A stretch of DNA of 38,197 nt from positions 1 to 38,197 of the IMG/VR virus record IMGVR_UViG_3300032087_000033; one strand, 5' to 3'. Positions 1 to 38,197 of this stretch are shown in pieces (positions within the stretch are counted from its first letter, which is position 1; each line of letters starts with the position of its first letter). This DNA is from a virus. A program made the translations under genes and the position numbers. The notes under the pieces were generated by a model. The model ran no database searches. It worked only from the letters and a program-made list of their open reading frames with translations, and was not told the DNA's origin.

Positions 1-208
1 CTCCAGGCTAGGATCATAAGCTATTCTAGTTAATTGTTTTTTCTCTTCTAAATTTTTAATTATATCTCCAAATATAGATCCCTCGATATTTGCAATCCAA
101 TCGCATTCAAATTCTTGCCGATACTTCGTCTCTCCCATTTGAGCTTTGGCTGCATCTAACTCTTCCTGGTCTATAATATTAGTTTCACTTGCCTTAGCTG
201 TATAAGTC
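1..208. repeat. Terminal direct repeat, left copy (genome overlap)
   Basis: These bases recur at 37990-38197. Two positions differ: 40 (t) against 38029 (c), synonymous in the terminase frame, and 130 (c) against 38119 (a), which changes Glu to Asp. Both copies lie inside the large terminase reading frame and joining them restores one open gene. This is best read as a circular or circularly permuted molecule with assembly overlap. A true terminal repeat is the alternative, but an uninterrupted coding sequence across the repeat argues against a special end sequence. Confidence 0.9.
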
Positions 209-738
209 ATCCACTTATCATCGCTTAAAGCATATTGATATAATTCGTAAAATAAATTTCCCATCCCAGCGGGAGTTCCTATAAAATAACAAAACCCCTT
301 ACGATCCGATAAGGCTGGTCTAATTATTTCATTCCACAGCTTAGGTTCTATTTGCGCTGTCTCATCTATGCAAACTCCGTCAAGAAATAATCCTCTTAAA
401 CTATCCCCCGCCTCACTAGATAATAAAGTTATTCTAGCACCATTTGGCAAATCGCATCTAAGCTCTGTCTCATTAAAAGTTGTGCCTGGTATTGGTCCAG
501 CAAACATTTTTAAATAATCAAATGCAATAGCTTTTGCTTGCTTATAAGTTGGAGCTATATAAGCGTACCTAGGATTTTTCAAATTATTCTGTAATGCTGC
601 ACGGATTAGGTGGTTTAGCATACAGACAGTTTTGCCAAATCTTCTATGACAACTTAACACCGCAAATCTATATTGAGATAGCTGATTGTGCAGCTCCGCT
701 TGTAAGGGTCGTGGTGTATAGGGTATTTCAACTTTCAT
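1..738 (-). CDS. terL: Terminase large subunit, N-terminal part (continues across the window ends)
   Basis: This is the ATPase half of the DNA-packaging motor, which cuts concatemers and pumps DNA through the portal. The frame runs open to base 1; joined at 37989 it gives a protein of about 425 residues. A Walker A motif (CHRRFGKT, residues 30-37) and a Walker B segment ending VCIDE, preceded by LFLDG, are visible. The nuclease half is in the 37450-38197 copy. The ATG at 738 overlaps the TAA of a 31-aa upstream gene (TAATG), suggesting coupled translation. Family: T7/podovirus-type TerL. Confidence 0.93.
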   Translation of the reverse strand, partial: MKVEIPYTPRPLQAELHNQLSQYRFAVLSCHRRFGKTVCMLNHLIRAALQNNLKNPRYAYIAPTYKQAKAIAFDYLKMFAGPIPGTTFNETELRCDLPNGARITLLSSEAGDSLRGLFLDGVCIDETAQIEPKLWNEIIRPALSDRKGFCYFIGTPAGMGNLFYELYQYALSDDKWMTYTAKASETNIIDQEELDAAKAQMGETKYRQEFECDWIANIEGSIFGDIIKNLEEKKQLTRIAYDPSLE

Positions 739-833
739 TATAAAATAGCTAATACAATAATTACTACTGCTACAACTGCACAGATTGTTTTATGTTCCTT
801 AACAATATGTGGAATGTGATCTTTCAGTTTCAT
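738..833 (-). CDS. 31-aa single-pass membrane protein
   Basis: The product begins MKLKDHIPHIVKEHK and continues with a hydrophobic stretch rich in Ala, Val and Ile up to the last residue, so it should be a short cytoplasmic head plus one transmembrane helix. A strong AGGAGG site lies five bases upstream, directly after the stop of the preceding gene. Its TAA overlaps the terL ATG. No function is recognised. Position, a good ribosome site and tight coupling on both sides support it as real. Confidence 0.7.
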   Translation of the reverse strand: MKLKDHIPHIVKEHKTICAVVAVVIIVLAIL

Positions 834-841
834 TAATCCTC

Positions 842-1033
842 CTAATGTATTGTTGGTAAATCAAAAATGTCTCTAATTGATTTATATTCGATGCCGCTGT
901 TCTTCATTAATTTTTTTACAAACTTGTGAGCGTGCCGCTCATCCTCAAATCCGTTTAGGTGTATTACCAATCCGTTAGTGTCTTCGTTGGTAAAAACCAT
1001 AGCTGTTATTAAACTGTCTGTATATTTATTCAT
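842..1033 (-). CDS. Hypothetical 63-aa protein
   Basis: This small acidic/basic mixed protein has no recognised domain, signal peptide or membrane helix. Its ATG overlaps the stop of the DUF6321-like gene (ATGA), and its last codons are followed at once by the AGGAGG site of the next gene. It therefore sits in a tightly coupled chain leading into terL. The family is not recognised. Confidence 0.65.
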   Translation of the reverse strand: MNKYTDSLITAMVFTNEDTNGLVIHLNGFEDERHAHKFVKKLMKNSGIEYKSIRDIFDLPTIH

Positions 1034-1302
1034 GCTGACTTCTTATTATTTTTTACAAAATTTCTAGCTGCGGCTACTGAGCTAAATCCCCACTTCTTGA
1101 GAGCCAAAGCTTTTCTTGTAGGCTTACCTTTTTCATCTTTCATTGCGCCTTTCATCCCAGCAAACCTGGCAGCAAAGCTAACTCTTCGTGGGTTCTTGCC
1201 AGCCTTAACTGGTGGTTTTAAATTAGATCCATCTCTGTTTTTAAAGAATTGTCTCCCCCGCTCTGTTAATCCTCCAGTTTTGCTTTTGTGTTCTTTTCTC
1301 AT
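1030..1302 (-). CDS. DUF6321-like small basic phage protein
   Basis: This 90-residue Lys/Arg-rich protein has the block GLTERGRQFFKNRDGSNLKP near the N-terminus, then ARFAGMKG and a C-terminal ALKKWGFSSVAAARNFV. The layout matches small basic proteins of marine phages that I recall being grouped as DUF6321. The role is unknown. It starts just downstream of a (GT)n tract and lacks a clear ribosome site. It is the first gene after the structured gap at 1303-1589, so it may head the terminase/late unit. Confidence 0.65.
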   Translation of the reverse strand: MRKEHKSKTGGLTERGRQFFKNRDGSNLKPPVKAGKNPRRVSFAARFAGMKGAMKDEKGKPTRKALALKKWGFSSVAAARNFVKNNKKSA

Positions 1303-1589
1303 AAGTGTGTGTGTATGTGTGTGAAATTCCCAAGTTATATATTTTTAAAAAATGCGGCTATAATTTCGGGTGTACCCCCTTTGTTCCGCGTGATTTTATT
1401 CTTTTTATATGCAGATCCGCGAGTTGATCCTCTTATAATCCTCTTGATGATTGATTTGTCTTTTGTTTATTGATGTTGTCGCTAGGTATCATACCTACCA
1501 CCCAGGTTCCGAACCCCATAACGCGCACCCGAGAACCATGGATGACACCACCAAGAACGAACTTTAGTAGTGTCAACCAGGATTAAGAT
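1303..1589. other. Non-coding gap with (GT)n tract and GC-rich structured segment
   Basis: No convincing gene is present. From left to right it holds a 19-base GT-type simple repeat (1305-1323), an AT-rich part, then a conspicuously GC-richer part (about 1485-1580). That part contains a 7+7 palindrome around 1490, a GGTTC/GAACC inverted repeat near 1505-1515 and a 12-bp hairpin (1543-1575). It separates the early/terS genes from the small genes before terL. It could be a late leader, an antitermination site, a small RNA or a packaging-related element; the sequence does not decide between these. Confidence 0.6.
1543..1575 (-). other. 12-bp RNA-type hairpin downstream of the 173-aa gene
   Basis: Arms 1543-1554 and 1564-1575 pair over 12 bp, with two G-U pairs when read as leftward RNA, around a 9-base loop containing TTCG. 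No T-run follows leftward, so it is not a standard intrinsic terminator. The outer arms, TGACAC and GTGTCA, resemble the TTGACA/TGTCAA palindromes elsewhere, so a protein-binding role is possible. Confidence 0.6.
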
Positions 1590-2111
1590 CTAGTTTAAAT
1601 TATTTTTAACAAGGCAATGAGCATATAACTTGTTAGCATAACCCGCCAACTTGCCATTGATCTCATCTTGTTTAGCTTTATGAGCTGCTCTCTCTTCATC
1701 GCTCCAAGCTGTTGAATTAACAAATTCAATTTTTACATTCTCCATTGATTTGCTAAATGCTTTAATTCTGCAAAGCTGTTTCTTTTGTAAAGTGTTGAGC
1801 TGATTGTAATCAACTTTTGTCAACCAGTTTTCTACATCTTTAGCAGCATCACATTTGCTTAATCCAAAATAATCAACATAACCATTGCTGTTATCTTGAG
1901 TTAAAACAAACGCAGCTCCATAAGTAGAAGTTTTAACAGCACACCACTTATTGTTTTTTGGATTTAAAGTTTGATAACAAAATCTGTCGCCTTTGTTATT
2001 TGTCTCAATCCAATAAGCTCTTTTAGTTTTGAGCTTGAAACCCCAAGGATAGTTATCAACGACAACTGCTGTCTCGAAGTTTTTTGCGTTGTAGATGTTT
2101 TTTTTTGTCAT
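1590..2111 (-). CDS. Hypothetical 173-aa protein under its own palindromic promoter
   Basis: A soluble, Lys/Asn-rich protein with several Cys and aromatic residues (for example NYPWGFKLKTKRAYWIET near the N-terminus) and a basic helical C-terminal half. The family is not recognised. It has no ribosome site: a -35 TTGACA and a weak -10 (TATTGA) put the expected transcript start at or next to the ATG, so the mRNA is probably leaderless. The promoter overlaps a TTGACA-N3-TGTCAA palindrome also found before the 140-aa gene at 9323. After the TAG stop the frame stays open for about 35 codons into the GC-rich gap. Confidence 0.8.
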   Translation of the reverse strand: MTKKNIYNAKNFETAVVVDNYPWGFKLKTKRAYWIETNNKGDRFCYQTLNPKNNKWCAVKTSTYGAAFVLTQDNSNGYVDYFGLSKCDAAKDVENWLTKVDYNQLNTLQKKQLCRIKAFSKSMENVKIEFVNSTAWSDEERAAHKAKQDEINGKLAGYANKLYAHCLVKNNLN

Positions 2112-2117
2112 TACTAA

Positions 2118-2146
2118 TCAATAAACTAGCATTGACATAGTGTCAA
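2118..2146 (-). promoter_or_regulatory. Promoter with overlapping palindromic operator for the 173-aa gene
   Basis: The palindrome TTGACA-N3-TGTCAA spans 2132-2146; its leftward TTGACA (2146-2141) serves as -35. A 17-base spacer leads to TATTGA (2123-2118), and the ATG follows six bases later. The same arrangement occurs at 9287-9314. Inference: a repressor, possibly the phage CI-like protein, blocks RNA polymerase here. Confidence 0.6.
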
Positions 2147-2178
2147 GATAATAATGCAGATCTGGCAATTATTTTTTT

Positions 2179-2631
2179 TTATCTTTTTTCTTTATTATAC
2201 CCGACATCTCCAGGTAGCTTTTGAATAGATGTACTTGCCAACGGATCCACAATGTTTTTAATTTCTTTAATATCATTTTTAGGTTCTCCCCAACTTATAA
2301 TTAAATGATTATCTATTTTTTGTTGCACTTGTGATTTGTCTCCAAATGTTGTGCTTGCGAGTTTTGTAGCAAGCCATCTGATATGGCTCCACTTCTCTCT
2401 TAAAAAATGTGTTTCTTGTGGTGTCTTTGGGATCTGCATATCTTCTGCAATCTTATCCAACAAAGTCCAAACCCCAGTTTGTCTAGCTGCCATGACTTTC
2501 TCTCTTAACTTCTCATCGTTTCTGCAATGCTTATAAACTGTAGAAACATCTGGCATCTCCTTATCTTTGCAAATAGTTGAGAGCGGTTCTCCAAGCTCTA
2601 ATCTTTCGCATATCTTTTCAATTTGATCCAT
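2179..2631 (-). CDS. terS: Terminase small subunit, Sf6 type
   Basis: This is the DNA-recognition subunit of the packaging motor. The pattern closely follows Shigella phage Sf6 gp1: an N-terminal helix-turn-helix with GEPLSTICKDKEMPDVSTVY (about residues 14-33), then EKLREKVMAAR and a helical oligomerisation region ending REKWSHIRWLATKLAS-TFGDK. The 150-aa length fits. It overlaps the upstream HGGxSTG gene by 34 bases. It is unusual that about 1.4 kb, including an independently promoted gene and a structured gap, separates it from terL. Confidence 0.85.
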   Translation of the reverse strand: MDQIEKICERLELGEPLSTICKDKEMPDVSTVYKHCRNDEKLREKVMAARQTGVWTLLDKIAEDMQIPKTPQETHFLREKWSHIRWLATKLASTTFGDKSQVQQKIDNHLIISWGEPKNDIKEIKNIVDPLASTSIQKLPGDVGYNKEKR

Positions 2632-2855
2632 TCTATTAATTCTTGATCTGTTTTATTTTTAAAATTTTTTAAATTTTTTATTGCTTTTAATCTACCCTCC
2701 AAAGACTTTGGTCCAGTAGATGCTCCACCATGAAACTTGCAGCGATACTTGCCAGAAGTTTTCTGGAAATATCCTTTGCACTTACATTGTACTTTGAAAT
2801 TAGAGCCTCGAGTAAAGCTCTCACATTGGATCTTATGAAGAGGTTTTCCAACCAT
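2598..2855 (-). CDS. HGGxSTG-motif zinc-binding-like protein
   Basis: An 85-residue basic protein with CKCKGY, then YRCKFHGGASTGPKSLEGR. The HGGxSTGP signature with preceding Cys residues defines a small phage family often found beside terminase genes. The Cys/His spacing suggests a zinc site, and the basic C-terminus suggests nucleic-acid contact. It ends inside the start of terS (34-base overlap). Its role in packaging is inferred from position only. Confidence 0.75.
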   Translation of the reverse strand: MVGKPLHKIQCESFTRGSNFKVQCKCKGYFQKTSGKYRCKFHGGASTGPKSLEGRLKAIKNLKNFKNKTDQELIEWIKLKRYAKD

Positions 2856-2887
2856 AAAAACGCACTACTTTGACCCTATTTATCCGT

Positions 2888-3295
2888 TTAAATTAAATTG
2901 TCTATTCTGTCTAGTATTGATTTATCTAATTTAAACTCAAGATCTAAGATGATGCTTTTGTACTTTCTTTGTATTGTCACTCGATGACATCCAAACTGTC
3001 TGCCTAATTGCGACCAGTTAAATCTGCAAGCTCTAGCCCAGACAAGTCTCCTATCATCTAATTTTTCAAGTTTTAGCAGCAGATCTATAGCCAATTCCCA
3101 GCAAGTAATCTGCTTGCTATTGGCTCGTAATTTCATGCCTTTTTTATCATAAAAACCTAGATCATTTTTATCGTAGCTCATTTGTAAAAGATCAAACATT
3201 TTGGGTTGTCCAGGTTTAGATATAGTAGGCATAAGTCTTTCTGCGGTTCCAGCTATCTCAAAGACTTCAACTATTTTATGAGCTATAATCTTCAA
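2888..3295 (-). CDS. DUF6362-like helix-turn-helix protein
   Basis: The C-terminal half carries RRLVWARACRFNWSQLGRQF followed by GCHRVTIQRKY, the core of the DUF6362 family common in alphaproteobacteria and their phages, which looks like a sigma-type or homeodomain-like helix-turn-helix. The length of 135 aa fits. Its ATG overlaps the stop of the upstream HTH gene (4 bases). Its place between an initiator-like gene and terS would suit a transcription factor for late genes, by analogy to lambda Q, but that is inference. Confidence 0.7.
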   Translation of the reverse strand: MKIIAHKIVEVFEIAGTAERLMPTISKPGQPKMFDLLQMSYDKNDLGFYDKKGMKLRANSKQITCWELAIDLLLKLEKLDDRRLVWARACRFNWSQLGRQFGCHRVTIQRKYKSIILDLEFKLDKSILDRIDNLI

Positions 3296-3891
3296 GCCAC
3301 CACCCTAGAGGCAGCAGCCTCAAACTTTTTTCTCGAGGTTTCTACCTCCTCAATAGTATTCTTAAAACTATGCTTACGGATCTTTAACCCTTTTTTAGAA
3401 CAATAATATTCGTTCCAATGACCCTCTTTTCCACACTCTTCATAAATATTACCTTTATATTCTATAGATTGTTTTTCAAGCTGGGGGGAGGATATTAACC
3501 TATTAGAGTTATTAACATTCTTATTATATTTATTAGTTATATAAGATGGTTTTATTAATACACCTCTCCCTGACTTATCGGATATGTCAAATTTACCTCT
3601 CACTCGCTTTTTAATAGTTTCTTGTAATATTTTCTGCGTTCCTAGGAAATAAAGATTAGTAGAGGCAAGCCGCTTGATTGTAATTAAATTGTGTTTGGCA
3701 AGGTGTTTAACAGATCTTTGAATTGAGCTAATACTGATACCAGTACGCTCCTTGATTGTGGCATATCTTGGATAGCATTTGCCATCGGCAGCATTCATAA
3801 ACCCAACCAGGCAATAATAGACCAGCTTATCTGTAGGAGTGAGCTTTTTATTATACATGACATTTAAGTCGCCAACAAAATATAAGCTCAT
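3292..3891 (-). CDS. Helix-turn-helix protein, replication-initiator-like
   Basis: The N-terminal 90 residues form a winged helix of the kind found in phage replication proteins (LTPTDKLVYYCLVGFMN, then CYPRYATIKERTGISISSIQ and RSVKHLAKHNLITI). The C-terminal half is Asn/Lys-rich and low complexity, with a possible C-x6-H-W-x5-C zinc-like segment. It follows the Cro-like gene in the same unit, where lambda-type phages keep the O gene. The coding DNA at 3493-3535 is very AT-rich with five TATTA repeats, which could be an internal origin. The function is assigned from fold and position. Confidence 0.65.
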   Translation of the reverse strand: MSLYFVGDLNVMYNKKLTPTDKLVYYCLVGFMNAADGKCYPRYATIKERTGISISSIQRSVKHLAKHNLITIKRLASTNLYFLGTQKILQETIKKRVRGKFDISDKSGRGVLIKPSYITNKYNKNVNNSNRLISSPQLEKQSIEYKGNIYEECGKEGHWNEYYCSKKGLKIRKHSFKNTIEEVETSRKKFEAAASRVVA

Positions 3892-4265
3892 TTTTTACAC
3901 ACCAGGTTATGTCGATCTTGCAGCAGCTCCATTGCTTGAACCCAGGCACGCGGCTCCAGGAGAACTTCTTTTTTATGCTTTTCTGGCGTGAGCTGCTTAA
4001 CTCTTAAACTTACGACAGCATCATTCTCAACTTTATAAAAAATTAAAAAACTAGGTAGGTTCGCCAGGCGCGCAAGAGCCTCGGTTGTGGTTGTTGCTTT
4101 CCAGGCTTGTCCAACATCAAATGTAGTCTCAGCAAGATACAGCGGAGTTTTGCATTTTAAACAGATCCCAACACTATCAATATCAATATAACCAAGATCA
4201 TTTTTTAAGGCTCTGTGCCATTCAGAATAAGCATCGCCTTTGTTGTAATAATTATTTCTTGCCAT
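3888..4265 (-). CDS. Possible degenerate nuclease-fold protein
   Basis: The product (125 aa from the ATG at 4265; an in-frame TTG precedes it) contains YIDIDSVGICLKCKTPLYLA, then ETTFDVGQAWKATTTTEALA and LANLPSFLIFYKV. The order Asp, CxxC, Glu, a Lys-containing helix and a final hydrophobic strand resembles small phage proteins with a restriction-endonuclease-like core. The expected E-x-K is here E-T-T, so activity is doubtful. It overlaps both neighbours by a few bases. It could instead be an unrelated zinc-binding protein. Confidence 0.55.
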   Translation of the reverse strand: MARNNYYNKGDAYSEWHRALKNDLGYIDIDSVGICLKCKTPLYLAETTFDVGQAWKATTTTEALARLANLPSFLIFYKVENDAVVSLRVKQLTPEKHKKEVLLEPRAWVQAMELLQDRHNLVCKK

Positions 4266-4458
4266 CAATCTTTATGTAATTTTCTTCAAAATCTTTTATT
4301 TTTTTTTCTGCCTCTGTTAATTTTACTTGCAGCTCTCCATTTAATTTTTTGTGTGAACTTGTAATGGTTAAAATATTAGAATTTTCCTCAGCCAACCGAT
4401 CCCGATCTTGTTTAAGCTGCTTAATTGTTTCAGCGCAATTACACGATTTCTTTTCCAT
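4252..4458 (-). CDS. 68-aa coiled-coil protein
   Basis: After an N-terminal CNC, the sequence has heptad-like spacing of Leu/Ile with many Glu and Lys (IKQLKQDRDRLAEENSNI and later LQVKLTEAEKKIKDFEENY), predicting a coiled coil. It has no membrane segment. The ATG at 4458 is chosen over the GTG one codon upstream. It overlaps the genes on both sides by 14-20 bases. The function is unknown. Confidence 0.6.
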   Translation of the reverse strand: MEKKSCNCAETIKQLKQDRDRLAEENSNILTITSSHKKLNGELQVKLTEAEKKIKDFEENYIKIDGKK

Positions 4459-4678
4459 CACAAATTAAAAGTGTTTCTCCTTTCCAACCAGCTTTGGCTA
4501 TGTCATTTGAGGGATGATCTATTTCGCAGCACCCAGCATTTAATCCTTTGTACTTATTTACATATTCCATATATACTGCGCAAAATTCTTTGAACTCTGG
4601 TGTCCAGTTTTCATCAGCTGCAGCATTCAAACCAAAAGAAATTAAAACTAAAAATAAAAAGATAATTAAATATTTCAT
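4439..4678 (-). CDS. Small exported Cys-containing protein
   Basis: A clear signal peptide opens the 79-aa product: MKYLIIFLFLVLISFGLNAA, with a plausible cleavage after Ala-Ala. The mature part has four Cys residues (EFCAVYMEY, GCCEID, LLICDGKE) that could form disulphides in the periplasm. The ATG overlaps the TGA of the upstream gene. Expression next to cro suggests an early or superinfection-related role, but nothing shows it. Confidence 0.65.
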   Translation of the reverse strand: MKYLIIFLFLVLISFGLNAAADENWTPEFKEFCAVYMEYVNKYKGLNAGCCEIDHPSNDIAKAGWKGETLLICDGKEIV

Positions 4679-4971
4679 AATTTTTTTACCTCCAGCACCC
4701 AGGATCCAGGCATAGTTTCTATTGTTCCAACTTCAATTGTTCCGTCTTCATCGTATGAGTAAGATCCAAAAATTTGAACTTTAGATCTTGTTTGTGTGAG
4801 GAGATGACCCACCGAATGACACTCAACGGGTTTAAGTTTCCTTGCTTTGTCGATGTGCATCCATTCAGAATGAGAAACCCAATCAAGAGTAATGACTTTG
4901 ACCAACGGATAATCATCTATTGTTCCAGTTAATTTTTTACTAATAGAAACTTTGTGGCTTGACTTTCCCAT
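4675..4971 (-). CDS. Hypothetical 98-aa protein
   Basis: A soluble protein with the block YPLVKVITLDWVSHSEWMHI, then KPVECHSVGHLL and a GSYSYDEDG turn. It looks like a small beta-rich phage protein; I recall similar proteins in phages without a function. GGAGAAG lies ahead of the ATG at 4971. The start lies 32 bases inside the Cro-like gene, and its stop overlaps the next ATG (ATGA). Confidence 0.65.
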   Translation of the reverse strand: MGKSSHKVSISKKLTGTIDDYPLVKVITLDWVSHSEWMHIDKARKLKPVECHSVGHLLTQTRSKVQIFGSYSYDEDGTIEVGTIETMPGSWVLEVKKL

Positions 4972-5134
4972 TAGTCTTCTCCGTAATTAGTTTTATATTT
5001 TTAGGTTTTGGCATTCTGTTTTTTAAGCACCATCTGCAAACTGTGCTTTCTGGAGATACTCCAGTTATGCCTAAGAACTCGGCTAGCTTTTTGTATGAGT
5101 ATCCTTTTGATTTTCTAAACTCTTCTAAATTCAT
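4940..5134 (-). CDS. Cro-like repressor
   Basis: A 64-aa helix-turn-helix protein: FRKSKGYSYKKLAEFLGITG then STVCRWCLKNRMPKP, ending ITEKTNGKVKPQSFY, the tail typical of Cro/C1-type phage repressors. The ATG at 5134 is preferred to an in-frame TTG at 5167 because the HTH starts right after it. It is the first gene of the leftward block, divergent from the CI-like gene at 5301, the classical lysis-lysogeny arrangement. The likely targets are the TGACA-type half sites in 5161-5300. Confidence 0.75.
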   Translation of the reverse strand: MNLEEFRKSKGYSYKKLAEFLGITGVSPESTVCRWCLKNRMPKPKNIKLITEKTNGKVKPQSFY

Positions 5135-5188
5135 GTACTGATTTGCGTATAAACTAACGATTGACAAAAACGCAAGAGAACATTGCTA

Positions 5189-5218
5189 ATTATAAAAGAT
5201 TATCCACACAACTGACAA
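5189..5218 (-). promoter_or_regulatory. Leftward early promoter
   Basis: The -35 TTGTCA (5218-5213) and a perfect -10 TATAAT (5194-5189) are separated by 18 bases. Transcription would start near 5182 and leave a leader of about 48 bases before the Cro-like ATG. The -35 overlaps a TGACAA half site. Confidence 0.65.
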
Positions 5219-5266
5219 TTTATATTGCTTTAGTTGTATTTAATTAACCAATTAGGAAATAAATAC

Positions 5267-5294
5267 TTGTAATGAACTGATCTGAGCGTATATT
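5267..5294 (+). promoter_or_regulatory. Promoter of the CI-like repressor, probably leaderless
   Basis: The -35-like TTGTAA (5267-5272), a 16-base spacer and TATATT (5289-5294) lie directly before the repressor gene, whose ATG begins six bases after the -10. There is no ribosome site, so the mRNA should be leaderless, as for lambda cI from PRM. A TTGACA half site overlaps the end of the -10. Confidence 0.6.
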
Positions 5295-5300
5295 GACAAT

Positions 5301-5987
5301 ATGGTAATCAATAAATCTGATATAAAAGTCATAACAAACGACCACTTAGAAAATACTGATTTGCTATTAAATAAATTATTAAAAGATAATGACATGAGCC
5401 AGGCACAGCTGGCAAAAGCTGTAGGTAAAGATGCAACCACAATTAATAGATGGGTTAAAAATTCCAGAGCTATTGCCTGGGAAAATGCAGTAGAATTAGC
5501 TAGAATTTTAAAATGTCATCCAGTAGATATTTATCAACCTAAATCAGAGATAGTTTTAAGATGGTCTGTAAATTCTAATTTTACAGTCAAACAAATAGAA
5601 AAAGAAAACCAAAAAAAAATTCAAATTCCTTTTGAGTATTATAATCCAGAAGTTAGAGCTATTTTAGTTAATATACCTGGATCCCATATTGACGGAGAAA
5701 TTTATTTATTTGATATACCAAAAATTAAAAAATTTAGCAGCCAAGCATTAGGCAGATATTGTTATTGTACTCCATCAAAATCATATAAGAAAAAAAATAA
5801 AAACTGTGTAGATGTTATAGGTATTTTAAAATCAAATGAAGATTACACTTTTTCAATATTAAATCCTTTAACAAGAAAACCAATAAATCCAGGTTGTGAT
5901 AGTTTTAAAATTGAGGATTTGGAAATAGCTACACCAGTTAAAATTAGATATAATCCAAATTTTCTCCACAAGAAGATTGACTATTAA
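5301..5987 (+). CDS. CI-like phage repressor
   Basis: The 228-aa product has an N-terminal helix-turn-helix (MSQAQLAKAVGKDATTINRW, residues 33-52, then ENAVELARILKCHPVDIY). Its C-terminal half is beta-rich (IPGSHIDGEIYLFDI, VDVIGILKS), in the style of the LexA/S24 fold. I do not see a clear Ser/Lys protease dyad or Ala-Gly cleavage site, so induction may not use RecA-stimulated self-cleavage. It lies divergent from the Cro-like gene with a probably leaderless start. Role: maintains lysogeny by repressing early promoters (inferred from family and position). Confidence 0.75.
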   Translation: MVINKSDIKVITNDHLENTDLLLNKLLKDNDMSQAQLAKAVGKDATTINRWVKNSRAIAWENAVELARILKCHPVDIYQPKSEIVLRWSVNSNFTVKQIEKENQKKIQIPFEYYNPEVRAILVNIPGSHIDGEIYLFDIPKIKKFSSQALGRYCYCTPSKSYKKKNKNCVDVIGILKSNEDYTFSILNPLTRKPINPGCDSFKIEDLEIATPVKIRYNPNFLHKKIDY

Positions 5988-6017
5988 TTAAGTAAATAAG
6001 TCATTTAATTGCGCAAC

Positions 6018-6079
6018 TGTCAATTGTATGTGCATAAATGTCAAGATCTGTTTGCAAATTATTCAATTTTGTTTATGAA
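6018..6079 (+). promoter_or_regulatory. Promoter and tandem half sites before the recombination operon
   Basis: TGTCAA occurs at 6018-6023 and 6039-6044, exactly 21 bp apart. Next come a -35-like TTGCAA (6052-6057), a 16-base spacer and TATGAA (6074-6079). The transcript would start near 6086, giving a 14-base leader with no ribosome site. The half sites match those in the cI/cro region and are likely operators. Confidence 0.5.
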
Positions 6080-6099
6080 TTGTTCTATTGATTTAGAAT

Positions 6100-7074
6100 A
6101 TGATAACAAAAGAAGACGCTGCAGAAAAAGCATTATCCGATTGGATAGCTGGAATAAAAAAATTACCAGAATGGGTTAAACTTTATAAACTTAATCATCA
6201 TAGTCCATCACAAATAAACACCCAGGAAGATCAATGGGGATATAAATATTTATACCTTACTCAAGAAGAGCGAAGACATCTTCCAGTTAATTCTAATATG
6301 AAATGCGGGAACTGGATTGGAGAGCTGGGTCAAAAACAATTTGGAAATTTTATTTGGGAATATGAAAAAGGATCTGGCTTAGTTAAAAAAGAAATTAAAG
6401 AAGAGAAAAAAATTTTTGATAAAGCAATTGATTTATTTAATGCTTACCTACCCGCAGATGAAAAAGATAAAAGGCAGCATGAAGAAAATAAATTAGGCTT
6501 TGCGCTTACCTGGAAAAATACTCAAGATGCAATCAAGTCAGTAGGATTAAAAGGAGATATTGAATGTGAGAGATCTGTAAGTTTAGATCTTCCAGATTGT
6601 GAGCTGCCAGTAATAGGAAGAGTTGACTTTGAAGATCAAAATTCTTTTATTGAATTAAAGACCAAATACAAATCTAAAAACAGACCAAAAAAAGATGGCA
6701 CTTATACTTTTTCAATGAGAAAGATTGCTGGTCCAGAGGAAGATAAGCAAGAAAAATATTTAGGATGGTTTTCACATATTTTACAAGTTGCCTTTTATTA
6801 CCTGGCTACTCGTAAGAAACCACACTTAGTCGTAGTTAGTGAGGCTGGCTATCATGTTTATACTCCAGAAAATTGCGATCAATTAAAGCCTAAAAATTTA
6901 GAAAAATATTTAATTAAGATGAACCAGATCTGTTCAAACAGAGAAAAAATTATGGCTCGTCATGCTGGTAAAACTACCTGGACACAAGACATCATAGCTA
7001 ACTTCGATCATAATTTTTGGAATGGTATGGGAGATCACAAAGTTAAAGCAGCTAGATTGTGGGGTCATGTATGA
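6100..7074 (+). CDS. PD-(D/E)XK exonuclease (YqaJ/RecB/Cas4-like)
   Basis: Likely the phage recombination exonuclease, which resects double-strand ends to give 3' single strands. The nuclease core is visible: GRVDF with Asp176, FIELKTK with Glu185 and Lys187, then a RecB-type helix with Gln (HILQVAFYYLATRKKP). The 324-aa length fits lambda-exonuclease/YqaJ-like proteins. Two genes later comes a likely annealing protein and then a likely SSB, a lambda-Red-like set. The stop overlaps the next ATG (ATGA). Confidence 0.8.
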   Translation: MITKEDAAEKALSDWIAGIKKLPEWVKLYKLNHHSPSQINTQEDQWGYKYLYLTQEERRHLPVNSNMKCGNWIGELGQKQFGNFIWEYEKGSGLVKKEIKEEKKIFDKAIDLFNAYLPADEKDKRQHEENKLGFALTWKNTQDAIKSVGLKGDIECERSVSLDLPDCELPVIGRVDFEDQNSFIELKTKYKSKNRPKKDGTYTFSMRKIAGPEEDKQEKYLGWFSHILQVAFYYLATRKKPHLVVVSEAGYHVYTPENCDQLKPKNLEKYLIKMNQICSNREKIMARHAGKTTWTQDIIANFDHNFWNGMGDHKVKAARLWGHV

Positions 7075-7181
7075 GAAAAAAAACTGATCGAGGAATAATT
7101 TGGCATATCTATCATACGATCCTAGCTTTGTTATTAGCGGGAGTTTTAATTGTGGAGGTTATTGAATTATGGATAAAATAA
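7071..7181 (+). CDS. 36-aa single-pass membrane protein
   Basis: The product starts MRKKTDRGIIWHIYH and continues with a hydrophobic stretch of Leu, Ala, Val and Ile, ending ELWIK. One transmembrane helix with a basic N-terminus is predicted. The ATG overlaps the exonuclease stop and its end overlaps the next gene. It is probably translationally coupled. The function is unknown. Confidence 0.55.
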   Translation: MRKKTDRGIIWHIYHTILALLLAGVLIVEVIELWIK

Positions 7182-7399
7182 ATATGATTAATTATCAGCG
7201 GCTTGTGCTGCAAACAAAATTTGGAAAGAGAAACGAAAAAAAAAATAAGTATTTTGCGTTCGTCATGGTTTGCTTGGTACTTGTCATCTTTTTCTCCCTA
7301 CTCTTTCTGAATACCGATGCCCAGGCGTTAATTAACCATTGCTGCTCTTTGGATTGCCTGGGTATCACTAACATAGGAGGAAACCTCTCTCATGGGTAA
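7169..7399 (+). CDS. 76-aa membrane protein
   Basis: A basic N-terminus (FGKRNEKKNKY) precedes a strong hydrophobic segment (FAFVMVCLVLVIFFSLLFL, about residues 29-47), then a short tail with CC and C. GGAGG lies eleven bases before the ATG. It ends eight bases inside the following gene, whose AGGAGG site it contains. It may be an inner-membrane or anchored exported protein. The function is unknown. Confidence 0.5.
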   Translation: MDKINMINYQRLVLQTKFGKRNEKKNKYFAFVMVCLVLVIFFSLLFLNTDAQALINHCCSLDCLGITNIGGNLSHG

Positions 7400-7961
7400 A
7401 ATCCTAAAATTTCCCTCGCTGGATCAATACCTTGCTGGAATAAAATCTAGCGGGGGGATTATCAATAATAAAATTATCAGGCATTATGAAGTAGAAAAAA
7501 TGGCAGCTAACTTTGATGTCTTTACTACTATTGAGCTTGTTAATTGTGATCTGCCTAAGAGCTGCGCTGTAGTAAAAGCTAAAGCAAAACATGAGGGATG
7601 TGTTTATGAAAGTTTTGGAGAAGTCTCTCCACTTAATAATGATTTTGAATATCCAGTAGCTGTAGCAGAAAAGAGAGCTGTTGATCGAGCTATACTAAAA
7701 GCTCTCGGGATCCATGGTAAATATTATTCAGATGTTGAGATGCCACCAGAACCAAGAACAGAAAACCAGGGTGTAGATTTAGATCACTCAGAAATAATTA
7801 TACAAAGAATTAAAAGCGCATCGCACCAGGCTAACCTGGAGGAGATAGTTAGAGAAAATAAAACTTTTTTAACTGAGCTTAAATCAAAAAATTCTGAAAA
7901 AGCACAAGCGATCAAAGATGCTTTTGAGAATAAAAAGGAGCAATTAAAAGGAGGAAAATAA
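7392..7961 (+). CDS. Probable single-strand annealing protein (Rad52/ERF-like)
   Basis: The 189-aa protein has a beta-rich part (AVVKAKAKHEGCVYESFGEV), SPLNNDFEYPVAVAEKRAVD, then RAILKALGIHGKYYSD, followed by a charged helical tail. The AEKRAVDRAILKALG segment resembles the helix shared by Rad52/Sak/ERF annealing proteins. The gene lies between an exonuclease and a likely SSB. I infer that it anneals resected strands during recombination. A different ssDNA-associated role remains possible because the similarity is only by motif. Confidence 0.6.
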   Translation: MGKILKFPSLDQYLAGIKSSGGIINNKIIRHYEVEKMAANFDVFTTIELVNCDLPKSCAVVKAKAKHEGCVYESFGEVSPLNNDFEYPVAVAEKRAVDRAILKALGIHGKYYSDVEMPPEPRTENQGVDLDHSEIIIQRIKSASHQANLEEIVRENKTFLTELKSKNSEKAQAIKDAFENKKEQLKGGK

Positions 7962-7962
7962 T

Positions 7963-8289
7963 ATGGCTCAATATGATAAGTCGAAAGCAAATCCAGATCT
8001 GATTGGAAACTTTGTACTTGTAAGAAACAAACAAAAGACAGAGGCTAAACATCCAGATTTGGTACATCCAGACAGCACCGATGAAAATGGTAATGTTAAG
8101 ATGAACAAAGCTGGAAAACCATTTAAGAAAAATTTTACTGTAAATGGTATCTGGTGTGAGGCTAGCGGATACATCCAAGAAGATAAGTCTATTAAAATTA
8201 GAATTTTAAAGACATCTACTGGAGATGCTAAACCAACAGCTGCACCTCAAGCAGCACCAATGGCTGATGCCTGGGATAACCAATTTTAG
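7963..8289 (+). CDS. Probable single-stranded-DNA-binding protein
   Basis: The 108-aa product has a soluble domain with alternating strands (NFTVNGIWCEASGYI, KSIKIRILKTST), then a Pro/Ala-rich linker and an acidic, aromatic end (ADAWDNQF). That layout is like SSB proteins, which end in a short acidic tip with terminal Phe. A strong AAGGAGG site precedes the ATG. It follows the exonuclease and annealing genes. The OB fold is inferred, not shown. Confidence 0.5.
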   Translation: MAQYDKSKANPDLIGNFVLVRNKQKTEAKHPDLVHPDSTDENGNVKMNKAGKPFKKNFTVNGIWCEASGYIQEDKSIKIRILKTSTGDAKPTAAPQAAPMADAWDNQF

Positions 8290-8297
8290 GGGTCAGT

Positions 8298-8513
8298 ATG
8301 AAGTATGGTTTAAGTCCAAGACAAAAAAAAGTTTTTGACTTTATTAAATCATATATGAATACGCAGCCAGTAGCTCCGTCATACGAAGAAATGATGGTGG
8401 CTACTGGTTATAAATCTAAGTCAGCCATATCGAATATTGTAAAACAATTAGAAGAAAGAAAATGGATAACAAGACTACCAGGAAAGAACAGATCAATAAG
8501 AATAAACTCTTAG
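8298..8513 (+). CDS. LexA-type winged-helix protein without protease domain
   Basis: The 71 residues match the LexA N-terminal DNA-binding domain: LSPRQKKVFDFIKSYMNTQP, PSYEEMMVATGYKSKSAISN, then IVKQLEERKWITRLPGKNRS. The protein ends where LexA would continue into the S24 protease, so it cannot self-cleave. It may compete with host LexA or act as a small phage regulator. The next gene begins inside its last 52 bases. Confidence 0.8.
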   Translation: MKYGLSPRQKKVFDFIKSYMNTQPVAPSYEEMMVATGYKSKSAISNIVKQLEERKWITRLPGKNRSIRINS

Positions 8514-8797
8514 AGCTTAGTCCAGATCCTAATACCAATGAGCTAGTAGCTCGGATCTTAGATCGAGATCAACAAGGCTTAGATAATTTTAAAATTACAA
8601 TGCGAGAAAAGATGTTGAAAAATCCTCGAGATTGTGTATTTTGGCTTAACAACGCATTAGAAGAAAGTATAGATTTTTCCAGATATATCATCGAGGCTAT
8701 TCAATCCTATCACTATTTACAAAACGAAAACGAAAAACTTAAAAAGCAAATTAAGAATTTAAAAGAACATAATAAACTTTTAATGGAGCATCCATAG
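8462..8797 (+). CDS. 111-aa protein with C-terminal coiled coil
   Basis: A central segment (CVFWLNNALEESIDFSRYII) is followed by a Lys/Glu/Asn-rich coiled coil (LQNENEKLKKQIKNLKEHNK). It starts 52 bases inside the LexA-like gene in another frame, and its TAG overlaps the GTG start of the next gene. The family is not recognised. Confidence 0.65.
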   Translation: MDNKTTRKEQINKNKLLELSPDPNTNELVARILDRDQQGLDNFKITMREKMLKNPRDCVFWLNNALEESIDFSRYIIEAIQSYHYLQNENEKLKKQIKNLKEHNKLLMEHP

Positions 8798-9042
8798 TGA
8801 TTAAAAAATTTGAAAAATTCTGGTCGGGATCTGTGAGCTTTACAGCCCACGAAAACTTTAACGACCTGGATAGCGCAATAGGATCTAACTCTCCTAGTGA
8901 CGCTGCTAAAATAGTTATAGATGAAAGTACAATCAGCTATGACTTCAATCGCATAAAGGAGGTAAAAACCGATGGCGATAACTCAATACCAAGATCTGGA
9001 AAATCAGATCGAGGAAAAAGAGAAAGAGAGAAAAAGTCTTAA
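8797..9042 (+). CDS. Hypothetical 81-aa protein, GTG start
   Basis: It is coupled by TAGTG to the upstream gene, with GGAG about nine bases ahead. The first 60 residues look protein-like (FEKFWSGSVSFTAHENFNDL). The last 20 are a Ser/Arg/Lys-rich run that overlaps the next gene by 71 bases and may just be its shadow. Either the true protein is shorter or the overlap is real. Confidence 0.45.
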   Translation: MIKKFEKFWSGSVSFTAHENFNDLDSAIGSNSPSDAAKIVIDESTISYDFNRIKEVKTDGDNSIPRSGKSDRGKREREKKS

Positions 9043-9178
9043 TGCAAAGATTGCAAGACTTAAAAAGAAAAATGGAGGGATGTATCCTCCAGGGATTGCG
9101 GCTATCTCTAAGACAGCTCACAATAGACTTGTGGATGTTATTCAGCTGCAAGACAAGCTAGCTCATTTACAAGGTTAA
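8972..9178 (+). CDS. 68-aa coiled-coil protein
   Basis: A strong AAGGAGG site precedes this ATG. The N-terminal half is a charged coiled coil (LENQIEEKEKERKSLNAKIA), then a GMYPPGIAAISK linker and a final helix. It is the last gene of the recombination unit; its stop codon falls in the loop of the terminator at 9155-9190. The function is unknown. Confidence 0.65.
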   Translation: MAITQYQDLENQIEEKEKERKSLNAKIARLKKKNGGMYPPGIAAISKTAHNRLVDVIQLQDKLAHLQG

Positions 9179-9190
9179 GCTGGCTTTTTT
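9155..9190 (+). terminator. Intrinsic terminator of the recombination operon
   Basis: Arms 9155-9163 and 9178-9186 pair over 9 bp with one G-U, around a 14-base loop holding the stop of the 68-aa gene. The transcript ends in six T (9185-9190). It separates the early recombination unit from the 9323 promoter. Confidence 0.7.
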
Positions 9191-9265
9191 AGATCTACTT
9201 GTAAAAGCTGCGTTAGCAGAGAGGATCCCTTGCGCCTTATAAAACTTACCTAACTGGCAATATAC

Positions 9266-9314
9266 TTGACATCCTAAATACTAAACTTGACACTCTGTCA
9301 ATGATGATTATATT
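9266..9314 (+). promoter_or_regulatory. Promoter with palindromic operator before the 140-aa gene
   Basis: TTGACA at 9287-9292 and TATATT at 9309-9314 form a consensus-like promoter with a 16-base spacer. The palindrome TTGACA-N3-TGTCAA covers 9287-9301, overlapping the -35, and a further TTGACA lies 21 bp upstream (9266-9271). The ATG at 9323 follows the -10 by eight bases, so the transcript is probably leaderless. It nearly duplicates the site at 2118-2146. Confidence 0.65.
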
Positions 9315-9322
9315 AATAATAT

Positions 9323-9745
9323 ATGCAAATCAAAAAAATTAAATTTGCTACTTATTCTGCCTTAGAAGAATACTTCATCAACATCATTCTTCCACAAAAG
9401 AAATACAGCTCTAAGGTTATCGGAAAAACTCTTTTGTATTGGGAGAAAAAACCAAAGGAGCAGCTAATGGGTAAAACCTATCAAGTAATCAGTATGTCTG
9501 ATTTAGAAAAAGTTAATAAGAAATCTATCTCAATGGGTAGAAATCAAAACATTCCAGTTAAAACAATTAGAGAATTAAAAGCTGATGGTAAAGTTGTTGC
9601 CATTGTCTCTATGTCTTTTCCACACAATGAAACTGAACAAAGATTAGTTTTGTATGCTGGAGAAAAATATGGATCTTTACTTTGTGATGTCAGTTTTGAT
9701 GACCACAAAAAATTCGTTAAACCTTTAACATTGGAGGCTGCTTAA
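9323..9745 (+). CDS. Hypothetical 140-aa protein under palindromic promoter
   Basis: A soluble, Lys-rich protein (FATYSALEEYFINIILPQKK near the start; a beta-rich end with RLVLYAGEKYGSLLCDVSF). The family is not recognised. It has no ribosome site and is predicted to be leaderless from the promoter at 9287-9314. It heads the unit that ends with the integrase, so it may be active in lysogeny or during the establishment decision. It has no sequence likeness to the 173-aa protein at 1590 that shares the operator type. Confidence 0.75.
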   Translation: MQIKKIKFATYSALEEYFINIILPQKKYSSKVIGKTLLYWEKKPKEQLMGKTYQVISMSDLEKVNKKSISMGRNQNIPVKTIRELKADGKVVAIVSMSFPHNETEQRLVLYAGEKYGSLLCDVSFDDHKKFVKPLTLEAA

Positions 9746-9925
9746 ATGGCGCAACTAACTGAGAAAGAAGTTAGAGCTAAGTATAAAGAGTTCCTGGCGG
9801 AAACGCCAGGAGCTGCAGAAGTTCTTAGTGATAATGATTATGATTTTTATAATTGGTGTTCAGACTATTTGGATTACCAACATATAAAAAATCCAGCAAT
9901 CGAAAAACTTAAAGGAGCTGCTTAA
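9746..9925 (+). CDS. 59-aa acidic protein
   Basis: The product begins MAQLTEKEVRAKYKEFLAET and continues with an aromatic, Asp-rich part (NDYDFYNWCSDYLDY). It starts directly after the preceding stop, with GGAGG in the end of that gene, and its TAA overlaps the next ATG (TAATG). It is probably all helical. The role is unknown; it belongs to the integrase unit. Confidence 0.65.
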   Translation: MAQLTEKEVRAKYKEFLAETPGAAEVLSDNDYDFYNWCSDYLDYQHIKNPAIEKLKGAA

Positions 9926-10149
9926 TGTATATATGCACTTATAAATTACCTGGAAGACAAAAAACTTTCCAAGGAGAAACTATCCCAGCTGCACATAAAA
10001 TGTTTATCAAAGATTATGCTGAGGCTGCGGGTCAAGTTAGGAAAGTTAAGATTGAGAAAACTACAGATCCAGGTTTTCTTATGGTAGTGAGCTACCCTAC
10101 TTACAGAGATGTATTTGCTAATCCTAAAACTTTAGGAGGTATTGTTTAA
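9925..10149 (+). CDS. 74-aa basic protein before the integrase
   Basis: A small protein (MYICTYKLPGRQKTFQGETI, AHKMFIKDYAEAAGQVRKVK) with a beta-alpha-beta look. It is coupled by TAATG to both neighbours. A gene of this size directly before an integrase could be an excisionase-type or accessory DNA-binding protein, but no HTH motif is clear, so this is only a positional suggestion. Confidence 0.6.
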   Translation: MYICTYKLPGRQKTFQGETIPAAHKMFIKDYAEAAGQVRKVKIEKTTDPGFLMVVSYPTYRDVFANPKTLGGIV

Positions 10150-11312
10150 TGAAAGTTTGGATTGAGAAAAAAGCTAGATCTGGAGGTAAGAAGTATATCG
10201 TTTTTGTTGAGGTAGATGGTAAGAAAAAAGTTAAAGCTACCTATGAGCTGAACCAAAAGAGACAAGCTAACATCTATGCTGATAGTTTGAGAAATATGGA
10301 GAGCCATATAGCTATGCCAGCTGAGATCACTTTTGATGCTGCTATAGCTGCCTACAAAGAAGATGTCTTAAAGGATGAATTAAAGACTTATGAGAGCAGA
10401 TTGCTAATTTGTGGAATAATAAACCACCATATCCACCCGCACATTAACAAAAAGCTCTTATCCGACTATACCCTTTATGATTTTAACGATAGCTATATAC
10501 CAGCTCTTATAAGCTCCTACGGGATGAGAGTTAAGAATTTGCCTGGTGGTAAGTCAGAAGTTGTTAGATCTAACAAAAAGCTAGGTAAGAAAGTTATCAA
10601 AGAGAGTGTGGCTCAGTTTAAATGTTTTGTTAAATATTGTTTAAGCAGAAAATGGATCTTAGATCCTACAATCTTAAACTTTAAATTTAATAAAAACTTT
10701 TTCCAGGATGAGAATACTAAAGCAAAATGGATGCCTAAGTATTCTGATATTGTTAAGATTGTTAATAGTGAAGAGAACCTATTTAACAGAGTTTTATTTC
10801 ATACTGCTGCAGAAACTGGCATGAGATTAAATGAGCTGCTAGGTTTAACATACTCAGACCTGGATCTTAAATCTAATCCAGCTCTTATCTATACTAATCA
10901 TAGCTTAGATAAATGGAATAACTTTAGAGAAAACTTCCTAAAAACTGCTAGCTCAAAAAGAAAAGTAGAGATCTCCAAGAGCTTATCTGTGTTGCTACAA
11001 AATCTTATGAAACAACAGCTGCCTAAAAAGCATGGTAGATACAGAATGCTATTTGGTATTACTAAGGCAGCAGCTGCTAAAAGAATTAAAAGAGCTGCTA
11101 AGAGAAATGGCATTACCTGGGAAAACGGGATGTCGCCTTTTAGAAAGTTCAGCTTTAGTTTCTTGAGAGATCAGCAAGCTCTAACTGATAAGCAGATCAT
11201 GCAAAGATTTGGCTGGTCTAATATGAACACTCCTAACAAATGGTACTACAGAGATCTTGATACCAATAAGGATCAAAGAATTGCTGCCATTGATAAGATG
11301 CTCCTTAATTAA
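10149..11312 (+). CDS. int: Tyrosine-family site-specific integrase
   Basis: The 387-aa enzyme recombines attP with a host attB. There is an N-terminal arm-binding region, a SAM-like core-binding domain (about residues 60-180) and the catalytic domain. Arg226 lies in TAAETGMRLNELLGL, the beta-hairpin Lys in SSKRKVEI, and the second Arg (332) in SPFRKFSFSF, where the usual H-x-x-R is S-x-x-R. FGWSN stands for the G-[HW] box, and Tyr366/367 in NKWYYRD is the nucleophile. The complete tRNA-Pro gene 380 bases downstream is the likely integration target. Start and stop overlap neighbours (TAATG). Confidence 0.9.
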   Translation: MKVWIEKKARSGGKKYIVFVEVDGKKKVKATYELNQKRQANIYADSLRNMESHIAMPAEITFDAAIAAYKEDVLKDELKTYESRLLICGIINHHIHPHINKKLLSDYTLYDFNDSYIPALISSYGMRVKNLPGGKSEVVRSNKKLGKKVIKESVAQFKCFVKYCLSRKWILDPTILNFKFNKNFFQDENTKAKWMPKYSDIVKIVNSEENLFNRVLFHTAAETGMRLNELLGLTYSDLDLKSNPALIYTNHSLDKWNNFRENFLKTASSKRKVEISKSLSVLLQNLMKQQLPKKHGRYRMLFGITKAAAAKRIKRAAKRNGITWENGMSPFRKFSFSFLRDQQALTDKQIMQRFGWSNMNTPNKWYYRDLDTNKDQRIAAIDKMLLN

Positions 11313-11521
11313 TGGCGCAACCCATGAGCTATCTCGAGTTTAAATTATCACTTGAGATGGCTTATGTATCTACCTTTGAAAGAGATCCATGGGTTCAAGA
11401 ACAATACAAAAAATATTTACAAAATTTTAATAACGCGCAAAAAAAAAGGGAGGGTTTAATTAACCCTCCGAAAAACCCTCCGATACTTAAAAAAGCTAAC
11501 AACCCCAACAGTTGTCGATAG
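11312..11521 (+). CDS. Hypothetical 69-aa protein after the integrase
   Basis: The N-terminal half is helical (MSYLEFKLSLEMAYVSTFER), the C-terminal half Pro/Asn/Lys-rich and probably disordered. It is coupled by TAATG to int. Its 3' half contains, on the opposite strand, a strong leftward terminator (11439-11469), which explains the odd Pro/Asn composition. The function is unknown. Confidence 0.6.
   Translation: MAQPMSYLEFKLSLEMAYVSTFERDPWVQEQYKKYLQNFNNAQKKREGLINPPKNPPILKKANNPNSCR
11439..11469 (-). terminator. Intrinsic terminator of the leftward late operon
   Basis: Read leftward, an 8-bp stem (GGAGGGTT with AACCCTCC, arms at 11469-11462 and 11456-11449) with a 5-base loop is followed by one C and nine T (11447-11439). 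This is a textbook intrinsic terminator for transcripts coming from the 11751-14400 small-gene cluster. It lies inside a rightward gene. Confidence 0.8.
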
Positions 11522-11537
11522 TATTCGAACCTATCGA
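11515..11537. other. 7+7 inverted repeat, candidate recombination or regulatory site
   Basis: TCGATAG (11515-11521) and CTATCGA (11531-11537) form a perfect inverted repeat with a 9-base spacer, overlapping the stop codon of the last rightward gene. The shape suits a tyrosine recombinase core or an accessory-protein site. The tRNA 3' end remains the more usual core site. Confidence 0.4.
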
Positions 11538-11593
11538 ACAAATCTCCAATCCGATTAGTGTTTATACCACTTCATCTTTAAGTTGAAGAGAAA

Positions 11594-11690
11594 AGATTGA
11601 CATAAATGCCTATAAAAAAGCTATATTCTGTAAGGCATATATCAGATTGATATATCGTTTATCCTCTGATAATCCTCCCATGTTTTAATA
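11594..11690. promoter_or_regulatory. AT-rich leader of the tRNA gene with inverted repeats
   Basis: A TTGACA near 11597 and a TATATT about 19 bases later could form a weak promoter for the tRNA. A perfect 8+8 inverted repeat (ATATATCA, 3-base gap, TGATATAT) and an ATCAGA/TCTGAT pair follow. Between integrase and tRNA, such repeats could be integrase or excisionase arm sites. Confidence 0.35.
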
Positions 11691-11695
11691 AAAGT

Positions 11696-11772
11696 CTGGG
11701 TGTAGCGAAGCCTGGTATCGCATCTGCTTTGGGAGCAGAGGATCGGAGGTTCAAATCCTCCCACCCAGACCA
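11696..11772 (+). tRNA. tRNA-Pro (UGG)
   Basis: The full cloverleaf can be folded: acceptor CTGGGTG/CACCCAG, D stem GCGA/TCGC, anticodon stem TCTGC/GCAGA with loop TTTGGGA (anticodon TGG), T stem GGAGG/CCTCC with TTCAAAT loop, discriminator A and an encoded CCA. C1-G72 is typical of bacterial tRNA-Pro. A T-run follows. Lying just beyond the integrase, it probably marks attP. Being complete, it may restore or supplement the host gene. Confidence 0.93.
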
Positions 11773-11936
11773 GACTTTTTCTCATCATCTTTTTTCATAC
11801 ATTCATAATGAGCTTTAGTCTTATCTGCGAAAGCTACAAAGCTCTCAGTATTAATCATATCCTTTTTACAGTATTTGCATGGTCCAATATCAATAACTAT
11901 TGTGGTTGGCTTTACCCATGTTTTTTTCTTCGGCAT
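11751..11936 (-). CDS. 61-aa zinc-finger-like protein, C-terminus inside the tRNA gene
   Basis: From the ATG at 11936 (a GTG lies two codons upstream) the protein runs MPKKKTWVKPTTIVIDIGPC. A C-x2-C pair (CKYCKKD) and later H-Y-E-C could bind zinc. The last residues (SGLGGRI) are encoded by the antisense of the tRNA-Pro 3' end, so the natural C-terminus may have been replaced when the tRNA segment was acquired. It is the last gene of the leftward unit and overlaps the upstream gene by 25 bases. Confidence 0.55.
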   Translation of the reverse strand: MPKKKTWVKPTTIVIDIGPCKYCKKDMINTESFVAFADKTKAHYECMKKDDEKKSGLGGRI

Positions 11937-12070
11937 CCACACCTTTTACATATTCTTTTAGAACCAGTATTTATATTGCACTCACAATACTTAGGTTCCA
12001 TCCAGCCAAATAAGAAATTGGATAAGCTGTCTAAAGCAGCAAAAAATTTATATATAAATCTATCTATCAT
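11912..12070 (-). CDS. 52-aa Cys-rich protein
   Basis: An amphipathic N-terminal helix (MIDRFIYKFFAALDSLSNFL) is followed by WMEPKYCECNINTGSKRICK and RCGCRRKKHG. The C-x-C and C-x2-C-x-C pattern suggests a small zinc ribbon with a basic tail. TAATG couples it to the upstream gene. The function is unknown. Confidence 0.55.
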   Translation of the reverse strand: MIDRFIYKFFAALDSLSNFLFGWMEPKYCECNINTGSKRICKRCGCRRKKHG

Positions 12071-12288
12071 TATTCCATTATTAGTTTTTTGATTGACCAG
12101 GAGCCATCGATATTTTTTTCAAGCTCAGCCTTAGTCTTCACGCAAGAAAAAATAACTCTTGAATTATTCTCAAGTTGTCTCATCGCCAGGCGTTTCCCCT
12201 TGAGGCAGCTGCTAAGATCTTTCTGGATACGAGCCTCAGAGATCTCATTATTAACCAGCATAAGTAAAGCTATAACTACTTGTTCCAT
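12070..12288 (-). CDS. 72-aa small protein of the lysis cluster
   Basis: A short hydrophobic N-terminus (MEQVVIALLMLVNNEISEAR) precedes CLKGKRLAMRQL and VIFSCVKTKAELEKNIDGSW; the two Cys could form a disulphide if exported. I recall similar proteins in marine podoviruses and myoviruses without a function. It lies downstream of lysozyme, holin and a coiled-coil membrane protein, so it may be spanin-related. Confidence 0.6.
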   Translation of the reverse strand: MEQVVIALLMLVNNEISEARIQKDLSSCLKGKRLAMRQLENNSRVIFSCVKTKAELEKNIDGSWSIKKLIME

Positions 12289-12647
12289 TAGTGACCCCCA
12301 TTAGCTCTTACTTTATCTTTGATAACTTCGAGCTGTTCTTTTATCTTTTCAATATCAGACATAGCATATTTAATATTAACATTATTATTTCTCATTAATT
12401 CCATCTCATTCTGGATACTTTCTACTTGAGATGCTATGTGTTCTAGCAGCATAAATTGTTCTTGATCTGTAGGCAGCTGCTCAGATTTCTTTAATAGATC
12501 TGCCTGGTGTAATTCTCTTGATGTCTCTAGGCTAGTTAGCCTGGCTGTTATCTCTGTGTAAGCGAGTATTCCCATTGCGATTGCTGCGCACAAAGCTAAA
12601 AGGTTTCTAATCGGAAGACTAATAACTGAGTTCTCAGAAACTTTCAT
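12288..12647 (-). CDS. Membrane-anchored coiled-coil protein, spanin-like
   Basis: The 119 aa begin with a cytoplasmic SLPIRNLLALCAAIAMGILA membrane helix (about residues 10-30) and continue as a long charged coiled coil rich in Glu, Gln and Leu. This is the layout of an inner-membrane spanin (Rz-like). It is next to the lysozyme and 3TM-holin genes. TAATG couples it to the gene before. A related family in marine phages is annotated only as hypothetical, so the spanin role is inferred. Confidence 0.6.
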   Translation of the reverse strand: MKVSENSVISLPIRNLLALCAAIAMGILAYTEITARLTSLETSRELHQADLLKKSEQLPTDQEQFMLLEHIASQVESIQNEMELMRNNNVNIKYAMSDIEKIKEQLEVIKDKVRANGGH

Positions 12648-12790
12648 TACATCCCTCCTCTATTCTTAGCTTTCCATGATCTTTTTTTATGTTTGTTCAT
12701 ACTAGAAAATTTGGGTCTTCTCCCTATGCTAGTCTTTTTAGGGATCCTCTCATGTGGCAGCTTATTAACATCAAACTTTATACGAGCCAT
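12647..12790 (-). CDS. 47-aa small basic protein
   Basis: The product starts MARIKFDVNKLPHERIPKKT and ends with SSMNKHKKRSWKAKNRGGM. The TSIGRRPKFSSMNKHKKRSW block resembles a recurrent small basic protein of marine phages with IGR...NKxKKRSxK. TAATG overlaps occur at both ends and AGGAGG lies at its 3' end for the next gene. It likely contacts nucleic acid; the role is unknown. Confidence 0.6.
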   Translation of the reverse strand: MARIKFDVNKLPHERIPKKTSIGRRPKFSSMNKHKKRSWKAKNRGGM

Positions 12791-13158
12791 TATTTCTTTT
12801 TTCTGTTCATCAACTTGTCAGAAACTCTGGATCCGAAACTGGCTGTAAAGACAATAATTACGAGATACCATACGCTGTCTGGCAAATCATTTATAATAGA
12901 AACCCACTCTCTAAAGTTTTCTCTAGTTGATGGAAACCAACCCGTAGTGAGCATCCCGATCAACCACAGCATTAAGATCTCATCCTTGTATGATTGATCC
13001 TGGCTTTTAATTCTAGTTATATCTACATCTTTAGCTGCCTCTATTTCAGCAGCTCTTATTGTTTTAACTTTCTCGGCACGATGTTTAAGATACTCGCTGC
13101 CTTTATTCATAACCATTTTAGTTATGGGATTATTAAATATTTTTAATAGATGGATCAT
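12790..13158 (-). CDS. Holin of the gene-transfer-agent 3TM type
   Basis: The product (122 aa from the ATG at 13158, overlapping the lysozyme TGA) has a charged N-terminal helix, then hydrophobic segments ILMLWLIGMLTTGWFP and LPDSVWYLVIIVFTASFG, ending with basic residues. The SVWYLVIIVFTASFGSRVSD end matches the 3TM holin family found in alphaproteobacterial phages and GTAs. Directly following a lysozyme, it likely forms the inner-membrane lesion that releases it. Confidence 0.75.
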   Translation of the reverse strand: MIHLLKIFNNPITKMVMNKGSEYLKHRAEKVKTIRAAEIEAAKDVDITRIKSQDQSYKDEILMLWLIGMLTTGWFPSTRENFREWVSIINDLPDSVWYLVIIVFTASFGSRVSDKLMNRKKK

Positions 13159-13592
13159 GCAGCACAACTCCTCATTATTCCAGCTAGCTCTTCACATCTT
13201 TTAGTAGTTTGTTTATGCCAGGCACTATCAATCATTTCATCTGCAGCCTTATTGTAATCTGCAGCTCTAATACCCTCCCACATCTTTTTAAATTTAGATA
13301 CTCGAGGCTTACCAAGTTGAAAGCACATCTCGCAAATCAATCCTCTAATTGTTGTAAATTTTTCGTTTGGATCTATATCTGCAAGCAGCTCATCAGCTGA
13401 GCTTAAAGCAATTTCAAAATCTTTATCAAACACAGCGTCAAGCTCTTCTTTAGAATACTCCACACCCTCAACAAAGTTATCGGTATCCAGTACCAGATGA
13501 CCATAACCAATTGTAGCAAAACCAAGGCTATCGGAATAGATAGAACGCCTAAACCCCTCGTGTTGTTTAATTCTTTCTTTAATATCTTCCAT
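13155..13592 (-). CDS. Endolysin, T4-type lysozyme (GH24)
   Basis: A muramidase that cuts peptidoglycan for host lysis. The T4-lysozyme catalytic triad is in place: Glu12 in HEGFR, Asp21 and Thr27 in YSDSLGFATIGYGH (E-x8-D-x5-T). The 145-aa length fits. It has no signal peptide, so export depends on the holin next to it. The C-terminal FKKMWEGIRAADYNKAADEM helix is also typical. Confidence 0.92.
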   Translation of the reverse strand: MEDIKERIKQHEGFRRSIYSDSLGFATIGYGHLVLDTDNFVEGVEYSKEELDAVFDKDFEIALSSADELLADIDPNEKFTTIRGLICEMCFQLGKPRVSKFKKMWEGIRAADYNKAADEMIDSAWHKQTTKRCEELAGIMRSCAA

Positions 13593-13598
13593 AAAATT

Positions 13599-13895
13599 CT
13601 ATATGTTCTTCGGGTCAAAATTAAGTATTTTAACACCTAATCTCTTTTGTTCAGCGGTTCTACCTCGTGCAATCTTCCAACCATTACTACGAAAGTTTTG
13701 TGTCTTGACATCATAAGTATTGATCTCCTTTGTCTTAGTGTTCAAAGTTAAAATATCTATGGGACCAGTACCGCCAACTGGTACAAACACAATCAAGTCT
13801 GGATCTTTAGCAAACTCTGCAGCTGCTAATAATTCGTTAGATAAACCTACAGCTCGGGTTTTTCTATTTCTGAAAGAAGTAGAAGATCGAGCCAA
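13599..13895 (-). CDS. Small PD-(D/E)XK nuclease-like protein
   Basis: The 98-aa product has Glu27 in LLAAAEFAK, Asp47 in GPIDILTL and Asp62-Val-Lys64 in TYDVKTQNF, the order of a PD-(D/E)XK core. The basic N-terminus (SFRNRKTR) suggests DNA contact. It could be a Holliday-junction-type or packaging-debranching nuclease as in other T7-like virions (gp3). Its 5' end overlaps the upstream gene by 32 bases. Confidence 0.65.
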   Translation of the reverse strand: MARSSTSFRNRKTRAVGLSNELLAAAEFAKDPDLIVFVPVGGTGPIDILTLNTKTKEINTYDVKTQNFRSNGWKIARGRTAEQKRLGVKILNFDPKNI

Positions 13896-14103
13896 TCAAG
13901 CCTCCAATTAAAATTATTATTGCGGCTGCTCCTTTTCCTCTATTCATATCTTCTTTCAAACTTTTAATATCTGATTTCATTTCGTCTATTGCTTTAAATA
14001 AAGTCTTCATTCTTTCAGCGCAGACTTTTTCATGGTAAGAAATTCTTATACCATTTGCGTCTTCAATATTAGACTTCGTAGATTTTTTTCTTTTAGATTT
14101 CAT
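13864..14103 (-). CDS. C-terminally anchored coiled-coil membrane protein
   Basis: The sequence has a basic head, a coiled-coil part (CAERMKTLFKAIDEMKSDIK then SLKEDMNRGK) and a C-terminal membrane helix (AAAIIILIGGLIGSIFYFF). The layout resembles XhlA-type or holin-accessory proteins. The ATG overlaps the preceding stop (11 bases). It lies in the lysis region. The function is inferred from shape. Confidence 0.6.
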   Translation of the reverse strand: MKSKRKKSTKSNIEDANGIRISYHEKVCAERMKTLFKAIDEMKSDIKSLKEDMNRGKGAAAIIILIGGLIGSIFYFFQK

Positions 14104-14308
14104 TTACTTTCTCCCAGGTACAAGAAAACTTTACAAACACCTCATATTTTTTAGTGTCTTCTTTACCTACTTCTATTTGTTTTTTGGATGCCTCTTCATA
14201 ACCACTCATTAGACAATCGTACATAGTGTTATAGTAAGAGAGAGGCTGTGGATTTAAACACATTGAATGTATGTTGCTGCATATAATCATAGTCAACAAC
14301 ACTTTCAT
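14093..14308 (-). CDS. 71-aa exported Cys-containing protein
   Basis: It begins with a signal-like MKVLLTMIICSNIHSMCLNP, then YYNTMYDCLMSGYEEASKKQ and a final FVKFSCTWEKVNE. Cys spacing suggests disulphides in the periplasm. I recall similar small proteins in marine phages (YNTMYDCLxxGYEES type) with unknown function. It is coupled with the following coiled-coil gene. Confidence 0.6.
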   Translation of the reverse strand: MKVLLTMIICSNIHSMCLNPQPLSYYNTMYDCLMSGYEEASKKQIEVGKEDTKKYEVFVKFSCTWEKVNEI

Positions 14309-14346
14309 AATTATTCAGATCCTGGTGTAATTTTTTTTCTAGGCAT
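14309..14346 (-). CDS. Possible 11-codon micro-ORF
   Basis: MPRKKITPGSE follows the 23-aa peptide gene with a TAATG overlap and ends just before the next gene. It may be only a translational bridge or the residue of an eroded gene. There is no independent support. Confidence 0.2.
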
Positions 14347-14417
14347 TATGTGTAGAAACCTTTAGTAGCATCAAAACCACCTGATATTATATTTGCTAAA
14401 TCTCTTGCTTTTGTCAT
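14346..14417 (-). pseudogene. Remnant of a tail-fibre-type N-terminal peptide
   Basis: The 23 codons begin MTKARDLANIISGGFDATKG, the start common to many marine phage fibre or structural proteins and close to the start of the 519-aa adhesin here (MTKARDIADF). The rest of such a protein is missing. It overlaps the halogenase stop (ATGA). It is either an eroded duplicate of a fibre gene, perhaps left by exchange that brought in the halogenase, or a short working peptide. Confidence 0.5.
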
Positions 14418-15976
14418 TTATTTATTTCCTTTTTTGTATATATATTTTTGTTTAAATAATCGTAAAGTGTTGGACAATAATTAACCAACTTTTTAAATTC
14501 ATTTTTTCTTTGTTCAAAATGTTCTGAAATTCCAGACCATTGTTTTTTCCAGTAATCAGTATTAGCTTGTAAATTAGCATACTGTATTGTTTCAAATGTA
14601 GTAGGAAACCAATTCATTCCAGTTGCAATACAAGGAAACCCACCTTTTACATGCCAATAATTTTCTTCCATCTTATTAATGTAAGCTAGTTGAAAATCAG
14701 ACTTATCTTCAATAAAATTTTCTTCTATGTTATAATTTCTTTTTTGAATATCTTTCCAATATTTTGTATCTGTTCTATTTGATAATGCGTAGTGCATTGA
14801 TACAAATTGAGCAAAACCTTTGAACATTCTTCTACAAGCTAGGTTGTAATGTTGTTTTGCAAATTCATTAACTATTTCTTTTTTTAAAATAGGTATTAAA
14901 TTTTGTATAAAATGATGAATTGTTAATAGACCATTACTTTCTAAAGGCTCTATAAACCCTGCTGATAAACCAACAGCACATACATTTTTAACCCATAGTC
15001 TTTTATGTATGCCAATTCTCATTTTTAACTTTTTAAATTCTAAATCTTCTGTTCCTAAATGACTTTGGAATTGTTTAAGAGCATCATCATCAGAAATATA
15101 TTTATCTGAATAAACATAACCTGTACCCATTCTTGACCACAGAGGAATATTCCAAATCCAACCATTTTCTACAGCTTTACAATTTGTATAACCTACTAAT
15201 TCTTTTTGTTTATCTTTATAAGGCTGTTTTGTTGCCCAAGCTGAATTGTTAGGTAATATATCTTCGTAACTTTCAAATGGTTCTTTTAATGTTTTATCTA
15301 ATAGTAAAGATTTAAAACCAGTACAATCTATATATAAATCTCCTTTTACAGAATTTTTAGTATCTAAATCTAATTGCTTTATACTGCCATCTTCGTTTTT
15401 TTGAATATTAACAATATTTTCTACAAGTATTCTTCCACCTAATTGTCTGAATTTTTCTTTTAATAAAATTCCAAATTTAGTAGCATCAAAATGATAAGCT
15501 ACATCTTGTGTAAAATTCCAAGTAGGAAACACATTATTTTTTTCACAAACTTTATTTTGATTAATTAATTCCATTTGTGGAAACATACAATCTGCAAAAT
15601 CAGTATTAGGTGTTTCTGGATTTAAAAACTTTTTATAATACCAATAATTATAATTATGTATTTTTCCATCATAATAAGGTTCTCCAAAAGGATAATGAAA
15701 ACTACCACTATTTTTATCTAACCAATTTTCAAATCTAATACTTAATTTATAAGAAGCATCACACTTCTTCATAAAATCTTTATCTTGAATATTTAAAAAT
15801 TGTAAAAAATTATTAATAGAGCTTAATGTGCTTTCTCCAACACCTACAGTTGGAATATCTCTACCTTCTAAAATTCTTATATCTTTTTCTGGGAATGTTT
15901 TTTTTAAAACACAAGCTACTGATGCTCCTGCTGTACCACCACCAACAATCCAAATACTATTTATTTTTGAGACCAT
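14414..15976 (-). CDS. Flavin-dependent tryptophan halogenase (auxiliary metabolic gene)
   Basis: This family uses FADH2, oxygen and chloride or bromide to halogenate tryptophan or other aromatic substrates. Visible hallmarks are the GGGTAG FAD-binding loop (residues 12-17), the halogenase motif WIWNIP (273-278), Lys77 in CDASYKLSI and Glu346 in FIEPLESNGL, which match the PrnA catalytic Lys79 and Glu346. The 520-aa length is normal and the gene is intact. The ATG at 15976 is chosen over 15997 because it gives the smaller overlap with the upstream gene. It is transcribed with the fibre genes, so expression is probably late. The substrate is unknown. Confidence 0.88.
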   Translation of the reverse strand: MVSKINSIWIVGGGTAGASVACVLKKTFPEKDIRILEGRDIPTVGVGESTLSSINNFLQFLNIQDKDFMKKCDASYKLSIRFENWLDKNSGSFHYPFGEPYYDGKIHNYNYWYYKKFLNPETPNTDFADCMFPQMELINQNKVCEKNNVFPTWNFTQDVAYHFDATKFGILLKEKFRQLGGRILVENIVNIQKNEDGSIKQLDLDTKNSVKGDLYIDCTGFKSLLLDKTLKEPFESYEDILPNNSAWATKQPYKDKQKELVGYTNCKAVENGWIWNIPLWSRMGTGYVYSDKYISDDDALKQFQSHLGTEDLEFKKLKMRIGIHKRLWVKNVCAVGLSAGFIEPLESNGLLTIHHFIQNLIPILKKEIVNEFAKQHYNLACRRMFKGFAQFVSMHYALSNRTDTKYWKDIQKRNYNIEENFIEDKSDFQLAYINKMEENYWHVKGGFPCIATGMNWFPTTFETIQYANLQANTDYWKKQWSGISEHFEQRKNEFKKLVNYCPTLYDYLNKNIYTKKEINK

Positions 15977-16317
15977 GTTTGATTTTCTTCGTTCCAAACA
16001 TAGGGGTTATTAATATTGTTAGGTTCTGGATTTGCAGTTGGTGCTTCCCATTTTCCTGTTGCATTATTAAATGTCCAAGATGGATAAGGTTTTATACTAA
16101 CAAAAACATTGTTAACATCATCCCATGTTCCACCTACTTCTGCATTTCCAATACTATTTTCTGTTACTGGTGTCCATAAAGACCACCCAGTTAAATTTTC
16201 TAAAAATTCTACACCTATTGTATTATTAAAATTTCCATCTGCATCTTGGCAATCTGTTATTGCCACTTCAAGAATATTTAAAATTTTCCCATTTATTCCT
16301 AATTTACAATATCTCAT
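15961..16317 (-). CDS. 118-aa tail-fibre-associated protein
   Basis: The protein has VEFLENLTGWSLWTPVTENS, then GGTWDDVNNVFVSIKPYPSW followed by TFNNATGKWEAPTANPEP. The KPYPSW...W.xP pattern is frequent in proteins encoded near cyanophage tail fibres. It overlaps the halogenase start by 16 bases. A structural or fibre-chaperone role is likely, by context. Confidence 0.6.
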   Translation of the reverse strand: MRYCKLGINGKILNILEVAITDCQDADGNFNNTIGVEFLENLTGWSLWTPVTENSIGNAEVGGTWDDVNNVFVSIKPYPSWTFNNATGKWEAPTANPEPNNINNPYVWNEENQTWSQK

Positions 16318-16324
16318 AATTATC

Positions 16325-17884
16325 CTATTGAAACTTATACCTTACTATAACTACACCTTGTGATGAGTTACCACTTGTTGATTGTCCAGAAATTGTACTT
16401 CCTTGATTTCCACCACCACCAGAACCATAATTAGTTGCAACATTACATCCACCATCTGTAAGAGATTGTGCAGAACCACCTACATTACTTGAGCCACCTG
16501 CTCCACTTGCGTTGTTGTGTGCGTGACCACCACCACCTGCTGAGTAAATTCTTGATGAGCCATGAATATCATTTGATGAGCCATTTCCACCTGCTCCTGC
16601 AGACGAAGTTGAACCATTACCACCAGATGAACTTGCACCTCCTCCACCACCAGAACCATAATTAGGTTGACCAGTTTGACCATTTCCACCACTGTTACCT
16701 TGTGATGGATTTGTTGATGGGGTATTTCCAGATGCCCCAGAATATGAATTAGGATAAGATGAACCTCCACCTCCAGAACCCCCTGCAGTTCCATTGCTAT
16801 CAGTTCCACCTACTCCACCACCTGCTGATGAAATTCCAAAAGCAGAACTTGAACTACCATTAGATTGAAAACCTGCTTTTGCACCTACTTGTATTGAATA
16901 AGATTGTGCTGTAACTGTCATGTCGTAAGCAGAGTTATGTCTATAACCACCTGCTCCACCACCACCTCCATGAGTACCCCCTCCACCTGCACCTGCTCCT
17001 ACAACTAAATATTCTACTTTATTTCCGTAAGTGCTATTTTGTCCAAGTTCAGATACTACAAAATTTGATGATGAGGTAAAAGTATGTACTTTATAATCAC
17101 CATCAGTTGTTATTGTTCCACCTGTTGCAGTTAAATATTGTGGTAAAGTTATTGTAATTGAAAATTCTCTTGTTGTTACATTTAATCCATCTGTAGCTGA
17201 AACTGTAAAAGTTGATGTTCCTGTTGATGAAGGAGATGTTCCTGCAAAAGTTCCATTAGAATTTAAAGTCATACCAGAAGGTAAAGACCCTGCTGAAATT
17301 GTATGGGTAACTGTTTGACCATCTGCATCAGTTGCTACTGCTGAAGATAATCCTGAAAAATCTGTTACACCTTGTTGTAAGCTACCCAATGAACCTGCAC
17401 TTGTTGCGAATACTGGTGATGCTCCTGCATCTAAAGCATCTGCTAATATTCCAGACAAACCAGATGGATTTATAACTTTAATATCCCAATCTTCTTCTGC
17501 AACTGTTAAAGAGGGTGTTACAAAAGTTAATGTTGTTTCATTTGTAACACTAACAGATGTACCTGCTAATTCTGTTCCTGATGTACCAATTATTTTTACT
17601 TGTGTTGTTCCTGTTGTTGAAAACCCTGTTCCTGTAACAGTAATAGTAACTCCAGAAGCACTTGCTGTTGTAGGATTTATAGAAGTTACAGTTGGTGGAC
17701 TATCGATACTTTTAAATGCTGTTCCAGTATAATATTCTGCTAATCCAGTTGTAGTATTAAATCTTAATTGACCTGTAGTAGAGCCACGCTGAGCTGTAGT
17801 ACCAGACGCAACCTTAGTTCCCTCTGTACCAGTATCAGTTATGTTCTCAAATTTAAAGTCAGCAATGTCCCTAGCTTTAGTCAT
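16325..17884 (-). CDS. Putative receptor-binding adhesin with IPT/TIG, Ig-like and glycine-rich regions
   Basis: Order over 519 aa: MTKARDIADF anchor segment; a short LRFNTTTGLAEYYTGTAFKS repeat-type motif; an IPT/TIG-like domain (about 65-150, PPTVTSINPTTASASGVTIT); a putative Ig/cadherin-like domain (about 160-245); then a long Gly/Ser-rich part (about 290-510) ending VVIVRYKFQ. Gly-rich modules of this kind form trimeric tips of fibres. A strong AGGAGG site precedes the ATG. Likely role: recognition of the host surface. Confidence 0.75.
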   Translation of the reverse strand: MTKARDIADFKFENITDTGTEGTKVASGTTAQRGSTTGQLRFNTTTGLAEYYTGTAFKSIDSPPTVTSINPTTASASGVTITVTGTGFSTTGTTQVKIIGTSGTELAGTSVSVTNETTLTFVTPSLTVAEEDWDIKVINPSGLSGILADALDAGASPVFATSAGSLGSLQQGVTDFSGLSSAVATDADGQTVTHTISAGSLPSGMTLNSNGTFAGTSPSSTGTSTFTVSATDGLNVTTREFSITITLPQYLTATGGTITTDGDYKVHTFTSSSNFVVSELGQNSTYGNKVEYLVVGAGAGGGGTHGGGGGAGGYRHNSAYDMTVTAQSYSIQVGAKAGFQSNGSSSSAFGISSAGGGVGGTDSNGTAGGSGGGGSSYPNSYSGASGNTPSTNPSQGNSGGNGQTGQPNYGSGGGGGASSSGGNGSTSSAGAGGNGSSNDIHGSSRIYSAGGGGHAHNNASGAGGSSNVGGSAQSLTDGGCNVATNYGSGGGGNQGSTISGQSTSGNSSQGVVIVRYKFQ

Positions 17885-17923
17885 AAGACTAAACCTCCTA
17901 TATTAGTTTTTAAAATTATTTTA

Positions 17924-18148
17924 TTAAAGAACGATTGTATTCGCCTCATCCTCAGTTAATGGCTCTCCAGCAATTAACTTTGCTTTAGCACTAGCTTTTA
18001 AAGTATCTTTTTCAGCTTTAGCTGTTTCTTCTGCTTGTTTTTCAGCTTCTAATTCAGCTTGTCTGTCATTGTATGCTTGTAATTCAGTTTCATCTAAATC
18101 AACAAGTGTTTGAACATTGTTTGCTTCTATAATTAATCTTTTAGTCAT
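17924..18148 (-). CDS. 74-aa acidic coiled-coil protein in the fibre cluster
   Basis: The ATG at 18148 is chosen: it overlaps the preceding TAA (TAATG) and has AAAGGA upstream, unlike a start at 18187. The product (MTKRLIIEANNVQTLVDLDE, then Glu/Ala/Lys-rich helices) resembles small marine phage proteins lying between fibre genes. It could be a chaperone for fibre assembly. The function is not shown. Confidence 0.6.
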   Translation of the reverse strand: MTKRLIIEANNVQTLVDLDETELQAYNDRQAELEAEKQAEETAKAEKDTLKASAKAKLIAGEPLTEDEANTIVL

Positions 18149-18993
18149 TATCCTTTTCTCCCATAAAGTTTGTATGCACCTTGACAAGTAGCAGGAAATG
18201 TTAATCTATAACCACTTCCACTTGATGAAACATTTCCATGAAATACTTGATGAAACTCAAAAATTGCTCTGTAAGTTGCATCTTGGTTTGGTCTATTATA
18301 ATGGATAATGTGATTTTTATTTACTGCTCTATTCATTCCATTACTTTCAATTTTAAGTAATGCTCTCATATTTCTAAAACCATCTGTCATAAAAACACAG
18401 CTATTACTATTATCTCTTTGATGACCATAAACTGTTGTAGATGATGAGTTCATTCTAATACCATTAGAAGAAACTGCTGAAGAAGTAGAACCATTACTCA
18501 ATGGAAGAAACTCTCCACTTCCTGCTTGAGTACCACTATTATTTTCTACTTCAATCATATTAACAAATGAGTGATATGTTGAACCATCAAAAAGAGATGA
18601 TGCAAAATCTACACTAGCACTTCCAGAAAAAGTTCCACTTGCAACTTTTACAAAGTCAGATGATACTGTTCCCCAACTAGGATTAGCACCAGCTCCACCA
18701 GTTTGCAAAACTTGACCAGAAGTTCCAGCTGCTAGTCTTTGCAGACCAGAGCCATCACGATATAAAATATCTCCCTGGGTAGTAATAGTTGTTCCTACAT
18801 CTGTTCCATCAGTACCAGCTTGAGCTAATACATTCCAATAAGTCGTGTTAGTGACAGCATTACCAGTTGATGCAAGGATACAGATATAGCTTGTTCCCCC
18901 GCTTGAAACAACATCGTCTGGAGTATATGCGGTTGCGTTATTATACGCTCCACGCCATACCATTTTAATTTTGCCTAAATCTACTGTAGCCAT
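18148..18993 (-). CDS. Tail fibre protein
   Basis: The 281-aa product opens with a fibre-type module (MVWRGAYNNATAYTPDDVVS, YICILASTGNAVTNTTYWNV), then GTSGQVLQTGGAGANPSWGT and a beta-rich C-terminal domain (about 120-281) ending YGRKG. The WRGAY...YTPDDVV module is common in phage fibres and the end is probably the ligand-binding tip. An AGGA lies before the ATG at 18993. Confidence 0.75.
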   Translation of the reverse strand: MATVDLGKIKMVWRGAYNNATAYTPDDVVSSGGTSYICILASTGNAVTNTTYWNVLAQAGTDGTDVGTTITTQGDILYRDGSGLQRLAAGTSGQVLQTGGAGANPSWGTVSSDFVKVASGTFSGSASVDFASSLFDGSTYHSFVNMIEVENNSGTQAGSGEFLPLSNGSTSSAVSSNGIRMNSSSTTVYGHQRDNSNSCVFMTDGFRNMRALLKIESNGMNRAVNKNHIIHYNRPNQDATYRAIFEFHQVFHGNVSSSGSGYRLTFPATCQGAYKLYGRKG

Positions 18994-19048
18994 GATAATC
19001 CTATAAGTTATTTGTTTAATTATTTATAGAAAACTTATTGTGAACAAA

Positions 19049-21073
19049 TTAAACTGTTGCAATAAGGTTTCCATCTGAGTTGATGCTAAAAGTAAAACCA
19101 GTAGCAGCAAAAATTACATCATCTGCTGCAGCATAATCGGCATTGCTAATATTATCAGCTCCTCCATTTGTTGTTATTATATTCAAATTATTATTAACTG
19201 TTTTAAATACATATACCTCAGCTGAGCTAGCATTTGCGTATGAGAGAGCTGTTCCAGCTCCATTAACAACTAACGCTTGACCAGCCGATCCAATCGATGC
19301 TGGAGTATCTGTTAAATCATTTATTGATATGTTGGCTAATTGAAAAGTACCATAAGCCACTATCATAAGAATATCATTAACAGCTGCTGGAGATGCTAGT
19401 ACAACGCTATTTCCCGATGTTGCAGTAAAATCTGCATTCGCTAGCTTAACCCCGTTCAAATATATATCACAGAACCCGCTATCATAAGCAAGAACGGCTG
19501 AATTATTATCTGCTCCAGAGAAAGTAGTTTGACCAGCTGTAGCTGTGTATTCAAATCTAGCTGCAGTTCCATTAACTGTAGAACCAGCTGCCGCCCATCC
19601 ACTAGATTTATAAACTTTTAATTCATTGGCTGTTGTATCAAAATATAGATCTCCAGTATTTAATGATGTTGTTGGAGCTGATGCTGATATTCTATAAACA
19701 TCTGCAAAGTTTTGCACCGATGATAAATTGCTAGATACATTAGACACCGCTGCATGAGCTGATGCTAAGTTTCCTAAATCAGATATTGCAGCAAGTGTAT
19801 TAATATTTCCGCTGTTTGAGTTGACAGCATTAATGTTAGCTGAATTTGAGTTGACCGCAGATACTGCAGCCTGGATCGAATTAACTCCAGAAATATCAGT
19901 ACGAATATTATTAAGATTTGTAATCTCGCTGCTTAAACCAGAGAGATTTGTAATTTCAGTATTTAAACCAGCAACTGTTGAAATATTGTTTGTTGGAGAT
20001 ATTTGAGCTGCAACTGTATTTACATTAGCTTGATCCGCTGTTGTAAGTTGGATTTGTCTCCAGGTAGTATTACCTAGATCATAAACTTTCATTACATTGT
20101 TAGTCGTATCAAAATATAATGCTCCGTCTGTAAGAGCTGCTCCATCATTATCTAAAGTTGGATCTGATGCTTTAGCTCCTAAAAATCTATCATCAAAATT
20201 ATCTAATGCTGCCTCCGCTGCAGCTTGAGCTGTTTGAGCTGCTGTTCTTGCAGTTTCGGCTGCTGTCTGAGCTGTTTCGGATGCTGTTTTCGCAGTTTCA
20301 GCATCGTTCTTATGAGATAAGGCTGTTGCCGCAGATGATGCTGCATTAGTCTCAGAAGTTGCTGCATTTGTTTCAGAAGTAGCCGCAGCTGCAGCTGATG
20401 AAGTAGCAGATGCTGCATCTACTAATAAATCCCATTTTGCGCTGTCAGCATTTGTAGTTAATGGCTGAGTACCAGATGAAGTGTGACCCGTATTAGCTAA
20501 AAAAATATTATTTGTACTTGTGTCTTTAACTATATCTCTAGCAGCATAAGAAGTTGCTGCAGACCAATTTCCCTTAAATGTCCCCAGCTCTTGTGAAACT
20601 ACTAATTCCCCGTTGCTATCAAATCCTAAAATTTTTCCAGCTCTTTCTGCAGATCCAACAATAAACTCAGTTGAGTTCATCGTATTAGTTCTTGATAATT
20701 TAATAGATCTATCTACTTCTTCTTGCAGCTCTTGCTGCTGTAAAGTTAATTTATCGAGAGCTGCCTCATGTGTTTCAGCTGGAAATGGATCATTTGATAT
20801 GTAATCTGTTTCTTGAGTTAAGTTAGTATTTCTTAATAAGACTACAGTTATTCCAGTTCCAGGAGCTGTCACAAAATTTACTTGTCCACCAGATGCTCCG
20901 TTATCTACAATAGAATAATGAGTTGTTAAAGTTTGTACTGTTTCAGTTCCGTCAGCAGCTCTTAGGATTACTTGCAGCTCTGCTGAGCTATGGATTGGAA
21001 AAGTAAAAGCAAAACTTGTTGTGCTATTATCTCCATTATAGGAATTTTTTACCGATAAACTCGATACTGTCAT
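19049..21073 (-). CDS. Main tail fibre with T7 gp17-type N-terminus
   Basis: The first 130 residues are the T7 gp17 anchor domain (VKNSYNGDNSTTSFAFTFPI, HYSIVDNGASGGQVNF, FPAETHEAALDKLTLQQQEL), which attaches the fibre to the tail. A long Ala/Thr/Ser/Glu coiled-coil repeat follows (about 215-290: SETNAATSETNAASS, TAAETARTAAQTAQ), then Asn/Ile repeats (INNLxxI-like) and two copies of a DGALYFDTTNN/TGDLYFDTTAN module. The 674-aa length is near gp17. A 96-base gap upstream may hold a promoter. Confidence 0.88.
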   Translation of the reverse strand: MTVSSLSVKNSYNGDNSTTSFAFTFPIHSSAELQVILRAADGTETVQTLTTHYSIVDNGASGGQVNFVTAPGTGITVVLLRNTNLTQETDYISNDPFPAETHEAALDKLTLQQQELQEEVDRSIKLSRTNTMNSTEFIVGSAERAGKILGFDSNGELVVSQELGTFKGNWSAATSYAARDIVKDTSTNNIFLANTGHTSSGTQPLTTNADSAKWDLLVDAASATSSAAAAATSETNAATSETNAASSAATALSHKNDAETAKTASETAQTAAETARTAAQTAQAAAEAALDNFDDRFLGAKASDPTLDNDGAALTDGALYFDTTNNVMKVYDLGNTTWRQIQLTTADQANVNTVAAQISPTNNISTVAGLNTEITNLSGLSSEITNLNNIRTDISGVNSIQAAVSAVNSNSANINAVNSNSGNINTLAAISDLGNLASAHAAVSNVSSNLSSVQNFADVYRISASAPTTSLNTGDLYFDTTANELKVYKSSGWAAAGSTVNGTAARFEYTATAGQTTFSGADNNSAVLAYDSGFCDIYLNGVKLANADFTATSGNSVVLASPAAVNDILMIVAYGTFQLANISINDLTDTPASIGSAGQALVVNGAGTALSYANASSAEVYVFKTVNNNLNIITTNGGADNISNADYAAADDVIFAATGFTFSINSDGNLIATV
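20200..20420 (-). repeat. Coding repeats of the fibre coiled coil
   Basis: Degenerate short repeats encode a run of Ala, Thr, Glu and Gln (units such as TAAETAR and SETNAA) in the fibre shaft. Such repeats can change length by slippage or recombination, altering fibre length. Confidence 0.55.
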
Positions 21074-21169
21074 AATTTACCTTTTATTGTTTTGGGAAAA
21101 ATTTTTGTAGGCGTTATAATCCTACTATATTTTTCGTATTAGATTAATTTGTCAATTCTGTCTATAGAA
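21074..21169 (-). promoter_or_regulatory. Possible promoter region before the fibre gene
   Basis: The leftward strand has TTGACA (21155-21150), then TATAGT 20 bases on (21129-21124), a poor spacing. It also contains TAATACGA followed by TATAG (21141-21125), one base shorter than a T7 RNA polymerase promoter core. An AAAGG site precedes the fibre ATG. Confidence 0.35.
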
Positions 21170-23752
21170 TTATTGAGAAATTTCTGGTGCATCACTAGGC
21201 ATATTTTCGCCTGGATACCACCAATAATCTCTATTTTCTTTGTTCTGGTATCTTTTAATAATATTGTTATTTCTTTTATGAAATTTTGGATCAATTAAGT
21301 TCTGTAATGTATCTACTATGATCCTTTCCCATGCTGCTCTTAAATACCATATTGAGCTGCCTGGAGTGTATTTTTTAATAAAATTAGAAAACTCTCTACC
21401 CAAAGCTGGCTCTTTACCGCCAGGCATATATCTAAGTGTTTCATCAATTAGACCATATACATCTTTAGCAAAAGCTACTGGTAATCCAAGTAAAGCATCT
21501 GTGACATCAGTTCCGTAATTTTCTCCCTCTGCCTCTTGATAAACTAGATCTCCAAAAATACCTAATCCACCACCACCAATTAATCTAGCTAACCAATATT
21601 GAAACATTTGTGTTTTATCTAAGCTGCTAAAGTTAATTACATCTCTGCCTTTTAATACTTCTCTCATCTCATGTGAGTAAGCATTCATTAAAGTTGTACC
21701 TATTAAAAATGGTACTAGATAACCCGCTTTGCCTTTTAAACCAGTTTCTCTTAAACCTCTCATTATGTGAGTAAAACCAATTGCAATTGCAAAATTTTTA
21801 AACATCAATCCAGATGCTAATATTTCTCCAGCAAATGTTCCTGGTTTATTTTTACCCATAACAGCAACTCTACCTCTAATCGCAGCTGTAGGTATAGCAT
21901 GATCTGTTTCTGTAAAGATCATCTCCATAATTCTTGCGTGCAATCTATTAGCTGTTCCTACATCAATGTCTTTTCTTTTTAATAAATCTTCTGGTTTAAA
22001 AAACATTGCCTCTCCAGGCTTAATGTTTGGATCATCAATAGCAGCATCATATAATTTAGTTTGCCTGATAAGATCCCAATCTCCCTCTCTTATTCCATAA
22101 GTTTCTAAAGTTTGTGTAAGAGATCTTCCGTAAGATTGTAATTTTCCTTTTTGTGTTAAGGCATTAAGTTCTTTCCAAGATAAATTAAAATTATCTCCTA
22201 AGAAACCCATAAACTCCATACCAAAAGCCCAACGACCAGCTTGTGTTAAATGTGATAAACCAGATGCTCTAAGTGTTGCGTCTGATAACATCTTTGCAAG
22301 TATAGGTGCATCCGTATCTATAAAATATCTATTAGCAGCTGATGCAATAGTTGACCAATGCTCTCCAACTAACCCAGCTCTAATAGCTGCCTTAGACCAG
22401 GTTTTGTCTGTTTTTAAACCATCCTTAATTAATTTTAATGCTTTTCTATTTGCTTTATATGCGGGTAATCCAAGAAACTTAGATGTCATTCTTGAAAAGA
22501 AAAAGTCAGATTGTGCAAGTAGTGTTGCAGAACCAATAACAGCAGAAGTTAGAATATGTCTTAAACCAGCAAATCCCATAGCCCACCACTTATCTACTCC
22601 ACTATTTAATCTACCAGAATGAGCTAAGTATAAATTTTCTAATCCCTCTATTTTAGCTCTAATATTTTCTCTTTCTTTAATTGGCATATCTTTTGTATTA
22701 ACTCTAATAAGATCTACCAAGTATCTAAAACCAGCGTTAGGATTTGGTCCCAAGGCTCTCATCATAGCTGTATCTCTACTAATGCTTTCTAAATGCTGGT
22801 ATATTGTAGATATAACATCTTCATCTCCAAACTTAGATTGATAAGCCATATAATCATCTGCGCTTTTAAAAACTAAAAATCTATGATCTAATCTTTTGTT
22901 AGCTGTCATACCAGATGCGTTGCTCATAGTTCTTGATGTAGATCTTGTGCCTGGTACTAATTGACTAACTCCCTCAGTTCTAATTGCCTCATAAGTTCTA
23001 GGTAATTCTAAAACTAATTCCTCTCTAGTAAATGATCTACCCGTTTTATTATTAATCATTCTTTCAAGATCTAACTTAGGTAAAATATATTCAATCCATT
23101 CTTCTTGAGTTGCTTGACCAACTTTAACTGGATTATGTGGTTGTGGTAAATAATTACCTTTTATCTTAGCAACATTGCCACCAAATTGATTATGTCTAGT
23201 TCTTGCAAGTTCTATAGCCTCATTGATTGCTGCAGCAAATTCTTTTGCTAAAGGATTAGCAGTAGATCCAGGTTCTAATATTTCTTTAATAATTAATGGA
23301 GTAGTCATTTTTTGAAATTTATTTCTTCTGCCAAAATAACTTGTTCTATACTTCTCCATAAACTTAGCTAAAGGTGCGTGTACTAAACCTAGCTCAGTTC
23401 TTTTCATATTAGTTATTGATAAGATTTGATTGCCAGCATCTTGATCGAATATAGATCTTATTCCCTCAATAATATCTTTTTCGCCTTTTACATTTTTATA
23501 ATTTTCTGCAGTAAATTTATTCTGAGCTTGTACTCTAGCTTGATATAATGCGTTTCTTTTAGATCTTATTCTTTTTTCTTGCTGCACATCCCAAGTCTCT
23601 TTAGCTGCAGCTCTTTCAGCCTCAAAATCATTATAGCCTTGAGACTTAAATTTATCGTATTGTTTTTGAAATTCTATTCTGTGAGCATCTGCTGCATCTG
23701 ATGTCATCTCTCCATCTCTAAGCGCATTGCTAATACATTTTAAATAACTCAT
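21170..23752 (-). CDS. Large internal/ejection virion protein (860 aa)
   Basis: The protein begins with charged coiled coils (HRIEFQKQYDKFKSQGYNDF, QEKRIRSKRNALYQARVQAQ) and then has amphipathic and hydrophobic stretches (GFAGLRHILTSAVIGSATLL around 400; GYLVPFLIGTTLMNAY around 675; IGGGGLGIFGDLVYQ). Directly after the gp16-like gene, with a 4-base overlap, it looks like the last part of a T7-type core that inserts into the host envelope to conduct DNA. It resembles C-terminal parts of large phage polyvalent proteins. No enzymatic motif is recognised. Confidence 0.65.
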   Translation of the reverse strand: MSYLKCISNALRDGEMTSDAADAHRIEFQKQYDKFKSQGYNDFEAERAAAKETWDVQQEKRIRSKRNALYQARVQAQNKFTAENYKNVKGEKDIIEGIRSIFDQDAGNQILSITNMKRTELGLVHAPLAKFMEKYRTSYFGRRNKFQKMTTPLIIKEILEPGSTANPLAKEFAAAINEAIELARTRHNQFGGNVAKIKGNYLPQPHNPVKVGQATQEEWIEYILPKLDLERMINNKTGRSFTREELVLELPRTYEAIRTEGVSQLVPGTRSTSRTMSNASGMTANKRLDHRFLVFKSADDYMAYQSKFGDEDVISTIYQHLESISRDTAMMRALGPNPNAGFRYLVDLIRVNTKDMPIKERENIRAKIEGLENLYLAHSGRLNSGVDKWWAMGFAGLRHILTSAVIGSATLLAQSDFFFSRMTSKFLGLPAYKANRKALKLIKDGLKTDKTWSKAAIRAGLVGEHWSTIASAANRYFIDTDAPILAKMLSDATLRASGLSHLTQAGRWAFGMEFMGFLGDNFNLSWKELNALTQKGKLQSYGRSLTQTLETYGIREGDWDLIRQTKLYDAAIDDPNIKPGEAMFFKPEDLLKRKDIDVGTANRLHARIMEMIFTETDHAIPTAAIRGRVAVMGKNKPGTFAGEILASGLMFKNFAIAIGFTHIMRGLRETGLKGKAGYLVPFLIGTTLMNAYSHEMREVLKGRDVINFSSLDKTQMFQYWLARLIGGGGLGIFGDLVYQEAEGENYGTDVTDALLGLPVAFAKDVYGLIDETLRYMPGGKEPALGREFSNFIKKYTPGSSIWYLRAAWERIIVDTLQNLIDPKFHKRNNNIIKRYQNKENRDYWWYPGENMPSDAPEISQ

Positions 23753-26700
23753 TTACAATCCTTTAATCTTTCTAAGGCTTGAGCTGCCTTAGCATCATCT
23801 TCTAAAAATTCTCTCATTGGCTTAACTATATCTATTTCTTCTCCAGCTCCATCGATATAAGTACCCGTATGGATCTTAGCATCTATTAATTCTTCTGATC
23901 CTAATCCTTGTTTTTCCAAAGCTGAAAACCAAGCATCGTCTAATTCCATTCTTATATTTTCTTTTGCTTTTTCGAATGCAGCTAAACCTTTTGCTGTTTT
24001 AAATTCACTAGCTTTCATTTTGTATAGCTTGTGAGATCTTGTTAAAATTGAGGCAGTTGATTTTAATCTAATTTGCAGCTCAGCTGTCATGCCATCTTTA
24101 GTTAAAAGTTGAACATGAATACCTCTATATCCAGATCCTCTGCCATTTTCAGTTTTTAAGAAATCGTCAAATTCTATAGCTTTTACAGTATTCTTAATAT
24201 CTTGAGCTACAGCTCTAGCCTGGTCAATAGTATCTACATCTATTCTAGCTCTAAGCAAATCAGACACTTCTTCAATATTTCTAGTCTTGAGCTTTTCTGC
24301 CAAACTTGCGTCATCTTTTATACTTATATCTATATTAGCTTTATGTTTTTCTTTAAATTTGTTAAGAAAAGCTAAGTATCCATCATAGTTCTTTTTGGCT
24401 AAAGCCTTTAATTCGTTGATGTCATTAATACTATGATATATAATTCTTTTACTTATGGCACTTGTAGAACCAACAATATTATTATCAGATCCTCGTAATG
24501 ATGGAGGAGATGCTGTAGCGTCTGCAAAAACTGATGATGGCGGAGTAGCTTTTGTTCGTTGGGATCCAGCTGCTAAATCCTGGGTAATAGATAATGACTT
24601 AACTGCTGGAGATGTGCTTACACTTCCTCCACTACCTACATCATCTTTTATTTCTTTAGATATTCCCTCGCCTAATATTTCATCTGCAATTGATGGATCT
24701 TCTGAGGCTTGACCCACTTTCGGATCACTAAATAATTTATCTGTTTTTAAGTCTTCTTCAAATTTCGTAGGTATCGTTGGTGTCTCAATTTCAGTTTTGT
24801 TAGCTCCAAATGACTGGCTAACATCGCTCCCTCTAAAATCTCCTTTCGCAGCTGCGTCATCGATAGCTTGCTGGAAGAATTTTTCAGCATCCCCTCGTTT
24901 TCCATCTTTGAGGAGTTGCGCTGCTTTTGTGAGTTTGTCTGAGAGTTCTGCTCCAGCTCTGGTTGCGATCTGTTCAAATCTTTCTCCAACTTGCTCATAT
25001 ATTAATCTTTGCTCCTCATTGTTAAGTTTGTTTAATTTATTTCCCGCTTTTTGTAAAGTTGTATCATTTTCAACAATAGTCTTAAAAGCAGCACTTCTCT
25101 TAGTTATATTCTTTTTAGCCCAGTTTAATAACTGAGATCTTTCTACTAATAGAGTTTCTGCAAAAAAATCTGTACCAAATAATGTGTCTTGTTTAGTGAC
25201 AGTTTTAGGTAATGTATTTGTTAATCTTAATGTTTGCTCTAACTCTCCAACTGTAGAGAATTTTTTATCTTTTAGAATTTTAATTATATTTGCGTGTAAA
25301 GATTGATCTTCAATAATCTCTCCAACTTTAGCACCCAGGTTTTCAAGCTGTCTATTATTAGATACCATTCCCCAGGCATCATCACTTAACCTTGTTAAAC
25401 CAAATGTATTTCTAACTAAATTAGTTCTAGGTGGTAAAAATTTTTTTATTTGTTCAAAGTCAACACCATATCTGGATCTTAATATTTTAGCAGCATCGCT
25501 AGCTGTACCAGTATTATTCATAAGATTAACCATCAAACCTTTAATCATGGCAGCCTCTGGAGTAATACCATCAGCCTCTCTTATTGTGTAAGCTAGTAAA
25601 TCAATTTTTTTTCCTTGAGCTGATAATCTTTTAGCTAAGCCTAATCTTTGGTGTCCATCAACAATTGCTTTTGTTCCATTCCTATATTCAAAAACCATTA
25701 TTGTTCCAGCTGCAACATTATCCCATTCTTTAACCTCAGCTAGTTTGTTAGATACACCTCTTTTGTCTCCGTCAGTTTTATATTGAAAATTTACTGGATC
25801 AAATTCTATTTCTTCTGGTTTATAAATTTGATTATTAGCTGTTATCTCATTTATACTTTTTGATTTAATTGCTGCCTCAATAGGTTTTATTTCTTTTTTA
25901 ATATCATTTAAAACCATGCTTTGAGCTGCATTATGATTTTCTGTATCTAGCTGCGATGTAGCTTTTGTTTCTTCAAAAGGATTTTCTGGCTGTTTAACTT
26001 TAGACAGCTCTTCTGGATTTTCTATTTTAAGAGCTTTAGATATTTTATTTATTTCTTCATCGCTTGATTTGTTTAATTGTTTTCTTAATATGCCAGTAGC
26101 ATTAGGAACGCCTTTAATAATACCTTGTATTAATCCACCTAAAACAAATGAACCAGCTCCAACAGTTAATGTATTTAAAACTCCAAGATTTACTGTCTTG
26201 CCAAATAATTCTACTTCTGTTTTTAATCCTACTTCTTTTCTAAAACCTTGAGCTTTTATTTGAATAGGTATCTCAACAGCTGTACCTATTAAACCCTCTA
26301 CCCAGGCTACTCTCCATGCAGCAGCTAACGCTGTTGTTGGAACCTTATACATAGCTCCAATTGGTAAAGTACCAAGAACCAAAGGATCTGTGACTAACGC
26401 AGAAAAAGAACCAGCAAAGTTTCCAAAGGTTCCCATACCCGTAGATCTGTCTGCTATATCAGCTTGCTTATCATGTAGTCCCTGGATCCTAACTCCCATA
26501 GTATTAAAAAATTGATCTTGATTTTCATAACCCATGTTAGTTAATTCTTCTGCAATATCTGGATTAGCAGCTTTTAATTCATCTATTCTTTGCCAAAAAG
26601 TTTCTATATTTTCTGTTTCTGATGGTGGCGGTTCATCTAATACTCTAGGATCTTCTGGTCCCAAAGGCACATCTTCATTATTGTAAATTGGATTGCTAAA

Positions 26701-26907
26701 TTGTGAGTATCCTTTTTTATTAAGATGATCGACTAATAGACTATATTCTTTTTCTACAGAGTTTCTTTCACTATCAAATCTATCACTAGCAAACATTGCA
26801 TCATAACTAGCTCTAAAATTTTCTAAGTATCCAGTTCTATCTCCACTAGCCCAGGATGTTTCTCCTAAAGAGTTTGTGGCTTTTTTCTCATCAAAGACAA
26901 AAGACAT
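23749..26907 (-). CDS. Large ejection/polyvalent protein with ParB-like and RelA/SpoT-like domains
   Basis: At 1052 aa this stands in the T7 gp16 position. The N-terminal 300 residues have hydrophobic segments (FAGSFSALVTDPLVLGTLPI). A ParB/DdrB-like domain (about 360-500) carries GHQR (418-421). A C-terminal RelA/SpoT nucleotidyltransferase-like domain (about 830-975) keeps the ATP-site pattern Lys864, Ser868, Lys872, Asp883 in SDLLRARI, GYRGIH (926-931), Glu943-x-Gln945 and His959 in SHKLYK. If ejected with the DNA it could make (p)ppGpp-like alarmones or pyrophosphorylate a host target; this is inferred. The linker (about 740-830) is Ser/Thr-rich. Confidence 0.8.
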   Translation of the reverse strand: MSFVFDEKKATNSLGETSWASGDRTGYLENFRASYDAMFASDRFDSERNSVEKEYSLLVDHLNKKGYSQFSNPIYNNEDVPLGPEDPRVLDEPPPSETENIETFWQRIDELKAANPDIAEELTNMGYENQDQFFNTMGVRIQGLHDKQADIADRSTGMGTFGNFAGSFSALVTDPLVLGTLPIGAMYKVPTTALAAAWRVAWVEGLIGTAVEIPIQIKAQGFRKEVGLKTEVELFGKTVNLGVLNTLTVGAGSFVLGGLIQGIIKGVPNATGILRKQLNKSSDEEINKISKALKIENPEELSKVKQPENPFEETKATSQLDTENHNAAQSMVLNDIKKEIKPIEAAIKSKSINEITANNQIYKPEEIEFDPVNFQYKTDGDKRGVSNKLAEVKEWDNVAAGTIMVFEYRNGTKAIVDGHQRLGLAKRLSAQGKKIDLLAYTIREADGITPEAAMIKGLMVNLMNNTGTASDAAKILRSRYGVDFEQIKKFLPPRTNLVRNTFGLTRLSDDAWGMVSNNRQLENLGAKVGEIIEDQSLHANIIKILKDKKFSTVGELEQTLRLTNTLPKTVTKQDTLFGTDFFAETLLVERSQLLNWAKKNITKRSAAFKTIVENDTTLQKAGNKLNKLNNEEQRLIYEQVGERFEQIATRAGAELSDKLTKAAQLLKDGKRGDAEKFFQQAIDDAAAKGDFRGSDVSQSFGANKTEIETPTIPTKFEEDLKTDKLFSDPKVGQASEDPSIADEILGEGISKEIKDDVGSGGSVSTSPAVKSLSITQDLAAGSQRTKATPPSSVFADATASPPSLRGSDNNIVGSTSAISKRIIYHSINDINELKALAKKNYDGYLAFLNKFKEKHKANIDISIKDDASLAEKLKTRNIEEVSDLLRARIDVDTIDQARAVAQDIKNTVKAIEFDDFLKTENGRGSGYRGIHVQLLTKDGMTAELQIRLKSTASILTRSHKLYKMKASEFKTAKGLAAFEKAKENIRMELDDAWFSALEKQGLGSEELIDAKIHTGTYIDGAGEEIDIVKPMREFLEDDAKAAQALERLKDCK

Positions 26908-29009
26908 TATCTACTTTCCCAGTTTGATCTAACTTTATTGAAATCTATTATAAAAAAATTATTACCCTCTTTTGCAAAATTACCATCAATTGCGTATTTA
27001 GGATCTGCATTAGCTTTAGATGGATGATCTTGCATAGCTACTTTAAATTTACCATAGCCCACACTAACTAAGTATGGATCTCCACCCTCAAAAATTTGTA
27101 TGTTTCTAATTTTACCATCGCTAGATTTACCTACTGCATCTCCAGGTAAGAATTTACCATCAACTGTAGTTCCGCTAGCTGTAGCTAACATAGCTGGATT
27201 TTCTTTTAACCAATCTACAAAATCGTTAAACTCATCATTCTTTAACCACATTGGAACATGAACAGCGTTGTTATTATATTCTGCAACACCGCCATATTTA
27301 CCATTAGCACCTAAAGACATATTCATTGCTTTATCGTAAAGTTTTTTATCAAAAGTACCCGTCTTATATTTTGGAGAATTAAAATACATAGCAGCATAAA
27401 TATTATCTGCAGTTCCAACTATGTTGTTAAATGTTTCTACATTTTCTGGAAATATATTTTTATACTTAGCAATCGTTAATCTTTTATCTGTGTCTTTAAC
27501 TTTAATATCTATATTGTCATTTTTATTTAATAGATAACCCTCAATAGCTAGATCTATAGCTTTGTTAGGCATACCCTCAGATATAATACTTAAACCTCCT
27601 ATATGAGCTAGGAATTGATCTTTTTCCTGGAGCTGAGCAAATACTTCTGGAGCTTTATCTCCAAAACCCTCAACTAATATTTGAGACATGAATTGTATTT
27701 GTGTTGCATTTTCCATTTTACCTAAAACAGCTGTTATTTGTGTAGCCTCAGTTTCAGATAAAAATTTACTTTCTACTCCATAAATAGCTCCAATGCTTTC
27801 TGCTTGTGATTTTCTTTTAATCATAGCAGCTTTAAAAGTTTCGAAGTTTCCTTTTGGATCAGATGCAAACTCATTGAAATCGATTGTTTCAATATCAAAT
27901 GTTCCTCTTTTAGATGCAGCTAATATTGGATCTTTTTTTAGATCTGTTTTTAGTTTAGCCTGGTAATCTTCAATTGTTTTTAATTGATCGTATAATACAG
28001 TTGAAGTTCCCTGTTTATTAGCAGCTATCTTAGCTCTTGTATCAGTTATAAAATTTTCTATTTGTGTTGGTGTCATTACATTTAATGATTGAACCAAAGC
28101 AACTTTAGCTTTTATCTTTTGAGCTTTTAATTCTATTTCTGGCTTACCTAATGCTTTTCCAGTAGCCTCATAACCATCAAGCGTAGCAAGATCTGGAAGA
28201 ATACCATCGCTAGCCATGTTGTCCATCTTAGTTAATTCAGAGTTAATTAATTTTGTAGATGTTTCACTAGATGTTTTAAAATGACTTTGTAATTTTTCTA
28301 TATCTTCTACTGATAATCTATTATCTTTTTTAGCAGCCTCTAATGCGCCAGCTCTTTGATCTATTGGTACATTTTTATAACCAAAGTAAGCTATATCTCT
28401 TCTAGTAGTTTGTTTAACATCATCTGTTTTTTCTCCAAACAAATCGCTAAATTTTTTACTATTTAATAATTCTTTTAATTCTGTTTCTGCAGCAAATTGA
28501 GTATCTGGATTTTGTGCATATATTATTTTTTTCTTTAATGTTTCTATGTATGTAAGATTTTCAGCTCTATTATTTTCAATTAAATTTTTTGTAGTTGATA
28601 ATCTAATTTCGTTGCCATCTTCTAATTCTTGTTTTTTTAACCAATTGTTAAAATATTTTTTAGCAAATAAACCATTAAAATTATTTGTGGTATCTTTAAC
28701 TTTTTGTACTTCATTTTTATAATATTCTAATCCTTGATCTGGATCATTCATTTGGGATGCAATAAGTTTGTGAGCAGATAAACCTTGTTTGTTTTCTGAT
28801 CCATTCATCACAGATTTTTTCTTTTCAAACAAATCATTCTCAGATTTTATTTGTTGGTGTTTAATGTAAAGATTTTCTCCAGATTTTAAAAAACCTTTCA
28901 TGGCTTTGCCAATAGAACCAGCCTCATTTAAACTAATTTGTCTTGTATCATATTTATTAGATGTTTGTTCTGTTGGTGCTATTTGTGATTTATATAATTT
29001 TATTGCCAT
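26907..29009 (-). CDS. Internal virion protein, gp15-like
   Basis: A 700-aa, mostly helical, soluble protein (long Lys/Glu/Asn coiled coils, for example LYIKHQQIKSENDLFEKKKS and LKELLNSKKFSDLFGEK) between gp14-like and gp16-like genes. That is the place and approximate size of T7 gp15, part of the ejected inner core. A one-base overlap joins it to the next start. The identity rests on gene order and helical composition. Confidence 0.7.
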   Translation of the reverse strand: MAIKLYKSQIAPTEQTSNKYDTRQISLNEAGSIGKAMKGFLKSGENLYIKHQQIKSENDLFEKKKSVMNGSENKQGLSAHKLIASQMNDPDQGLEYYKNEVQKVKDTTNNFNGLFAKKYFNNWLKKQELEDGNEIRLSTTKNLIENNRAENLTYIETLKKKIIYAQNPDTQFAAETELKELLNSKKFSDLFGEKTDDVKQTTRRDIAYFGYKNVPIDQRAGALEAAKKDNRLSVEDIEKLQSHFKTSSETSTKLINSELTKMDNMASDGILPDLATLDGYEATGKALGKPEIELKAQKIKAKVALVQSLNVMTPTQIENFITDTRAKIAANKQGTSTVLYDQLKTIEDYQAKLKTDLKKDPILAASKRGTFDIETIDFNEFASDPKGNFETFKAAMIKRKSQAESIGAIYGVESKFLSETEATQITAVLGKMENATQIQFMSQILVEGFGDKAPEVFAQLQEKDQFLAHIGGLSIISEGMPNKAIDLAIEGYLLNKNDNIDIKVKDTDKRLTIAKYKNIFPENVETFNNIVGTADNIYAAMYFNSPKYKTGTFDKKLYDKAMNMSLGANGKYGGVAEYNNNAVHVPMWLKNDEFNDFVDWLKENPAMLATASGTTVDGKFLPGDAVGKSSDGKIRNIQIFEGGDPYLVSVGYGKFKVAMQDHPSKANADPKYAIDGNFAKEGNNFFIIDFNKVRSNWESR

Positions 29010-29020
29010 ATTTTATTCTC

Positions 29021-29467
29021 CTAAGCGTTTTGCATTTTAAATCCAAGATCTAATAAACTTGCTCCAGCTGCATAGTAAGATGCTTTCTTAGCAACTTTAC
29101 CTCTCCATCTAGCAAGATCTGCATCAGCTCTTTTTTGAATTGCATCGTTATATGCTTGATCTCTAGCATTCTCTGCATTGTATTGAAGATTATCTCTATC
29201 TCTTTGTAATTCTAATTCTTGATCGTATAATGCCTCAACTACAGTTCCAGACATTGTGGCTCCACTAGATAAATAAGCTACAGTAGTTTTGCCTTGGATC
29301 TGTTCAACTGTTTTATCAAACTTAGGTAAAGAATATTCATTATGAACAGACATAATCTGTTCAGCTTTCTGCTCATCTAATTTTGCATTACGCTCTAATA
29401 TCTTAGCATTATAATTAGCTGCTGCTTGTTGTGACTTACCCGCAAATATATCTCCAAAAAAACTCAT
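29021..29467 (-). CDS. Internal virion protein, gp14-like
   Basis: The 148 aa show MSFFGDIFAGKSQQAAANYN, then AKLDEQKAEQIMSVHN, SSGATMSGTVVEALYDQELE and coiled-coil ALYDQELELQRDRDNLQYNA, ending with a hydrophobic helix (SYYAAGASLLDLGFKM). This pattern is typical of T7-like internal virion protein A, which forms the outer-membrane part of the ejection channel. The ATG overlaps the preceding stop. Confidence 0.78.
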   Translation of the reverse strand: MSFFGDIFAGKSQQAAANYNAKILERNAKLDEQKAEQIMSVHNEYSLPKFDKTVEQIQGKTTVAYLSSGATMSGTVVEALYDQELELQRDRDNLQYNAENARDQAYNDAIQKRADADLARWRGKVAKKASYYAAGASLLDLGFKMQNA

Positions 29468-29916
29468 CTTTCTATCCTCGCAAATCTAATAAAGTCTTCT
29501 CCATCTGGTCCATAGTTTTTCATAAGACCCTCTGGATTTAGACCCAGCCATTTAGCAAATCGGATTGCCATTTCACAATCTGCTTTGACACTTGTTTGTA
29601 GTCTTTTTATTTTATTATTTTTTATAAGCATCTCAGTTCTTTTTTTTATATGCTTTGCGCAAAAAATTGGATACTTATAAATATCTTTTGTAGCCAAGAC
29701 CCACCCCTCGGCAACGCCATCCCAAAGTGTAAATACACCTCCAGCCGCTATGGGTTTGTTATTAACTAAACCCGTGAACGACATACCAACTTCTTTTAAG
29801 TAGTAAGCATATTTTTTATGTTCTGGTTTCAGCTCTAATAATTTGCTGTTTAAACCAATCTCTAATATTTGTTCAGCGTGTTTATTTTCAAAAGGTACAA
29901 TTACAACTTTAGACAC
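29464..29916 (-). CDS. gp13-like assembly protein with GNAT fold
   Basis: The sequence VVIVPFENKHAEQILEIGLN, MSFTGLVNNKPIAAGGVFTL and MAIRFAKWLGLNPEGLMKNY with a final GEDFIRFARI follows the acetyltransferase-like family (DUF2833) that includes T7 gp13. In T7, gp13 helps assemble the internal core. It lies between tail tubular B and gp14-like, as in T7. Enzymatic acetylation is not implied. Confidence 0.78.
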   Translation of the reverse strand: MSKVVIVPFENKHAEQILEIGLNSKLLELKPEHKKYAYYLKEVGMSFTGLVNNKPIAAGGVFTLWDGVAEGWVLATKDIYKYPIFCAKHIKKRTEMLIKNNKIKRLQTSVKADCEMAIRFAKWLGLNPEGLMKNYGPDGEDFIRFARIER

Positions 29917-32413
29917 TCTCTGTCTCCAATCGTGGATATATACCTAGAATAGTCATTGGTAGAGCTTGAGGTTGTTTAACATAAATTAATCCCTCTACTC
30001 CGTGTCCAGCATCAAACTCAACTTGTTTGTCGCCAGTAAATAATGGAACGGGTAAATCCATACTAGCTCCACTATCTCTAAAATCTATTGCGGTTAAATT
30101 ATCTGAGCTTGGTCCAACACTAGCTCCAACTGTATTTTGAAATCTTACAGATAAATCAAAAACTCTTACAGTTTTAGTTTGTGTTGTTTCTGTATAACCC
30201 TCATCCAATCTCATAGTTCTTAAATCAGATGTATATAATAATCCTACAGATGCCTCTTCAATTGCTGTGTCCAGGTTAATTGAACCCGATGAAACTGTTT
30301 TTGAATTTTGTACGGATCCCTCTCCGATTATATCTACTACTTCTCCCTCTAAATGAGTTAAACCAGATAAGGTAGAAGTTTCTCCACCAGTATAATTTAA
30401 ACCACTATCTAAATAATGAAACGCAGTAAGATCTTGATTAAATTCAAAAGGTGTAAAATATTCAACATATCTTTTTGTAGCTCCATTTATATATCTTTGA
30501 ACAATGACCCAAACTTGATCCTCTTCCCCATCGCCATCAATACAAGCTACACTTTCAACTTTAGCATGAGTTAAAATTTTATCAGTTTGCTCTGAGCTAT
30601 GTGCAGAAGTTAAATTGACTACAGTTTCTCTAGCCTCATCTGTGTATAATTGTATTTGATTATCATCTATTTTTTCTACAAAGTATTTTGTATTTTCAGA
30701 TAAACCAGAAATAGCAGTACCAGAATTTTTGTAAAAAATATGATTACCACTTTTAAAACCATGAGCTGATACAAATAAAATATTATTATTTATATTTACA
30801 CCTTGATAAATAAATTGTGTTGTGTCAGATCCAGGAGCGGAAGTTAAACTAATAGCTGTTCCAGCAATAGCATTAGAAGAAGATTTTGCTAATTTAATAT
30901 TATTAGCATCAACACTAATAACATAATAAACTTTAGAATTTGATAATCCACCTATCTTATTAGATGCAGCGTAATAATAAACTTGATCTCCCGTAGCTAA
31001 ACCATGACCCGTAATTGTAATTTGATTTGATGTGGTATTTACATTTGTTGAATTTGCTGTGAATGAAATCTTTTGTTGCTTAACAGTTTTACCAGTATCA
31101 GATTTTCCTCCGAAGATGTGTCTGTGCCAGGCTACAACATTCTCTAATCTATTATAAGTTAATCCAGCCATTTGACCATCAGCTCTTACTGCCCATACAA
31201 CAGAGTATGGTTCTTGTTGATAAGACATATCTGTTAAACCACTTTCTGAAATATGATCTGCTAAGATAGTAAGATCTGGAGCTGTATAACCATCTGTATC
31301 AAAGTTATAAGCTAACTCTCTAATTTTTCTTCTTGCTCTTTGTAAAAATATTGTTGCGTTTCCAATTGATAAAGCATCAACACCAGAAGATCCGTAGTTA
31401 GATTGTTTTCTAATATTAATGTTAGTTGGTGTTATAGCATCTTGAGCTGCTCCAGAAGATACAGCATACTCTCCACCCGTTGTCATTACAATTAAAGTTC
31501 TTGTAGCTTTTAATGCTTGGATTGCGTTGACCTGGTTAGATGCAATAGTATAGATCATAGCATCATCATCATTAGTTCCAGATGTCATATTTTCATAATC
31601 TCCAGACTTAGAAAAAAACATAGTCTGTGGTTGATTAGAAGTTCCAGCAAAAACTAATCTTTGTTCAAAGAAAGATACACATCTAGGATGACCAGTTGTT
31701 GTAGAGAAAGCTCCTAACTTCCAATCTGTGACAGCAGTAGTATTATCAAAATCATCTTCAACAGTTGCACTAACAACTGTAGCAGAAGTAAATGCAGTTA
31801 TCTTAGCATAGCCATTTGAAAAATTTATAAATCTATTTACATCGGTTGAAACAAAAGCAGAGCTGCTAGCAGTAATAGTTATAGATCCAGTAGTTCCACT
31901 AGGGGTCATCGTTGTAGATGAGGTGTTGCTATCTAGGTATGGTCCATCAGTAAAATCAACATCTGCTAAAGTCCATGATGTATGACCAGTACGAGATAAT
32001 TTTTTTACGGGATGATTTTCGTTGCATATATACATGACATCGGCACTTTGCGCGAATTTAAGATCAAACAATTGTGCTGTTGTATATGGAGATGCGATTT
32101 CATAAGCAGATCCACCAGATGTTATTTGACCATCATCTTTATAAAATCTTATATATTGATTGCCAAACTCTAAAACATAAGTTTGCTCAGTTGAAAAACT
32201 GAATGGAATTAATCTTGTTTTAGCTGAGCTTGTTTTAACTTCTGCTACAAAATAAGTTCCTGGTCTTCTAGTTATTGGTCCATGGGGTAATACAACAAAG
32301 TTCTCAATACGAGATGCAGCCGAAAAGTATTTCGCAAAATCTGTTCTTCCTTGCATACTGTCACTCATCTCCCCCGCTGTAAAGCTAGGGATTGATAGTA
32401 ATTGTTTTCCCAT
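29909..32413 (-). CDS. Tail tubular protein B (nozzle, gp12-like)
   Basis: The N-terminus is diagnostic: SIPSFTAGEMSDSMQGRTDF, AKYFSAASRIENFVVLPHGP, ITRRPGTYFVAEVK. The 834-aa length is close to T7 gp12 (about 794). The protein forms the nozzle at the end of the short tail and holds fibres. The middle has two similar beta modules (TGHGLATGDQVYYYAAS and SAHGFKSGNHIFYKNSG), which look like inserted repeats. Confidence 0.88.
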   Translation of the reverse strand: MGKQLLSIPSFTAGEMSDSMQGRTDFAKYFSAASRIENFVVLPHGPITRRPGTYFVAEVKTSSAKTRLIPFSFSTEQTYVLEFGNQYIRFYKDDGQITSGGSAYEIASPYTTAQLFDLKFAQSADVMYICNENHPVKKLSRTGHTSWTLADVDFTDGPYLDSNTSSTTMTPSGTTGSITITASSSAFVSTDVNRFINFSNGYAKITAFTSATVVSATVEDDFDNTTAVTDWKLGAFSTTTGHPRCVSFFEQRLVFAGTSNQPQTMFFSKSGDYENMTSGTNDDDAMIYTIASNQVNAIQALKATRTLIVMTTGGEYAVSSGAAQDAITPTNINIRKQSNYGSSGVDALSIGNATIFLQRARRKIRELAYNFDTDGYTAPDLTILADHISESGLTDMSYQQEPYSVVWAVRADGQMAGLTYNRLENVVAWHRHIFGGKSDTGKTVKQQKISFTANSTNVNTTSNQITITGHGLATGDQVYYYAASNKIGGLSNSKVYYVISVDANNIKLAKSSSNAIAGTAISLTSAPGSDTTQFIYQGVNINNNILFVSAHGFKSGNHIFYKNSGTAISGLSENTKYFVEKIDDNQIQLYTDEARETVVNLTSAHSSEQTDKILTHAKVESVACIDGDGEEDQVWVIVQRYINGATKRYVEYFTPFEFNQDLTAFHYLDSGLNYTGGETSTLSGLTHLEGEVVDIIGEGSVQNSKTVSSGSINLDTAIEEASVGLLYTSDLRTMRLDEGYTETTQTKTVRVFDLSVRFQNTVGASVGPSSDNLTAIDFRDSGASMDLPVPLFTGDKQVEFDAGHGVEGLIYVKQPQALPMTILGIYPRLETESV

Positions 32414-32414
32414 A

Positions 32415-32996
32415 TTAGTATCTACTTGTTATAAAATCTTCTGTTAAGATTTGATCTACTTGACCATTTGCTGGATCTACATTGTATCCCTCGCTAGCGT
32501 CTGTATGTTTAGCAAGTGATAGTTTGTATTCGTATTTTTCTTGCATTAGTTTAGCTACCTGGAGATTAGCTGTAATTGCATAAGCTATATCTGCAGCTAA
32601 ACCAGCTGATATTGTTTCTCTTAATAACACATCCATTTCGTTTGGATCTGTGACTTGAGATATAAAACTAATTTTAATTGCACTTTCGTTGCAAAGAATT
32701 TTTCTTCCCTCTACTTTATGATCTGAATTGTAAGCATCTAAATTTAAAAGTCTCAGGCAATCACTTGGTAAAGTAAATTGAAACTTAAAACCATAAGCTG
32801 GAGTTGCAGTATCTTGAGCCAATTGTTGTCTCTTGATTAATGAGTTCCAGGGATGACTTCGAAATACCGCATCTCTAACAGTAGCATATCGCTCATTGCA
32901 AAGTCTTGCGTTTTTAGAATTATCAGTAAGTGAAGTAATGCTCGCAGCTCCTAGCTGATTGAGCGCAGAATTACAAATTTGAACGACACTAGCCAT
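32415..32996 (-). CDS. Tail tubular protein A (adaptor, gp11-like)
   Basis: The sequence VVQICNSALNQLGAASITSL, RLCNERYATVRDAVFRSHPW, NSLIKRQQLAQDTATPAYGF is the standard start of gp11-type adaptors, which bridge portal and nozzle. The 193-aa length equals the family norm. It lies two bases from the next gene start, as in other T7-like virion operons. Confidence 0.9.
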   Translation of the reverse strand: MASVVQICNSALNQLGAASITSLTDNSKNARLCNERYATVRDAVFRSHPWNSLIKRQQLAQDTATPAYGFKFQFTLPSDCLRLLNLDAYNSDHKVEGRKILCNESAIKISFISQVTDPNEMDVLLRETISAGLAADIAYAITANLQVAKLMQEKYEYKLSLAKHTDASEGYNVDPANGQVDQILTEDFITSRY

Positions 32997-32999
32997 TTG

Positions 33000-33140
33000 T
33001 TATGCTCTCCTCTTTTTTTTTGGAAATCCAGCTTTCATATTCGCGTATGCTTTTTTAGTGATTGTACTTTTAGATTTTGGTCTTGAAGTACCAGCTCTTT
33101 TTCTAGCATTTATATTTGCGTATAAGCCTCTTTTAGCCAT
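33000..33140 (-). CDS. 46-aa small basic protein (MAKRGLYANINARKRAG type)
   Basis: The product begins MAKRGLYANINARKRAGTSR and is full of Lys and Arg. Proteins starting MAKRGLYANI recur next to capsid or tail genes in marine phages. AGAGGAAA precedes the ATG. It probably binds DNA or a virion component; the function is unknown. Confidence 0.7.
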   Translation of the reverse strand: MAKRGLYANINARKRAGTSRPKSKSTITKKAYANMKAGFPKKKRRA

Positions 33141-33142
33141 TG

Positions 33143-33268
33143 TTATTTCCTCTTTTTACTTTTCATTATTTTTGCTTTGAGATCTGCTGGTAATCTTTTT
33201 TGACCACCTTTTAGCTTGTTGCTTGGTCTGCCTCTCTTAGACCCGTATGTTCCTTTACCCATTGGCAT
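33143..33268 (-). CDS. 41-aa small basic protein (MPMGKGTYGSKRGRP type)
   Basis: MPMGKGTYGSKRGRPSNKLK, then GGQKRLPADLKAKIMKSKKR, with AGGAG eight bases before the ATG. Short MPMGKGTYGxKxGRP proteins are frequent in cyanophages and related marine phages near head genes. It lies between capsid and the other basic peptide. Role unknown. Confidence 0.7.
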   Translation of the reverse strand: MPMGKGTYGSKRGRPSNKLKGGQKRLPADLKAKIMKSKKRK

Positions 33269-33299
33269 AAGGTTTCTCCTATTGGTTAGTTTAACATTC

Positions 33300-33331
33300 T
33301 AGGCGGGTTCCACTCTCGCTTTCCCCGCCTA
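33300..33331 (-). terminator. GC-rich hairpin after the capsid gene (attenuator or processing site)
   Basis: Arms 33300-33307 (TAGGCGGG) and 33324-33331 (CCCGCCTA) form an 8-bp stem with a 16-base loop, 17 bases after the capsid stop. No T-run follows, so full termination is doubtful. T7 has its partial terminator in the same place. It may set capsid expression above the tail genes. Confidence 0.5.
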
Positions 33332-33347
33332 AAATTTCTAGTGACTA

Positions 33348-34220
33348 TTACTCATCACAAGGTACTTGGAAAACTTTACTTTCTTCCATTCTAGTAGCTC
33401 CAAGAGCCATAGAGTAGTACACTTGAGTTGCGTAAGATTTGTCATCTCTCTCTGTGATTTTTGCTTTTACATCAGCACCAATCGCTAACTTGATTGCGTC
33501 TTCAGTAAAACCAAAACATAATCTATCGTCTGTGTTAGTTCCATCAAAAGCAAGTCTAGTTGACATGATAAATTCGAAACCTAAGAACGAATTGATTGAT
33601 CCTTGAGCTAGAGCTTTTACAGTATTAAAATCGCTAGATTTTACTTCTGTTGTCGCTAATAGATCTTGGATCTGTTTTGGACCACAAACAAAGTATCTTT
33701 TTAAAGATGGATCTACATCGCCATTGTCGAAGAAATATTTAGTTTCTAACAACTTAGTAATTGTTAATCCGTCTGTTTGTTGTGCAGTTGAGAATTTAGA
33801 TCCTGCTGGTAATGCTACCGCTGTTCCACCCGCAACGCCAGTATCAGCTGAGCCGCCTAGAGCTGCGATGATAATATCATCGATAGATCTATTCATAGCT
33901 GCTGCTGCTGCTTTAGCGTAGTTAGAAGTTGGATCAACAAGCATTCTTACCTTGTCAAGATCATCTATTAGATCAGCCCATTCATAGTCGGCTAAGCTAA
34001 CTCGTCTTCTGCTATGCGGAGTGTTCACTTGAGGAGTTGCCCCATGCCTCGTTGTACGAGCAACCGCTGCGGTTGCGCCAATTTGGTCAAAGAAAGCATT
34101 TTTTCCTCTTACAGTTTCAACATCCACCGCACCTCTTAACTTGCTACCCATTTGTTGTGATAGCATACTTACATTTGAAGAGTATTGTTCTACAAATGCT
34201 GTAGTTATTTGAGTTGACAT
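33348..34220 (-). CDS. Major capsid protein
   Basis: The 290-aa protein (MSTQITTAFVEQYSSNVSML, VDVETVRGKNAFFDQIG, TPQVNTPHSRRRVSLADYEW, ADLIDDLDKVRMLVDPTSNY) is of the phage capsid family seen in marine podoviruses and should have the HK97 fold: N-arm, E-loop (about 40-75), A and P domains. The place after scaffold and before tail adaptor confirms it. AGAGGGAGA lies before the ATG. It is shorter than T7 gp10A. Confidence 0.88.
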   Translation of the reverse strand: MSTQITTAFVEQYSSNVSMLSQQMGSKLRGAVDVETVRGKNAFFDQIGATAAVARTTRHGATPQVNTPHSRRRVSLADYEWADLIDDLDKVRMLVDPTSNYAKAAAAAMNRSIDDIIIAALGGSADTGVAGGTAVALPAGSKFSTAQQTDGLTITKLLETKYFFDNGDVDPSLKRYFVCGPKQIQDLLATTEVKSSDFNTVKALAQGSINSFLGFEFIMSTRLAFDGTNTDDRLCFGFTEDAIKLAIGADVKAKITERDDKSYATQVYYSMALGATRMEESKVFQVPCDE

Positions 34221-34363
34221 AATTGTCTCCCTCTTTGGTTAGTGTTATTGTTTATGTTAAAACGGATGATTATCCTTGCGGGTCGCTCCTCGGTTTTAGA
34301 TCTCATGGATCCCAGGCTATTCCTGGTGTCAATTGGGGTCGAATGATTATCCCAATATTTCAG
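34221..34363 (-). promoter_or_regulatory. Untranslated leader of the capsid gene
   Basis: This 143-base gap is one of the longest within the structural operon. It holds a CCAGG/CCTGG inverted repeat and two copies of a 13-base element (CGGATGATTATCC at 34263-34275, CGAATGATTATCC at 34340-34352) differing at one base. No good -10 is seen. It may contain a processing or promoter signal that raises capsid expression. Confidence 0.4.
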
Positions 34364-35191
34364 CTATACAGATGATTTTTGTTCCCGTAAAGCTAAAACT
34401 TCATTAACAGCGTCTTGATGGTGCGGATGGTTTTTATCCCAATAAGCCGAACCTGGAGCTGTTAAATTATTTATTTCTTTGTCTATCTGTTTAGGAGTTT
34501 GCATCATTGGTCCATCTGATTGAACAATTTTATCTTCTCCCATTCTTTCAGCTAGCATTGCAAACGCTTTTATGACAGCTGGATTATCTCCAATCTTAGT
34601 TCCATCTTCCATATTCATACTCATAAACCCTGGAGGGAATACAGATGCAACTACATTGTTAGCAGCTGTTAATTTTTGATCGTATGCTTGACCCCACTCT
34701 GTTTTTAATTCAGTAGTAGCTTTATTTCTAGCTGCCTCTGCAATACTATTTGCATTAGACAATTCTTGACCAATCATATCATTATAAAATTTTACAACGC
34801 CATCTGCTTGACCAGGTAATAAACCTAGCTTATGCGCTTGCTCTGCAAAACCTTTTAATGCTGCCTCATCGACAGTTTTATCTTCTGGTAAATTAAACTT
34901 ATATTCATCAGCAGATTTTGGTCTTCCAAGTTTTTCATAAACTTTATTCCAATCATCTTCTGTTGCAAATTTATTAGGTACTGGAATTTTATCTGCACCT
35001 ACTAATTTTTGCGCATGAACAAAACTTTTAGCTAAACTTTCTATATCAGAAATATTCTCTAAAGATTTTTCGTTTCTTATCTCATCAGAAAGACTTGCTT
35101 TCCAATCAGTATTTTGTGTTGGAGTATTTGTATCTCCAGACAGCGTGGGAGCTTGCTCCGTTGCTGCTACCTCTTGATTTTCACTCGACAT
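34364..35191 (-). CDS. Capsid assembly scaffolding protein
   Basis: An acidic, helical 275-aa protein directly upstream of the capsid gene: a disordered N-terminus (TEQAPTLSGDTNTPTQN), LAKSFVHAQKLVGADKIPVP, GRPKSADEYKFNLPEDK, GLLPGQADGVVKFYNDM and a charged C-terminus. These segments are typical of podovirus scaffolds, which shape the procapsid and leave before DNA filling. Confidence 0.85.
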   Translation of the reverse strand: MSSENQEVAATEQAPTLSGDTNTPTQNTDWKASLSDEIRNEKSLENISDIESLAKSFVHAQKLVGADKIPVPNKFATEDDWNKVYEKLGRPKSADEYKFNLPEDKTVDEAALKGFAEQAHKLGLLPGQADGVVKFYNDMIGQELSNANSIAEAARNKATTELKTEWGQAYDQKLTAANNVVASVFPPGFMSMNMEDGTKIGDNPAVIKAFAMLAERMGEDKIVQSDGPMMQTPKQIDKEINNLTAPGSAYWDKNHPHHQDAVNEVLALREQKSSV

Positions 35192-35193
35192 TG

Positions 35194-35406
35194 TTATTTC
35201 TCCTTTTTGTTGAGCATATTATTTATAAATAAGACAACGGCTCGTTGTCCCTCTCTAAATGCAGTATCGTGACTATCTCCTTGAACAAAAGTAGTTGAAT
35301 TAAAACTGCATCTCTTTTTAAGATCTTCAAGCACTAATTGACCGCTCTCCGATCCAAAAGTCGTTTTGTAGTTTATTGATAATTGTTTTATATCTTTCTC
35401 ATTCAC
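35194..35406 (-). CDS. Bbp19-like small protein between portal and scaffold
   Basis: The 70 aa have GSESGQLVLEDLKKRCSFNS, TTFVQGDSHDTAFREGQRAV and a hydrophobic helix (VVLFINNMLNK). This is the pattern of the Bbp19 family found next to the portal in many podoviruses. The function is unknown; it is probably a virion or assembly factor. It overlaps the portal stop by 8 bases. Confidence 0.75.
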   Translation of the reverse strand: MNEKDIKQLSINYKTTFGSESGQLVLEDLKKRCSFNSTTFVQGDSHDTAFREGQRAVVLFINNMLNKKEK

Positions 35407-37003
35407 TTAATAACCCCGCTTTCAAAGCTGGAGCGATTTTACCAGCACTCTCAGCTACTTGTTGAGCTTGCTGTAATTCAGCTTGCTCGATTTGTTGTTG
35501 CTGTTTTTGCTGCTGGATTTCTTGTACTTGTGCCTTAGATCTCATCACTTTAGCTGGTAAGCCTAGTACATCTTTAATATGATCTACTAAACCATCAACA
35601 TCTAAGTAATCAAATACTGGAGCTACATTTTGTAATGAGCCAAATATTTCTATACCTCTCATCACAGATGAAAGCTCTTGTGTCTTTTGAGCTTTAGCTA
35701 ATGGAGATACATATTCAATTTCTACATCTTGATCTGCTACAGTTTCTGGTGGTTGTGGAAACTTACCATTTTTAAATAACAGATTAAAAGATCTAGTAAT
35801 TAATGGCTGCAATAATTCAGATTGTAATCTGCCTAATACTGGACCAAGTAATCTCATCTTTTCTTCAGTACGCTGCATAACTTCTGTAGCTGTCATATTC
35901 ACACCCTGGATCATCATTAACTGATCGACAAAAAAGTTTTCTCTAATAGCTTTTCTTCTTTGTTCTTCCATTTGTAATCCTATTGGATTATTAGCTCCAA
36001 TGTTTAATGGTTCAATTCTTTCTCTAGTACCAGATCTGTAGAAGTTTAATCCTCCAGGTACAGTTCTTACTGGTAAAACAAAACCATCATCTGGAACCAT
36101 TAATGGTGGGTCGATTTGTTTTTGTGCAGCTTTGATTGTAGTTTTGCACATTGTATTTAACATCTTAACATCTGGCAGCGCATTCATTGCTGGAGATCTT
36201 CCATAAATTTCATTTGATGAAGATTTTAAATATCTAGGAACCACATACGGAAATTCTCTAAATCCACTTTCTCTTAAAATTACACCACTTTCTTCGTGGA
36301 CATGACAAGATACAAAATCCATATTCTTATTGCTTTCATATCCCATCGGCATATCTGATTGAGATACAGAATGAATAATAGTTGTTTCATCGTATGGAGC
36401 ATCTTGAATTTTTCTAACTAAAGATTGTGGTAGCTGTGCATCTGGATACATAGCTGGTATATTTTTATTTTTAATTTGAAATCTTCTTATCAGGCAATCC
36501 ACCATGCCTTTTTCATTTTCAGTAATATATATTTCTGAAATATGAATAGTTTTAAATCTTAAATCATCTTTAATATCATCTGTAATAAACATTGCAGATG
36601 TACCAAATGCTAGCAGCTCATGGTATAATTCAAAAATTTCTTGTTGAAAATTAGATCTTTGAAACACTTGCTGCATAATATTTGCGCAGCTCTCTAACCA
36701 TTCTTTTGCCTCGTCATCCTGGTTCATCATCTCAGATCTGTATTTCAAAACAAACCATGGAGATATAGTATTTGTGAGCATTCCATTTAAAGATGCAGAT
36801 AATAACTCGAGAGCATGAGTTGCAGTACCATCATAAATCTGGTCATGCCTTTTGTCTCCTCTGGTTCTCTTTAATGTAATGTTAGATTTTCTTGGTAAAA
36901 AATAATTAGCAACATCTTGCCAATGGTCTTCCCATGTAGATCTTTGCGCTCTTAGCGTTTGATACTTATCCAGTATCGCTTTGGCTTTTTTGTCTATTGC
37001 CAT
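35399..37003 (-). CDS. Head-tail connector (portal) protein, T7 gp8-like
   Basis: The sequence AILDKYQTLRAQRSTWEDHW, FLPRKSNITLKRTRGDKRHD, IYDGTATHALELLSASLNGM and LTNTISPWFVLKYR is the family signature. MTATEVMQRTEEKMRLLGPV lies in the central part, and the C-terminus is a Gln-rich helix (VQEIQQQKQQQQIEQAELQQ). The 534-aa length matches T7 gp8. It forms the dodecameric DNA gate. Confidence 0.93.
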   Translation of the reverse strand: MAIDKKAKAILDKYQTLRAQRSTWEDHWQDVANYFLPRKSNITLKRTRGDKRHDQIYDGTATHALELLSASLNGMLTNTISPWFVLKYRSEMMNQDDEAKEWLESCANIMQQVFQRSNFQQEIFELYHELLAFGTSAMFITDDIKDDLRFKTIHISEIYITENEKGMVDCLIRRFQIKNKNIPAMYPDAQLPQSLVRKIQDAPYDETTIIHSVSQSDMPMGYESNKNMDFVSCHVHEESGVILRESGFREFPYVVPRYLKSSSNEIYGRSPAMNALPDVKMLNTMCKTTIKAAQKQIDPPLMVPDDGFVLPVRTVPGGLNFYRSGTRERIEPLNIGANNPIGLQMEEQRRKAIRENFFVDQLMMIQGVNMTATEVMQRTEEKMRLLGPVLGRLQSELLQPLITRSFNLLFKNGKFPQPPETVADQDVEIEYVSPLAKAQKTQELSSVMRGIEIFGSLQNVAPVFDYLDVDGLVDHIKDVLGLPAKVMRSKAQVQEIQQQKQQQQIEQAELQQAQQVAESAGKIAPALKAGLLSE

Positions 37004-37219
37004 CTATCCTCCTAATAAAGTTCTTTTAGATGTTGTTAATTGATTGTCGCCTAAACCTTTAGCTCCAGTTAATATTGTGCTGGATCTACCTTTACCTCTA
37101 CCCATATCAGTTTTTGATAAAGCTGTTGCTTGAGAAACTTCTGGTTTCGTTGGAGCTACAACTACGGGAGCTGCGGGTGGTGGTGCTGGTGGTTTCGGTT
37201 TTGAAATTACTCCTCCCAT
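37004..37219 (-). CDS. 71-aa Pro-rich protein, second of a tandem pair
   Basis: The N-terminal half is Pro/Ala/Val-rich (MGGVISKPKPPAPPPAAPVV). The C-terminal half, GRGKGRSSTILTGAKGLGDN then TSKRTLLGG, shares its motif with the neighbouring 75-aa protein. The last codons (TLLGG) contain the AGGAGG site for the portal gene, joining it closely to that gene. A terminase-to-portal accessory is likely by position. Confidence 0.7.
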   Translation of the reverse strand: MGGVISKPKPPAPPPAAPVVVAPTKPEVSQATALSKTDMGRGKGRSSTILTGAKGLGDNQLTTSKRTLLGG

Positions 37220-37220
37220 A

Positions 37221-37448
37221 CTATCCTCCTAATAAAGTTTTCTTTGTTATCTTACTATCATCATCCTCTAAGCCATCAGCTCCAGTAAGAATAGTTGATG
37301 ATCTTCCAGTTCTTTGATTTCTTAATCTTGCTCTCTTCCTTGCAGCCTCTTCTTCTCTTTGCGCATCATCATACTTTGGCGGCTCGGGTAAAGGTTTCAC
37401 TTCTGGAATAGGTGGCATCGCTGGTATCTTTGGTTTCATAAATCCCAT
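37221..37448 (-). CDS. 75-aa Pro/charged protein, first of a tandem pair
   Basis: The protein has a Pro-rich start (KPKIPAMPPIPEVKPLPEPP), a charged middle (REEEAARKRARLRNQR) and TGRSSTILTGADGLEDDDSK then ITKKTLLGG. The STILTGxxGL...TLLGG part duplicates the next gene. Such small proteins between terL and portal occur in other podoviruses. The end of the gene encodes the next AGGAGG site. Confidence 0.7.
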   Translation of the reverse strand: MGFMKPKIPAMPPIPEVKPLPEPPKYDDAQREEEAARKRARLRNQRTGRSSTILTGADGLEDDDSKITKKTLLGG

Positions 37449-37449
37449 G

Positions 37450-38197
37450 TTAGTCTCCGTGTATTGAATATTCGTTTAATGAATAAGTTTGTTTTGGTTT
37501 ATTTTTTTCTGGTAAATCATTTAAAGATATTGCCATGTACCTCACGCTATCTACTGCATGACTAGACCAATCCTTAACTGGTTTATTCGAAAACATTTTA
37601 ATTTTTTCGTTATACTTTCGATGGTATTGTCTAAGCGCATCTATTAATGGTTTTGTGTTTTCTATATCGAACCAACATCTAGGTAAAACCATCTTTGTAC
37701 TGTGGATCCCATCCTCTAAAGATAACTTAGGTAAAATTCTAAACCTAACTCCCAACTGATAAGCTACATCTAATCTGGTCTTACCCGTTGAAAATTCTGT
37801 GACTTCTATATCGTGTGGAGCGTAATGCTCTCCGTAAATATAATCTTTATCTTTTATAACCTGGACATAGTGAGGAAGACCCTCTCTCCTATTCTCATAG
37901 TAATCAATTACTAAAATAGAGTTTCCTAACTTTTGAAAAAAAACAATTGCTGTACTATCATCCACTCCTAGATCCCAGGCGGTATGAACCTCCAGGCTAG
38001 GATCATAAGCTATTCTAGTTAATTGTTTCTTCTCTTCTAAATTTTTAATTATATCTCCAAATATAGATCCCTCGATATTTGCAATCCAATCGCATTCAAA
38101 TTCTTGCCGATACTTCGTATCTCCCATTTGAGCTTTGGCTGCATCTAACTCTTCCTGGTCTATAATATTAGTTTCACTTGCCTTAGCTGTATAAGTC
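37450..38197 (-). CDS. terL: Terminase large subunit, C-terminal nuclease part (partial at window end)
   Basis: This is the continuation of the gene at 1-738. The frame is open to base 38197; the last 208 bases repeat the window start. The RNase-H-like nuclease is visible: Asp in HTAWDLGVDDSTAIVFF, a central PHDIEVTEFSTGKTRLD and a late Asp in SSHAVDSVRYMAI. It cuts DNA when the head is full. It lies two bases from the 75-aa gene. This copy reads MGDTKY where the left copy reads MGETKY. Confidence 0.93.
   Translation of the reverse strand, partial: TYTAKASETNIIDQEELDAAKAQMGDTKYRQEFECDWIANIEGSIFGDIIKNLEEKKQLTRIAYDPSLEVHTAWDLGVDDSTAIVFFQKLGNSILVIDYYENRREGLPHYVQVIKDKDYIYGEHYAPHDIEVTEFSTGKTRLDVAYQLGVRFRILPKLSLEDGIHSTKMVLPRCWFDIENTKPLIDALRQYHRKYNEKIKMFSNKPVKDWSSHAVDSVRYMAISLNDLPEKNKPKQTYSLNEYSIHGD
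37990..38197. repeat. Terminal direct repeat, right copy
   Basis: Repeats bases 1-208 with substitutions at 38029 and 38119. Collapsing it gives a circle of about 37,989 bp. Confidence 0.9.

Follow-up and report, generated by a model that had tools for sequence, protein, structure and literature searches.

The window analysed here is the whole of an IMG/VR virus record of 38,197 bases with 34% GC. Its positions 1-208 and 37990-38197 are alike except for two mismatches, so that the record, listed as linear, probably represents a nearly complete genome. By its sequence, we assign it to a small marine podovirus of bacteria with an HTVC010P-type (pelagiphage) backbone: homologues of the portal, capsid, tail tube, and fibre genes of these pelagiphages occur in the window in the same order. 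The portal is 56% identical to that of phage Greip, the capsid 68%, the tail proteins 59-60%, and the fibre 62%; Greip also carries phrog_7759 (38% identical to that of the window), without a halogenase. The features that bear on the halogenase are the following.

13155-13592, minus strand: phage lysozyme (PF00959, 2e-11) of the downstream lysis region, a flank outside the block
14221-17728 (ends approximate), minus strand: swapped-in block of outer fibre, phrog_7759, and halogenase, as read from the identity profile and the flanks
14414-15976, minus strand: VirX1-type flavin-dependent halogenase, 520 aa (PF04820, phrog_2928, VirX1 6qgm, fold)
14939-14941, minus strand: codon of Glu346 (the PLES glutamate), followed by Ser347 and the halide loop Asn348-Gly349
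15143-15160, minus strand: WIWNIP motif, residues 273-278 (sequence, alignment)
15746-15748, minus strand: codon of Lys77, the predicted haloamine-forming lysine (K in 23 of 23 aligned sequences and in all 39 tree rows)
15926-15943, minus strand: FAD-binding GxGxxG motif (GGGTAG in the sequence; glycines invariant in the alignment)
15961-16317, minus strand: phrog_7759, a small Trp-rich fibre-module protein, 118 aa (phrog_7759, E 3.4e-16)
16325-17884, minus strand: fibre gene with a conserved N-terminal part of about 52 residues, a swapped outer part, and a Gly-rich C-terminal domain
19049-21073, minus strand: tail fibre protein, a backbone gene (tail fibre PHROGs; 62% to the Greip fibre)

An earlier, sequence-only reading had placed an intact tryptophan halogenase at 14414-15976, between fibre and lysis genes. 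These coordinates were right; the strand, which it left unstated, is minus, and the plus strand across the interval is full of stops. The placement also stands: phrog_7759 and the Gly-rich fibre (PF21722 Gly_rich_2, 8e-12) lie upstream, and small genes and then the lysozyme downstream, all on the same strand. The claim that the halogenase is embedded in the late operon is likewise right.

The window phage may be temperate, since it has an integrase and an HTH regulator. At positions 10149-11772, the integrase precedes a complete tRNA-Pro(TGG) whose CCA is encoded, a candidate attachment site or cargo tRNA. A 79-nt stretch of this tRNA is 100% identical in contig NHDJ01000020.1 (L032) of the MAG Verrucomicrobia TMED56, whose integrase is 94% identical at the protein level and which has 84% DNA identity to the window over the integrase region. 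Because it is a relative of the window phage, this contig is either a prophage or a mis-binned phage contig. We rejected the tRNA-Pro as a host marker, as a 24-nt pattern matched only a Magnetococcales tRNA and the same contig, itself a phage relative. A 1052-aa protein among the internal virion proteins (23749-26907, minus strand) has, in residues 864-964, a domain like that of RelA/SpoT (PF04607, E 5.8e-8, passing the curated cut-off), so that the virion may deliver a (p)ppGpp synthetase-like domain. Further upstream, a DGHQRL segment looks ParB-like by eye. A small protein of the virion cluster (29464-29916, minus strand) has a Greip counterpart annotated as an acetyltransferase; it is possibly another modifying enzyme of the late operon.

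The halogenase and its possible substrates

The halogenase gene runs from an ATG at 15976, from which residues are numbered, to a stop ending at 14414; an alternative TTG start would extend it to 15997. Its product matches Pfam family PF04820 with E 1e-108 and 364.6 bits (cut-off 21) over positions 2-449 of the 458 of the profile, PHROG 2928 ("tryptophan halogenase") with E 1.1e-141, and, as its best solved relative in PDB, VirX1 (6qgm) with E 2e-102. The motifs of flavin-dependent halogenases (GxGxxG, WxWxIP, the catalytic Lys, and Glu-Ser) are all present and invariant among relatives, with K77, E346, S347, G349, and the WxWxIP residues unvarying in 23 aligned sequences. Lys77, Glu346, and WIWNIP (W273-I-W-N-I-P278) had been named from the sequence, and we confirm them at these positions. 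The accompanying statement that all key features are kept is right for the motifs, but had left unremarked a difference in the halide loop, which reads PLESNG in the window and PLESTG in VirX1 and PyrH, the Gly being kept. Residue 348 is Asn in 22 of the 23 aligned sequences and Thr in VirX1, PyrH, and others. In published halogenase structures, the halide is thought to be bound via backbone amides at this loop. Hence, Asn348 need not abolish activity; it could shift the choice of halide.

Pairwise dN/dS of the halogenase ranges from 0.06 to 0.31 (NG86; dS is near saturation for some pairs), and the identical gene of one relative (L001) adds nothing to this analysis. An AF2 model built on 22 relatives (mean pLDDT 85, pTM 0.86) has a TM of 0.89 to VirX1 and about 0.8 to tryptophan halogenases. 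Loss of the FAD or halide site in a model had been named as a refutation; the model reproduces the overall fold with good confidence, but its pLDDT is under 50 at residues 339-341 and 344-347 of the catalytic/halide loop, too low to decide on the halide site by itself. The dN/dS values and the invariant residues support an intact gene under purifying selection. Together with the fold, they make it well supported that the enzyme is active and that selection maintains this activity, as had been proposed. In a phylogeny with phage halogenases, which had been suggested as a check, the gene falls in an IMG/VR subclade of a VirX1-type phage clade (31 rows, support 97/96); some cyanophage and other rows of this tree sit on long branches, where their placement is unsure. 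The enzyme is a further example of an already known type, and its genomic context is the new part.

Comparison with known enzymes gives some indications on the substrate. VirX1 (cyanophage Syn10, PDB 6QGM) is 35-37% identical to the window halogenase over the whole length, is likewise phage-borne, and has the same Lys, WxWxIP, and PLES motifs; its carrier is a cyanobacterial myovirus, whereas the window is a podovirus. It prefers iodide and has a large open active site that accepts bulky substrates (PMC8407142). Among isolates, Synechococcus phage Sf-CH11 has the best-matching halogenase (45% identical, with 97% of the query aligned), also with Asn in the halide loop. This halogenase lies behind a 10-kb structural gene, among 2OG oxygenases, in a T4-like backbone, and phrog_7759 has no match in the Sf-CH11 genome. 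PrnA, RebH, PyrH, and Thal have the same fold (Z 36-44), FAD motif, and lysine/glutamate chemistry motifs at 26-31% identity, but the window halogenase lacks their Trp4 motif: neither the group A form YYxxF(E/D)... nor the group B form (Y/H)YHG(L/F)(P/E)PYS was seen on inspection of the aligned region, which reads NYW-HVKGGFPC. In groups A and B, this motif holds the free tryptophan substrate, and its absence has been tied to non-tryptophan substrates (PMC8269204). Its absence here makes free tryptophan an unlikely substrate. MibH, a lanthipeptide tryptophan 5-halogenase (PDB 5UAO), has the fold in common (Z 34.7, E 4.7e-46, 25% identity); it belongs to a lanthipeptide pathway and not to a phage, yet is a precedent for this fold acting on a peptide. 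Given the missing Trp4 motif, the open site of VirX1, and the fold of MibH, a protein or peptide substrate is possible.

The substrate could also be a small molecule. In vitro, many small aromatics are substrates of VirX1 (PMC8407142), characterised members of the family mostly act on small molecules, and an antibiotic role has been suggested, as speculation, for the prnA genes of cyanophages (PMC2984593). The window enzyme would then make a halogenated indole or other aromatic metabolite in late infection or lysogeny, acting on competitors or on host signalling. We consider this unlikely. Pfam scans found no biosynthetic partner gene in the window, the late-operon site beside fibre and lysis genes would leave little time for a metabolite to act, and the halogenase has moved with fibre genes and not with metabolic genes.

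The fibre cassette and its enzyme slot

The relationships of the window change inside the fibre gene. Fibre residues 1-52 are 71-92% identical in amino acids to those of three backbone relatives (L292, L293, and L305). Past residue 52, identity is about 30-45% to backbone relatives and 60-80% per block to two halogenase-bearing loci (L003 and L137). Downstream of the halogenase, DNA identity of 79-87% resumes to L292, L294, and L293. The flank relatives compared have neither the phrog_7759 nor the halogenase of the block. We fetched 80 IMG/VR backbone relatives with the tail fibre protein of 19049-21073 as query; in the nearest ones, the fibre is followed by small genes and lysozyme with nothing between, and among the 40 loci with enough downstream sequence the halogenase was found in none and phrog_7759 in 2. 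Because fibre identity switches past residue 52 and backbone identity resumes downstream, we conclude that the outer fibre, phrog_7759, and the halogenase, about 3.5 kb in all, entered as one piece. The last two genes overlap by 16 bp, with the ATG of the halogenase lying within the 3' end of phrog_7759, both in the window and in two relatives (L002 and L003).

The same genes recur in otherwise different genomes. In G002, the halogenase (76%), phrog_7759 (57%), and the fibre C terminus (65%) match the window, with no portal, capsid, or tail protein in common. G005 has only the halogenase (78%) and the fibre (47%) in common with the window, and L006 only the halogenase, fibre, and phrog_7759; across these three, cassette proteins are 47-78% identical. 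Fibre relatives that match up to the C terminus have the halogenase in 4 of 4 cases, vs 0 of 76 others. We rejected a strict coupling of fibre tip and halogenase, since a search with the C-terminal half gave a halogenase in only 5 of 77 loci (the top three positive), which confines a strong link to close relatives. Most of the compared loci are contig fragments.

Such co-transfer is linkage and no proof of function. The halogenase could be a passive hitch-hiker (a moron), settled in a post-fibre site that tolerates insertions and giving a benefit unrelated to the fibre. In favour of this, fibre regions are known to be variable islands (PMC3909814), genes that stand side by side will move together, and the closest backbone relatives do without a halogenase. 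Nevertheless, we find this quite unlikely, as the slot is filled non-randomly, time and again by 2OG oxygenases that occur on the downstream side of phrog_7759 alone. Among the 80 best-scoring phrog_7759 loci, a non-random set found via one degenerate pattern, 62 have a 2OG-Fe(II) oxygenase nearby (called by an HMM seeded with Pfam-confirmed members), always downstream, mostly at gene offsets +1 to +4, and never upstream. After dereplication below 70% identity, 19 of 33 loci retain an oxygenase, with 0 among 121 upstream and 40 among 196 downstream genes (Fisher 9e-10, with incomplete independence of the genes). We found none among the 707 genes of 66 fibre loci lacking phrog_7759, which come from different phages, so that phage type is confounded in this comparison. 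Pfam and PHROG annotations of neighbour genes are used here as tallies and not as per-protein calls.

Loci with a halogenase keep the same gene order, often with Pfam-confirmed oxygenases adjoining it. For example, one operon (L137/L138) reads fibre, phrog_7759, a 168-aa gene, 2OG oxygenase, halogenase, and 2OG oxygenase, with overlapping ends. Since oxygenases usually fill this position and other halogenase phages have both enzymes there, the window halogenase occupies a modifying-enzyme slot inside a mobile receptor-binding cassette. 2OG oxygenases are absent from the window itself. Only 1 of the 80 best-scoring phrog_7759 loci has a halogenase, hence the cassette does not need one. In four loci (L025, L034, L047, and L048), two different halogenase genes stand side by side, and 10 of the 80 best-scoring phrog_7759 loci have more than one copy of phrog_7759.

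We also considered the phrog_7759 protein as a dedicated Trp substrate. Its W81, W90, W108, and W115 are nearly invariant, but they are equally conserved where no halogenase is near, as in 79 of the 80 loci, so they do not mark a substrate; the protein stays one candidate among those of the cassette. Its predicted structure (pLDDT 96) matches only uncharacterised phage proteins, with no PDB match below E 4, and may represent a fold not yet solved.

Cultured phages have the same arrangement, namely S-CREM1, Sf-CH11, Sf-FP1, and S-SRM01. The VirX1-type halogenases of S-CREM1, Sf-FP1, S-SZBM1, and Sf-CH11 have structural or fibre genes on one side and rows of oxygenases on the other; that of S-SRM01 is flanked by a tail fibre region and by the adhesin tip (gp37-gp38). 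In cyanomyoviruses, 2OG oxygenases are enriched within 5 kb of VirX1-type halogenases relative to random positions (combined p about 0.01), but not near psbA (p 0.49) or near other halogenases (p 0.85); this modest effect over nine related genomes also argues against passive carriage. S-B64 is an exception, with a related halogenase away from fibres, and other, more distant phage halogenases sit in metabolic islands.

Possible roles in host attachment

The acquisition of the halogenase in one block with the host-binding part of the fibre suggests that it modifies the phage's own attachment machinery. The roles first proposed for the gene were a halogenated metabolite or the modification of a virion or host aromatic residue. 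The genomic context favours a virion residue, and a free-tryptophan product is not favoured, as the Trp4 motif is missing. In the likeliest of the readings considered, to which we give slightly less than even credence, the enzyme would halogenate aromatic residues of the fibre or adhesin that the phage itself encodes. By analogy with the family, hypohalous acid would form from oxygen, halide, and reduced FAD supplied by a host reductase, and Lys77, assisted by Glu346, would relay it to an electron-rich aromatic group. No flavin reductase was found among the window proteins scanned with Pfam. From the context, the target ring could be a Trp, Tyr, or His side chain of the fibre or adhesin proteins, and its halogenation could tune adhesion or stability. 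The cassette would thus be ordered as outer fibre, phrog_7759 protein, and modifying enzymes, either 2OG-Fe(II) oxygenases or a halogenase. Several observations count against fibre modification: neighbouring genes can co-transfer without a functional link, halogenases are rare in phrog_7759 loci, the S-B64 gene is away from fibres, other phage halogenases lie in metabolic islands, and the window lacks an oxygenase.

The site among receptor-binding genes would also fit an enzyme directed at the receptor, which halogenates an aromatic of the host envelope (a receptor protein or a glycan-linked group) to block superinfection or aid release. This could take place in lysogens, given the signs that the phage may be temperate. 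We regard it as very improbable: by inspection, the halogenase has no signal peptide or membrane segment, it requires cytoplasmic reduced FAD, and its gene is on the late, not the lysogenic, strand.

That phage halogenases are known from cyanophages and that their use is not settled, as stated earlier for this gene, agrees with published work (PMC2984593, PMC8407142); the window phage itself is no cyanophage. Published accounts count phage halogenases among the auxiliary metabolic genes (PMC10452541, PMC9146016) or tentatively take them for antibiotic makers (PMC2984593). The 2OG-Fe(II) oxygenases of marine phages have so far been explained by 2-oxoglutarate control (PMC3037559), with DNA repair as another explanation, as reported in PMC9146016, and Fe(II)-dependent oxygenases have been tabulated beside host-recognition genes in variable islands of marine phages, without a mechanism (PMC3909814). 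We found no paper proposing fibre modification by phage halogenases, in a searched literature that omits most subscription journals.

Unlike these metabolic and antibiotic listings, the cassette evidence points to modification of receptor-binding proteins. Marine phages have numerous 2OG-Fe(II) oxygenases, to which the same logic would assign a role. The slot after phrog_7759 might then serve modifiers of receptor-binding proteins in general, usually by hydroxylation and here by halogenation, and VirX1-type halogenases would be modifiers of virion adhesin proteins and not metabolic genes; this wider proposal is tentative, and we hold it as rather doubtful. If it is true, phages diversify their attachment by post-translational chemistry carried in the fibre-tip cassette.
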